45,882 nt of DNA from Treponema sp. (GTDB lineage: Bacteria; Spirochaetota; Spirochaetia; Treponematales; Breznakiellaceae): the NCBI GenBank assembly GCA_031274285.1, contig JAISQJ010000102.1:1-45882 (forward strand), in the 5' to 3' direction. The notes under the pieces were generated by a model. The model was not told the origin of the DNA, did no database searches, and worked only from the letters and a program-made list of their open reading frames with translations. Each line of letters opens with the position of its first letter. Positions within the stretch are counted from its first letter, which is position 1. Positions 1-45,882 of the stretch are shown in pieces. A program made the position numbers and the translations under genes.

Positions 1-249
1 GAGTTTGAGGAGGAGGAAAACATGTGGGAACACATCAAGCTGAAGGACTATGACGGGGCCTACCGGAAGATGGACGAGGCCATCAGGGAGCGGGATGAGA
101 TTGCCCGCAGGGAGGCTGAAACCGCCCATAAAGCGGCGGAGGCGGCCCGCGAGGTCGAGGCTGCCCGCAGGGCGGCGCGGAAGCTCCTGGAAATGGGCAT
201 TCCCAGGGAGCAGCTTGCCCAGGCCGGGCTCCTGCAATTCGCCGAGTAG
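1..249 (+). CDS. Rpn/PD-(D/E)XK nuclease-family protein, C-terminal fragment (cut by window edge)
   Basis: The reading frame is open from base 1 and ends at TAG 247-249, so only the last 82 residues are present. They are nearly identical to the C-terminus of the complete gene at 42396-43361: the acidic Glu run, MWEHIKLKDYDGAYR, the Arg/Glu/Ala-rich coiled-coil segment, and the LLEMG(I/V)PREQLAQAGLL tail. The family (PF12784-type, 'Rpn family recombination-promoting nuclease/putative transposase') carries its nuclease fold in the N-terminal part, which lies outside the window. An internal ATG at 22 could be mistaken for a start, but homology continues upstream of it. The coiled coil has an extra Ala-rich heptad-like unit relative to the other copy. 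Confidence 0.75.
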   Translation, partial: EFEEEENMWEHIKLKDYDGAYRKMDEAIRERDEIARREAETAHKAAEAAREVEAARRAARKLLEMGIPREQLAQAGLLQFAE

Positions 250-347
250 CCCTGCCCACAGATGTTCCGGTTGTTCCAAATTTTAACGGCGTAAACTCCG
301 CCGCAGGGCGGTTTTACGGAGCCGCGCAAGGGATAGAAGCGGAAATA

Positions 348-370
348 CTTTTTTGCCTGCGGCAAAAAAG
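348..370. terminator. Bidirectional terminator-like hairpin
   Basis: CTTTTTTGCC, a TGC loop, then GGCAAAAAAG form a perfect 10-bp stem. The A/T tracts make it a plausible intrinsic terminator on both strands, between the plus-strand Rpn gene and the minus-strand isomerase-like gene. Confidence 0.5.
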
Positions 371-396
371 ATTGGAGCGAATAGCCCGGTTTTTTC

Positions 397-421
397 GGGC
401 GCAGCCTGAAAAAATGCGCCC
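397..421. terminator. Stem-loop close to the stop codon of the minus-strand isomerase-like gene
   Basis: GGGCGCA (397-403) and TGCGCCC (415-421) form a 7-bp GC-rich stem around an 11-base A-rich loop. It lies just beyond the stop at 437 of the minus-strand gene, so it could end that transcript. There is no clear U tract on the minus strand, so this is tentative. Confidence 0.35.
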
Positions 422-436
422 AAACTGAGCACTCCC

Positions 437-1264
437 TTAGGCCAGGGCCGCCGCCAGGCTGTTCAGATAGGCGACGGAATTTTTGTAGTCCTGCTGGTTG
501 TTGATGTGTTCCACCAGCATGGGGGTATCCGGGGGCAGCTTGGCCGCGTTGCGCAGAAGGACGGTAAGATCGTAGCCCCCCTGCCCCACCAGGCATTCGT
601 CCAGGTGGACCGTGAGGCTGGTCCTGAGGATAATGTCTTTCACATGGATGCTGCGGATGGAATCGCCGAATTTGTCAAAGCAGTCCCGGGTTACCGCGGC
701 GTTGCGGTAGTAGCGTTCCGGGCTGTTGATAAGGTTTACCGTGTCCAGGTGGCCCACAAAGGCGGGGCGGTTTATGGCTTTGATAAGGGCCGCATAGGAA
801 TCGGGGCTGTGGGGGATCATGAAGGGCATGGTCTCCAGGGAGTAGCCGGTTTTTTGGGGATGTACCGCATCGATGATCTCCTGCACGGTGGCGACGACCT
901 CGTCAAACACCGCCGGGCTTAGGGCGTCGGGGGCGGGGCCGTCCCATTGGGCCGAATGGGACCCCGCCACATTCACGCAGCACCGGGCGCCGATATACTC
1001 GGCCAGCTCAAGCTGCTTTTTGATGTTTTCCAGGGACCTTTGTTTTTCGGCCTTGTCCGGGGAAAGGGGGTTGTTGTTCCAGGCCCCCACCTCGGCTATG
1101 AGGATGTCCGCATCCTTGAGGGAACGGACCAGGGCGTCAATCTGGGCCCCTGGGCTCTGGTAGCTTAGGGGAAAGGTAACGGCCCTAAACCCACATTCCT
1201 TTGCCATGGCCACAAAGGCATCCGGCCCCGCGTAGGGACCCATCACACTTCCTCCAAACCTCAT
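437..1264 (-). CDS. Sugar phosphate isomerase/epimerase (AP endonuclease 2-like TIM barrel)
   Basis: The 275-residue protein has the xylose-isomerase-like TIM-barrel pattern of COG1082. Acidic and His residues sit at the usual metal-binding strand ends: SLETMPF (Glu), VGHLDTVN (His/Asp), SIHVKD (His) and MLVEHI (Glu). Such enzymes isomerise or epimerise sugars or inositol derivatives through a bound divalent metal; the substrate cannot be read from sequence. The ATG at 1264 is preferred because GGAGGG lies 8 bases upstream. The longer start at 1279 has no ribosome-binding site and would place that Shine-Dalgarno inside the coding region. It is divergent from murE and has no operon partner. 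Confidence 0.75.
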   Translation of the reverse strand: MRFGGSVMGPYAGPDAFVAMAKECGFRAVTFPLSYQSPGAQIDALVRSLKDADILIAEVGAWNNNPLSPDKAEKQRSLENIKKQLELAEYIGARCCVNVAGSHSAQWDGPAPDALSPAVFDEVVATVQEIIDAVHPQKTGYSLETMPFMIPHSPDSYAALIKAINRPAFVGHLDTVNLINSPERYYRNAAVTRDCFDKFGDSIRSIHVKDIILRTSLTVHLDECLVGQGGYDLTVLLRNAAKLPPDTPMLVEHINNQQDYKNSVAYLNSLAAALA

Positions 1265-1359
1265 AACCCTGCCCTCCATCGTACAAATTCTTTCATGCGC
1301 AACTTCTAAAGCTTTCTACCATGCTTTACCGCCCTTGGCAAAGAGGGTATTATCTTACT

Positions 1360-2943
1360 ATGGAATGTCGGCTTTCCGCCTTTTTTACCGTCGAGGTGGC
1401 CCAAAAAGCAGGCTATACCCAGGGAGACGGCCCCTTAAGCCTCTCCCGGGACCCCCTGATCACGGGATTGGAGTACAATTCCCGGAAAATCAAGCCCGGC
1501 AACCTCTATTTTGCCCTTAAGGGACTCCATACCGACGGGCACCGTTACATCGGCGAGGCTATCGACCGGGGCGCCCTGGTCATTGTCCATGAAGACGCGG
1601 TAGGCGAGCAAGACGAACGGGCGGTGTACCTGCGGGTGGAAAATTCCCGTACCGCCATGTCCCCTATCGCCGCTTCCTTCTACGGCTACCCTTCCCAGCG
1701 GATGGTTTGTATCGGGGTAACCGGCACCGAGGGTAAGAGTACCACGGTCTACCTTATTTGGCAGCTCTTTAGGCTCATGGGAAAGAAGGCGGGCTTTTTC
1801 TCCACCGTCCTTTCCAGCCTGGGGGGGGGAGAGGAGCCTAACAAGGAACACCAGACCACCCCGGAGGCCCCGGAGGTTCAGCGGCTCCTCTGGGGCATGG
1901 TGGACAACGGCGTGGAGTACGCGGTGCTGGAGGCAAGTTCCCACGGCCTTTCCAGGAAGACCAACCGCCTGGGGGATGTGGTTTTTTCCGCGGCGGTGAT
2001 GACCAACGTAACCCACGAGCATCTTGAATTCCACGGTACCTGGGAACAGTACCGGGACGATAAGCTGAATCTGTTCAGGGCCCTGAAACGGGAGGGGGTC
2101 CTGGCCGCCATTGGGGTGGTAAATGTGGACGATCCCAGCGCCTCCGCCTTTATTGCGGCGGGGGCCGCCAAGGTTCTGAAATTCAGCATCCGGGGCCTGG
2201 CCGCGGACCTGAGCCTGGGGAGCATCAACTCCGACGCGGGGGGCAATTGGTACAACGCGGTGGTGCAGCAGACCGGGGAGATTATCGACATTAGGGACCG
2301 GCTGCCCGGGGCCTTTAATGCGGGGAATGTGCTGGCCGCCCTGCTGGTGGTGTCGGAACTTCTTGATATTCCGGTTAGGGATCTGGCCCCCCTGGCTGCC
2401 CGGCTGAAACCCCTGCGGGGCCGGATGACCCGGATTCCCAATGCCCTGGGCCTGGAGCTGCTGGTGGATTACGCCCACACTCCCTCATCTTTCCAGGCGA
2501 TCTTTCCCCCCCTGCGGGAACGGCTGGACCATGCGGCGGCCGCCGGAACCGTAAAGAAGGGGCGGCTTATCTGCGTCTTTGGCTCCGCGGGGGAGCGGGA
2601 TACCCAAAAACGCTACATGCAGGGAAAGATCGCCGCAAGCTATGCGGATATCCTGGTCCTCTGCGACGAAGACCCCCGGGGCGAGGAACCCATGACGATT
2701 CTTGAGGAGATCGCGGCCGGCTGCATGGAGGGGAACCCCGAACTGCGGCGGGGGCGGAACCTCTGCCTTATCCCCGACCGGCCCGCGGCCATCCGCAAGG
2801 CCCTGACCCTGGCGGCCAAGGGGGACCTGATCCTGCTCCTGGGGAAGGGCCACGAGAATTCCATCATCTACGCGGACGGGCCCCACCCCTACGATGAAAT
2901 TGGGGAAGCCCTAAAGGCGGTAGAGGAGCTGCAGGCCCAGTAA
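1360..2943 (+). CDS. murE: UDP-N-acetylmuramoyl-L-alanyl-D-glutamate--diamino acid ligase
   Basis: Cytoplasmic peptidoglycan ligase that adds the third stem-peptide residue to UDP-MurNAc-Ala-Glu using ATP. The 527-residue protein has the Mur ligase layout: an N-terminal UDP-binding domain, a P-loop GVTGTEGKSTT at about 119-129, the central EASSHGL and TNVTHEHLEFHG motifs, the carbamylated-Lys region (DDKLNLF), and a C-terminal domain with DYAHTP and GKGHEN. The third-residue specificity loop reads DEDPRGEEP, between the DAP-type DNPR and other variants. Treponemes are known to use ornithine, so the amino-acid substrate is uncertain. Start at 1360 is chosen because AGAGGG lies 12 bases upstream; an in-frame ATG at 1321 has no such signal. 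Confidence 0.92.
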   Translation: MECRLSAFFTVEVAQKAGYTQGDGPLSLSRDPLITGLEYNSRKIKPGNLYFALKGLHTDGHRYIGEAIDRGALVIVHEDAVGEQDERAVYLRVENSRTAMSPIAASFYGYPSQRMVCIGVTGTEGKSTTVYLIWQLFRLMGKKAGFFSTVLSSLGGGEEPNKEHQTTPEAPEVQRLLWGMVDNGVEYAVLEASSHGLSRKTNRLGDVVFSAAVMTNVTHEHLEFHGTWEQYRDDKLNLFRALKREGVLAAIGVVNVDDPSASAFIAAGAAKVLKFSIRGLAADLSLGSINSDAGGNWYNAVVQQTGEIIDIRDRLPGAFNAGNVLAALLVVSELLDIPVRDLAPLAARLKPLRGRMTRIPNALGLELLVDYAHTPSSFQAIFPPLRERLDHAAAAGTVKKGRLICVFGSAGERDTQKRYMQGKIAASYADILVLCDEDPRGEEPMTILEEIAAGCMEGNPELRRGRNLCLIPDRPAAIRKALTLAAKGDLILLLGKGHENSIIYADGPHPYDEIGEALKAVEELQAQ

Positions 2944-2944
2944 C

Positions 2945-3973
2945 TTAAAAACTGGTCTTGACCCGCTCGGCAAAGCCGGTGATCTCATGGAAGCCCAGTT
3001 CCGATCCGTCATCCAATATAACCTTGCCGGAAAAGCTGCCGCAGAACTGCCGGCGGGTCATGGAAAAAAATACCAGCCCGGTCCGCTCCACCCGTTCCTG
3101 GCTGGGGTTAAAAGTCATTTCCAGCCGCCCGTCGTTACTGGTAAAACGCCAGGGGAGGAGCCAGTTGGCGGGGTTGATATGAAAGGTAACCTGGTCCAGC
3201 TTGTGAAGTTTCCCGTCTACAAAAAAAGCGTTTTCCGTGCCCTCCGCGGAATCCGTGGAACCGTAGCCCACGCTAAAGCTGAGCTGCCGCCCCCGTTCGA
3301 TCCCGCAGGCTGCGGCCCAAAAACGCACGTCCGACCGGGGCCGTACCCCCCGGTTCCAGTCGAAGATACCCCACGCATTGCCCCGGGTGAAGACCAGCTC
3401 CGAACTGCCGAACTGAACCACCCCCTCCACGGTGTACCAGGGCGAGCGGCGGGAATAGCGGAAGGAATTCTTCTCCCGGCGCCAGGGCATATTGGTTACC
3501 AGAGATTCCGGCTCCTCCGGCTCAAAGAGTACCAATTCGCCCCGCAGGCTGCGGTGGTGGCCAAAGCGGGGGAAATCCACCCGGATGATCCGCACCCCCC
3601 CGTCCATGGCGGCAAAGTCCAGCCGGTTTTTTCCCCGGATAAGCTTGATGGAACCCCTGACGCTGTCGGTGGGCAGGTAGTAGCCTCCCAGGGGAAGGGG
3701 CTGGAGGTGGATGTGGGTGGAACGTTTTTTGTCTTTGAGGGAAACCACGGACATGCCCACATAGCCCTGGTACCCATCGTCCCGAATCTCCACGGAGAGG
3801 AGGTGGGTGGGGGAAAACACCAGGTAGCGATCCGATTCGGAGATCCGGTGCCGGGGGGCCCAGAGCAGGCCCGGATCGTAGGTAAAGCAGGGAAAGCGGG
3901 ACCAGCCGAAATTTCCCGGATAGCCCGCTTCGTTAACGATGGGAACCGGGATGCTTATTTCATTTTGCGGCAT
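2945..3973 (-). CDS. DUF2804 family protein
   Basis: A 342-residue soluble protein without signal peptide or membrane segments. Recognised as DUF2804 by its pattern of aromatic and Gly-rich beta segments: the WGIFDWNRGV stretch, 'WAAACG' and the C-terminal 'HEITGFAERVKTSF', which resembles the conserved FxGFAExV ending of the family. The family resembles lipocalin-like or tocopherol-cyclase-like beta folds, but no reaction is established. The gene sits on the opposite strand between murE and murD, ending 1 base after murE stops. There is no obvious Shine-Dalgarno before the ATG. Confidence 0.7.
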   Translation of the reverse strand: MPQNEISIPVPIVNEAGYPGNFGWSRFPCFTYDPGLLWAPRHRISESDRYLVFSPTHLLSVEIRDDGYQGYVGMSVVSLKDKKRSTHIHLQPLPLGGYYLPTDSVRGSIKLIRGKNRLDFAAMDGGVRIIRVDFPRFGHHRSLRGELVLFEPEEPESLVTNMPWRREKNSFRYSRRSPWYTVEGVVQFGSSELVFTRGNAWGIFDWNRGVRPRSDVRFWAAACGIERGRQLSFSVGYGSTDSAEGTENAFFVDGKLHKLDQVTFHINPANWLLPWRFTSNDGRLEMTFNPSQERVERTGLVFFSMTRRQFCGSFSGKVILDDGSELGFHEITGFAERVKTSF

Positions 3974-4048
3974 AGGCTACTATACTACGGACCGGCCCCC
4001 GCGGAGCAAGGATGCCGGGGCCACGGGATACTCTAAGGAGTGGTGAGG

Positions 4049-5512
4049 ATGGCGGATTTTTCGGGCCGGCGGGTACTGGTCATGGGCCTGGGGCTCCACG
4101 GCGGCGGCCTTGAGACCGCCAGGTATCTGGCCCGGCACGGGGCGGAGCTTACCATAACGGATCTTCGGGATGAAAAGGCCCTGGCCCCCTCCATCGAAAA
4201 ACTGGAGGCGGCCCTGGGAGAGGGCGGCAAGCGGGGACTCCGCTATGTGCTGGGCCGGCACGAAACGGCGGACTTTGCAAGCGCCGATATGGTGATAAAG
4301 AATCCCGGCGTCAGGCCCGACTCCCCCTACCTTAAGGCGGCCCGCCGCATAGAAACCGATATTTCCCTTTTCCTGGCCGCCTCCCCGGCCCGGCTCTGCG
4401 CGGTCACCGGGTCCAAGGGTAAATCCGGCGCCGCGTCCGCCCTGCACTGGGTCCTTAGCCGCGCCCGCGAAGCCGGCGTCCTGGCCGGCAGGGCCTGGCT
4501 GGGGGGCAATATCACCGTATCCCCCTTAAGTTTTCTGGATCAGCTTGGCAGGGAAGACGACGTGGTGCTGGAGCTTTCCAGTTGGCAGTTGGGGGATCTC
4601 CGCTCCCGCCTGGGGGAAGACGGCCGGCCCCTGCTCAAACCCCGCTGCGCGGTGTTTACCCCCATCATGCCGGATCACCTGGATCGCTACGGGGATATGG
4701 AAAGCTACGTGGCGGACAAGCGGGTCATTTACCAGGGCCAGGACGGGGAGGATGCGGTCATTGCCCTGGACGACGATTGGGGCAGGAGTTTTCTGGCCGA
4801 AGGCCGGGGCCGACCCCTGAGCTACGGGGAAACGGAGCCCGCGCCGGGAACAAGCGGCGGCTGGATTGCCGGGGAACAGGGCCCCGGCCTGGCCCGAATC
4901 TATGGCGGGCCCGGCGGCCTAGCGGGACAGACCCTTGAGGTGGTCCCCGCGGAACTCCTGGTCCCCGGCCGCCACCAGAAGATGAATCTCCTGGCCGCGG
5001 CCCTGGCCCTGCTGGACCTGGGGCTGGAGGCGGCCCTGGTGCGGGAAAGCCTGGGGGCCTTTCCCGGCATTGAACACCGGTTGGAATTTTTCCACCAGGC
5101 CGGGGGGATCTTCTTCTACAACGACAGCGCCGCCACCATCCCCGAGGCCGCCGCGGCCGCGGCGGCGGCCTTTGAGGGCCGGGGCAGGCTGCTGCTGGCG
5201 GCCGGGGGCAGCGACAAGGGGCTGGACCTTGGCCCCCTGGCGGAGGCCGCGGGAAAGGCCGCAGAACTCGTCCTCCTGGCCGGCGCGGGGAGCGAGCGGC
5301 TGAAAATCCTGCTCCGGGACCGGGGTATCCCCTTTAGGGGCCCCTTTGACACGGTGGACGCCGCGGTGCGGGCGCTCCTGGAAAGGGCCCGGCCCGGGGA
5401 CCTGGTCCTCCTTTCGCCGGGCTGCGCCAGCTTCGGCATGTTCCTCAACGAATTTGACCGGGGGACCCGGTGGAAGGAAGCGGTCAGACGGCTGGCGCCT
5501 TCATCGGGCTAA
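4049..5512 (+). CDS. murD: UDP-N-acetylmuramoyl-L-alanine--D-glutamate ligase
   Basis: Adds D-Glu to UDP-MurNAc-L-Ala in cytoplasmic peptidoglycan synthesis. The protein of about 487 residues starts with a Rossmann-like GLGLHGGG segment, followed by VKNPGV-type IKNPGV, a P-loop VTGSKGKSG, LELSSWQL, MPDHLDRYG with DKRVIYQ (carbamylated Lys region), HRLEFF and GGSDKGLD. AAGGAG at 4035-4040 lies 8 bases before ATG 4049, so this start is preferred over the GTGs at 4040 and 4043. The motif normally written NDSKAT reads YNDSAATIP here, losing the usual Lys. The next gene starts 10 bases downstream, consistent with co-transcription. Confidence 0.92.
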   Translation: MADFSGRRVLVMGLGLHGGGLETARYLARHGAELTITDLRDEKALAPSIEKLEAALGEGGKRGLRYVLGRHETADFASADMVIKNPGVRPDSPYLKAARRIETDISLFLAASPARLCAVTGSKGKSGAASALHWVLSRAREAGVLAGRAWLGGNITVSPLSFLDQLGREDDVVLELSSWQLGDLRSRLGEDGRPLLKPRCAVFTPIMPDHLDRYGDMESYVADKRVIYQGQDGEDAVIALDDDWGRSFLAEGRGRPLSYGETEPAPGTSGGWIAGEQGPGLARIYGGPGGLAGQTLEVVPAELLVPGRHQKMNLLAAALALLDLGLEAALVRESLGAFPGIEHRLEFFHQAGGIFFYNDSAATIPEAAAAAAAAFEGRGRLLLAAGGSDKGLDLGPLAEAAGKAAELVLLAGAGSERLKILLRDRGIPFRGPFDTVDAAVRALLERARPGDLVLLSPGCASFGMFLNEFDRGTRWKEAVRRLAPSSG

Positions 5513-5522
5513 AGGGTATGCC

Positions 5523-6548
5523 ATGGATGCAGCATTACTGAGTTTCCGTTCGGCGCTGTGCCGCGCGGTCCGCGATTTTTTTGACGAACGGGGTTACCTG
5601 GAAGTGGATACCCCCCTCCTGGCCCCGGACCTGATCCCCGAATCCTGCCTGGAAGTTTTTGAAACCCGGCGCCTGGCCCCCAGGGGAAGCAGCGGGGCGG
5701 AGCGGCCTTACTGGTTAATCCCCTCCCCGGAAATCTGGATGAAGAAACTCATCGCCAAACACCGGCGCTCCCTTTACCAGATCTGCCATTGCTTTCGCAA
5801 CGGCGAGTCTTCGGGCCGCTTCCACAGCCCGGAGTTCAGCATGCTGGAATACTACACCATGGATGCGGACTGGCGGGATTCCATCGGCATTACGGAGGAA
5901 CTTTTCGCCCGGCTGCCGGCGGCGCCGGGGGCCCCGGCATTGCCGTCCGCCGGGAACGAGGGCGCGGCGGCCGCGCCCTGGGCCGCCGCACCCTTCGAGC
6001 GGATCAGCGTGGGGGAGGCCTTTGGCCGCTGGGCGGGCTTTGACCTCTACGAGGCAGCCGCGGTAAGCGGCGGCCTGGAGGCGGAGGCCCGGCGGCTGGG
6101 CCTGGACCCGGCGCCCGGCCTGGACGGCCCGGCCCTCTACGACCTTATCTTTGTTGACCAGGTGGAAGGCGCGCTCCCCAAGGATCATCCGGTGGTCCTT
6201 ATCGATTACCCCGCCTTTGTGCCCTGCCTGGCGAAAAAAAGCGGGGACGGCAAGACCGTGGAACGCTGGGAACTCTACGTCCGGGGCATAGAACTGGCCA
6301 ACTGCTACTCGGAAGAAACCGACCCCCAGGCGGTGCGGGAATTCTTTGAGCGGGAAAAGGCGGCCAAGGAACGATCCGCCCTGGTATCCCACGGGGTGAA
6401 CACCGATTACTGGAAGCTCTTCCTGCCGAACCGGGAGGGCCGGCCTTTCCCCCCCTGCTCCGGGGCGGCCCTGGGCCTGGACCGGCTTATGATGCTGCTG
6501 ACGGGGCGCTCGACCATTGACGGCGTGCTCCCCTTCCCCATGGTTTAG
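5523..6548 (+). CDS. epmA: EpmA-like (PoxA/GenX) lysyl-tRNA synthetase paralogue
   Basis: A 341-residue class II aminoacyl-tRNA synthetase catalytic core with no anticodon-binding domain, the hallmark of EpmA/GenX. In well-studied bacteria this enzyme attaches beta-lysine to elongation factor P. Motif 2 is visible as CHCFRNGESSGRFHSPEFSMLEYY. The C-terminal motif 3 is GAALGLDRLMMLLTGR, followed by the typical ending in which the active-site loop and 'VLPFP' close the protein. ATG 5523 has AAAGGG 6 bases upstream. No epmB or efp is visible in the window, so whether EF-P is the target here is inference. It probably shares a transcript with murD. Confidence 0.85.
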   Translation: MDAALLSFRSALCRAVRDFFDERGYLEVDTPLLAPDLIPESCLEVFETRRLAPRGSSGAERPYWLIPSPEIWMKKLIAKHRRSLYQICHCFRNGESSGRFHSPEFSMLEYYTMDADWRDSIGITEELFARLPAAPGAPALPSAGNEGAAAAPWAAAPFERISVGEAFGRWAGFDLYEAAAVSGGLEAEARRLGLDPAPGLDGPALYDLIFVDQVEGALPKDHPVVLIDYPAFVPCLAKKSGDGKTVERWELYVRGIELANCYSEETDPQAVREFFEREKAAKERSALVSHGVNTDYWKLFLPNREGRPFPPCSGAALGLDRLMMLLTGRSTIDGVLPFPMV

Positions 6549-6558
6549 CGGAGGGGGG

Positions 6559-7437
6559 CTAAATATTGGCCGTCAGTTCCGGGCGGATCTCCCCGGTCTC
6601 CAGGGAGAGCAGGTACTTCCCCCACTTCCCCGCCCAGTCCCTAAGCTCCTGCACCCCCAGGGGGGAGGGAGCCCTGGATTCGGTGTGGCCGGCGATCTTT
6701 TCCGCCAGTTCGAGGTACACCTTGGCCTGGGCGGAGTCCGGGGCCGCCTCGATGGTAGTTTTCCCCTGGAGTTCGCATTGGGTCACCGTGACGGAGCGGG
6801 GAATGTATTCCACCACCTGGGTTTTGGTCTGATCCACAAAGTCATTGATGATCTCCCTGGAGTAGGGTTGATTGATGGAGTTGGCGATCACACCCCCCAG
6901 GAGGGCGCCCCCGGAATTGGAATACTTCTGTATGCCCCGGAAAAGGTTATTGGCCGCATAGATGGCCATAAAATCGGCGGAGGAAACGGTAAACACATGC
7001 TGGGCGATTCCCTCCCGAATGGGGACGGCGAAGCCGCCGCAGACCACGTCGCCCAGCACATCGTAGATGACAAAGTCCAGGTCCAGCTCTTCAAAGATCC
7101 GCTGCTGCTTGAATAGTTCCACGGCGGTGATGATCCCCCGCCCCGCGCAGCCCACCCCCGGCGAGGGTCCCCCCGCTTCGACGCAGTAAACCCCGTTAAA
7201 GCCCGAATAGATTACCTCGTGGGCGTTAACCTGGCTTTTTTCCCGCAGGGTGTCGAGGACCGTGGGGATATAGGTCCCGTCCCGCAGGGTGTTGGTAGAA
7301 TCGCTTTTAGGATCGCAGCCGAACTGCATTACCTTGTAGCCCAGCCGTGACAGGGCGGCGCTTAAATTCGAGGTGGTGGTCGATTTGCCGATGCCGCCCT
7401 TTCCGTAAATGGCGATCTGTTTTGCCTTATTTCCCAT
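6559..7437 (-). CDS. marH: Nitrogenase reductase-like Fe protein (MarH/NifH family)
   Basis: The 292-residue P-loop ATPase would deliver electrons to the D/K complex using a homodimer-bridging [4Fe-4S] cluster. The Walker A is GKGGIGKST (12-20). Cluster cysteines are Cys97 ([12 protein letters not shown]) and Cys133 (DVVCGGF); Arg100 matches the ADP-ribosylation site of NifH. DPKSDST marks the switch region. It is last in the operon, 27 bases after the D-like gene, and its stop lies 10 bases from the convergent epmA. Family membership is certain. The mar name is inferred from the operon (NifB but no NifE/N, and sulfur genes); sequence alone cannot exclude another group IV-like NifH. Confidence 0.88.
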
Positions 7438-7464
7438 GTTGTCTTCCTGTTAGTTTTATTGTAC

Positions 7465-9009
7465 TTAGTTTTGTTGTACAGCCGCGGATTCATCAATGAT
7501 GGGGACCGATTTGATATACGAGAAGGGATCCTTTTCGTACCAGTCCTGCTTAAAGGGCAGCGGGCTGTTAAGGGAAATCCGCTTGTTAAACTGGTAGTTC
7601 CGGATCTTCGCGTTTAAGCGGCGGCTGACCTCAAAGACCCCCGAATAACCGCAGTAGTTATATATGGGCCCAAAGAGGGGCAGCAGCGGCAGCCCGTGGC
7701 GGGCGGCGATATTGTTGCCCCCCACATGGGTGATCAGAATATCCGGTTTAAGGCGCTTAACAATGTTGGTCATCTCAAATGGCTGATTGGTGGCGACGCT
7801 GAACTGTACGTCATCGATGCTTTCCAGGGCCTCAAAGATGGGCTCCACGAAACGGTCGTAGTGGTGGGCCTTAAAGCCGACCACCTCCATGCCCAAGTCC
7901 TGGCAGATCTCCGCGGTGGCCAGAATCCGCACTTCCCCGCCGGCCAGGTAGACCCGCTTTCCCGCCAGGTTTTTCCGAAATGGTTCCAGGGCCTCCTCCA
8001 GGGCCTTGTTTTCCGCCTGAATAAGATTTTCCGCCTCCCTTTCCAGGCCGAAATGGGCGGCCACCCGGCGCAGCCACTTGTCGGTATTTTTTCTGCCGAT
8101 AGGAATGGTGTCCACCACAAAGGGGATGTTGTACTTGGTTTTTAGGTGCTCCACAAAATAATCGTCGTGGGTACCGCAGAGGCTTACGTTGAGCGAAGTT
8201 TCCAGGGCGTACTGAAAATCCTCCGGCTCCGCATAGCAGGGGATAAAGGTTACGTTCAGCCCCAGGCCCTCCAGGATGCGGCGGAATTCCACTTCGTCGG
8301 CCCGGCTCATGGAGCCCACGTTAAGGATATTCACGTTCCGGCTTATCCGATACTTTTCCCGGACCCGGTAGCTGTCGTCTTCCCAGACCGGCAGTTTACG
8401 ATCCGGGTAGCGGATGTACTTTTTGAGGATGCCGTGGTAGACCGCGTCATAAGCGGTGGCCATGAGCTTGGTCTTAAAGCCTTCGCAGTGGATGGGCACC
8501 AGCACCGCGGCGGTCTCCTTTTGCAGATCGTCAAGGATGCTGTCCACATCATCGCCGATCAGGGCGGGGACGCAGCTAATGGCCACGATAATCGATTCGG
8601 GCCGGAATTCCCGGTCCGCGTAGATCACCGCCTCCCGCAGTTTCTTTTCCCCGCCGCCGATGACATCCGCCTCGTCCAGGTTGCTGGTAAGCCACTGGAG
8701 GCCTTCGGCATTGGGGTCCCGGAGCCGCTTGAAGGTTTTATTCAGGCCCAGGTTTCCGGTGACGCAGATGCCGCAGCCCAGGGGGCCGTGCATAATGACT
8801 ACCGCGTTCCTGATAGAGTTGAGAATCCCCAGGCTCAGGGTAAACTGGCAGCCCTGGGCCATGGTAAAAGCCCGGGCGGAAAGGTTGGTGCAGCCGTTGG
8901 CCATGGCCCGGCCGCAGGTCCGTACCTGGGCGCAGGTACCGCCGAAGGCAATGGAAGCGTGGAGCCGATCTTCCCGGCTGGGCGCGGACTTGGCGTTCAA
9001 AAAATCCAT
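7465..9009 (-). CDS. marD: Nitrogenase-like catalytic alpha subunit (MarD/NifD family)
   Basis: The 514-residue oxidoreductase subunit is homologous to NifD. P-cluster-type cysteines are Cys54 (AQGCQF), Cys79 (HGPLGCG) and Cys146 (SCVPALIGDD). VPIHCEGF matches the conserved NifD VPVRCEGF. Cys278 (NVSLCGTHDDYF) aligns with the NifD cysteine that holds the terminal iron of the cofactor. Alignment by eye puts Leu87, Met183, Tyr187 and Phe446 where NifD has Arg96, Gln191, His195 and His442. It is therefore probably a cofactor-bearing enzyme with a different active site. Start 9009 has GGAGG with good spacing. A hairpin separates it from the upstream K gene. Proposed role: reductive C-S cleavage, inferred from context. 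Confidence 0.85.
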   Translation of the reverse strand: MDFLNAKSAPSREDRLHASIAFGGTCAQVRTCGRAMANGCTNLSARAFTMAQGCQFTLSLGILNSIRNAVVIMHGPLGCGICVTGNLGLNKTFKRLRDPNAEGLQWLTSNLDEADVIGGGEKKLREAVIYADREFRPESIIVAISCVPALIGDDVDSILDDLQKETAAVLVPIHCEGFKTKLMATAYDAVYHGILKKYIRYPDRKLPVWEDDSYRVREKYRISRNVNILNVGSMSRADEVEFRRILEGLGLNVTFIPCYAEPEDFQYALETSLNVSLCGTHDDYFVEHLKTKYNIPFVVDTIPIGRKNTDKWLRRVAAHFGLEREAENLIQAENKALEEALEPFRKNLAGKRVYLAGGEVRILATAEICQDLGMEVVGFKAHHYDRFVEPIFEALESIDDVQFSVATNQPFEMTNIVKRLKPDILITHVGGNNIAARHGLPLLPLFGPIYNYCGYSGVFEVSRRLNAKIRNYQFNKRISLNSPLPFKQDWYEKDPFSYIKSVPIIDESAAVQQN

Positions 9010-9041
9010 ACGTAACCTCCAAAAAATAGTTTTAGTAAGAT

Positions 9042-9065
9042 CGGTTCCAAAATTTTTTGGAACCG
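9042..9065. promoter_or_regulatory. Intercistronic hairpin between the K-like and D-like genes
   Basis: CGGTTCCAAAA (9042-9052) and TTTTGGAACCG (9055-9065) form a perfect 11-bp stem with a 2-base loop. It lies in the 64-base gap between the stop of the K-like gene and the Shine-Dalgarno of the D-like gene. No U tract follows on the minus strand, so an mRNA-stabilising, processing or partial-termination role is more likely than full termination. Confidence 0.55.
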
Positions 9066-9073
9066 CCGTAACA

Positions 9074-10414
9074 TCAGCGGCCCATGACCAGGTAAGTGAT
9101 AATATCCTCGGTCAGGGACAGGCCCCCGGTGAAGCCCGCATAGGCCCGGTTCATGACGCAGCGGCCGGTCAGGGGGAAGGTCACCGGCACCAGGGGGAAG
9201 CCGAATTCCTGGGCCATGTCCCGCTCGTGGGAGCTGCCGATGATCACCGTGGGGCCCATGGAATCGTAGTACCGGTTGTTGCGGTTCCGGGGCCAGACCT
9301 CCCGCAGGTACTTTTTAACCGACGAGGTATCGGAGTCGAAATACACCGGGGGCTTTAGGGAGGAATCGAGGTTGGCAAACTGGGCGCCCACGGTCTTTTG
9401 CTGATCCTCGTCTAAAAGGTCCGTGACCACCACCAGTTCCGGTATCCAGCCCAGCTCGTCGGAAAGAAAACGGGTAAGGGCCGGGGCGTAGCTGGAATCC
9501 CCCACCACGATGGCGTAACGCTGCAGGTCCGCATCGTTGTAGATATCCGATATGCGCTCCAGGTAGTTGTAGTAAATCTTTTTTTCTTCGTCGATGACCG
9601 CAGCGGTATGGGCCGGATCGATAGCAAGGGCGTTTCCCACGGTCTTTAAGAAGGTCTCCCCCGCCACGGCGCCGATGGGGAAGGGGGTAACGATGTAGGG
9701 GATGCCGTGGACATCCTCAAAGTGCCGGGCGCTTTCAACGCCAAAATTATTGGACACGATGATGTTAAGGGCGGCCCTTCCGGCATTTTTAAGGTTATCC
9801 AGAGTCTCCCCCTCGCCAAAAAAGGTGTTCACCGTGAGGCCCAGCTTTTCCACAAGCCGCTTGATCTCCCGTAAATTACCCTTCCAAAAAGCGTCCTGGG
9901 CGGGAACTATACCCAGGATATTCACCGTCAGGGGGTCCTTTTCTTCGGACCTTTGGATGTAATGATCGATAAAGCCTTTGAACAAAAGTTCGTAGCCCAC
10001 AAAGGCATTGCCCTTAAAACTGGGGGTGGGAACGGCGATGACCGGCTTTTCGGCGTTTTTGAATTCGGAGACCACCGCCACCGTGTCGTCCCCGATCATG
10101 TCCACCATACAGCCGGTGACCACCACGTAGAGGTCCCCGTCCACAATTTCCAGGGTGGACTGGATCTGTTCCCGCAGCCGGGCCTCGCCGCCAAAGACCA
10201 CGTCCCGCTCCACCACATTGGAACTGGGCAGCGCGGAGCCGCCGCAGTAGCCGCCCCCCAGGTAGCCGGCCCCCGCGTTGAGGGCGGCGTTAATGTTGCC
10301 GCCGCAGCCCGCGGACCCGTGGATGATGGTGATGGCCCGGTGCAAGGCGTGAAGGGTTCCCACGGCGCCTCCTAAGGCGCAGGTGTACCGGGGCCTGTCG
10401 ATAAATTTACTCAT
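9074..10414 (-). CDS. marK: Nitrogenase-like beta subunit (MarK/NifK family)
   Basis: The 446-residue partner of the D-like subunit. Three P-cluster-type cysteines are Cys12 (YTCALGG), Cys37 (GSAGCGG) and Cys102 (TGCMVDMIGDD). The Cys12-Cys37 distance of 25 equals the Cys70-Cys95 distance in NifK. The protein lacks the long N-terminal arm of NifK and begins almost at the first cluster cysteine. An extra YCGG cysteine (Cys57) lies between the second and third ligands. GAGGAG precedes ATG 10414. It is the first of the three structural genes in transcription order (K, D, H), which differs from the H-D-K order of classical operons. Confidence 0.83.
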   Translation of the reverse strand: MSKFIDRPRYTCALGGAVGTLHALHRAITIIHGSAGCGGNINAALNAGAGYLGGGYCGGSALPSSNVVERDVVFGGEARLREQIQSTLEIVDGDLYVVVTGCMVDMIGDDTVAVVSEFKNAEKPVIAVPTPSFKGNAFVGYELLFKGFIDHYIQRSEEKDPLTVNILGIVPAQDAFWKGNLREIKRLVEKLGLTVNTFFGEGETLDNLKNAGRAALNIIVSNNFGVESARHFEDVHGIPYIVTPFPIGAVAGETFLKTVGNALAIDPAHTAAVIDEEKKIYYNYLERISDIYNDADLQRYAIVVGDSSYAPALTRFLSDELGWIPELVVVTDLLDEDQQKTVGAQFANLDSSLKPPVYFDSDTSSVKKYLREVWPRNRNNRYYDSMGPTVIIGSSHERDMAQEFGFPLVPVTFPLTGRCVMNRAYAGFTGGLSLTEDIITYLVMGR

Positions 10415-10474
10415 ACTAACGCTCCTCTCCCCAACAATTTTCTCCGGGAACCGCGGCTCCCGGAATCATGGCTC

Positions 10475-11371
10475 CTAACCATGCGAAAAGGTCTGTTCCA
10501 GTTCCCGGTTCCCGTAAAGCAGGGAGGAAAGGTCCCCCCGGCCGGGAATGCCCACGGCGTCGGCCCGGCAGTGCCGACAGTGGCGGAACACCGGAAGGTA
10601 GGCCTCCGCCGCTTCCCGGGCCTGGGCCAACTGGAGGCAGTCCGGTTCCGAAAATCCGGCAAACTCGTACTGGGGAATAAGGGGGATGATATTGATAATC
10701 CCCGCCCCGTTTTCCGCTACGGTCCGGGCTATCTCCCCAATATGTTCCCCGTTTATTCCGGGGATCAGTACGATGTTGATCTTGATCAAAAGCCCCAGGG
10801 CGGCGGCCTTCCGGATCCCCCGCTTTTGGGCTTCTATCAGAATCGCCGCCCCCTCTACCCCCTCATATTTTTTCCCCTCCAGGATTATATGGGAACAAAT
10901 CCGGTCCAGGATCGCCGGGTCTACGGCGTTCACCGTCACCGTTAAGGTCCGCACCCCCACCCGGAAAATTTCCTCCGCATAGGGTTCCAGCAGCAGGCCG
11001 TTGGTGCTCAGACAGTTGATAAGGTCCGGGTAGGCCCGGTGGATAATATCAAAGGTCTGGAGGGCGTGGCCGGTGGCCAGGGTATCCCCCGGACCGGCGA
11101 TGCCCGCCACGGTAATTTCCGGGCAAAGCTCCAGGGCCTCCTTTACCTTATCCAGTGCGGCCGCAGGCTTGAGCAGTTCCGCGCTTACCCCCGGCCGGTT
11201 CTCGAATTTGTTAAAGGTCCGCTTGCAGAAACGGCACTGGATATTGCAGGCGGGACTGACCGGCAGGTGAATCCTCCCCCGGTTTACGTTGGCCTCCCCG
11301 GAAAAGCAGGGATGCCGGCTGCTGATATGCGTGTAGCGTTCGTCGATCTTCGCGGCTCCTAAGCAGCCCAT
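10475..11371 (-). CDS. marB: NifB-type radical SAM cluster-assembly enzyme
   Basis: NifB fuses [4Fe-4S] units and inserts a SAM-derived carbide to make the 8Fe precursor of nitrogenase cofactors. The 298-residue protein contains HPCF (Cys22), the radical SAM motif ACNIQCRFC (Cys42, Cys46, Cys49), RTFNKFENRPGVS, and the C-terminal CRHCRADAVG motif (Cys265, Cys268), all diagnostic of NifB. The C-terminal NifX-like domain found in some NifB proteins is absent. It lies 60 bases before the K-like gene and 37 bases after cysK. Its presence implies that the D/K complex carries a NifB-derived cluster, not just a [4Fe-4S] centre as in protochlorophyllide reductase. Confidence 0.88.
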   Translation of the reverse strand: MGCLGAAKIDERYTHISSRHPCFSGEANVNRGRIHLPVSPACNIQCRFCKRTFNKFENRPGVSAELLKPAAALDKVKEALELCPEITVAGIAGPGDTLATGHALQTFDIIHRAYPDLINCLSTNGLLLEPYAEEIFRVGVRTLTVTVNAVDPAILDRICSHIILEGKKYEGVEGAAILIEAQKRGIRKAAALGLLIKINIVLIPGINGEHIGEIARTVAENGAGIINIIPLIPQYEFAGFSEPDCLQLAQAREAAEAYLPVFRHCRHCRADAVGIPGRGDLSSLLYGNRELEQTFSHG

Positions 11372-11408
11372 GGTTTACCTCTCTTGGCGGCGTATTAATA
11401 ACGGCGTG

Positions 11409-12359
11409 TTAAAACCGCGGCCGTTCCAGTGAATCAAAGAGGGGGGTGGAAAGGTACCGTTCCCCCGTATCCGGCAGCAGGGCCACCACAATTTTGTTTT
11501 CGTATTCCGGCCGCCGGGCGATCTGGGCGGCCGCAAAGGCCGCGGCGCCGGAGGAAATGCCCACCAGGAGCCCCTCCCAGGCGGCAAGACGCTGGGCCGC
11601 CTCAAAGGCGTCGTTGGTGCGGACCTTGTAGATTTCATCGTAAACGGCGGTGTTAAGCACGTTGGGGACAAAGCCCGCGCCGATGCCCTGAATCTTGTGG
11701 GGACCGGGGGCCGAGCCTGAAAGGACCGCCGAGTCGTAGGGCTCCACCGCGATAATTTTTACGGTGGGGTTCCGCTCCTTCAGCACCTCCCCTACCCCGG
11801 TGATGGTGCCCCCCGTCCCGATGCCGGCCACAAAGGCCGCCACCTGTCCGTCGGTGTCCCGCCAGATTTCCTCGGCGGTAGTTTTCCGGTGGACCTCCGG
11901 GTTGGCGGGGTTGTTAAACTGCTGGGGGATAAACGAATTCGGTATCTGGGCGTTTAGTTCCTCCGCCTTCCTGATGGCCCCCTTCATGCCATCCTTGCCG
12001 GGGGTCAGCACCAGTTCCGCGTTCAGAGCCGCCAGGAGCTTCCGCCGCTCCATGCTCATGGTGTCGGGCATCACCAGGATGATCCGGTAACCCTTGGCCG
12101 CCGCCACAAAGGCAAGGCCGATGCCGGTATTGCCGCTGGTGGGTTCGATAATAACGCTGCCTTCGTCCAGGCGCCCCTCCTGTTCTGCGGCCTCGACCAT
12201 GGCCAGGGCGATACGATCCTTCACGCTCCCCAGGGGGTTAAAATACTCAAGCTTTGCTACCACCCGTCCCCGGACCCCCAGGTCCCGGCCGTAGGCGGTC
12301 AATTCCAACAGCGGCGTATTTCCGATTAAATCGGTTAACTTGCCGGCGATCCGCACCAT
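11409..12359 (-). CDS. cysK: Cysteine synthase (O-acetylserine sulfhydrylase)
   Basis: PLP enzyme that makes cysteine from O-acetylserine and sulfide. The 316-residue length is typical. The Schiff-base Lys lies in NPLGSVKDR, the substrate loop is EPTSGNTG, the PLP-phosphate loop is [10 protein letters not shown], and the C-terminal SSGAAA segment is present. GGAGG lies 7-8 bases before ATG 12359. It sits between the ssuA-like and nifB-like genes on the same strand. It is therefore likely to capture sulfur released by the nitrogenase-like enzyme, although relatives can also use thiols or other acceptors. Confidence 0.9.
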
Positions 12360-12466
12360 TATCTGCCTCCAGATTAAACGTTAAGAAGGCAGGGAACGGC
12401 CGCCGGTTTTTCAAATGCGCCGGCAGCCGCCCGTGCCTTCAAATATTTTTAAATACTAAACGTCCC

Positions 12467-13480
12467 TTACTTAAAAAGAGAATCCGGCACCCCTTCCAGG
12501 GCGATAAAGGTAGTCCGGGTCAGGACATCGGGGTCCACATCGTCCCCCACCAGCTTGATCCGCTGGAGGTCCCTGGTGTTGCGGCCTATGGCTATCCGGG
12601 CCCCGTCTACCGAAGAACGGTAGTCGTAGGTTTTAAGAATCGCGGCGTTCACCTCAGGGTCCCCGGCGACATAACGCTTTTCCGCCATAAGCCGGGCGGT
12701 TTCATCGGGGTTGTTTTGCACGTAGGCCGCGGCCTTCTGGATGGCCCGGACAAATTTTGCCGCGGTCTGGGGATAATTTTTTACAAAGTTAGCCCCCGCC
12801 ACAATGACGCAGCAGAATTCCTCTTTCAGGTAATCATCGGTGGCGGAATTGATGATCACCCGGCCCTTGCCCTCGCTCTCGATAATATGGGCCGTGGGGT
12901 CTCCCTGGGCGATGGCGTCCACCTGTACCCGTTCCAGGGCCAGGGGCAGGTCAGCGCTCTGGTAAATGACCCACTCCACCTCCAGGTTATCGGCGCTTAC
13001 CCCGATACCCAGTTCCGCCAGGTAGCGCTGGGTGATAACCGTACCGCTGGCGGCCATGCCGGTGGTGCCGATCTTCTTCCCCTTTAAGTCCGCCGGACCC
13101 CTAATCGGCGAGTCCGGCCGGACCAGCACCTTCACGCATCCGGTATGGAGGCCCAGGGGGATCTTAACCTCCAGGCCGTTGGCCAGGGGCTGAATCAGGG
13201 TAGCCAGGAGGTTATTGGTCACGTCAATCTGGCCGGTGGTTAAGAGCAGGTTAGTCTGCCCCGTATCCACCTGAACCTCGTCCCATTTAAGGCCCTCCTC
13301 CTCGTAGAAACCCTTTTCCTGGGCAATAAAGAAGGGGGCGCTGCAGAGGCCCACGGTAACCCCCCGCCCGATTTTTACCACATAATCCTCTTCCGCCACG
13401 GAAGAATCCGTTTTTCCCCTGGCGTAGACACCGGGTAGTGTTACTGCGGCCAGAAGAAGCACAAGAAAGCATTTTTTCAT
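12467..13480 (-). CDS. ssuA: SsuA/NMT1-type periplasmic substrate-binding protein
   Basis: A 337-residue binding protein of the nitrate/sulfonate/taurine family (COG0715). It opens with a Sec signal peptide (MKKCFLVLLLAAVTLPGVYA). Family features include the CSAPFFIAQEKGFYEEEGL start, the GTTGMAASGT segment and the two-lobe alpha/beta pattern. It would capture the imported compound in the periplasm and pass it to the permease. The ligand cannot be assigned from sequence; sulfonates, sulfate esters or other organosulfur compounds are favoured because of cysK and the NifB/H/D/K genes downstream. A 107-base gap before cysK leaves room for an internal promoter or processing site. Confidence 0.8.
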   Translation of the reverse strand: MKKCFLVLLLAAVTLPGVYARGKTDSSVAEEDYVVKIGRGVTVGLCSAPFFIAQEKGFYEEEGLKWDEVQVDTGQTNLLLTTGQIDVTNNLLATLIQPLANGLEVKIPLGLHTGCVKVLVRPDSPIRGPADLKGKKIGTTGMAASGTVITQRYLAELGIGVSADNLEVEWVIYQSADLPLALERVQVDAIAQGDPTAHIIESEGKGRVIINSATDDYLKEEFCCVIVAGANFVKNYPQTAAKFVRAIQKAAAYVQNNPDETARLMAEKRYVAGDPEVNAAILKTYDYRSSVDGARIAIGRNTRDLQRIKLVGDDVDPDVLTRTTFIALEGVPDSLFK

Positions 13481-13553
13481 AAAGCTCTCCTTCTCTTTTT
13501 ATATAGACCCTCCGCTATTCAGATTTAACGGAAGGGGGATCCCCTCTAAAAAC

Positions 13554-14345
13554 CTACAGGTAGTATTGCAGTTCCTGCCGGGCGCCGGCGAAATGCAGAA
13601 TCTGGAGTATCTTCGCCCGCAGTTCCAGAAAGTCCGGATCGTCCCGTTGGCGGGGGCGGCCCATTTCCACCCGGATAACCTGTTCTATCTTGGCGGGCCG
13701 GGCGGACATGACCACAATCCGATTGGCCATATAAATAGCCTCGTCCACATCGTGGGTCACCATCACCGTGGTCATGCCCCGGCGCTCCCAAATTTTAAGA
13801 ATCTCGTCCTGCATGTTCATCCGGGTAAAGGCGTCCAGGGCCCCCAGCGGTTCGTCCAGAAGCAGGACCTTGGGGTTATTCACCAGGGCCCTGGCCAGGC
13901 TTGCCCGCTGGGCCATGCCGCCGGAAAGGTGGTGGGGGTAAGATTTTTCAAAGCCCTCAAGACCCATGAACTTGAAAAATTCCGGGATATTTTCCCTTTC
14001 CCGCTTGTAGACCCCCCGGGCCCGCAGGCCGAAGGCGATGTTTTCGTAAATAGTCTTCCAGGGGAACAGAGTCGGGTCCTGGAACACCAGGCCCCGCTCG
14101 TAACCGGGGGCGTGGATAGACTCGTCGTCCAGGCGCAGCTCCCCGCTGTCCGGCTGAATAAGGCCCGCGATAAGCCGCAGCAGGGTAGATTTACCGCAGC
14201 CGGAAGGCCCGATAAGGGAAATAAATTCCCCCGGATTAAAGACCAGATTGATATTGTCCAGCACCGCAATGTCCGGCCCGTCAACCTGGGGAAAGGTTTT
14301 CCGCACGTCCTTTATCCGGATAGTTCCTTGTTCCGCTGTTTCCAT
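13554..14345 (-). CDS. ssuB: SsuB-type ABC transporter ATPase
   Basis: The 263-residue ATPase subunit of the importer. It shows Walker A GPSGCGKST, a Q-loop VFQDPTLFPW, signature LSGGMAQR, Walker B VLLLDEPLGALD and the switch His in MVTHD. This form (FQD-LFPW, LSGGM.QR) is typical of nitrate/sulfonate/taurine transporters. It lies between the permease and binding-protein genes, so the transcript order is permease, ATPase, binding protein. Confidence 0.88.
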   Translation of the reverse strand: METAEQGTIRIKDVRKTFPQVDGPDIAVLDNINLVFNPGEFISLIGPSGCGKSTLLRLIAGLIQPDSGELRLDDESIHAPGYERGLVFQDPTLFPWKTIYENIAFGLRARGVYKRERENIPEFFKFMGLEGFEKSYPHHLSGGMAQRASLARALVNNPKVLLLDEPLGALDAFTRMNMQDEILKIWERRGMTTVMVTHDVDEAIYMANRIVVMSARPAKIEQVIRVEMGRPRQRDDPDFLELRAKILQILHFAGARQELQYYL

Positions 14346-14378
14346 AGTTTTACTGTTTCCTTATTTCACTTTTTTGGC

Positions 14379-15428
14379 TCACCACCGGATCGTTCCCTTC
14401 TGCCAGCTTAAAACCCGGTTCCTTATCCTGAACTGGATATTGATCAGGAGGGAAAAGGTCAGGGCGATCACGATAAGGGCCGCGTAAACCTGGGAATAGG
14501 CCATGGTTTCCCGCTGCCAGTTGATGTACCAGCCGATGCCGAATTTGCATCCGATCATCTCCGCCGCCATAAGGGTCAGGAAGGATGAGGAGGTGCCGTT
14601 AAAAAGACCGGCGAAAATATTGGGGGCCGCCGCGGGCAGGGCAATGGAAAGCACATTCCGCAGAGTCCCCGCCCCCAGGGTGCTGGAAACCTCAAAGTAG
14701 CTTTTCCGCACATTGAGGATCCCCGAACTGGTAAGAATGGTGGTGGGAAACCACACCCCCAGGGCGATAAGGAACAGGGCCGCGTCGGTGGCCCGGGTAA
14801 AAACCACCAGGGCAATGGGAATCCAGGCCGTCGAGGGAATGGGCCCCACGATGCGGATACAGGGCATGATCCAGTAGTTCCAGCGCTGGCTCCAGCCGAT
14901 AAGAGTCCCGGTCAGGACCCCCACAAAGGCCCCCAGGAAGAAGCCCCCCAAAAGGAGCCGCAAAGAGTAGACCAGACAGCGGAGCATAAAAAACCAGTCG
15001 TTAATAAAAACCTGGACAATCCGCTCCGGCGCGGGAAAGTAGAGGCTGGGGATCAGGCCCAGCTTCAGGGTGATCACGTTATAGAGCCCCAGGACCAGGA
15101 AGGCCGCACCCAAAAACCAGGATTTATACACCAGCTTTTCCCGCCGTTTCCGGTTAAACACGCTCACCGCCCCGTACAGCCCCAGAACCCCGATAAGGAT
15201 GTACAAAAAAATCGTGAAGTAGGGCAGCTCCTTAACCCGGTACCCCGGATTAGTCGGCGTCAGGGTATGGACCAGCAGGTTGACGGCCAGGGCCGCCAGG
15301 GGGATCAGCACCCGCCAGTCAAAGAAAAGCTCCGGGCCGGACCCTTCCGGGACGGTCTTTTCCGCCGAAACCACCCCCCGGCTTTTAAGGATTCCCGTTA
15401 AATTTCCGCTCTTTAACAGCTCAGACAT
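14379..15428 (-). CDS. ssuC: SsuC-type ABC transporter permease with extended N-terminus
   Basis: A 349-residue membrane protein, first gene of the operon. The C-terminal part is a standard BPD_transp_1 permease, with an EAA-like loop around SSTLGAGTLRNVLSIALPAAAPNIFAG. The family is usually about 250-280 residues. Here about 100 extra N-terminal residues hold a likely cytoplasmic segment and three further hydrophobic stretches (about residues 37-51, 69-84 and 96-113). AGAGAGG precedes ATG 15428. The extension could be a family variant or a lineage-specific feature. Confidence 0.82.
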   Translation of the reverse strand: MSELLKSGNLTGILKSRGVVSAEKTVPEGSGPELFFDWRVLIPLAALAVNLLVHTLTPTNPGYRVKELPYFTIFLYILIGVLGLYGAVSVFNRKRREKLVYKSWFLGAAFLVLGLYNVITLKLGLIPSLYFPAPERIVQVFINDWFFMLRCLVYSLRLLLGGFFLGAFVGVLTGTLIGWSQRWNYWIMPCIRIVGPIPSTAWIPIALVVFTRATDAALFLIALGVWFPTTILTSSGILNVRKSYFEVSSTLGAGTLRNVLSIALPAAAPNIFAGLFNGTSSSFLTLMAAEMIGCKFGIGWYINWQRETMAYSQVYAALIVIALTFSLLINIQFRIRNRVLSWQKGTIRW

Positions 15429-15507
15429 ACCGTTTACCTCTCTTCTGCGGCGTAATTCCTACTATACATATCTGTTTTATATAATAGAATTCCGATCGTT
15501 TTTATAG

Positions 15508-15534
15508 GTTATAGGCTTTCAAAGGCCCTGTCAA
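15508..15534 (-). promoter_or_regulatory. Candidate promoter of the ssu-cysK-nif-like operon
   Basis: A consensus -35 TTGACA (15534-15529) is followed after 15 bases by TATAAC (15513-15508), with a second TATAAA seven bases further on. The spacing is not ideal (15 or 22). It lies about 80-100 bases upstream of the permease start in an AT-rich gap. This is the only good -35 hexamer I see before the operon. Confidence 0.4.
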
Positions 15535-15587
15535 GGGTTTTGAAAAATTTTTAAAAAAATTTATTGGACGAATGGGGTCCCGGCTGC

Positions 15588-16931
15588 TCAGGGACGGCGC
15601 TGGTCCAGGGGCAGGTAGTCCAGCCGGGGCTGAACGCATTTATAGGCGGGGCGGATTATCCTGCCGCCGGCCACAATTTCCTCCAGCCGGTGGGCGCACC
15701 AGCCCGCCACCCGGCTTACCGCAAAGAGGGGGGTGTAGAGTTCCGTGGGGATCCCCAGCAGCTTGTAGACAAAGCCGGAGTAGAAATCCACGTTGGCGCA
15801 TATCTCCTTGTCCGAACCCTTGACCTTCCTAAAAACCCCGGGGCTAAGCCGCTCTATCAGCCGGTAGAGGTTGAATTCCCTGACCAGCCCCTTCTCCTCC
15901 GCCAGGAGGGCGGCCTTGTCCCGGAGCAGGATGGCCCGGGGATCGCTCTTGGTGTACACCGCATGGCCCTGGCCGTAGATGAGCCTGGAGCCATCGTAGG
16001 CCTCGCCCCGGAGGATGGACGCCAGGTAGGCGGAAACCTCTTCCTCGCTCTCCCAGAGCTTCACGTTGGCCTTAATGTCCTCCATCATCCCCATAACCTT
16101 GATGTTGGCCCCCCCGTGCTTTGAACCCTTGAGGGATTCGATCCCCGCGGTGATGGCGGAAAAGGTATCCGTATCCGCGGAGGAAACCAGGTGGACCGCA
16201 AAGGTGGAATTGTTGCCCCCCCCGTGTTCCGCGTGGAGCACCAGGGCCAGGTCCAGAATCTCCGCCTCCAGCCGGGAGTAGGTCTGATCCCGGCGGATAA
16301 GGGAAAGCAGGGTTTCCGCGGTGGAATTGGAGGACTCAGGCAGGTGGATGACCAGACTGTCGTGATCGAAGTAATGCTTCTTGGCCCGGTACGCATAGGC
16401 CGCAATGGTGGGAAAGCGGCCGATAAGTTCCAGGCACTGGCGGAGTACATTTTCCGGGGACTTGTTCTCCGGGTCTTCGTCGTAGGAGTAGAGGGTCAGT
16501 ACCGACCGGGCCAGCTTGTTCATGATGTCCCGGGAGGGCAGCTTCATGATGGAATCTTCGGCAAAGCTCTTGGGCAGGGTCCTGCTGTTCCCCAGCAGGG
16601 CGGAAAAGTCATCCAGGGCCTTTTTATCCGGGAGCCGCCCAAAGAGCAGGAGGTAGACCGCCTCCTCAAAGCCAAAACGCTGTTCCGCGGCGGCGTGCCG
16701 CACCAGGTCCTCCACGTCGTAGCCCCGGTAGTAGAGCCGCCCTTCCTGGGGGACCTTTTCGCCCTCGTCGATGATGTAGCCGTGGACATCCCCAATCCGG
16801 GTAAGGCCCACCAGCACCCCGGTGCCGTCGGCATTGCGGAGTCCCCGTTTGACATTGAACTTACCGTAGAGGTCCGAATCAATGTAGTCGTTACCCGTAA
16901 CTTCGGATAGATATTCTTCCGGCTTTTTCAT
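15588..16931 (-). CDS. gltA: Citrate synthase
   Basis: Condenses acetyl-CoA and oxaloacetate to citrate (the 2-methylcitrate activity of relatives cannot be excluded). The 447-residue protein has the catalytic His in LHAEHGGGNNSTFAVH, the second His in GQGHAVYTKSDPRA, and the catalytic Asp in NVDFYSG. RPAYKCV near the end suits the CoA/citrate-binding Arg region. It is a single gene on the minus strand. A promoter (16943-16971) lies so close to the ATG that there is no room for a Shine-Dalgarno sequence, and none is visible. Confidence 0.9.
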   Translation of the reverse strand: MKKPEEYLSEVTGNDYIDSDLYGKFNVKRGLRNADGTGVLVGLTRIGDVHGYIIDEGEKVPQEGRLYYRGYDVEDLVRHAAAEQRFGFEEAVYLLLFGRLPDKKALDDFSALLGNSRTLPKSFAEDSIMKLPSRDIMNKLARSVLTLYSYDEDPENKSPENVLRQCLELIGRFPTIAAYAYRAKKHYFDHDSLVIHLPESSNSTAETLLSLIRRDQTYSRLEAEILDLALVLHAEHGGGNNSTFAVHLVSSADTDTFSAITAGIESLKGSKHGGANIKVMGMMEDIKANVKLWESEEEVSAYLASILRGEAYDGSRLIYGQGHAVYTKSDPRAILLRDKAALLAEEKGLVREFNLYRLIERLSPGVFRKVKGSDKEICANVDFYSGFVYKLLGIPTELYTPLFAVSRVAGWCAHRLEEIVAGGRIIRPAYKCVQPRLDYLPLDQRRP

Positions 16932-16942
16932 AATTATGCAGA

Positions 16943-16971
16943 TTTATACCATATTTTGCATTTTTATGCAA
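16943..16971 (-). promoter_or_regulatory. Promoter of citrate synthase, with TGCAT palindrome
   Basis: -35 TTGCAT (16971-16966), 17-base spacer, -10 TATAAA (16948-16943). The -35 overlaps the inverted repeat TGCAT-AAAA-ATGCA, a possible operator. The -10 ends only 11 bases before the ATG at 16931, implying a very short or absent 5' leader. Confidence 0.5.
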
Positions 16972-17007
16972 TAGCCCCGGGAACCATGGCCCGGTTTCGA
17001 AAGAATC

Positions 17008-17598
17008 TTACGATATTTCCTTTCTTAGGTAACTAAAGGCCCGCTCTATGGTCCACCCGATAGGGTAATCGGCCTCGTAGGTATCCCCGTAAAGGCCAAA
17101 CTTCTTAACCTGTTCATTTCCGTCGCTATAACCGTCATACCGCCGATCCAGGTAAAAATTCGACAGGGACACGGCCCGACCATCATAGAAAACAACGAAA
17201 AACAAAAGAACACTTTCCGCTTTTCTTAAGACCGTATCCATAGGCTCCTCCGTTTTTTGAAAATCTATGGAGCCGCTGCTGTTACTGGCGCGGGTCCAGC
17301 AAAGAACCGTGACCGGCGCCTTTGAAACCGCGGGGCCCACCAGCCTTGCGGCCAAGCCCTTGTCCCGCCTTTTGTCACCGACGTTTTCCTGAAATTTCAG
17401 GCTGGCGGTTTTAACAAATTCATAGGCCCCCTCTATGGTCGAAAAGGTCTTTTCAAAATCGCTGGCGGGGAAAAAGTAGTCAAAATCGTGCGCCTTCGCC
17501 AATTCATTGTACCCCCCGCCGCCACCGGACAGGGACGCGCATCCGGTCAGTGCAAAACCCGCAAGGACCGCAAGCATACCGCAGAACATAGTCTTCAT
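17008..17598 (-). CDS. Lipoprotein of unknown function
   Basis: The 196-residue protein has a lipoprotein signal peptide ending in the lipobox LTGC (Cys at about residue 19), followed by a Gly-rich linker. The mature part, with the DFDYFFPASDFEKTF segment and the FYLDRRYDGYSD segment, has no family I recognise. AAGGAGGT lies 5 bases before ATG 17598, and a very good promoter precedes it. It is a single gene. Likely anchored in a membrane on the periplasmic side. Confidence 0.7.
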   Translation of the reverse strand: MKTMFCGMLAVLAGFALTGCASLSGGGGGYNELAKAHDFDYFFPASDFEKTFSTIEGAYEFVKTASLKFQENVGDKRRDKGLAARLVGPAVSKAPVTVLCWTRASNSSGSIDFQKTEEPMDTVLRKAESVLLFFVVFYDGRAVSLSNFYLDRRYDGYSDGNEQVKKFGLYGDTYEADYPIGWTIERAFSYLRKEIS

Positions 17599-17637
17599 AC
17601 ATTACCTCCTTGAATTTTAGGTTTGTTAACAGCGGCT

Positions 17638-17666
17638 ATTATACCTCATCTTTGATTTCTTGTCAC
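17638..17666 (-). promoter_or_regulatory. Promoter of the lipoprotein gene
   Basis: -35 GTGACA (17666-17661), a 17-base spacer and -10 TATAAT (17643-17638) are near-consensus for the housekeeping sigma factor. The ATG at 17598 is about 33 bases beyond the expected transcription start. Confidence 0.65.
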
Positions 17667-17784
17667 ATAATACCTGTTTGTCCAGAGGTATTCTTCATAG
17701 CCAATGTGTTTTTAGGGGAGGATTAAGGTAAGCATAACTGGGGACAGCTTTCCGGTAAAAGATACCGTACCATAAATGAAAAGC

Positions 17785-17815
17785 ACCGTATCCTGCCTAC
17801 TGTGTAGGATACGGT
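17785..17815 (-). terminator. Intrinsic terminator after the carbohydrate ABC transporter operon
   Basis: A perfect 10-bp stem (17785-17794 with 17806-17815) has an 11-base loop with internal CCTAC/GTAGG pairing. On the minus strand it is followed by GCTTTTCATTT. It lies 18 bases past the stop of the binding-protein gene at 17833. Confidence 0.7.
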
Positions 17816-17832
17816 ACTTGACTAGGGAAATC

Positions 17833-19578
17833 TTATTGATTGGAATCCTCAATCAAATTCATCAGATTGCTGACCTGGGCGGTTTGCTTAGCGGCTTCAT
17901 CGTTATAGTACTGCCAGATTCTCTCGGGATGATAGTCAGCCATGCCAGCGATAAAGGCGTCCCGCTGCCTTACAAAATCGGTATCATCCTTGGCCATAAC
18001 AACCTTCAGGAAGTTCTTTAGACGGTAGGCGCTCAAATCGTCGATATAGCTCTTAATATCGTCAGGAGGGGTCCCGAAAGACAGCAGATTATAGCCGGTG
18101 GTAATTGCCGCTTGGGATTCATAAACTTCGCGTTGGGAACTCTTGCCATAATGGGCTATAAAATCTTTAAGGGTATTATTCATCCTTGCCTGCATGGATT
18201 CGTCTGAGAAAAAATATAGATCCATAGGGACACCACTGACCGGATCGATAGCTCCATCCGCATATCCCGAGTTAAATCGATAAATGCGCGTACCTGTAGC
18301 CCTCATAAATACTTTGTCTGACCGGTCAGATCTCAGGTACTCCGTGGTAGGCGTCGGCCTGCCGTTCACCCTGGTCCAGTTTTTTCCCTCAATACCGTTA
18401 CTAGCGATCAGGCTAAACTCGTAAGTTGAACAGTAATCAAGGAACTCAATAATGCGTTCGGGATTCTTCGTTTTTGAGCTGATAGCATATCTCCGTTCAC
18501 CCCTAAAATTGTTAGTAAAGCGGTTTTCAGTTCTATGACTGAAGGAGGGAAGGGAAATATACATCCTCTCATTACCCGGAATATTGGAAAACCCCATATT
18601 CGCAGGACTGGTGTTCCAGGCCGTAGTTGCGAACATATATCTACCATCTTTTACCCTGGCAGAATACTCGTCATGCTTCATAGTGACAATATCAGGATCG
18701 AGGAGTCCTTTCTGGTACAGCTTGTTGAAAAACCACATATTTTCCCAATAAGGGCTATTAATACTGGTCATATTGTTGTACATAACCGGAGTTGAATTAG
18801 CAAGATCAATAATGAAGGTCCCCCCATATCCATCCACAGGGGTACTTACCCCTACAGGATCTAACACCCAGTACATAAGCTGTTCGCCCCATTGACCTTC
18901 TCCATACCAGTATCCAGCACCGTAAGTCTTCTCACCACTGATACTGGTCGGACAAGCTGCGACCATCTTCTCAAGGGCATCGGGTAGATCACGGAAACTA
19001 TCTAGTTTCGGATATCCGGCCTTCTTGTAAGCATCCCAGAGGATGTAAAAACCGAAGTTGGGCTCAAGACCATTGTCCCAACTCCCCTTGTTCATACCCC
19101 AAACGTAAAGCCCACCGTCGGGAGAATAGGCCGACCCCCTGTAATAGGCCATCATGGGCGCTTGTTTTTTATCACTCATTGAGTAAGGCGCATAGTCTTT
19201 CAGATATGGGTCCACGTTTATTATTTTTTTAGTTGAAAGCAAAGTAGAGAGCAGGGTGTCATCAATTTGGAACAAGTCCGGCAGATCATCAGCCGCCAGC
19301 AGAGTCGCCAGGCGGGTATGGGCATCGGCGTCACTTACGGTGATCATTTCAAGGGTAATGTTGAATTTCTCTTCCAACATCCGTGTAACCGGATCGGTCC
19401 ATCTGCCGTCAGGCTCGGCGTTCTCAAAATGCGCCAATATCGAAAATGACACGGGTTTTGAGTAATCCCCGGGTCTTGCTCTGGCACTCTGGGCGGCTTG
19501 CTGCCGATTTCCCGCACCCCATACGAAGGTGGCCAGTAGGGTCAACGACAAGAGTAACAGTGATTTTTTTCCTTTCAT
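17833..19578 (-). CDS. Extracellular solute-binding protein of a carbohydrate ABC importer
   Basis: A family 1 sugar-binding protein (COG1653, LipO-like) of about 581 residues; this large subgroup accompanies LplB/YtcP permeases in importers of oligosaccharides such as alginate-, xylan- or pectin-derived sugars. The signal peptide (KKSLLLLSLTLLATFVWGAG) lacks a lipobox Cys. The Arg/Gln/Ala-rich linker and 'DLPDLFQIDD' suit the family. Start 19578 is chosen because GGAGG lies 5 bases upstream; the longer TTG start at 19590 overlaps that site. Last gene of the three-gene operon, directly before the terminator. Confidence 0.82.
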   Translation of the reverse strand: MKGKKSLLLLSLTLLATFVWGAGNRQQAAQSARARPGDYSKPVSFSILAHFENAEPDGRWTDPVTRMLEEKFNITLEMITVSDADAHTRLATLLAADDLPDLFQIDDTLLSTLLSTKKIINVDPYLKDYAPYSMSDKKQAPMMAYYRGSAYSPDGGLYVWGMNKGSWDNGLEPNFGFYILWDAYKKAGYPKLDSFRDLPDALEKMVAACPTSISGEKTYGAGYWYGEGQWGEQLMYWVLDPVGVSTPVDGYGGTFIIDLANSTPVMYNNMTSINSPYWENMWFFNKLYQKGLLDPDIVTMKHDEYSARVKDGRYMFATTAWNTSPANMGFSNIPGNERMYISLPSFSHRTENRFTNNFRGERRYAISSKTKNPERIIEFLDYCSTYEFSLIASNGIEGKNWTRVNGRPTPTTEYLRSDRSDKVFMRATGTRIYRFNSGYADGAIDPVSGVPMDLYFFSDESMQARMNNTLKDFIAHYGKSSQREVYESQAAITTGYNLLSFGTPPDDIKSYIDDLSAYRLKNFLKVVMAKDDTDFVRQRDAFIAGMADYHPERIWQYYNDEAAKQTAQVSNLMNLIEDSNQ

Positions 19579-19609
19579 TCTACCCTCCAAAAATATAATA
19601 TTTCATGCT

Positions 19610-20503
19610 TTAGCCTTTTACGGCGCCAAGCATAATTCCTTTTGTAAAATACCTCTGCATGTACGGATACACCAGCAAGATAGGAAGAACAGTGATAAAA
19701 GTCATAGCCATCTTCAGGGTAGTAGGCGTTACCTGCACCGAAGCCCCGCTAAAACTACCGTTCACCATACTGATAGATTGAGAGCGCAAGTTTAGATATA
19801 GAAGGTACTGCAAACAATGAAGATTCCTCGCTTTACCCCCAAGCATATAGAAAAAATCGTCAGCCCATGTATTCCACTGATTAACCGCTGCAAAAATAAT
19901 GATGCACGCCAGAATGGGCTGGGCCAGTGGAACAATGATCCTGAAGTAGATTGCCAAAATTCCTGCACCATCGATTTCCGCCGATTCCCAAACCGATGCT
20001 GCCATGGATTCTATGTAGGTCTTTATCAAAATGATATAATAAGCTGACACGGCATAAGGTAATATGTACACCAAAAAATTGTTTCTAAGTCCCAGCCTTG
20101 CGATAAGTAGATACATCGGAATAAAACCGGCATTGATATACATTGTAAAGATAATAAATCGGTAGATAAATTTCTTTAAGATCATCTGACGTCTGGTGAT
20201 AATATAACTTACAAAACTAGAACATAATGTCGTAACCAGGGCGCCTATAACCGTGCGAGCAATGGAAACCAGAATAGCTGAGCCTATTCCTGAAATCTCA
20301 CTTAAGTTTTGATATGCGTCAAATGTCAGTTCCTCAGGAAGAAAGTATACGCCATTTGTGATAGCAGCGGAAGAAGAGAGGGAATTGATAAAAACATAGT
20401 AGAGCGGGTAGATGCACACAAAGGCGAAAATTCCCAGTATAAAAATATTAGTGATGTTGAGCACTGGGTTGATGTAATCCAAGCCATATTTTTTCTTCAC
20501 CAT
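19610..20503 (-). CDS. Carbohydrate ABC transporter permease (YtcP/MalG type)
   Basis: The 297-residue inner-membrane permease has six expected transmembrane segments, the first near residues 18-36. The EAA-like loop around SAEIDGAGILAIYFRIIVPLAQPILA is diagnostic of the CUT1 sugar permease family. It ends in KGIMLGAVKG, a typical end for this family (G-LGAVKG). It lies 15 bases after the LplB-like gene and 31 bases before the binding-protein gene. No ATPase is encoded in the cluster, so the importer probably shares an MsmX-like ATPase encoded elsewhere. Confidence 0.87.
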   Translation of the reverse strand: MVKKKYGLDYINPVLNITNIFILGIFAFVCIYPLYYVFINSLSSSAAITNGVYFLPEELTFDAYQNLSEISGIGSAILVSIARTVIGALVTTLCSSFVSYIITRRQMILKKFIYRFIIFTMYINAGFIPMYLLIARLGLRNNFLVYILPYAVSAYYIILIKTYIESMAASVWESAEIDGAGILAIYFRIIVPLAQPILACIIIFAAVNQWNTWADDFFYMLGGKARNLHCLQYLLYLNLRSQSISMVNGSFSGASVQVTPTTLKMAMTFITVLPILLVYPYMQRYFTKGIMLGAVKG

Positions 20504-20518
20504 GTCTTCCTATCCTAC

Positions 20519-21457
20519 TTAAAAAATTGATTCTCCCCTGATCAGCTTTGAAAGAAAATTCGCTATAGTAAGGAGAAAAACGCTTACCAGGGATTTAAAT
20601 ATACCTATAGCTGTAGCGAAGGCGTATTCCGATTTCTCTATGCCCATGCGATATACATAAGTGTCAAATACTTCCAACACGTTCCAGGTAAGGCCGTTTC
20701 CGAAAAGCCAATATTGCTCAAATCCATTGGAGAGTAAGTTAGATATAGCCAGGAGAAGTAGTACAAAGTAGGTTGATGAGATGCCAGGAAGGGTAACATG
20801 GATGATTTTTTGAAATCCGCTAGCACCGTCAACATCGGCGGCTTGGTAGAGCTCCGGATCAATTCCCGAAATAGCCGCCAGATATATGATAGCCGCATAC
20901 CCGGTGCTCTTCCATGCCCCGATAAGAGGCTGTATAATCCAAGCTATTCTTGGGTTGATCAGGGGGCTTAAGGGTTCGGAGATGAATCCAAGGCTTAGAA
21001 GAAATTTGTTAAGACCGCTTTGGTCAGCACCTATCAGATAAAAGACAATTGAATAGATCAGTATCCAAGAGATAAAATTAGGAATTGACGACAGGGTTTG
21101 GATAACCCGGGAATAAGAGAGCATACGTACTTGGGAAATCATAACGGCGAACACCACAGGTACAACGGAAAAGGCAATATTGATAAACGAAAGCGCCAAG
21201 GTGTTCCGTAGGGCTATCCAAAAATCACTAGACAGAGAAAACGCCCGTTGAAAATACTTAAACCCAACAAATGAAGATTGGAATATTGGTATCCCGGGTT
21301 TGTAGTTCACAAAGGCCATGGCCCAGCCAAAAATGGGAATATAGTTGAAGATGATTACCATCATCATAAAAGGAGAGATGTAAGCTAAAAGAATCAAGCC
21401 AGTTTTATGCTGTTTGATTAAGGACATCTTTTTTATTTCGGGGGAAACTCTATTCAT
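20519..21457 (-). CDS. Carbohydrate ABC transporter permease (LplB/UgpA type)
   Basis: The 312-residue first permease of the CUT1-type importer, with six hydrophobic segments and the EAA loop QAADVDGASGFQKIIHVTLPGISSTY. Start at ATG 21457 is preferred because GGAGG lies about 9 bases upstream; a TTG at 21481 is possible but less likely. The ATG overlaps (ATGA) the stop of an upstream open frame running through the poly-G tract, which could couple their translation. First gene of the operon with its own promoter at 21694-21723. Confidence 0.87.
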   Translation of the reverse strand: MNRVSPEIKKMSLIKQHKTGLILLAYISPFMMMVIIFNYIPIFGWAMAFVNYKPGIPIFQSSFVGFKYFQRAFSLSSDFWIALRNTLALSFINIAFSVVPVVFAVMISQVRMLSYSRVIQTLSSIPNFISWILIYSIVFYLIGADQSGLNKFLLSLGFISEPLSPLINPRIAWIIQPLIGAWKSTGYAAIIYLAAISGIDPELYQAADVDGASGFQKIIHVTLPGISSTYFVLLLLAISNLLSNGFEQYWLFGNGLTWNVLEVFDTYVYRMGIEKSEYAFATAIGIFKSLVSVFLLTIANFLSKLIRGESIF

Positions 21458-21595
21458 GGGGTACCCCCTCCGGTACGCCAAATTATATCAAAACCATTCA
21501 ACAAGACGACTAGATAAAAGGCATACAACAGTTTCCGCCGAGTAAGTATTTCTGGAAAAAAAATTGTACCGACTAGAGCGTGTTTACCGTAAATA

Positions 21596-21667
21596 TTATG
21601 CAGATAACATGGGGGGGGGGGGGGGTAATTCATTATTATACAAGGAGTTACAAAATCTTGATAACAA
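21596..21667 (-). other. Possible short leader ORF containing the homopolymer tract
   Basis: On the minus strand, AGGAGG (21680-21675) is followed after 7 bases by TTG 21667, opening a 23-codon frame with five CCC codons that ends at TAA 21598-21596. In the length seen here it stops well before the permease. Loss of one C (or gain of two) would shift it into a frame that stays open to the TGA overlapping the permease ATG at 21457. It could also be an untranslated leader; no homology supports a peptide. Confidence 0.3.
21611..21625. repeat. G15 homopolymer tract (C15 on the transcribed strand)
   Basis: Fifteen consecutive G on the plus strand, about 70-85 bases downstream of the likely transcription start of the carbohydrate importer operon and about 155 bases before its first ATG. 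Long G tracts slip during replication, and in Treponema pallidum G tracts near tpr promoters vary in length and change expression. Exact length may also be affected by sequencing error. Confidence 0.9.
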
Positions 21668-21693
21668 AACAATACCTCCTCATCAATGATTCC

Positions 21694-21723
21694 AATATAT
21701 CATGCTATTCTGAAACTTGTCAA
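21694..21723 (-). promoter_or_regulatory. Promoter of the carbohydrate importer operon
   Basis: -35 TTGACA (21723-21718), 18-base spacer, -10 TATATT (21699-21694). Expected transcription start is near 21687, leaving an approximately 230-base leader that carries the C15 tract. The remaining gap up to the glycosidase-like gene end (21724-21915) is AT-rich and shows no gene. Confidence 0.65.
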
Positions 21724-21915
21724 GCATAAATGCAAGAAAAAAGAAAAACAATAGGCAATTAGTCCCGGCGTACCTTTTAATCAATAACCACAGTCCCATA
21801 CCATACCTCTACCCCATTGAATGACGATTGAGAATCCTCCTCCCTATTAAACTATCAGAGATACGTTTCGGTTTCTACATCTGCATTATACTCTCCCAAC
21901 GGGGTCCAGTAGAGT

Positions 21916-23040
21916 TTACTTTAGAGCTCCAGTGAAGTGTTTTTTCACGATCTCATAAACCGGTTTCGGCTCCTCATTGTTATAGCAGATGCCCCAAGCT
22001 GTTTCACAGCAACAATCTTTGGCGTGGCAGTTCCAGCATTGGTCGTCATCACTCCAACAGTAGATAATGGCACCGCAGATTTGCGGATGGGCCAGCATCT
22101 TGCCCAGGACTTCGTCGAAAAACGCCGCCTGTCCTTCAGGGGTGTGGCGATAGATCTTACTACCCCCAGGCCATTTTTTAAGGATGTGGGGCATCTGAGA
22201 CAGAATGTTTTTACCCCAATCTTCTTCCGGACTTTTCAAGATCACTTCGCTTAGATGGTAAGGAGCCAGATCTAGGAAAGCCCTGGGGCTCTCTTTAACC
22301 TCCTGCAGATCCCGGAAACCCATACTATTAAAGTATTTCTGGACATCTTCATGAGTAAAAATAGTTCCCGCCGAGGCGAAGCCGAACTCCTGCACAAGAA
22401 TCGGCAGCTTCGTGAGTGCATAGGCTTCGTCCACCTCGGCTATCATAGTGTCAGGTTCCCCATCCGACCATGTTCCTTTGTAGGTGTCGAGGCCGAAAAA
22501 ATCTTCCCCGCACTTGTAAGACTGAATAGTATGAACCATCGTAACCGCCACCGAGTTGCCAAGACCGGCTGTGTTATACCCGCAGACAGCGCCGGGATCC
22601 CCTCGCTTTATCCCCTCTATACCGGCGACAATGAATTTTGGAACCTGTTCCATGGTGATAGGAATACGGAAATGAAATACGTTGAGCTCGTTGGAAACCT
22701 GCCAGCCGGGTTTATAGGTTTTCAGGTCAGATCCGATAAACTCACATATCTCCCGTACCTTGTCAAACCAGCCTGAATCATCGAAGTCGATACCGAATTC
22801 GGCAAAAGCTTTCGGGTTGGGAGAAATGCACATAGACCTGAGCCCCTCATCGTTATAGTTTTTGATGTTATCGCGGAACCCCTTGTATACTTCACTTAGT
22901 ACTCCGATCTTCCCCTTTTCGTAGGGGAAGGGAACATCAACCCGGACATAGTTGAGCCCGGCTTTTTTTATCAAATCAGTTCTCTTATGGGGATGACAGA
23001 TTCCGGCTATAAACCCGCCGGTTTTTGATAAAATTCTCAT
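21916..23040 (-). CDS. Glycoside-hydrolase-like TIM-barrel protein (clan GH-A type)
   Basis: A 374-residue protein with no signal peptide. QVSNELNVF places Glu118 as the likely acid/base (the NE motif of clan GH-A), and LPILVQEFGF places Glu218 as the likely nucleophile. These fit retaining glycosidases, but I cannot assign a family number. An unusual cysteine cluster lies near the C-terminus: Cys335, Cys338, Cys343, Cys344 and Cys345. AAGGAG is 12 bases before ATG 23040. It lies upstream of and in the same direction as the carbohydrate importer, suggesting that it acts in the cytoplasm on the imported oligosaccharide. Confidence 0.7.
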   Translation of the reverse strand: MRILSKTGGFIAGICHPHKRTDLIKKAGLNYVRVDVPFPYEKGKIGVLSEVYKGFRDNIKNYNDEGLRSMCISPNPKAFAEFGIDFDDSGWFDKVREICEFIGSDLKTYKPGWQVSNELNVFHFRIPITMEQVPKFIVAGIEGIKRGDPGAVCGYNTAGLGNSVAVTMVHTIQSYKCGEDFFGLDTYKGTWSDGEPDTMIAEVDEAYALTKLPILVQEFGFASAGTIFTHEDVQKYFNSMGFRDLQEVKESPRAFLDLAPYHLSEVILKSPEEDWGKNILSQMPHILKKWPGGSKIYRHTPEGQAAFFDEVLGKMLAHPQICGAIIYCWSDDDQCWNCHAKDCCCETAWGICYNNEEPKPVYEIVKKHFTGALK

Positions 23041-23077
23041 GGCAGTAAAATTCTCCTTGTGATGAAATTATTGTTTT

Positions 23078-23107
23078 ATAATAAATCCCGAATCCATAAA
23101 TTGTCAA
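23078..23107 (-). promoter_or_regulatory. Promoter of the glycosidase-like gene
   Basis: -35 TTGACA (23107-23102), 18-base spacer, -10 TATTAT (23083-23078), with the ATG at 23040. The hexamers match the consensus at 11 of 12 positions. The -35 lies inside a palindrome. Confidence 0.7.
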
Positions 23108-23132
23108 CATTTTAAATCAAAATGTTGGCAAT
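23100..23132. promoter_or_regulatory. Palindromic operator overlapping the -35 of the glycosidase promoter
   Basis: ATTGTCAACATTTT (23100-23113) and AAAATGTTGGCAAT (23119-23132) are 14-base inverted arms with one mismatch and a 5-base AAATC centre. The site covers the -35 and upstream region, suiting a dimeric repressor or activator. No regulator gene is adjacent, so its partner is unknown. Confidence 0.55.
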
Positions 23133-23300
23133 TTAAGAAAATAGTAGACATATCATTATCAAAATAGGCCCAATAGGCCTAAATTTAACCGAATGTGTAT
23201 GAAATAGTATACGATTTGATTAAATTTCTGCTCTTTTTAAAGTCTTAACCCCTTAAGTTGTTGACATTGTTCTCACCCCCTACTATGGGAGTAGATGCCC
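23133..23300. other. AT-rich non-coding gap
   Basis: No open frame with coding character. It contains a direct repeat of AATAGGCC (in AATAGGCCCAATAGGCC, near 23164-23180) and a TTGACATTG sequence near 23260 with no obvious -10. I see no clear function. Confidence 0.4.
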
Positions 23301-23780
23301 GCCATCACGCCACCTGGTCAGCCTTTCATATGCAACCCCGAACATTAGGGTACGACTCCTTACGATAAGCCCTGCACCATCGACCGAGCCTTTGCAGGCC
23401 TTGAGGGAAGACCGGAAAAAGCTCGCCGCCAGGGGGACAGGCGACACAAAACCTGGTTTTCTTGAAATTGGCACGGTCCATCACAGTGGATAACGGAATG
23501 CGGGGGAGTTTGCGGACAGAGGCCCGACCTCATCCTGGACGCCACCGATGTCTGTTCCAGGTGGTTCGAACTCCGTCCCCTCCTCAATAAAGCCCAAAAA
23601 TAGGTCATAGAAGCCCTCCCCTTCCTGGGCATTGCCAATGATAATGGCAGTGAATTCATTGACCTTGCCCTGGAATCCTAGGGCGATACCAACCGTATCA
23701 CCCTTACCCATCCCTACAAGAAAAACGACAACTGCTTCGCCGAAAGGCAATCGTCCCTCGTTACAGTTGCCCTTGAGAAT
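23300..23780 (+). pseudogene. Decayed DDE integrase/transposase
   Basis: Plus-strand translation gives recognisable fragments of an rve-type transposase in two frames. One frame (from about 23308) has LREDRKKLAARGTGDTKPGF and FLEIGTVHHSG before a TAA. A second frame (from about 23526) has DLILDATDVCSRWFELRPL, LPFLGIANDNGSEFID and HPYKKNDNCFAE, interrupted by in-frame TAGs after NKAQK and after LALES. DATDVCSRW and NDNGSEF correspond to catalytic-core segments. There are at least one frameshift and three stops, and no start codon. Minus-strand frames over this region are shadows. Confidence 0.75.
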
Positions 23781-23890
23781 ATCTAGCTACGGTTAGATTT
23801 ATTATTATGAAGCATTACGGACTGCTGTCCTGGACTTTAGCGGGGAAGTGGCTCTTCCCCTCCTTCTCTGATCGTAAAATGCCTTAGTCT

Positions 23891-24667
23891 TTATAACCTC
23901 TGAATAACAACTTTAAACATATTACCATCATGATCATCGGTGAACTCTATATTAGGGCATTCTTTTATAGCCCTAATAATACCGCTTCCCAAACCACGAT
24001 ACGGCAGTATTCTTGTTGCAAATGAAGCCAATACCGGATTTCTGATATTTGAGTTGCCTTTTTTTATATTCGCCACGGTTAAATTAGGCAAATGCCCAGG
24101 ATTAATAATTTCTATTCTATTTGTAAAAATAAATATTCTTATAGGCGCTGAAATAAAGTAATCCCGGTGAATAAGAGCATCGACTACTATTTCTTCAAGG
24201 GCAATTCTTGGGATTTCCCATACTCCGATAGAATTGACACTTTGACCATTCTGAACATGCTTAAGATTGGCATCAAAGAAACTCATGCATTTTAAAAACA
24301 TATCGGACATTTTACCGGATATTTCCCGGCTGTCCAAATATTCGGATTCATGAATCTCATTCCCGGGATAGTATATCGCCTTTACGACAAAGGCCGACAG
24401 TTTAAAAACAGGATTTTTTGAAAACAACAGGACCCCTGTAATGTTCAACTTCCCGTCTTCCATTAAATTCATATTTTGTAAAATATTCTGCAGCGCCGTA
24501 CCTGTGGAATCAACAGAATCACCAAAATCATTCTCCAGGAAATTCTTAAAATATTCGGTATCAAGTTCCGATAACGTCATATCATGTACCGGTACTTCGT
24601 CGGCATGTACCAGCGACGCGCTTTGAAATATACGCTGTATCTCTTCTCTTGATGTTGCGGTTTCCAT
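23891..24667 (-). pseudogene. ATP-binding transcriptional regulator (AlbA_2/HATPase_c_4 type), N-terminally truncated
   Basis: The 258-residue frame matches the C-terminal two thirds of proteins often annotated 'ATP-dependent DNA helicase RecG-like' or Schlafen-AlbA_2 regulators. It begins at the TSREEIQRIFQ segment that normally follows the AlbA_2 domain. It keeps the HADEVPVHDMTLSELD region, LHRDY-like ALIHRDYFISAPIRIFIFTNRIEIINPGHLP (N-box-like and Gly motifs of the HATPase domain) and RGLGSGI. Roughly the first 120 residues are missing: the upstream base pairs belong to the acyl-CoA synthetase gene, whose stop is 24 bases away. The ATG at 24667 may be fortuitous. It lies next to a decayed transposase. 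Confidence 0.6.
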
Positions 24668-24691
24668 TGTCCCCTATCCTCCACTATTGGC

Positions 24692-26428
24692 TTACGCGCC
24701 GTCACCCTCCCGGATCTGGACCCGGCGGATCTTGCCGCTAATGGTCTTGGGCAGTTCCGGGACGAACTCCACAATCCGGGGGTACTTGTAGGGGGCGGTG
24801 GTCTTTTTTACGTGGTTCTGGAGTTCGGTTTTTAGCTCCTCCGAGGGGACCCAGCCTTTGGCCAGAACGACGGTGGCCTTGACCAGGGTGCCCCGGTCGG
24901 GGTCCGGCACCCCCGTGACCGCGCACTCCAGCACCGCCGGATGTTCGTGGAGGGCGCTTTCCACCTCAAAGGGGCCGATGCGGTAGCCGGAACTTTTGAT
25001 CACGTCGTCGGAACGGCCCACAAACCAGTAGTAGCCGTCCTCATCCCGCCAGGCCATGTCGCCGGTGTAGTAGATATCATCGTGCCAGACGCTGGCGGTA
25101 AGGGCATCGTCCCGGTAGTAGCCGCCGAACATACCCGCGGGCTTGCGCTTATCGGTGTAGACGACGATCTGCCCTTCCTCCCCCATTTCACAGGGACTGC
25201 CGTCGTCCCGGATAAGGTCGATGTCGTAGCCGGGGCTGGGCTTGCCCATGGAACCGGGCTTGGGCTCCAGCCAGGGGTAGGTGGCCATGGTAACGGTGAG
25301 CTCGGTTTGGCCGTAGGCCTCCCGCAGGGAAAGGCCGGTCTGGGCCTTGAACTGCTCGTAGATCTCCGGGTTGAGGGGCTCCCCCGCCACGGCGCAGTGT
25401 TTAAGGGCGGAAAAATCGTACTTGGAAAGATCCTCTTTGATAAAAAAGCGGTAGATCGTAGGGGGCGCGCAGAAGGTGGTAACCCGGTATTTGCTGATAA
25501 CCTTGAGCATATCCGCGGCAACAAAGCGGTCGAAATCGTAAACAAAGATGGCGGAGCCGCAGATCCACTGGCCGTAGATCTTGCCCCAGGCGGCCTTGGC
25601 CCAGCCGGTTTCCGCCACCGTCAAGTGGAGGCCCCCGTCCTGGACGCACTGCCAGTATTGGGCGGTAAGGATATGGCCCAGGGGGTAGGCATAATCGTGG
25701 CGTACCATTTTTGGCATGCCGGTGGTCCCGCTGGTAAAGTAGAGGAGCATGATGTCCTCGTTACGGTTGATGTCGGGGGGGCGGCTAAAGCTTTCCGGCG
25801 CCGCCTGCAAGCGGGCGTTGAAGTCTTCCCAGCCGGGGGCGGTAAATTGCTTATCGGGGGGGGTATGGACCGAACGGACGAATGCCTTGTAGCGGAGAAA
25901 GGCCTTGCCCCCGGCCTTTTCTTTCAGTTTGGCCTCCGCCTCGTCCACATGCTCCATGACCCGCTCGTCGTCCACGCAGATAATCCCCGTCACATCCGCG
26001 GCGTCGCAGCGGTAGACAATATCCTTGGGGGTCAAGAGGTGGGTGGCGGGAATCCCGATGGCCCCCAGTTTGTGGAGGGCCAGGAGGACAGGCCAATATT
26101 CGTGACGCCGTTTGAGGATCAGCATGACGGGGTCCCCCTTGCCGATACCCGCGGCCGCTAGGGTATTGGCGGCCTTATCGGAGAGCCGTTTCATATCCGC
26201 GTAGGTGAAGGAGGCCTCCGCCCCCAATTCATCGCACCAGATCATGGCGGTTTCATGGCCTTTGAGGCGGGCCAGTTCATCCACCACATCGTAGGCAAAG
26301 TTAAAATTCGCGGGGATGTTGGGGGAAAAATTACTATAGTAGTTATTGATAAAATCTTCATAGGAATCAAAATCCCGGCGTTTCAGATAACGATCCAGCA
26401 GATCAGCTTCGTGTTTTGTGTCACTCAC
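24692..26428 (-). CDS. Acyl-CoA synthetase, AMP-forming (medium-chain/ACSM-like)
   Basis: The 578-residue enzyme activates a carboxylic acid through an acyl-AMP to acyl-CoA. Key motifs are the ATP loop YFTSGTTGMPKMV (230-242), EAYGQTELTV, YTGDMAWRDEDGYYWFVGRSDDVIKSSGYRIGPFE and the catalytic Lys in PKTISGKIRR near the C-terminus. The overall form resembles medium-chain synthetases (ACSM type) more than acetyl-CoA synthetase; the acid is not known. The start is GTG 26428 with TAGGAG 8 bases upstream. It is 27 bases after the HTH-cupin regulator, with which it likely forms an operon. Confidence 0.87.
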   Translation of the reverse strand: MSDTKHEADLLDRYLKRRDFDSYEDFINNYYSNFSPNIPANFNFAYDVVDELARLKGHETAMIWCDELGAEASFTYADMKRLSDKAANTLAAAGIGKGDPVMLILKRRHEYWPVLLALHKLGAIGIPATHLLTPKDIVYRCDAADVTGIICVDDERVMEHVDEAEAKLKEKAGGKAFLRYKAFVRSVHTPPDKQFTAPGWEDFNARLQAAPESFSRPPDINRNEDIMLLYFTSGTTGMPKMVRHDYAYPLGHILTAQYWQCVQDGGLHLTVAETGWAKAAWGKIYGQWICGSAIFVYDFDRFVAADMLKVISKYRVTTFCAPPTIYRFFIKEDLSKYDFSALKHCAVAGEPLNPEIYEQFKAQTGLSLREAYGQTELTVTMATYPWLEPKPGSMGKPSPGYDIDLIRDDGSPCEMGEEGQIVVYTDKRKPAGMFGGYYRDDALTASVWHDDIYYTGDMAWRDEDGYYWFVGRSDDVIKSSGYRIGPFEVESALHEHPAVLECAVTGVPDPDRGTLVKATVVLAKGWVPSEELKTELQNHVKKTTAPYKYPRIVEFVPELPKTISGKIRRVQIREGDGA

Positions 26429-26455
26429 GTTAATGCTCCTATAGTTGGGCGTTCC

Positions 26456-27010
26456 TTATATGATGATAGCGATGAACCGGGCCCGCTTGCCCCCCAGGGC
26501 CTTCATGCCGTGGGGTTCGTTGGAGTCGTAGTAGACACAGTCCCCGGGGCCCAGTTCCATCTCGTGGCCCCCCACTGACATGAGGAGCCGGCCTTCCAGC
26601 ACATAGTCGAATTCCTGCCCCGGATGGGTGTTGAGGGCCAGGGGCTTGGTTTCGGTTTCGCCGGCCGCCTCCACCAGGAAGGGCTCGGCCTTTTTCTGGT
26701 GAAAGTTGTAGGCCAGATTCCAGTAACCGTACATGGGCCGGCGGCTGACCTCCGGGGCTTCGGCGGCCCTGGTAAGGCAAAAGGTCTTGAGCTTGCTGGT
26801 CTTGCCGGTGATAAGCTCCGACAGATCCACCTTAAAGCGGGCGGCGATTTCCACCAGGGCGCCGATGGGAAAGTCCTTCTCCCCGGCTTCCCAGGCGGCA
26901 TACTCCGCACTGTCAAAGCCCAGCTCCCCGGCCAGGGTTTCCCCGGATATTTCCTCGATCTCCCGCAGCACCTTAACCCGCTCGATAATCTCCCGCGATG
27001 TTTCGGACAT
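26456..27010 (-). CDS. HTH (XRE)-cupin transcriptional regulator
   Basis: The 184-residue protein has an N-terminal Xre-type helix-turn-helix (about residues 5-65: IERVKVLREIEEISGETLAGELGFD and the following WEAGEKDFPIGALVEIAARFKVDLSELI). A C-terminal cupin_2 domain follows (HPGQEFDYVLEGRLLMSVGGHEMELGPGD, then DSNEPHGMKAL). The cupin probably senses a small molecule. Start 27010 is favoured: AGGAG lies 5 bases upstream, whereas longer frames from 27055 overlap that site. Such regulators are often paired with an acyl-CoA ligase, as here, and probably control it and themselves. Confidence 0.85.
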   Translation of the reverse strand: MSETSREIIERVKVLREIEEISGETLAGELGFDSAEYAAWEAGEKDFPIGALVEIAARFKVDLSELITGKTSKLKTFCLTRAAEAPEVSRRPMYGYWNLAYNFHQKKAEPFLVEAAGETETKPLALNTHPGQEFDYVLEGRLLMSVGGHEMELGPGDCVYYDSNEPHGMKALGGKRARFIAIII

Positions 27011-27146
27011 CATAACTCCTATTCCGGGCATATCCGCCCAATCAATATCTGTCAATCAATAGCTGTCCTGAATCTACCATCTGCGGGGGGCCTTGGGGAA
27101 TACATCGTTCAAAGCGGGGAATGAGCCCCCTAAAAGGTACAGGCCC

Positions 27147-28976
27147 TTACCGCTGCAAAACCTGTTCCTCGGCCTCTTCTTCGAACTGGCGGGTGTAGAG
27201 ATCGTAGTAGCGGCCGCGGGCTTGCATGAGTTCCGAATGAAGGCCCCGCTCGATGATCCTGCCGTCATGGACCACCAGGATGGTGTCCGCACCCCGGATG
27301 GTGGAAAGCCGGTGGGCGATAACAAAGCTGGTGCGGCCTTCCAGGAGCCGGCTAATGGCGTGCTGGAGGAGCATTTCCATCTCCGTGTCCACGGAACTGG
27401 TGGCCTCGTCCAGAATGAAGATCCGGGGGTCCGCCAGCACCGCCCTGGCAAAGGAGATGAGCTGCTTTTCCCCGGTGGAAAGCCGGTCCCCGCCCTCCCC
27501 CACTTCCGTATCGTAGCCCTTCTCCAGCTTGGCAATGACCGCATCGGCGTGGACAATCCGGGCGGCGGCATCGACTTCTTCATCGGAGGCTTCCAGCCGG
27601 CCATAGCGGATATTTTCCCTGATGGTGCCGGTAAAAAGATGGGGGCTCTGCAGCACATAGCCCAGGGCGCTGTGGAGCCAAAGCTGGCTCCGCTCCCGGT
27701 AATCCCGGCCGTCGATAAGGAGCTGCCCGGAGCTGGGCTCGAAGAAGCGGCAGACCAGATTCACCAGGGTGGATTTTCCCGCGCCGGTTTCCCCCACAAT
27801 GGCCACGTAGGTTCCGGCGGGTACCTGGAGGTTGAAATGTTCCAGCACATTCTCCCCGCCGTCGGGGTAGCGGAAGCTCACGTCCCGAAATTCCACGTCT
27901 CCCCGGATAGGCTCCCAGTTTTCCCGCTTGGGATTAAAGGCATCGCCGTATTTTTCGGTAACAGCGTTACGGTCAACGATGCCGGGGACCTGTTCCAAAA
28001 GGCCGGACACCCGCTCCACATTGGCCTGGGTGGAAACAAAGTCCGTAAGGATATTGGCGATATTTTGGATGGGATCGAAAAAACCTCCGGCGTACTGCAG
28101 GAAGATCGCCAGCACCGAAAGGTCCGCCCCCAGAAACACTATTTCGTAGCCCCCGTAGCCCAGAACCGCGGCGGAGGCCAGGGAACCGATGAACAGCACC
28201 AGGGGAATAAAAATTGACCGCAGCCGGGCCATGATATTGGCGTAGCGCCGGTACTCCCCGGTGATCGTCGAATATTCCCCCAGGCTCTGCTCCTCGGCAA
28301 CCAGCACCTTTACGGTCCGGGCCCCGGTGATCCCCTCGTTCATGGCGCCGGTCATCTTGGAATTGAGGCGGCGCAGAATCCGGTTCACCCCCAGGATCCT
28401 CTTTTGAAAAAACCAGGTTGCCAGGGCCAGGGGCGGAATGGTGGCGCAGACGATAAGGGCAAGACGCCAGTGGACCATAAACATGGAGATGATGACTCCC
28501 ACGCAGTAAAACGCGGACCAGGAAAAATCGATGACCCCCCAGGCCACCAGTTCCCCGATCCTGCCGGTATCGGAGTTGGTGCGGGCCATCATGTAACCCA
28601 CGGGGGTTTTGTTGTAGTAATCCAGACTGAGCTTTTGGAGATGAAAGAACACCGCGTTTCTGATGGCCCGGACGATCCCCACCTCGGTACGGATTCCAAA
28701 GGCCACAAAGAAACGGACGTTGATCCCCTGGATAAGGACCAGGCTTAGGGCCGCGGCCAGGAGTTTCCACATGCCCTCGCTGGACCGGGGCTCGATGTTA
28801 TGGCGGATGGCGTAGCCCAGGAGCAGGGGGAGCGCCACGTCAATGGCGGCGGCGCTGAGCATGAGGATGGCGCAGCGGATAAGGTTCCGCTTCTGCGGCC
28901 CGATGAAGGGGGCCATCTTCTTCCAAACGGCCGCGGAGACCGGTTTGCGGTAATCAAAATCTTCGTAATCGGCCAT
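27147..28976 (-). CDS. ABC exporter half-transporter, canonical Walker B subunit
   Basis: A 609-residue membrane-ABC fusion (type IV exporter): six transmembrane helices followed by a nucleotide-binding domain with GETGAGKST, the signature in the altered form LSTGEKQ, and Walker B ILDEATSSVD carrying the catalytic Glu. The start is ATG 28976, two bases after the stop of the partner at 28981, next to AGGGAA. Earlier ATGs at 29036 and nearby lie within the partner gene. It pairs with 28981-30831 as a heterodimer. The substrate is unknown; homologues export drugs, lipids or peptides. Confidence 0.9.
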   Translation of the reverse strand: MADYEDFDYRKPVSAAVWKKMAPFIGPQKRNLIRCAILMLSAAAIDVALPLLLGYAIRHNIEPRSSEGMWKLLAAALSLVLIQGINVRFFVAFGIRTEVGIVRAIRNAVFFHLQKLSLDYYNKTPVGYMMARTNSDTGRIGELVAWGVIDFSWSAFYCVGVIISMFMVHWRLALIVCATIPPLALATWFFQKRILGVNRILRRLNSKMTGAMNEGITGARTVKVLVAEEQSLGEYSTITGEYRRYANIMARLRSIFIPLVLFIGSLASAAVLGYGGYEIVFLGADLSVLAIFLQYAGGFFDPIQNIANILTDFVSTQANVERVSGLLEQVPGIVDRNAVTEKYGDAFNPKRENWEPIRGDVEFRDVSFRYPDGGENVLEHFNLQVPAGTYVAIVGETGAGKSTLVNLVCRFFEPSSGQLLIDGRDYRERSQLWLHSALGYVLQSPHLFTGTIRENIRYGRLEASDEEVDAAARIVHADAVIAKLEKGYDTEVGEGGDRLSTGEKQLISFARAVLADPRIFILDEATSSVDTEMEMLLQHAISRLLEGRTSFVIAHRLSTIRGADTILVVHDGRIIERGLHSELMQARGRYYDLYTRQFEEEAEEQVLQR

Positions 28977-28980
28977 TTCC

Positions 28981-30831
28981 CTATACCTTTTTCCCTTCGC
29001 CGGTTTTCCCTTCGTCCCCGGCAGCCTGGAGATCAAAGATCCGGCGGTAGGTTCCCCCCCGCTGAAGAAGCTCCTGGTGGGAGCCCAACTCCTCCATCTC
29101 CCCGTCCTTGAGGACGAGGATCCGGTCCGCCTGCATCAAGCTGGATATGCGGTGGGAAATAATGATCACCGCGGCATTGGCAACCCGCCCCCTAAGGGCG
29201 GCTCGGATTCTGGTATCGGTTTCCGTATCCACCGCGGAAAGGCTGTCGTCAAAGATCATCACCGGGGGGCTTGCGGCCAGCATCCGGGCGATGGCGACCC
29301 GCTGCTTTTGACCACCGGAAAGGGTAACGCCCCGCTCGCCGATGACCGTCTCGTAGCTTTCGGCAAATTCCCGGATGCTCCCGTCCACCTGAGCCACCGC
29401 GGCGGCCGCGTGGATCTCCTCCAAGGGGAGGGACCCGGTTCCGGCGGCGATATTCTCCCGGATACTCTTGGAAAAGAGGAAGGGTTCCTGGAGGCATAGG
29501 CCGATATGGCGGCGCAGATGGCCCCGGGCAATACGCCGGATATCCACGCCGTCGATGGTGATGCGGCCGCAGCCTTCCTCCAGGTCGTAGAGCCGGGCGA
29601 TAAGGTGTACCAGGGTGGACTTGCCGGACCCGGTGGCCCCCAGGATCGCCAGGGTGCTGCCGGGCTTCAGGGTGAAGGAGAGGTTCCGCAGCACCGGGGT
29701 CCCCTGGTAGCCAAAACTTACCTGCTCAAAGCAGAGCTCCCCCCGGATGGGGGGCCGCAGGGCGCCGGGGGGATCGGTCTCCGGCTCCTCCGCCAGAATC
29801 TCCCGGACCCGGCCGGCGGAGACCAGGGTCTTGGAAAGCTCGGAGAGGATGCGGCCCAACTGCCGGACCGGCCAGATCATCCAGTTGCAGTAGGTGTAAA
29901 AGGCCAGGAAGGTGCCGGGGGAAAGCTCCCCCTGGACGCTGCGGTGGATCCCCGCGGCCACGATGATGGCAAGCTGGAAGCCGCTCATAAAATCCCCGGC
30001 CCCCCAAAACAGCCCCAGCATCTTGCCGATGCCGGTCCAGATATCGGCCTGGGCCTTGGTCCGGGCGGAGAACCGCTCCATCTCGTAGGATTCCCTGCCA
30101 AAGGCCCGGACCACCCGGACCCCGGTGTAGTTTTCCTGGGCGCAGGCCTGCATGTCCCCCTCCGCGGCGTCGGCCCGGCCGAATTCCTGGGCGACTTTTT
30201 TGAAGTAGAGGAGGGAAAACAAAAAAATCGGGGGGATCAGCACCAGGGCCATGAGGGACATGAAGGTGTCCATGGAAAACATCATGACCAGGGCGATGAC
30301 AAAGACGCCGGCGATCCGCAGCAGTTCGCTCAGGTGGTTTTGAAGGAAATTGCGGATGGTGTCCACATCGGAGGTACAGCGCTGGATAATGTCCCCCGTA
30401 TGGCAGCGGACATGCCACAGGTAGGGAAGATTCTGGATATGCCCATAGAGGGTGTTCCGCAGCCGCCAGGCCACGGTCTCCCCCATCTCTATACTGGTGT
30501 AGCGCCGCAGCACATTGAAGAGGCCGGAGACCAGGGCCGCGGCCAGGGTAAAGAGGGCGCAGACCCACAGATTCCGCCGCAGGAAGGAGACGCCCCCCAG
30601 GGCCTCCACCAGGGCGGCGACAAAGGCCGGGGCCTCCAGGGGCGCCTTCCCGATAACCGAGTCCACCGTGTAGCGGATGATCTGGGGGGAAATGAAAGAA
30701 AAGACCACGGCGCCGATGGTGGCGATGCAACAAACGACGGCGGCAAAGGCCCGATCCCCCGCCGCGGCCGCAATCATGGCGGGACGGCTTTTCTTCCAGG
30801 GCAGATCGGCGGCAAAGGAATGGTTTTTCAA
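28981..30831 (-). CDS. ABC exporter half-transporter, degenerate Walker B subunit
   Basis: A 616-residue membrane-ABC fusion. The ATPase domain has GATGSGKST, a canonical LSGGQKQ signature, and Walker B as MIFDDSLSAVD, in which Asp replaces the catalytic Glu. That combination, with the altered LSTGE signature in the partner, makes one of the two ATP sites non-hydrolysing, as in known heterodimeric exporters. The start appears to be TTG 30831, 3 bases after the stop of the DUF6062 gene; no clear Shine-Dalgarno is visible there, so the exact start is less certain. Confidence 0.88.
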   Translation of the reverse strand: MKNHSFAADLPWKKSRPAMIAAAAGDRAFAAVVCCIATIGAVVFSFISPQIIRYTVDSVIGKAPLEAPAFVAALVEALGGVSFLRRNLWVCALFTLAAALVSGLFNVLRRYTSIEMGETVAWRLRNTLYGHIQNLPYLWHVRCHTGDIIQRCTSDVDTIRNFLQNHLSELLRIAGVFVIALVMMFSMDTFMSLMALVLIPPIFLFSLLYFKKVAQEFGRADAAEGDMQACAQENYTGVRVVRAFGRESYEMERFSARTKAQADIWTGIGKMLGLFWGAGDFMSGFQLAIIVAAGIHRSVQGELSPGTFLAFYTYCNWMIWPVRQLGRILSELSKTLVSAGRVREILAEEPETDPPGALRPPIRGELCFEQVSFGYQGTPVLRNLSFTLKPGSTLAILGATGSGKSTLVHLIARLYDLEEGCGRITIDGVDIRRIARGHLRRHIGLCLQEPFLFSKSIRENIAAGTGSLPLEEIHAAAAVAQVDGSIREFAESYETVIGERGVTLSGGQKQRVAIARMLAASPPVMIFDDSLSAVDTETDTRIRAALRGRVANAAVIIISHRISSLMQADRILVLKDGEMEELGSHQELLQRGGTYRRIFDLQAAGDEGKTGEGKKV

Positions 30832-30834
30832 GGT

Positions 30835-31479
30835 TTAATCCGCACTTCCCCGCAGGGCCAGGGCCAGCTCTTTCCACACCAACTGGTCCCGTTCCGCAAG
30901 GGCGCGGAATTCTCCCTGCCGGCCGTAGGCGGAAAGCTCAATAAACTGATCGATCCGCCGCTTAAGATCGGTGAATTTACGATCCTGAAATTCGGTAAGC
31001 CAGGGGGGAATCTTCTTCCAGGACTCCAGGAGTCTGCCGTAGTGGGGGGCGCAGAGTCCTTCCGACCGGGTAAAAACATCTCTGAGTTCCCGTTCCTCCG
31101 CGCTGTCCCCTCCGGCGCCGGCCAGGAAGCCCAGGTATTCGGTTTCGATGCGGTCCCGCTCCACGCAGATGGGACAGCGTTCCCTGCGGCGCCAGGGCTT
31201 CCGGCTCTTAAACGAATCCAGCCGCTCCTCCAAAACATCCCGGCCCAGGATGGCCACCGCCAGGCCGTCCCGAAAGGACTCCAGATTCCGGGAGTGGTGA
31301 TTACAAAAGCCCCCGGCCAGGCGGTGGGCATGGCGGAAGCTCCGGTCCGAAACGTGCTCAAAAAGCATGTTGTCGATGTAACGGTCCGCCCGGTCCGTCA
31401 CGATTCTGCAGAGGGGACAGCCGGGTTTTTCGCAGGCCTTTTCCAGTTCAAAAAAATTGATGTGCTTATCTACCGCCAT
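30835..31479 (-). CDS. DUF6062-type Cys-rich protein
   Basis: A 214-residue soluble protein with paired cysteines suggestive of a metal site: GCPLC (about 20-23), FCNHH (about 59-62), RCPIC (about 102-105) and LCAPH (about 142-145). It resembles the DUF6062 family of treponemes and Firmicutes, whose function is unknown. The ATG 31479 overlaps the rpiA stop region by 10 bases, and the gene is followed by the ABC exporter pair, so it belongs to the operon. Confidence 0.65.
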   Translation of the reverse strand: MAVDKHINFFELEKACEKPGCPLCRIVTDRADRYIDNMLFEHVSDRSFRHAHRLAGGFCNHHSRNLESFRDGLAVAILGRDVLEERLDSFKSRKPWRRRERCPICVERDRIETEYLGFLAGAGGDSAEERELRDVFTRSEGLCAPHYGRLLESWKKIPPWLTEFQDRKFTDLKRRIDQFIELSAYGRQGEFRALAERDQLVWKELALALRGSAD

Positions 31480-32189
31480 AATCGATCTACCGTGCCGTCC
31501 TCCCGGCCAATGTAAACCAGGGGACCCTTCAATTTTAAGGGACCGCCGGCAAAGAAACCATTCTCCACCACTCCGGGAATCAGGTTGATCCGGGTTTCCA
31601 TCTCGGCGGGGCACACCGCTTCCCGGAACAGGATGTCCAGGATCAGATTGCCGTGCTCGGTGATCACCGGCCCGGCCTTGCGGAGGGCCTCCCGCAGCTT
31701 TACCGAGGCCCCCAACTTTTCCAGGGCCCCGGCGGCCGCGTTTCGGGCCTCGGGGATTACTTCCACGGGCACGGGAAAGCGGAGCCCCAGGCTGGAGACC
31801 AGCTTGCCCTGGTCCGCCACCACGGCGTAGGACGCCGAATTATAGGCCGCCAGCTTCTCTATCAGCAAAGCCCCGCCGCCGCCCTTTACCAGGCGCTGCT
31901 CCGGATCGATCTCGTCGGCCCCGTCGATGGTAAGGTCCAGCCCCCCGGCCAGTTCCGGGGAGTTAAGGGCATAGTGGGGGATCCCCAGGGTTTCGCATTC
32001 CAATTCGGTCTGAAAACTGGTGGCAAAGACCCGGAGACCCTTCAATTCCCCCGCCGCATACCGTGCGCCGACCCGGCGGATCACGTACAGGGCGGTGGAC
32101 CCGGTGCCCAGCCCCAGCTTCATGCCCGGTTTCACCAGATCATCGGCGGCGCGGACGCCGGCCAGCTCTTTCATACCTTGGGAATCCAT
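31470..32189 (-). CDS. rpiA: Ribose-5-phosphate isomerase A
   Basis: Interconverts ribose-5-phosphate and ribulose-5-phosphate in the pentose phosphate pathway. The 239-residue protein has LGLGTGSTA (phosphate loop), DLTIDGADEID (catalytic Asp residues) and LVKGGGGALLIEK (catalytic Lys), plus VADQGKLV. Length is typical. It follows aroDE by 9 bases and overlaps the DUF6062 gene, so it is part of the long minus-strand operon. Confidence 0.93.
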   Translation of the reverse strand: MDSQGMKELAGVRAADDLVKPGMKLGLGTGSTALYVIRRVGARYAAGELKGLRVFATSFQTELECETLGIPHYALNSPELAGGLDLTIDGADEIDPEQRLVKGGGGALLIEKLAAYNSASYAVVADQGKLVSSLGLRFPVPVEVIPEARNAAAGALEKLGASVKLREALRKAGPVITEHGNLILDILFREAVCPAEMETRINLIPGVVENGFFAGGPLKLKGPLVYIGREDGTVDRLWR

Positions 32190-32198
32190 AACACCGCC

Positions 32199-33776
32199 TT
32201 AAAAGGTAACCCGGTTCAGCAGGGCCGGGGGAAAATCCCGCTTGAGAAACTGGGTATACTGATACCGGGCCTGCCGGATAAGCATATCGTAACCATTGAG
32301 AACCGGACAGCCCGCCTGGGCGGCGCGCCGGAGCAGGGGAGTCCGGTCAGGCTCGTAGATCAGGTCCATGACTATCTCCCTGCCCGTAAAGGAATACAGT
32401 TCCAGGGGGTCCCTGTCGGGGTTCCCCTCCATCCCCGCGGGGGTGGTCTGGATGACGATGTCGGCAAATTTTCCCATCAGGTTCACCCCCCGCTCGTCCA
32501 GGCCCCCCCACTGGAACTTGTAGAGGCCGGCCAGGGTCCGGGCCTTCGTCAGGGTGCGGTTCAGGATCAGGGCCTTGGCCCCCAAGCGGTACAGTTCCGC
32601 GGCCACTGCCCTGGCGGCCCCCCCGGCGCCGATGACCGTGACCTTTTTCCCCCTTAGGCTGGTAATGGGCTTGGCCCTTTGGCCCCTGGCCTGGCCTGGG
32701 ACCTTTCCGGCCTTGTCAGGCCCCCCCGCGGCCAGGACGTTCATAAAGTTTAAGAGGGAATCGGAAAAGCCCCTCATGTCCGTGTTGGTTCCCCGCCAGC
32801 CCTGGGGTCCCTGGGTGATGGTATTGCAGGCCCCGATCAGCTCCACCTCATCGGACATGGAACCCAGGAAGGCCGTGACCTTTTCCTTGTAGGGGACCGT
32901 CACCGATACGCCGCTGAGTTCAAGCTCCCCGGCCAGGGCTATAAAATCCGCCAGGGAATCCGCGGGAAAGGGCACGTAGACCGCATCGGTATACTCCATA
33001 TCGAACACGGTGTTGAAGAATCTCGGGGACCCCGTAACCTTGAGGGGATAGCCCACCACGCCGAACACCTTGGTCTCCGCGGTGATGCCGCGGAAACGGT
33101 AGAGTTCCACCAATTCCCGGGGCGATAGCTGGCCGGGGGCCGCCTGGGGGGTGTCTTCCTCCCCGGCGCTGGTATAGGTAATCAGGGAACCAAGTTTTTC
33201 CGTCAGAATCCGGCTAAAGGTCCCGTAATGGCCCATGCAGAGGAAGATCTTGTCCGTCCGCCCCTCCGCCTTGGCGGCCCTGACCAGGGCCAGGGCATCG
33301 GCGGATCCCCGGGCCATGACGGCGATTTTGGCGATCTCGTCCCCCACCCGGCGGAGTTTCCGCAGCTTCCCCGGAATGTCCGCGTCCATCCCCTCAAGAT
33401 TGTGGGAAGATCGGATGATCCGGGTACCAAAGGTCCGGGCCGCCTCTTCCAGGCTTGGAACGTCCAGGTCCTCCTCCAAATCGATATAGGCAAAATTCTT
33501 CCGCCGGTCCGCCTCCGCAAAGGCCAGGCCCTGGGACAGGAGTCTGATCCGGGAACTCTCCCCCTCGGTGAAGCGCCCCCCCTCCAAATCGCGGCGGATG
33601 GTCAGGATCACCGGAATCCCCGCCTGCTCGGGGAAACGGCGGATCAGGAAACGTTCATTGGGGTCAAGACAATCGACCCGCAGCTCCGCTATATCGGCGT
33701 AGCGCCGGTTCTTCTCCAGAATCTCCAGATCCCTGGCGATGGTCTTGGCGGTGAGGCATAAACATATCTTTGCCAC
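32199..33776 (-). CDS. aroDE: Bifunctional 3-dehydroquinate dehydratase / shikimate dehydrogenase
   Basis: A 525-residue fusion covering two steps of the shikimate pathway. The N-terminal half is type I dehydroquinase (TIM barrel): AELRVDCL, PVILTIRRDLEGG, RIIRSSHNLEG (catalytic His) and AKIAVMARG (Schiff-base Lys). The C-terminal half is shikimate dehydrogenase: VVGYPLKVTGSPRFFN, VTVPYKEKV (catalytic Lys), GACNTI, a Rossmann GAGGAARA motif and NGYDMLIRQA. The start is GTG 33776 with AGGAG 7 bases upstream; the open frame upstream to 34001 is Gly/Pro-rich non-coding overlap with the next gene. Fusions of this order also occur in other spirochaetes, chlamydiae and plants. Confidence 0.92.
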   Translation of the reverse strand: MAKICLCLTAKTIARDLEILEKNRRYADIAELRVDCLDPNERFLIRRFPEQAGIPVILTIRRDLEGGRFTEGESSRIRLLSQGLAFAEADRRKNFAYIDLEEDLDVPSLEEAARTFGTRIIRSSHNLEGMDADIPGKLRKLRRVGDEIAKIAVMARGSADALALVRAAKAEGRTDKIFLCMGHYGTFSRILTEKLGSLITYTSAGEEDTPQAAPGQLSPRELVELYRFRGITAETKVFGVVGYPLKVTGSPRFFNTVFDMEYTDAVYVPFPADSLADFIALAGELELSGVSVTVPYKEKVTAFLGSMSDEVELIGACNTITQGPQGWRGTNTDMRGFSDSLLNFMNVLAAGGPDKAGKVPGQARGQRAKPITSLRGKKVTVIGAGGAARAVAAELYRLGAKALILNRTLTKARTLAGLYKFQWGGLDERGVNLMGKFADIVIQTTPAGMEGNPDRDPLELYSFTGREIVMDLIYEPDRTPLLRRAAQAGCPVLNGYDMLIRQARYQYTQFLKRDFPPALLNRVTF

Positions 33777-33796
33777 TTGGGACTCCTGATGCGGGG

Positions 33797-34279
33797 CTAA
33801 AAATCGCTGCGGTACACAAAGATGCCGCTTACCAGGCCCGAATCCATGTTCACCCGCAGGCTTACGGGCCAGGGCCGGTTGGAAAGCTGAAGGATAAAGC
33901 AGTCTTCCCCCTCCCGGACCCCCTCCCCCAGGGCCAGGACCACCAGCTCCCGCCGGTCCCCCACCCGAATCCCCCGGGCCGAGGGTATGCCCAACTGCCA
34001 AACCCGGTCCCGGAAGATGTAAAAATCCCCCTGGGGGTAGACCAGGACCACGTCGTCCTGCCAGACTTCTCCCCCCCGGACCGCGTGGACCGCCTGGGGA
34101 ACCCCGAAACGGGCGTAGAGGTCCTCCAGGGTAAGGCCGATAAGGGTCTCGGGCGCCGGGGGCGATTCCCCGCCGCCGCTTGAACCGGGGTTTTGGGCGA
34201 AAAGGCGGAGGCTGATACCGGCAAGCAGCAGCAAGCAGGCCGCACCGGATGAGGTGCGGGAACGGAAGCGAGCCATCAT
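33797..34279 (-). CDS. Small exported protein of unknown function
   Basis: The 160-residue protein has a signal peptide (about residues 1-28, ending LRLFAQ). The mature part contains PETLIGLTLEDLYARFGVPQAVHAVRGGEVWQDDVVLVYPQGDFYIF, a compact fold seen in short treponeme exported proteins, but I recognise no named family. First gene of the operon leading into aroDE (20 bases later). Two adjacent ATGs at 34279 and 34276 are possible starts; the Shine-Dalgarno is weak. Confidence 0.65.
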   Translation of the reverse strand: MMARFRSRTSSGAACLLLLAGISLRLFAQNPGSSGGGESPPAPETLIGLTLEDLYARFGVPQAVHAVRGGEVWQDDVVLVYPQGDFYIFRDRVWQLGIPSARGIRVGDRRELVVLALGEGVREGEDCFILQLSNRPWPVSLRVNMDSGLVSGIFVYRSDF

Positions 34280-34341
34280 CTTACTTTACCTGAGCCCGCG
34301 GGAGCCTGCAACCCTGGGCCGGTTTACAGGTCTAAAGGTCA

Positions 34342-35412
34342 ATGCTGCGAAACGTAGAAACCCTGGGGGAACTGTGCCTGGCGGGGGCGGAACACTATAA
34401 ATCCCGAAAGGTCCTGGAACTGAGCCGGGGGGATCGGCTCCTGGAAACGGTGAATTTCAGGACCCTGGCCCAGCGGTCCCTCCAACTGGCGGGGCTTTTC
34501 CACAGCCTGGGCCTTGAGCGGGGGAGCCGGATCATGATCCTGGCGGAAAACCGCCCCCAGTGGCCCATGGCGGTCTTCGGCGCCGCGCTGGCGGGGATGG
34601 TCTCCCTGCCCGCGGTACCGCGGCCCCCGGCGGGCCGGGAAGCCGGGGAATATTTCCGGGAACTGGGCCGGGAGGCCGGCGTTAAGGCCCTCTGCGTCAC
34701 TGAAGGAACCGAGGGGCTCGCCGCAGGAGTGGACAGCGGCCTGCCCCGGATCTACCTGGACAGCCCCGGCCCTTACTGGACCGGCATCCGGGCAGCCATG
34801 GGGGGCCTTTCAAAATGGCTGCCCCTGGCCCGGCCCGCCCTGCCAAAGACCGGCGGCCTGCCGCAGGAAGGCGGGGATGCGGTGCTCTGGCCCGACGGGA
34901 CCAGGGATTCCCACCGGGAACTCCTGTCCCTGGCGGACCAGGGCCTGCGGCTCTTTCCCAGGGACCGGCTCATCTCCGTGTCGCCACTGGCGGAAAAGGG
35001 GGCCTTTGTCCTGGCCGTCCTGGCCCTGGTCTCGGGCGGCGCCTCCCTGAGCTTAACGCTGCCGGAAACAGAACATCCGGAAACAGAACAGATGGAAACA
35101 TCTGACGGGAGCGGGGACCTTAGCGCCGAATCATTGCTGCGGGCCGTAGAATTACTGCGGCCCACCGTGCTGATTGGGGACGGAAGCTTTCTGGAAGCGG
35201 TGTACCGGGGGGAGGCGGCCCCCATTGCCGAGGGCCCCCTGGGACGGAACCTGTTCACCCGGCCCGCAGCCCTGCGCCTTGGGGGCCGCAGATTTATTAA
35301 GGCCCTGGGGGGGAACCTCCGCTACTTCGGCGTAACCGGGCCCGCGCTCAGGGCGGAACTGGAAAAGGTCCTCAGGGGCGTCCACCTGCCCAGGGAACAG
35401 ATCAGCGGCTAA
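34342..35412 (+). CDS. AMP-binding (acyl-CoA ligase) family protein, truncated and degenerate
   Basis: The 356-residue protein begins like long-chain acyl-CoA ligases: 'TLAQRSLQLAGLFHSLGLERGSRIMILAENRPQWPMAVFGAALAGMVSLP' type N-terminal subdomain. Where the ATP loop (SGTTGxPKG) should be, it has AVLWPDGTRDSH, lacking the Ser/Thr/Gly pattern. It ends before the adenylate-closing and C-terminal catalytic-Lys domain. ATP-dependent ligase activity is unlikely. It may bind an acid or CoA, act as a partner protein, or be a decaying gene. It is transcribed divergently from the aroDE operon. The frame is fully open with coding-like composition, so it is listed as a gene. Confidence 0.65.
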   Translation: MLRNVETLGELCLAGAEHYKSRKVLELSRGDRLLETVNFRTLAQRSLQLAGLFHSLGLERGSRIMILAENRPQWPMAVFGAALAGMVSLPAVPRPPAGREAGEYFRELGREAGVKALCVTEGTEGLAAGVDSGLPRIYLDSPGPYWTGIRAAMGGLSKWLPLARPALPKTGGLPQEGGDAVLWPDGTRDSHRELLSLADQGLRLFPRDRLISVSPLAEKGAFVLAVLALVSGGASLSLTLPETEHPETEQMETSDGSGDLSAESLLRAVELLRPTVLIGDGSFLEAVYRGEAAPIAEGPLGRNLFTRPAALRLGGRRFIKALGGNLRYFGVTGPALRAELEKVLRGVHLPREQISG

Positions 35413-35444
35413 ACAGGGGTTCAGCCGCCTGTGTTTACCGGCGC

Positions 35445-36437
35445 TTATGGCAGCGTATTGGAATACGCTATCTTACCGTTATTCCCGACCGCGACAAACC
35501 TGTTGCTGCCCCAGGCAATGCCGCAAATGTCGTTAGAGCCGAAGGTGCTGTTCCCCACCGCCGTCCAGCCTGTACCGTCAGCGGAATACGCCATCTTGCC
35601 GTTCATCCCGACCGCGATAAACGTGTCATTACCCCAGGTGATGTCCCAGATGTTGTAGGCGCCGAATGTGCTGGCGGTAACCGCTGTCCAATTTGTACCA
35701 TCGGTGGAAGCCGCTATCTTGCCGCTATCCCCGACCGCGATAAACTTGTCATTACCCCAGGCGATGCGGGAGATGGTATTACTGCCGAATGTGCTGTCGC
35801 CCACCGCCGTCCAGCTTATACCGTCGGTGGAAGTCGCCATCGTGCCGCTCTCCCCGGCTGCGATAAACTTGTCATTACCCCAGCTGATGCCATAGATGGA
35901 GTCAGAGCCGAATATGCTGCTGACGTTCACCTCCATCCAGTTTGTGCCGTCAGCGGAATACGCCATCTTGCCGCTGCTGTCCCCCCCGACCGCGACAAAC
36001 TTATCATTACCCCAGGTGATGTGCCAGATGGGTTCGCTGCCGAATTTGCTGTCAACCACCGCCGTCCAGCTTGTGCCGTTGGCGGAATTCGCCATCTTGC
36101 CGTCCTCCCCGGCCGCAACAAATGTATTGTTACCCCAGGCGATGCCGTGGATGGGTTTAACGCTGAATATGCCGCTGACATCCACCTCCGTCCAGCTTGT
36201 GCCGTCGGCGGAATACGCCAGCTTGCCGCTGGGGTTCCCCCCGACCGCGACAAACTTGTCATTGCCCCAGGCGATGCCATAGATGGGTTCAGAGCCGAAT
36301 GTGCTGGTGGTAACCGCGGTCCACGCGAGGGGGAAAAGGCCGGGATCGCCGCCGTTCGAATTACCGCACCCTGCCAGGGCAAAGCCGACGAGCGCCGCCA
36401 GGGCGATAATCCCCAAAACCTTGTATGTTCTTTTCAT
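35445..36437 (-). CDS. Lipoprotein with seven beta-propeller-type repeats
   Basis: The signal peptide ends in the lipobox LAGC (Cys at about residue 24), followed by NSNGGDPG. The mature part consists of seven consecutive repeats of about 41-43 residues with the pattern W-x-x-V...FGS..I..I(A/T/S)WGNDKF(V/I)A(V/A)G..GKMA.S.DGT. The seven units suggest a closed seven-bladed propeller (BNR/sialidase-like or WD-like blades). ATG 36437 has GGAG 6 bases upstream; the earlier TTG at 36443 is less likely. A stem-loop (GGTCCG-AGAA-CGGACC, 36471-36486) lies just upstream. Probably surface- or periplasm-exposed; function unknown. Confidence 0.8.
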   Translation of the reverse strand: MKRTYKVLGIIALAALVGFALAGCGNSNGGDPGLFPLAWTAVTTSTFGSEPIYGIAWGNDKFVAVGGNPSGKLAYSADGTSWTEVDVSGIFSVKPIHGIAWGNNTFVAAGEDGKMANSANGTSWTAVVDSKFGSEPIWHITWGNDKFVAVGGDSSGKMAYSADGTNWMEVNVSSIFGSDSIYGISWGNDKFIAAGESGTMATSTDGISWTAVGDSTFGSNTISRIAWGNDKFIAVGDSGKIAASTDGTNWTAVTASTFGAYNIWDITWGNDTFIAVGMNGKMAYSADGTGWTAVGNSTFGSNDICGIAWGSNRFVAVGNNGKIAYSNTLP

Positions 36438-36623
36438 CTGCAACTCCTCTGCCGTCCCATCGGGAGGCGTGGTCCGAGAACGGACCTGTGTTTATTGTTA
36501 TCCTTACGGTATAACCAAGGGTAAATGGGGCATTTTCGCCCCCGAACGGGGCGGTTTTGCCTGAACATAGGGGAAACGGGTGAGGGAAATGGGATAAAAA
36601 GCGGGAATTGACCTACCGGGGAC

Positions 36624-36654
36624 TTGACACGCTGAGCTTTATTTAAAGTATAAT
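36624..36654 (+). promoter_or_regulatory. Consensus promoter without an evident gene
   Basis: TTGACA (36624-36629) and TATAAT (36649-36654) are both perfect hexamers, with a 19-base spacer, slightly longer than the optimum. It reads rightwards into the GGGCCGT repeats. No plus-strand ORF follows. Confidence 0.45.
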
Positions 36655-36703
36655 GGGCCGTGGGCCGTGGGCCGTGGGCCGTGGGCCGTGGGCCGTGGGC
36701 CGT
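36655..36703. repeat. Seven tandem copies of GGGCCGT
   Basis: Seven perfect head-to-tail heptamers starting immediately after the TATAAT hexamer. Such perfect tandem repeats change copy number by slippage. No protein frame with support covers it. The rest of the 36438-36874 gap holds a stem-loop near 36471-36486 and no convincing gene. Confidence 0.9.
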
Positions 36704-36874
36704 GGCGGGAAGTCTGTCTTGATGCCTACCCTTGTCCGAGACATGGAAGCATGGTAGCACTTGCGGAAAAATTTGTCAATAGTACCTTGATTGTTTGCGC
36801 ATTAAGAATTCTTAAAGATTTTTAACCACCAGGGCCGCCGAAGGCGTACGAAGGGGCTTGAAAAATGATATTTT

Positions 36875-38725
36875 TTATATTTTATAATATTCAATGCTCC
36901 ATATTTCTTCACATATCCTTTGTACTAACTTGAGTCGATCTTTTATATCTTCACATTTAAAATGTTCATGGGGCTTAAACTTTAATTTTTTTATTACCGG
37001 AGAATTTAAAAAGTTGGGATTATTAATATAATATTTTGAATTTAATGTTTGTGCAAATGTATTTTCTTTAAGATAATGTTTTACTTTACTTTCGTATTTT
37101 TGACTACTAAAAGACTGATTTGTACCATTGGGTAATAATAGCAAGGCCCCGATAGAATTCCGCCAATCACTAAAATCTTCTTTTTGATCAAATTCATCCC
37201 GATGTTCTTCAAACATGTCTGCCCAAATATGTTCAATCTCAAATGGCTTTCCTTCCGGATCATGATAATTTGAATAATTAACATCTTTCCCAACAAGATT
37301 ATCAATATAACTTGTGATTCGGCATAATAAATGTTTAACAAACCTTCCATTCATTCCATGCAAACCGAAATCAAGTATGGCGTCCCATTTTTCTTGTATA
37401 TCTTCTGTCTCCTTTGTCAAATTTTGCCCCAATTTATTCAAATTATTATTGCGAATGGTTTTTACCATATTGAGCATTGTATATCTAATACTCGACTGAC
37501 TAAATTTTCTATAATTAATGCTTCGTAATACGGCAAATGTTTCAATAAAGCGCGAGACAAAATCAATTTTTCTCTGAATAGTTGATTCATCATCTGTTAT
37601 TTTTATTGGGGCTAACAGCATAGGATCTCGCAATGAATCGGCAATACCCCAATTGTTTATATATTGTAAATGGGGCATGTTTTTTTCGAAATGCGATAAA
37701 CCATGATATATCCTTAAATACCATTTAATAAAGAACGGGAATTCGGTTTTAAAAAACTTATAAAATTCTTCGGATGTTTCTATTTTAAATAATGTTTTAT
37801 GGTTATCTTTAAACCAATTATGGAAACGTGTACCAATTTGTTCAAAATCCTGATCTTCAGAACCTGCTTTACCTTGGCGTATTGAAACAGCATATTTTCC
37901 CCGGAACCAGGATTGAAAAAAACTTATATCCAGCGTTTCATCGCGATCATGCAATTTCTGTATTTCATTCTTCCATAGTTCGTTAATTTCAGCTCTCTGT
38001 TTTTTATCTTTTATCTTAGATAAAATATATCCCTTTAACATCTCAGTTGGTGATAAATTTAAACCCCTATCATTCATTGTTTCAAATATTGTGTATGCAT
38101 TTTCGTCCGAGTAAGCAATAATTTTAACTATTATAACATTTTCTTTAAACCAATCAATGAAATATGGCAGAACTTCTGAATTAATTTCTTCCGGAAAAGC
38201 ATCTTTAATATCTTCATATCTTTCAACCATATTTTTAATTGTTTCATTGTCATCATCCTTAATTTTATAATCACCCTTTTCAAATAAATCCTTAAGACAA
38301 GATTCTCGTTCTTCGTCGGACATGTTGAAAGATTTTTCCCCGAATTTTTCAGAAAAAACTAATTCCCTAATATTTACATTATTTTCTTCTTTTTGCAAAT
38401 TGTTTAAATATATTAAAAACAATGTAATAGAGGTTATTCTTTGCTGGCCATCAATAATTGATAGCTTTCCGTTTTCGGCATTTTGACTAAAAACTACAGG
38501 ACCTAAATAATAATTTTGATAAGTTGCAACATCTGAACGCTTATCGCCTTTATTGAAAGATTTAATGAAAGTTTGAGTTAAATCTTCAACTAATTGTTTG
38601 ATGTGCTTATCCTGCCATCTATATTCGCGTTGAAAATAATCAATAAAAAATTTCTGTCCTTTTAATAAAGATTCAATATTGGTATCGGTTGCTTCTATTT
38701 TATTTTTTAACAACGAATTTTCCAT
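36875..38725 (-). CDS. DUF262/DUF1524 protein (GmrSD-like putative restriction/defence protein)
   Basis: The 616-residue protein has an N-terminal DUF262 (ParB-like nucleotidase) domain with YFQREYRW (about 30-37) and IIDGQQRIT (91-99). The C-terminal DUF1524-type HNH-like region shows EIEHIWADMF and later IGALLLLPNGTNQSFSSQKYESK. In GmrSD these domains bind NTP and cut modified DNA; standalone versions are common in phage-defence loci. Here the activity is inference. The gene is strikingly AT-rich compared with the GC-rich genes on both sides, which points to horizontal acquisition. AAGGAG precedes ATG 38725. No methylase or partner gene is adjacent. Confidence 0.82.
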   Translation of the reverse strand: MENSLLKNKIEATDTNIESLLKGQKFFIDYFQREYRWQDKHIKQLVEDLTQTFIKSFNKGDKRSDVATYQNYYLGPVVFSQNAENGKLSIIDGQQRITSITLFLIYLNNLQKEENNVNIRELVFSEKFGEKSFNMSDEERESCLKDLFEKGDYKIKDDDNETIKNMVERYEDIKDAFPEEINSEVLPYFIDWFKENVIIVKIIAYSDENAYTIFETMNDRGLNLSPTEMLKGYILSKIKDKKQRAEINELWKNEIQKLHDRDETLDISFFQSWFRGKYAVSIRQGKAGSEDQDFEQIGTRFHNWFKDNHKTLFKIETSEEFYKFFKTEFPFFIKWYLRIYHGLSHFEKNMPHLQYINNWGIADSLRDPMLLAPIKITDDESTIQRKIDFVSRFIETFAVLRSINYRKFSQSSIRYTMLNMVKTIRNNNLNKLGQNLTKETEDIQEKWDAILDFGLHGMNGRFVKHLLCRITSYIDNLVGKDVNYSNYHDPEGKPFEIEHIWADMFEEHRDEFDQKEDFSDWRNSIGALLLLPNGTNQSFSSQKYESKVKHYLKENTFAQTLNSKYYINNPNFLNSPVIKKLKFKPHEHFKCEDIKDRLKLVQRICEEIWSIEYYKI

Positions 38726-38749
38726 AATAATATACTCCTTCTAACCGCC

Positions 38750-39802
38750 CTAGAGCTGATCCAGCCAGAGGGGGTCCGGGGTTTCCGGGACGCTGATAAT
38801 TTCCCGGTGCAGTTCCCGGTTAAGCATGGAAAGGATCAGCTCGGTCCCCGCGGGAAGCCGGTAGGGCACGGTGAAATCCCCGCCCCCGTAGGGAACGCTG
38901 ATAAGCTCTACCCGTTCCCCGTTGGGGAGCAGGGCCTCAAGCCGCAGCCCCAGGGGGTAGGGATTCTTCGGCATGGAATAGCTAAAGAGCCCAAAGACCT
39001 GCCCCTCGGGCGCCGAGGGGGGGGCGTTGACCAGCAGTTCAATAAGGGTATTGGCCGGGACCTGGGTTTCCGCCTCGGGGTTCTGGTAGACCACCAGCTC
39101 CCCCTGCTCGCCGCCCCGGCTGGGCCGCAGGCTAAAGACAAAATTCACGCCGGTCCTGCTTATCTCCGCCAGGGCCGCGGGAATCGAAAGGCCGGTAAAC
39201 CGGGGAACCGTGATCACCGTGTTCTCCGGACCCCGGCTCACCACCAATTCCAGGGCCACGGGGCCGGAAATCCCCGAACCCGGTTCGGGCTTTTGCTGCA
39301 GGATGATCCCCGGCTCCTCATCGGAATACTCGTACATCAGCGGTTCCTTAAGGGAAAGCAGGGCCTGGCCCTGGGTCTCGGCGAAGATGGCCTGAATATC
39401 CATCCGCACCTCGTTGATATCCCGGCCCCGGTAATCCTCCACGGTGTTGATAAGGACCCCCCGGCTTACCACCAGGCGGATCCGGCGGCCCGCCTTGACA
39501 ATGGCCCCGGCCTGGGGCTCCTGCTCAAGAATCTGCCCCTTGTCCCGGGAGGACTGGGAATAGCGCAGGCTGATCCGGGGGTAGAGTTCCTTAACCTGCA
39601 ATTCCAGCAGCGCCTCGGTAAGCTCCTTACCCCGGACATCGGGAACCATGGTCTGCTCCGCCCCCCGGACCGCGATAAAAAAGATAGAGACCGCGATAAG
39701 CCCCACAAAGACCAGGAGCCCTAGGGCCATGGATATGAAGAGTTTGAGGTGGTTGGCCACGTAGCCTTCTATGGCGTCAACATCCAGATTGATAAAACCC
39801 AT
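38750..39802 (-). CDS. PASTA-domain membrane protein
   Basis: The 350-residue protein has an N-terminal cytoplasmic segment, one transmembrane helix (about 21-45: LFISMALGLLVFVGLIAVSI) and a periplasmic part with three PASTA repeats. PASTA markers include MVPDVRGKELTEALLELQ, EQEPQAGAIVKAGRRIRLVVSRG, ILQQKPEPGSGI, and VTVPRFTGLSIPAALAEI with NPEAETQVPANTLIELLV. PASTA domains bind muropeptides or beta-lactams, and are usually attached to Ser/Thr kinases or penicillin-binding proteins; no kinase is attached here. It is just upstream of fmt-def on the same strand's operon tail. Confidence 0.8.
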   Translation of the reverse strand: MGFINLDVDAIEGYVANHLKLFISMALGLLVFVGLIAVSIFFIAVRGAEQTMVPDVRGKELTEALLELQVKELYPRISLRYSQSSRDKGQILEQEPQAGAIVKAGRRIRLVVSRGVLINTVEDYRGRDINEVRMDIQAIFAETQGQALLSLKEPLMYEYSDEEPGIILQQKPEPGSGISGPVALELVVSRGPENTVITVPRFTGLSIPAALAEISRTGVNFVFSLRPSRGGEQGELVVYQNPEAETQVPANTLIELLVNAPPSAPEGQVFGLFSYSMPKNPYPLGLRLEALLPNGERVELISVPYGGGDFTVPYRLPAGTELILSMLNRELHREIISVPETPDPLWLDQL

Positions 39803-39829
39803 CGATACAACCCATCTATGACCTTAGTT

Positions 39830-40843
39830 TTAGCCGAGCCGCCGGCCGACAAAATCCCTGACGCCGTTCAGAAAGGCCCGCCATTCCAGCGCCTTCCTTG
39901 CCCGGTACTGCAGCATGGAAACCGCCAGCGCCCCGTCCCCAGTTTGTACCAGTATCCCCCGCCCCCTGTCTATGCCCAGGACCGTCCCCGGCGGAACCCC
40001 GGGGTCCCCTTCCCCCAGCACCGCCGCTTGAAGGATATAGAGGTACTGGTCCCCGTCCAAGGTCCAGGACAGGGGCCAGGGGGTATAGGCCCGGATTTGG
40101 GCCTCGATGCCCAGGGCGCTCCTGGCCCAGTCGATACGCCCGTCCTCCTTGGAAAGGAGGGTACAGTAGCTGGCCTTTTCGTCGTCCTGGGGCCGGGGGA
40201 CCAGCGCCCCCAGGTTTCGCAGGACCGGGGGAAGCAGGGCCGCCGCGCGGCGGGCCATTTCTTCGGTCAGGGAGGCGGCGGTTTCCCCGCCATCAAGGGG
40301 AAAGGCCTCCTGGGCCAGTATATCCCCGCAATCCATCCGGAGGGCAAGGCGCTGGATGCTGATCCCCGTCTCCCGGTCCCGGTTCAGGATGGCCTGGGGA
40401 ATGGGGGTGGGCCCCCGGTAGGCGGGGAGCAGGCTGGGGTGGATGTTGAGCCCCCCCAGGGGGAAAAGGGCAAGGAATTTCGGGCCAAAGATTCTGCCGT
40501 AGGCAAAGGAGATTAAAAGGTCCGGCCCCAGGGCCCCAAGTTCCTCCCTGGCGCGGGCCCCCAGCTTTTCGGGCTTCAGGATGACCGGGGGCCTAAGACC
40601 GGCCCCTTCGAATTCCGGCCCCAGGGCGGCGGCGGCGGCGGCCAGGGCCGTGGGCTCCGGTTTGGCGCTCCGGCCCCTGGGGCTGTCCGGGTTGCTGAGC
40701 ACCGCCGCAAGCTCAAAACCGCCGGAACCGGCGGCAGAGCCAACAGGAGCGGCGGCCGGCGGGCCCGCCTCCAGGGCCAGGGCCGCCAGAGCCCGCAGCG
40801 CGGGAACGGCAATGGCGGGACTCCCCGCGTAGACCATCCGCAT
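39830..40843 (-). CDS. fmt: Methionyl-tRNA formyltransferase
   Basis: Transfers the formyl group of 10-formyl-tetrahydrofolate to initiator Met-tRNA. The 337-residue length is slightly above the usual. Catalytic residues are seen in LNIHPSLLPAYRGPTPIPQAI (Asn/His), followed by TGISIQRLALRMDCGDILAQ (Asp). The C-terminal OB-like domain contains IRAYTPWP. An Ala/Gly-rich insertion (about residues 20-45) replaces a shorter loop in other Fmt proteins. It follows def by 3 bases, the common def-fmt pairing. Confidence 0.9.
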   Translation of the reverse strand: MRMVYAGSPAIAVPALRALAALALEAGPPAAAPVGSAAGSGGFELAAVLSNPDSPRGRSAKPEPTALAAAAAALGPEFEGAGLRPPVILKPEKLGARAREELGALGPDLLISFAYGRIFGPKFLALFPLGGLNIHPSLLPAYRGPTPIPQAILNRDRETGISIQRLALRMDCGDILAQEAFPLDGGETAASLTEEMARRAAALLPPVLRNLGALVPRPQDDEKASYCTLLSKEDGRIDWARSALGIEAQIRAYTPWPLSWTLDGDQYLYILQAAVLGEGDPGVPPGTVLGIDRGRGILVQTGDGALAVSMLQYRARKALEWRAFLNGVRDFVGRRLG

Positions 40844-40846
40844 AGA

Positions 40847-41350
40847 CTACTTCTGCCGGGCCTTCTCCACCCGCCGGTCCTTCTCCATTCTGGCAAGAAG
40901 CCGCTCCCGCTTATGGGCGGAAAGCCGGTCGATAAACAGCACCCCCTCCAGGTGATCGTACTCGTGGAGAATCACCCTGGCCAGAATGCCGTCCACATCC
41001 ATGGTAAAGGGGCGGCCCTTTTCGTTCCAGGCCTGTATCTGCAGCTCCCTGGGCCGGATCACATCCGCCCAAACTCCGGGAATGGAGAGACAGCCCTCCT
41101 CGTACTTCACCAGCTCCGGGGAAGTGGCGGTAATCGAAGGGTTGATAAAAACCCGCGGCGTATCCCCCTCGATATGGATCACAAACAGCCGCTTCATAAG
41201 GCCCACCTGGGGACCCGCAAGCCCAACCCCCTTCCCGTCATGGAGGGCGTCGATCATCTTATCCGCGATGGCCCTGATCTCATCGTTTATAGTTTTAATA
41301 GGCTCCGCCTTGCCTCGGAGCAGTTCGTTTCCCAGGGTAAGAATCTCCAT
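40847..41350 (-). CDS. def: Peptide deformylase
   Basis: Removes the formyl group from nascent proteins using a metal ion. The 167-residue protein has the three diagnostic motifs: GVGLAGPQVG, EGCLSIPG (Cys ligand) and HEYDHLEG (two His ligands and the catalytic Glu as HExxH-type 'HEYDH'). The downstream neighbour fmt carries out the opposite step, so the pair handles N-formyl-methionine metabolism together. Confidence 0.95.
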   Translation of the reverse strand: MEILTLGNELLRGKAEPIKTINDEIRAIADKMIDALHDGKGVGLAGPQVGLMKRLFVIHIEGDTPRVFINPSITATSPELVKYEEGCLSIPGVWADVIRPRELQIQAWNEKGRPFTMDVDGILARVILHEYDHLEGVLFIDRLSAHKRERLLARMEKDRRVEKARQK

Positions 41351-41413
41351 ACGCCCATACTACCGGAATCCCCGGCCGAACACAATTCAAGCTTCGGTTA
41401 TGCCCGCCCGGCG

Positions 41414-42103
41414 CTAATCGTAAAAAAGGCAGAGCCCGCGGACCTGTTCCGCGCCCGCCCCCTTAAGGGCCGCCGCACAGGCTTCCAGGGTGGCCCCGGT
41501 GGTCATCACGTCGTCGATGAGCAGGGCTTTTTTCGGCGCCGCTGCGGCGGGGACAAAACGGCCCTCCAGGTTTTGCAGCCGGTCCCGGCGGCCCAGCTTC
41601 TTTTGGGTCTGGGAGGGGAGCCGCCGGAGGCAGCGCCGCACGGGGAATCCCTCCCGCTCCAAAAACCGGACCAGATACTCCACCTGATCCCAGCCGGTTT
41701 TGCGAATCTTCCCCGGCCGGGGGGGCACGGGGACCAGATCAAAACCCGGACAGCACCGTTCCCCCAGCCGCCGGGCAAGGAAATTCCCCACCCCTATATG
41801 CTTCCCGAATTTGTAGGCCCCCAGGAGCTTCCGGTACTTCCCCAGGTAGGGGTAGATCAGGGACACGGAATCGCAGTTCCAGTCTTCCCGGGCCCGGCAG
41901 GCAAGGCAGCGGCCGCTTTCCGACACCAGGGGCCGGCCGCAGCGGTCGCAGGTCTCCCCCAGGACCGGGGCAAGCCCCTCCCGGCAGGGACCGCAAAGCC
42001 CCTGCCAGGCCTCCTCCGGCCCAACCAGGGCCGCGCCACAGAGCGCGCAGCCCGAAGGAAAGAAAAACTCCCGAATAAAGAAAAGCGGCAACAACAGTTC
42101 CAT
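41414..42103 (-). CDS. ComF-family phosphoribosyltransferase-like protein
   Basis: The 229-residue protein has N-terminal zinc-ribbon-like cysteine pairs (CALCGAAL, LCGPC, CDRCGRPL, CLACRARED) followed by a type I phosphoribosyltransferase domain with the PRPP loop ALLIDDVMTTGATL. This layout defines ComF/GntX proteins, linked to DNA uptake or nucleotide salvage in other bacteria. Start 42103 (MELLLPLF) has GGAGGG 3-8 bases upstream; the longer frame to 42202 is rejected because it lacks such a site. Confidence 0.85.
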   Translation of the reverse strand: MELLLPLFFIREFFFPSGCALCGAALVGPEEAWQGLCGPCREGLAPVLGETCDRCGRPLVSESGRCLACRAREDWNCDSVSLIYPYLGKYRKLLGAYKFGKHIGVGNFLARRLGERCCPGFDLVPVPPRPGKIRKTGWDQVEYLVRFLEREGFPVRRCLRRLPSQTQKKLGRRDRLQNLEGRFVPAAAAPKKALLIDDVMTTGATLEACAAALKGAGAEQVRGLCLFYD

Positions 42104-42395
42104 AGACCCTCCTTCCCGGCCCTTATAGGGGGAAAGGGCAAAAAAGTGAATAAAAAAGTGTTGATTGTCATATTTTTTCAACTTTTTTCCCGTCAGACGC
42201 AAGCGCCACGCAGATTCGCGCCCTTATAGGGGGTGAACCTCCTCTGTCAGAGGAGGCCGGTAGGATGAAAGCCTTTACCCTTGGACAGGTTTTCAGTTCC
42301 GCCCCAATGGTCCCGCTTCCCCACACCTATAGCCCAGGGCAACAGCCTCTCTGATGTCCTGGGGCGGGGCATAAACGCTTATAAGGCAGGTTTCT
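42104..42395. other. Intergenic region with two inverted repeats
   Basis: No coding frame. CCTCCTCT-GTC-AGAGGAGG (42238-42256) is a perfect 8-bp hairpin. CCGCCCCA (42299-42306) is inverted at TGGGGCGG (42360-42367). Both lie upstream of the Rpn-family gene at 42396. They may form its structured leader or mark the end of an element; no Shine-Dalgarno beyond AAGGCAGG is seen. Confidence 0.4.
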
Positions 42396-43361
42396 ATGAA
42401 AAAAGTGAAACGACTGAAACAACGTCACGTATTCCAGCTCTTTGACCGGGTCTTCAAGTGCCTCTTGGGCCTTTCCGATAAGAGCGTTATCAACCTTATC
42501 AACGGCCTATTCGGTACCTCCTACCCCCCTGACAGTACCGTAACCCGCCCTAGCCCCGAAAAGGTGGAACCCGGTTTAAAGCGGTCCCTGGCGGATATGG
42601 TCATTACTATCAACGGCGACCCCTACCTTATCGAGGCCCAAATTAGAAACGATCGATACATGGGGGTACGGATATTCCAGTATATTTTGAACCAGGGACG
42701 ACTTTCCCCCCAGAAAGGGCATACCCTCATCATACGGCTGCCCCGGATCATCGTCATCTACTGGGAACTCACCCCTTCCACGCCGGAAGTGGAGACCGTC
42801 ATATTTGAGTTTCCCGGCGGCCCACGGTACCGGTACGAGGCTTGCAGCTTCAAGTTTCCCGGCTACAGCATCGGGGAGTTGGAGGAGCGGGGCCTGGGTA
42901 TCCTGTTACCCTTCTGCGTATTAAAGTTCCGCCGGGATGTAGAAAAGGCGAAGACCGCTGAGGAACGGCGGGAACTGGCGGTAATGATGAGAGCCCTGGT
43001 GGAGGAGATAGCGGCGGCCGCGGAACGGAGCCAAAGGCGGGGAGAGATGACCAGGGGGGACCTGGGTAACGTGCTTGACCTAACCGAAATTATGTACAGA
43101 GAATTATATGTACCCTCTACTGAGTTTGAGGAGGAGGAAGGTATGTGGGAACACATCAAACTGAAGGACTACGACGGAGCCTACCGGGAACGGGATGAGG
43201 CTATTCGGGAACGGGATGAGATTGCCCGCAGGGAGGCAGAGGCCGCCCGCCAGGTCGAGACCGCCCGCCAGGCGGCCCGCAAACTCCTGGAAATGGGCGT
43301 CCCCCGGGAGCAGCTTGCCCAGGCCGGACTCCTGGAATTCGCCGGGCAGCCCGGCGCTTAA
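42396..43361 (+). CDS. Rpn family recombination-promoting nuclease / PD-(D/E)XK transposase-like protein
   Basis: A 321-residue protein. The N-terminal PD-(D/E)XK fold shows DRVFKCLLGLSDKSVINLINGLFG, the Asp in SLADMVITINGD, and IEAQ (DxxxE-Q motif, LADM...YLIEAQIR), as in Rpn/PF12784 proteins. The central part (ILLPFCVLKFRR) leads to a long charged coiled coil (about 240-300) with the repeated ERDEAIRERDEIARR pattern. The C-terminal LLEMGVPREQLAQAGLLEFAG matches the fragment at 1-249. These proteins can promote RecA-independent recombination and often occur in many copies per genome. Position: between the structured gap and a convergent VWA gene, 1 base from its stop. Confidence 0.8.
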   Translation: MKKVKRLKQRHVFQLFDRVFKCLLGLSDKSVINLINGLFGTSYPPDSTVTRPSPEKVEPGLKRSLADMVITINGDPYLIEAQIRNDRYMGVRIFQYILNQGRLSPQKGHTLIIRLPRIIVIYWELTPSTPEVETVIFEFPGGPRYRYEACSFKFPGYSIGELEERGLGILLPFCVLKFRRDVEKAKTAEERRELAVMMRALVEEIAAAAERSQRRGEMTRGDLGNVLDLTEIMYRELYVPSTEFEEEEGMWEHIKLKDYDGAYRERDEAIRERDEIARREAEAARQVETARQAARKLLEMGVPREQLAQAGLLEFAGQPGA

Positions 43362-43362
43362 A

Positions 43363-44853
43363 CTATGGCGTTAACGGCTCATCCGGTTTTTTTGTATAGT
43401 TATCGTAGGATGCAATAAAGGATTTCTCATAGTTGGCCAAGGTCGTCAATTCGTCATGGTATTCGACAGTTCCAAGGCTGTCGTTTATATCATTAAGATA
43501 CGCCGATGCCGCCTTAATCATAGCTAGGCCGTTATTTAGATAACCTATTACCTGATCTTTAACAGCGTCATCATTTGCCGTTTGATATTCATTTTCTAAT
43601 ATAACCATAGCATTGGCCAGCTCTCCTATTTCGATAAGTTTTTTTCCATAGGCCGCAAATCCTTCCCCTTTTTTTATCCGCCTATTGGTAATATGGTTAA
43701 TATCACGCAGACTGTCGGCGCTTAGGTAAATATCATGGGCTTCGCTCTGGTGCTTTGTCCCGTTTGTTTCTTCGTAACTGATCAAAAATGTTGCCACTTT
43801 CGTATCAGGACCCGGCAGTTCATCAAAATTTATCACGGCGAAAAGCGTCTCATAATCGCCATTATGGATAGTGTCAAGGGAATAGTGTATCCTATTGCCG
43901 TCGATCCGGTTATTATAACCCCAGGTTTCCTGAAAATGTACGCCCTCCGCCAGTATTAATTCCATGCTTAACATACGGGCCGCGGGAACAACCAGCCTGT
44001 CCAGCTCGGAACCGAAGGTTTCTTCCATTTCGTCATGATCCGAAATAAACCGGGAAGAACCTCCCCCATTTGCTGCCATATCGACCATAAGGTTAATATC
44101 GGCGCTTGCCCCAAGGGCGATGGTGGAAATATTAATGCCCCGCAGGTTATACTGCTTAGTAATACTAACAATATCGTCTTTTGTCCCCGATCCGTTATGC
44201 ATCCCGTCGGTAAGCAGCAAAACCCGGTTTATATAATTATCGCGGTAATGCTGTTCTACCAAATCGTAGCCCAATTTCATTCCCCATAGTATATTGGTCC
44301 CGCCCCGGGGCTGCAGGGTATCAACTTTTCTCTTAAATTGATTGCGATCATTTTCATCTTTAATTGAAGCGGGGGGAATTAACACTTCAGCCGCATTGTC
44401 AAAAATTACAACAGAAATAATATCGTTTTCCCTTACCTTGTTTATAAAAATATAAAAAGAGTTTTTTACCCACGAAAGCTTGTCCCGGTCTGACATTGAA
44501 CCGCTTATATCTATTACAAAGCTTATATTCATCGGTTCAATATTTTCAAAACTATCTTTTTTCCCCTTCAGGCCCACCTGTATAAAACCGGTAGTATCCC
44601 GTATGTCAACATCGGTGGTAACATTTAAGGGGCCGTTTTGCGGCAGCGGATAATCATAATCCTCTTTTGAAATAAGGGCATCAAGCTGAATTTCTTCCGG
44701 CTGATAGATGTACCCTAATCCGGTTAAATATCTTCCCCTGTTTGAAGCCGCACTCTCGCTTCGGCCGCCTCCGTACATACCTACCGGGAAAAACAGGCTG
44801 AACGCCAGGGCGAACCATCCAATGGCCGGTACCTTTTTGCCTCTTTGGTTCAT
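43363..44853 (-). CDS. Exported von Willebrand factor A-domain protein
   Basis: A 496-residue protein with a signal-like N-terminus (residues about 12-30, hydrophobic then GGGRSES). The VWA domain (about 105-290) has the complete metal-ion-dependent adhesion site: DISGSMS, the Thr in GGTN, and the Asp in LLTDGMHNG. The C-terminal part is helical with 'KKGEGFAAYGKKLIEIGELANAM'. The layout resembles COG2304-type secreted VWA proteins. GGAGG precedes ATG 44853. It is AT-richer than its neighbours. Likely a surface or periplasmic adhesion or scaffold protein. Confidence 0.82.
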   Translation of the reverse strand: MNQRGKKVPAIGWFALAFSLFFPVGMYGGGRSESAASNRGRYLTGLGYIYQPEEIQLDALISKEDYDYPLPQNGPLNVTTDVDIRDTTGFIQVGLKGKKDSFENIEPMNISFVIDISGSMSDRDKLSWVKNSFYIFINKVRENDIISVVIFDNAAEVLIPPASIKDENDRNQFKRKVDTLQPRGGTNILWGMKLGYDLVEQHYRDNYINRVLLLTDGMHNGSGTKDDIVSITKQYNLRGINISTIALGASADINLMVDMAANGGGSSRFISDHDEMEETFGSELDRLVVPAARMLSMELILAEGVHFQETWGYNNRIDGNRIHYSLDTIHNGDYETLFAVINFDELPGPDTKVATFLISYEETNGTKHQSEAHDIYLSADSLRDINHITNRRIKKGEGFAAYGKKLIEIGELANAMVILENEYQTANDDAVKDQVIGYLNNGLAMIKAASAYLNDINDSLGTVEYHDELTTLANYEKSFIASYDNYTKKPDEPLTP

Positions 44854-44894
44854 GATTTCCTCCGCTCGTATAGCTTTAGCAGGAATCCTGGGGC

Positions 44895-45119
44895 CTACTT
44901 CTCCGGCTTAGAGCCGATAAGGGTAAAGCTCAGGCCGCACTGGTAGCGTTCCCCGGATTCGGGGTTGGCGGCCTTGTCGGAGGCATAGTAACCCACGGAG
45001 CCGGTAGAGAATTCCTTGGCCTGGGCATAGGAAGTGGCCCAGATTTTGCCGTCGCTGTCCTTAATGGTTATTTCCAAAAACTTGGGGGCCTTGGGGTCCC
45101 GTTTTGCCGGTTCGGGCAT
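44895..45119 (-). CDS. Small protein of unknown function
   Basis: A 74-residue protein, rich in Lys and Ser, with no signal peptide: EITIKDSDGKIWATSYAQAKEFSTGSVGYYAS. Start 45119 is supported by AAGGAG 6 bases upstream; the longer frame to 45275 overlaps the next gene and lacks support. I recognise no family. Lies between the TM2 gene and the VWA gene on the same strand. Confidence 0.6.
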   Translation of the reverse strand: MPEPAKRDPKAPKFLEITIKDSDGKIWATSYAQAKEFSTGSVGYYASDKAANPESGERYQCGLSFTLIGSKPEK

Positions 45120-45186
45120 AGCATACTCCTTACATGATACAAGTCCAGGGGCTCCAAGAAAAGATTTTGGAACCGCCTCAATACAG

Positions 45187-45723
45187 CTAGAAATCTTCCA
45201 GGTCCTCGTCCCTGTCCATGAATTCCGGCAGGGTGTAGACCAGGGTACCGGACTTACGGACCCGGAGTTCCGCAAATCCCTTGCTCACCAGGGTATCCAG
45301 GGCCTTCTTTGCCCCCTCCAGGGGAACATCGGCGGCCAGGGCCACTTCGCTCACCGTAAGGATACCCCTATGCTCCTTGGCCTGGCGCAGAATACTCCGC
45401 TCCAGGCTCTCCTTCTCCCGGACAATCCGGGTCTGCACATCATTGGCGTAGCGCCAGTTCCCCGTTTTCTCCGGTTTTCCGGCGACAACATTGCCGGCGC
45501 CGAATAGCCTATCCCCCGCCCCTTCCAGGGCCCGGCGCAGATTCGCCTCCCGTACCTGGGCCGGGAGGGTAAGAAAGTCATAGATTGACCCCACCATGGC
45601 AAGGCCCCCGGTACACATCCACAGGATCCCCGAGGGAATCTTCCCCAGGTAGAACCGGTGGAGCCCCAGGGCGCCGCAGCCGGAAAGAAACCAGCAGAGG
45701 TAGGCAAAGCCAACGCTATACAT
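45187..45723 (-). CDS. TM2-domain membrane protein with winged-helix-like C-terminus
   Basis: The 178-residue protein starts with a TM2 domain: two short transmembrane segments around GLHRFYLGKIPSGILWMCTGGLAMVGSIYDF. A charged linker with 'NDVQTRIVREKE' follows, and a C-terminal segment resembling a winged helix (about 110-165: EVALAADVPLEGAKKALDTLVSKGFAELRV). The role is unknown; related treponeme proteins carry the same pair. ATG 45723 is preceded by AGGGG; longer starts at 45774 and 45828 would run through the IS end. Confidence 0.75.
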   Translation of the reverse strand: MYSVGFAYLCWFLSGCGALGLHRFYLGKIPSGILWMCTGGLAMVGSIYDFLTLPAQVREANLRRALEGAGDRLFGAGNVVAGKPEKTGNWRYANDVQTRIVREKESLERSILRQAKEHRGILTVSEVALAADVPLEGAKKALDTLVSKGFAELRVRKSGTLVYTLPEFMDRDEDLEDF

Positions 45724-45777
45724 GACCCCTATAATAGTCCAATTCCGGCCCCTGTCCAAGGGTCCGCGTTGCCTCAT

Positions 45778-45825
45778 GAAAAATGTTACCGAAAAGGACC
45801 CATGCCTCAAATAGAAAATGTTACC
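45778..45825. mobile_element. Left end of an insertion sequence (repeat motifs)
   Basis: GAAAATGTTACC occurs at 45814-45825, and almost identically (GAAAAATGTTACC) at 45778-45790, spaced by about 35 bases. Such tandem terminal motifs just before a transposase gene are typical of IS ends. The matching right end lies outside the window. Confidence 0.5.
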
Positions 45826-45862
45826 CAAAATAAAATGAGGACGCTGAACGGAGGGCGTCCCA

Positions 45863-45882
45863 ATGGGGTTAACTATGAAAGA
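45863..45882 (+). CDS. Start of a transposase-like gene (cut by window edge)
   Basis: ATG 45863 with GGAGGG (45850-45855) 7 bases upstream opens a frame of six codons (MGLTMK) to the window edge. The repeats just upstream, and the similarity of this start to integrase-type transposases that often begin with MTMKE-like residues, support a transposase. The start may be ATG 45863 or 45875. Confidence 0.4.

Follow-up and report, generated by a model that had tools for sequence, protein, structure and literature searches.

A Mar-related nitrogenase-like D subunit of Treponema with conserved cluster cysteines, a Loop I histidine and a remodelled cofactor pocket

RESULTS AND DISCUSSION

The window (the whole stretch of 45,882 nt analysed here) encodes a nitrogenase-like D subunit that keeps all four cluster cysteines, has lost the pocket residues of N2-reducing NifD and carries a histidine, His428, at the position of the second cofactor ligand of methylthio-alkane reductase (Mar). 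The D subunit probably forms the catalytic half of an ATP-driven sulfur-assimilation reductase that is nitrogenase-like and Mar-related (group IV) and would free sulfur from an imported organosulfur compound for capture by the cysteine synthase CysK. This reading builds on the identity of the parts, the conservation of the ligands and the gene order, all of which were observed directly.

The D subunit and its gene neighbourhood

The D gene (7465..9009, minus strand; 514 aa) encodes a NifD/MarD-like protein of nitrogenase component 1. The ORF is genuine, as judged from the Pfam match (PF00148, E = 2.5e-72) and from an ATG start with a GGAGG motif immediately 5′. Among PDB sequences the best phmmer matches were MarD 9fmg and 9d9u (about 1e-61), and identity to Rhodospirillum rubrum MarD is 30%. 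A cofactor-free AF2 model (pLDDT 85, pTM 0.86) had 9fmg_A as its top Foldseek match (rmsd 3.0, TM 0.81/0.89) and was closer to MarD than to any NifD. The NifD equivalog model gave 152 bits versus a cut-off of 654, which sets the protein apart from NifD of Mo-nitrogenase.

The minus-strand run to which D belongs has the order permease, ATPase, substrate-binding protein, CysK, NifB-like protein, K, D, H. The ABC permease (14379..15428, minus strand; NtrB/SaoP/SsuC-like), the ABC ATPase (13554..14345, minus strand; SaoA/Ntr/Tau-like) and the substrate-binding protein (12467..13480, minus strand; NMT1/SsuA-like, from a family that also includes non-sulfur ligands, THI5/NMT1) were assigned by profile matches. 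The cysteine synthase CysK (11409..12359, minus strand) scored 454 bits with TIGR01139 (cut-off 351). The radical SAM cofactor maturase (10475..11371, minus strand) is NifB-like without a NifX domain; its TIGR01290 match (4.8e-81) is below cut-off, it matches solved NifB at 1.1e-79, and the core motifs CNIQCRFC, HPCF, ENRPG and CRHCRADA are all present. The K subunit (9074..10414, minus strand), with P-cluster residues Cys12, Cys37 and Cys102, has MarK 9d9u_C as its best PDB match (6.4e-83). The H subunit, or Fe protein (6559..7437, minus strand), carries Cys97, Cys133 and a P-loop, exceeds the TIGR01287 cut-off and is best matched in PDB by MarH 9fmg_D (9e-147). R. rubrum Mar proteins are thus the best solved relatives of D, K and H alike. 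A citrate synthase-like protein (15588-16931) lies on the same strand upstream of the ABC permease. A scan for promoters and terminators gave matches no more than in shuffles, and operon limits were not set by it.

The top NCBIfam model for D was nifE, with a score far under its cut-off, as a NifEN-like scaffold maturing the cofactor of another enzyme might show. However, Foldseek ranked MarD and NifD above NifE; the only other PF00148 proteins of the genome (contig C46) form a small HDK set by an oligopeptide/nickel-type ABC transporter; and the His ligand described below, together with the sulfur-related neighbours, indicates an enzyme. The scaffold role was rejected on fold rank and gene context, and we give it hardly any credence. 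The C46 set (L040 2075-5400) is a second nitrogenase-like H-D-K with short, divergent D and K. One NifX-type carrier (PF02579) is encoded elsewhere in the genome; in several relatives, Bacillota members, NifX-type proteins stand beside H.

Cluster ligands and the Loop I histidine

Residue conservation was counted in 81 sequences at least 45% identical, the window sequence counted in. R. rubrum MarD and NifD 9nsv (Av numbering) served as references in MAFFT alignments; phmmer and hhalign were used as well. The first-pass annotation had proposed that D keeps three P-cluster cysteines and the cofactor cysteine, and this assignment holds. Cys54 (8848..8850), Cys79 (8773..8775) and Cys146 (8572..8574; all on the minus strand) are aligned by MAFFT with P-cluster ligands Cys62, Cys88 and Cys154 of NifD and are kept in 81/81, 80/81 and 81/81 sequences. 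Cys278 (8176..8178, minus strand) is aligned with both NifD Cys275 and MarD Cys270 and is invariant (81/81). All three methods place the four cysteines alike, and P-cluster cysteines occur in both D and K, as in Mar.

In R. rubrum MarD (9FMG) two residues bind the [Fe8S9C] cluster, Cys270 and His429, and the histidine belongs to Loop I, a loop distinct from that of NifD His442 (PMC12552129). The counterpart of this histidine in the window protein is His428 (7726..7728, minus strand), which phmmer, MAFFT and hhalign all align with it; His428 is present in 81 of 81 sequences and follows directly on a predicted strand (residues 424-427) of the AF2 model. The Mar ligand pair thus recurs, by alignment, as Cys278 and His428; all Mar cluster ligands are present and essentially invariant. 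His428 is the residue expected opposite Cys278, and by homology to the Mar structure it may bind iron in D as the second cofactor ligand. The earlier view that the cofactor would be held by Cys alone at one end is therefore unsupported. That annotation had considered only the His442 position and so missed the Loop I histidine; of its overall interpretation, the retained cysteines and the remodelled pocket stand, while Cys-only ligation does not. Three residues conserved in 81/81 sequences (His428, His383 and His281) were absent from it.

The Arg428-His429 pair of Mar is not retained as such: a one-residue gap takes the place of Arg, and at residue 427 the clade has Thr, Ala or other amino acids. 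A set of 24 Mar-type proteins also has His at the Loop I position (24/24), a count that follows by construction since the set was picked by its Arg and His residues.

Three D-like paralogs of treponemes (L032:1507-3015, L033:7890-9341 and L034:523-1977) have all four cluster cysteines and a Cys at the Gln191 position, and in none of them is a His aligned at the MarD His429 or NifD His442 position. These paralogs, rather than the window protein, fit the Cys-alone description and may hold a cofactor that is ligated by Cys only or in some other way.

A remodelled cofactor pocket

Replacement of the NifD active-site residues, as the first-pass annotation had it, was borne out. Met183 (8461..8463, minus strand) stands at the position of NifD Gln191 and MarD Trp195 (Met in 74 and Gln in seven of 81 sequences), and Phe446 (7672..7674, minus strand) at that of NifD His442 (76 Phe, 5 Tyr); MAFFT and hhalign agree on both, and neither supports a gap shift that would bring His or Gln to either position. 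Tyr187 (8449..8451, minus strand; 81/81) replaces NifD His195 according to MAFFT. Its match to MarD Phe199 is gapless and transitive, and Phe199 was equated with NifD His195 in the Mar structure paper (PMC12552129); hhalign against NifD alone puts a gap there. Conservation at positions 183, 187 and 446 exceeds chance. The equivalence of Arg96 is the softest among the replaced residues: its partner is Leu87 according to MAFFT and Leu89 according to hhalign, never Arg, and the residue at 87 varies across the clade. As D has none of the Gln, His and Arg residues of the N2-reducing site, the pocket is remodelled.

The pocket differs from that of Mar as well, with Met183, Tyr187 and Leu182 where Mar has Trp195, Phe199 and His194. 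His281 (8167..8169, minus strand), Ser278 in NifD, is specific to the clade; the Phe-to-Tyr187 and Leu-to-His281 swaps are clean (81/81 in the clade versus 24/24 in Mar-type proteins). His383 (7861..7863, minus strand; 81/81) is aligned with MarD His375, a residue near S2B in MarD.

These replacements bear on N2 fixation, an activity that Nfa, a group IV enzyme of Endomicrobium proavitum, is claimed to have. NifB, H and a complete set of cluster ligands are present, NfaDK was reported functional in a termite-gut isolate, and Gln occupies the Gln191 position in seven members of the clade. Yet Arg96, Gln191, His195 and His442 are all replaced in D, the position of NifD Val70 is occupied by Ile (57/81) or Met (23/81), the neighbouring genes are sulfur-related, and further NifD/E-like genes accompany the window type in a congener (G002) and in G034, a genome of the same family; N2 fixation is thus very unlikely. 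The group IV-A NfaHDK of E. proavitum and Paenibacillus riograndensis shares three P-cluster cysteines with the window system and likewise does not require NifEN, but it is said to hold all N2-reduction ligands, a comparison made by description only. Mo-nitrogenase NifDK has the fold, P-cluster ligands and Cys275 in common with the window proteins and differs in the four replaced residues. The clade members with Gln183, the NifD residue, are the more distant ones (L104, L114, L115, L118, L121, L126 and L127).

Distribution, phylogeny and gene order

Scanning 84,980 species genomes by pattern yielded 235 relatives, of which the best 80 were analysed. These 80 come from six phyla (Spirochaetota, Bacillota, Synergistota, Fusobacteriota, Myxococcota and Thermodesulfobacteriota), and Treponema drafts make up most of the named close relatives, from which a termite-gut setting may be assumed for the window host. 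The plasmid collection held distant relatives only (≤31% identity).

The conserved order in the clade is (ABC transporter)-cysK-nifB-like-K-D-H. In the 80 loci, K is directly upstream of D in 73 of 74 cases, CysK is upstream on the same strand in 52 of 67 and lies within 8 kb in 29 of 30; a transporter of the window type is found in 15 of 30 loci with full flanks. Some basal members (e.g. Pelotomaculum and Thermacetogenium) depart from this order, with CysK or the transporter located elsewhere or belonging to another type.

In the phylogenetic tree, whose deep branching order is uncertain owing to long branches, the 24 Arg-His proteins and RrMarD form a clade with 99% SH-aLRT support, and the window protein falls outside it. 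This placement argues against a strict methylthio-alkane reductase that would form methanethiol and a hydrocarbon from dimethyl sulfide, ethylmethylsulfide or 2-(methylthio)ethanol. Mar proteins are indeed the closest solved relatives of D, K and H, and Cys278, His428 and His383 are retained, but identity is 30%, Arg428 (part of the proposed hallmark) is missing, and Trp195, Phe199 and Leu273 are Met, Tyr and His. Moreover, ten contigs (L086, L088, L090, L091, L095, L105, L107, L110, L119 and L122) hold Mar-type DK next to window-type DK, and CysK with an ABC importer would be odd company for volatile thioethers and methanethiol. We therefore consider strict Mar activity unlikely.

Compared with MarBHDK of R. 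rubrum (9FMG, 9D9U; group IV-C), the window system is alike in fold, in P-cluster cysteines of D and K, in the counterparts of Cys270/His429 and His375, in the loss of the NifD Gln, His and Arg residues, in its NifB-type maturase and dedicated H, and in its sulfur context. It differs in the absence of Arg428, in Met, Tyr and His281 for Trp, Phe and Leu, in the low identity of D and in gene order (B-K-D-H versus B-H-D-K in Mar), with cysteine synthase and an ABC importer on the window side.

The pattern of Cys275 kept and His442 lost has been known in this part of the superfamily since a 2012 report, which also linked the Cys275-bearing relatives with cysteine synthase (PMC3464626). The lineages of that report (Dos Santos et al.) resemble the window type in residue pattern and in their link to cysteine synthase or O-acetylhomoserine sulfhydrylase, but the report recognised neither a pocket signature at clade level nor a Loop I His. 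A nifKD-cysteine synthase operon was described in 2026 in the termite spirochete Pillotina (PMC13067680). Given these two reports, the association with CysK is not new; what is new, as far as the literature examined shows, is the definition of the clade with its pocket signature and the assignment of His428.

In the Mar structure paper no His ligand could be reconstructed for the common ancestor of Mar and nitrogenase, and Arg428-His429 was proposed as a Mar hallmark (PMC12552129). Since the Loop I His is invariant (81/81) in a second large clade that lacks Arg, His alone is not diagnostic of Mar; Arg428 is limited to the Mar side. With this His present in two separate clades, its origin probably lies before they diverged, and a single cofactor seems to have been reused in two or more pockets.

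Proposed function

Mar and Isr, the two relatives characterised in this region of group IV, both act on organosulfur compounds, and the gene neighbours suggest sulfur scavenging rather than nitrogen fixation. In the proposed mechanism, the NifB-like protein would make an [Fe8S9C] (L-type) cluster, which D would hold between Cys278 and His428, without homocitrate or Mo; cluster type and ligation are here modelled on the Mar structure. A P-cluster would be common to D (Cys54/79/146) and K (Cys12/37/102), and H (Cys97/133) would supply electrons with ATP. Substrate, product and C-S cleavage are suggested by the gene neighbours: the SsuA/NMT1-type ABC transporter would bring in a small polar organosulfur compound, the cluster would cleave it reductively, and CysK would take up the freed sulfide (or thiol) to form cysteine.

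An isethionate (sulfonate) reductase such as IsrBHDK, with sulfite as product, would likewise combine an SsuCAB importer with a radical SAM partner; Isr is known in spirochetes, and the genome of the window encodes one sulfite reductase. IsrBHDK of Rhodobacter capsulatus shares with the window system the nitrogenase-like HDK, the radical SAM protein, the SsuABC-type importer and sulfur assimilation. However, IsrD lacks two P-cluster cysteines (only the Cys88 equivalent is present, those of Cys62 and Cys154 being absent) and Cys275, and IsrB is BciD-like, not NifB-like (PMC11423573). Here D has all four cysteines and the radical SAM partner a NifB core, on which grounds membership of Isr was rejected. 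In addition, a protein of IsrD pattern (G, P and D at those sites) is a separate gene beside an ABC transporter in G034, and seven cluster-bearing genomes have no PF01077 match. Isr-type sulfite release thus seems quite improbable, while action on another sulfonate by an enzyme different from Isr is possible. In the Isr-like locus of G034 (L031:4785-11115) an ABC transporter precedes an H-D-K set that shows the residue pattern of IsrD, and just outside the locus lies a match to siroheme sulfite reductase (G034:C1:639932-640528).

The draft genomes compared are 71-90% complete. Siroheme sulfite reductase (PF01077) was not found in seven cluster-bearing genomes of the genus or family (G002, G003, G006, G009, G013, G025 and G029; 71-86% complete), and PAPS-reductase matches were weak or absent in all genomes compared except G034. 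The PF01077-free genomes hint at a sulfide-level product, usable by CysK without sulfite reduction, though this is suggestive only, as the drafts are incomplete and gut sulfide may be available. One PF01077 protein is present in the window's own genome, with which sulfite release is compatible. G000 and G030 each have a PF01077 protein.

Beyond the preferred sulfur-assimilation reading, we put forward tentatively, and with some doubt, that nitrogenase-like sulfur enzymes include, beside Mar and Isr, a third class formed by this clade: an [Fe8S9C] reductive desulfurase that would take imported polar organosulfur compounds to sulfide and pass it straight to cysteine synthase, with no need of sulfite reductase, its proton-delivery set being Tyr187, His281 and His383. 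The clade could represent a sizeable, unrecognised anaerobic sulfur route in guts, and its function is testable in cultured hosts (Sporobacter termitidis, Moorella thermoacetica, Ruminiclostridium, Paenibacillus sinensis and Mobilisporobacter senegalensis).

Two further loci were observed. On contig C131 of the window's genome (L129:210-2157) a siroheme sulfite reductase-like protein is followed by a TusA-like and a MoeB/ThiF-like protein, possibly a sulfur-transfer cluster. In G034 (L030:1413-18471) two D/K pairs of different clades flank a single B-H-CysK set; one pair is Mar-type and the other is of the Trp183/Tyr187/His428 type, 41% identical to the window D, a layout in which several DK enzymes may share one maturase and one Fe protein.
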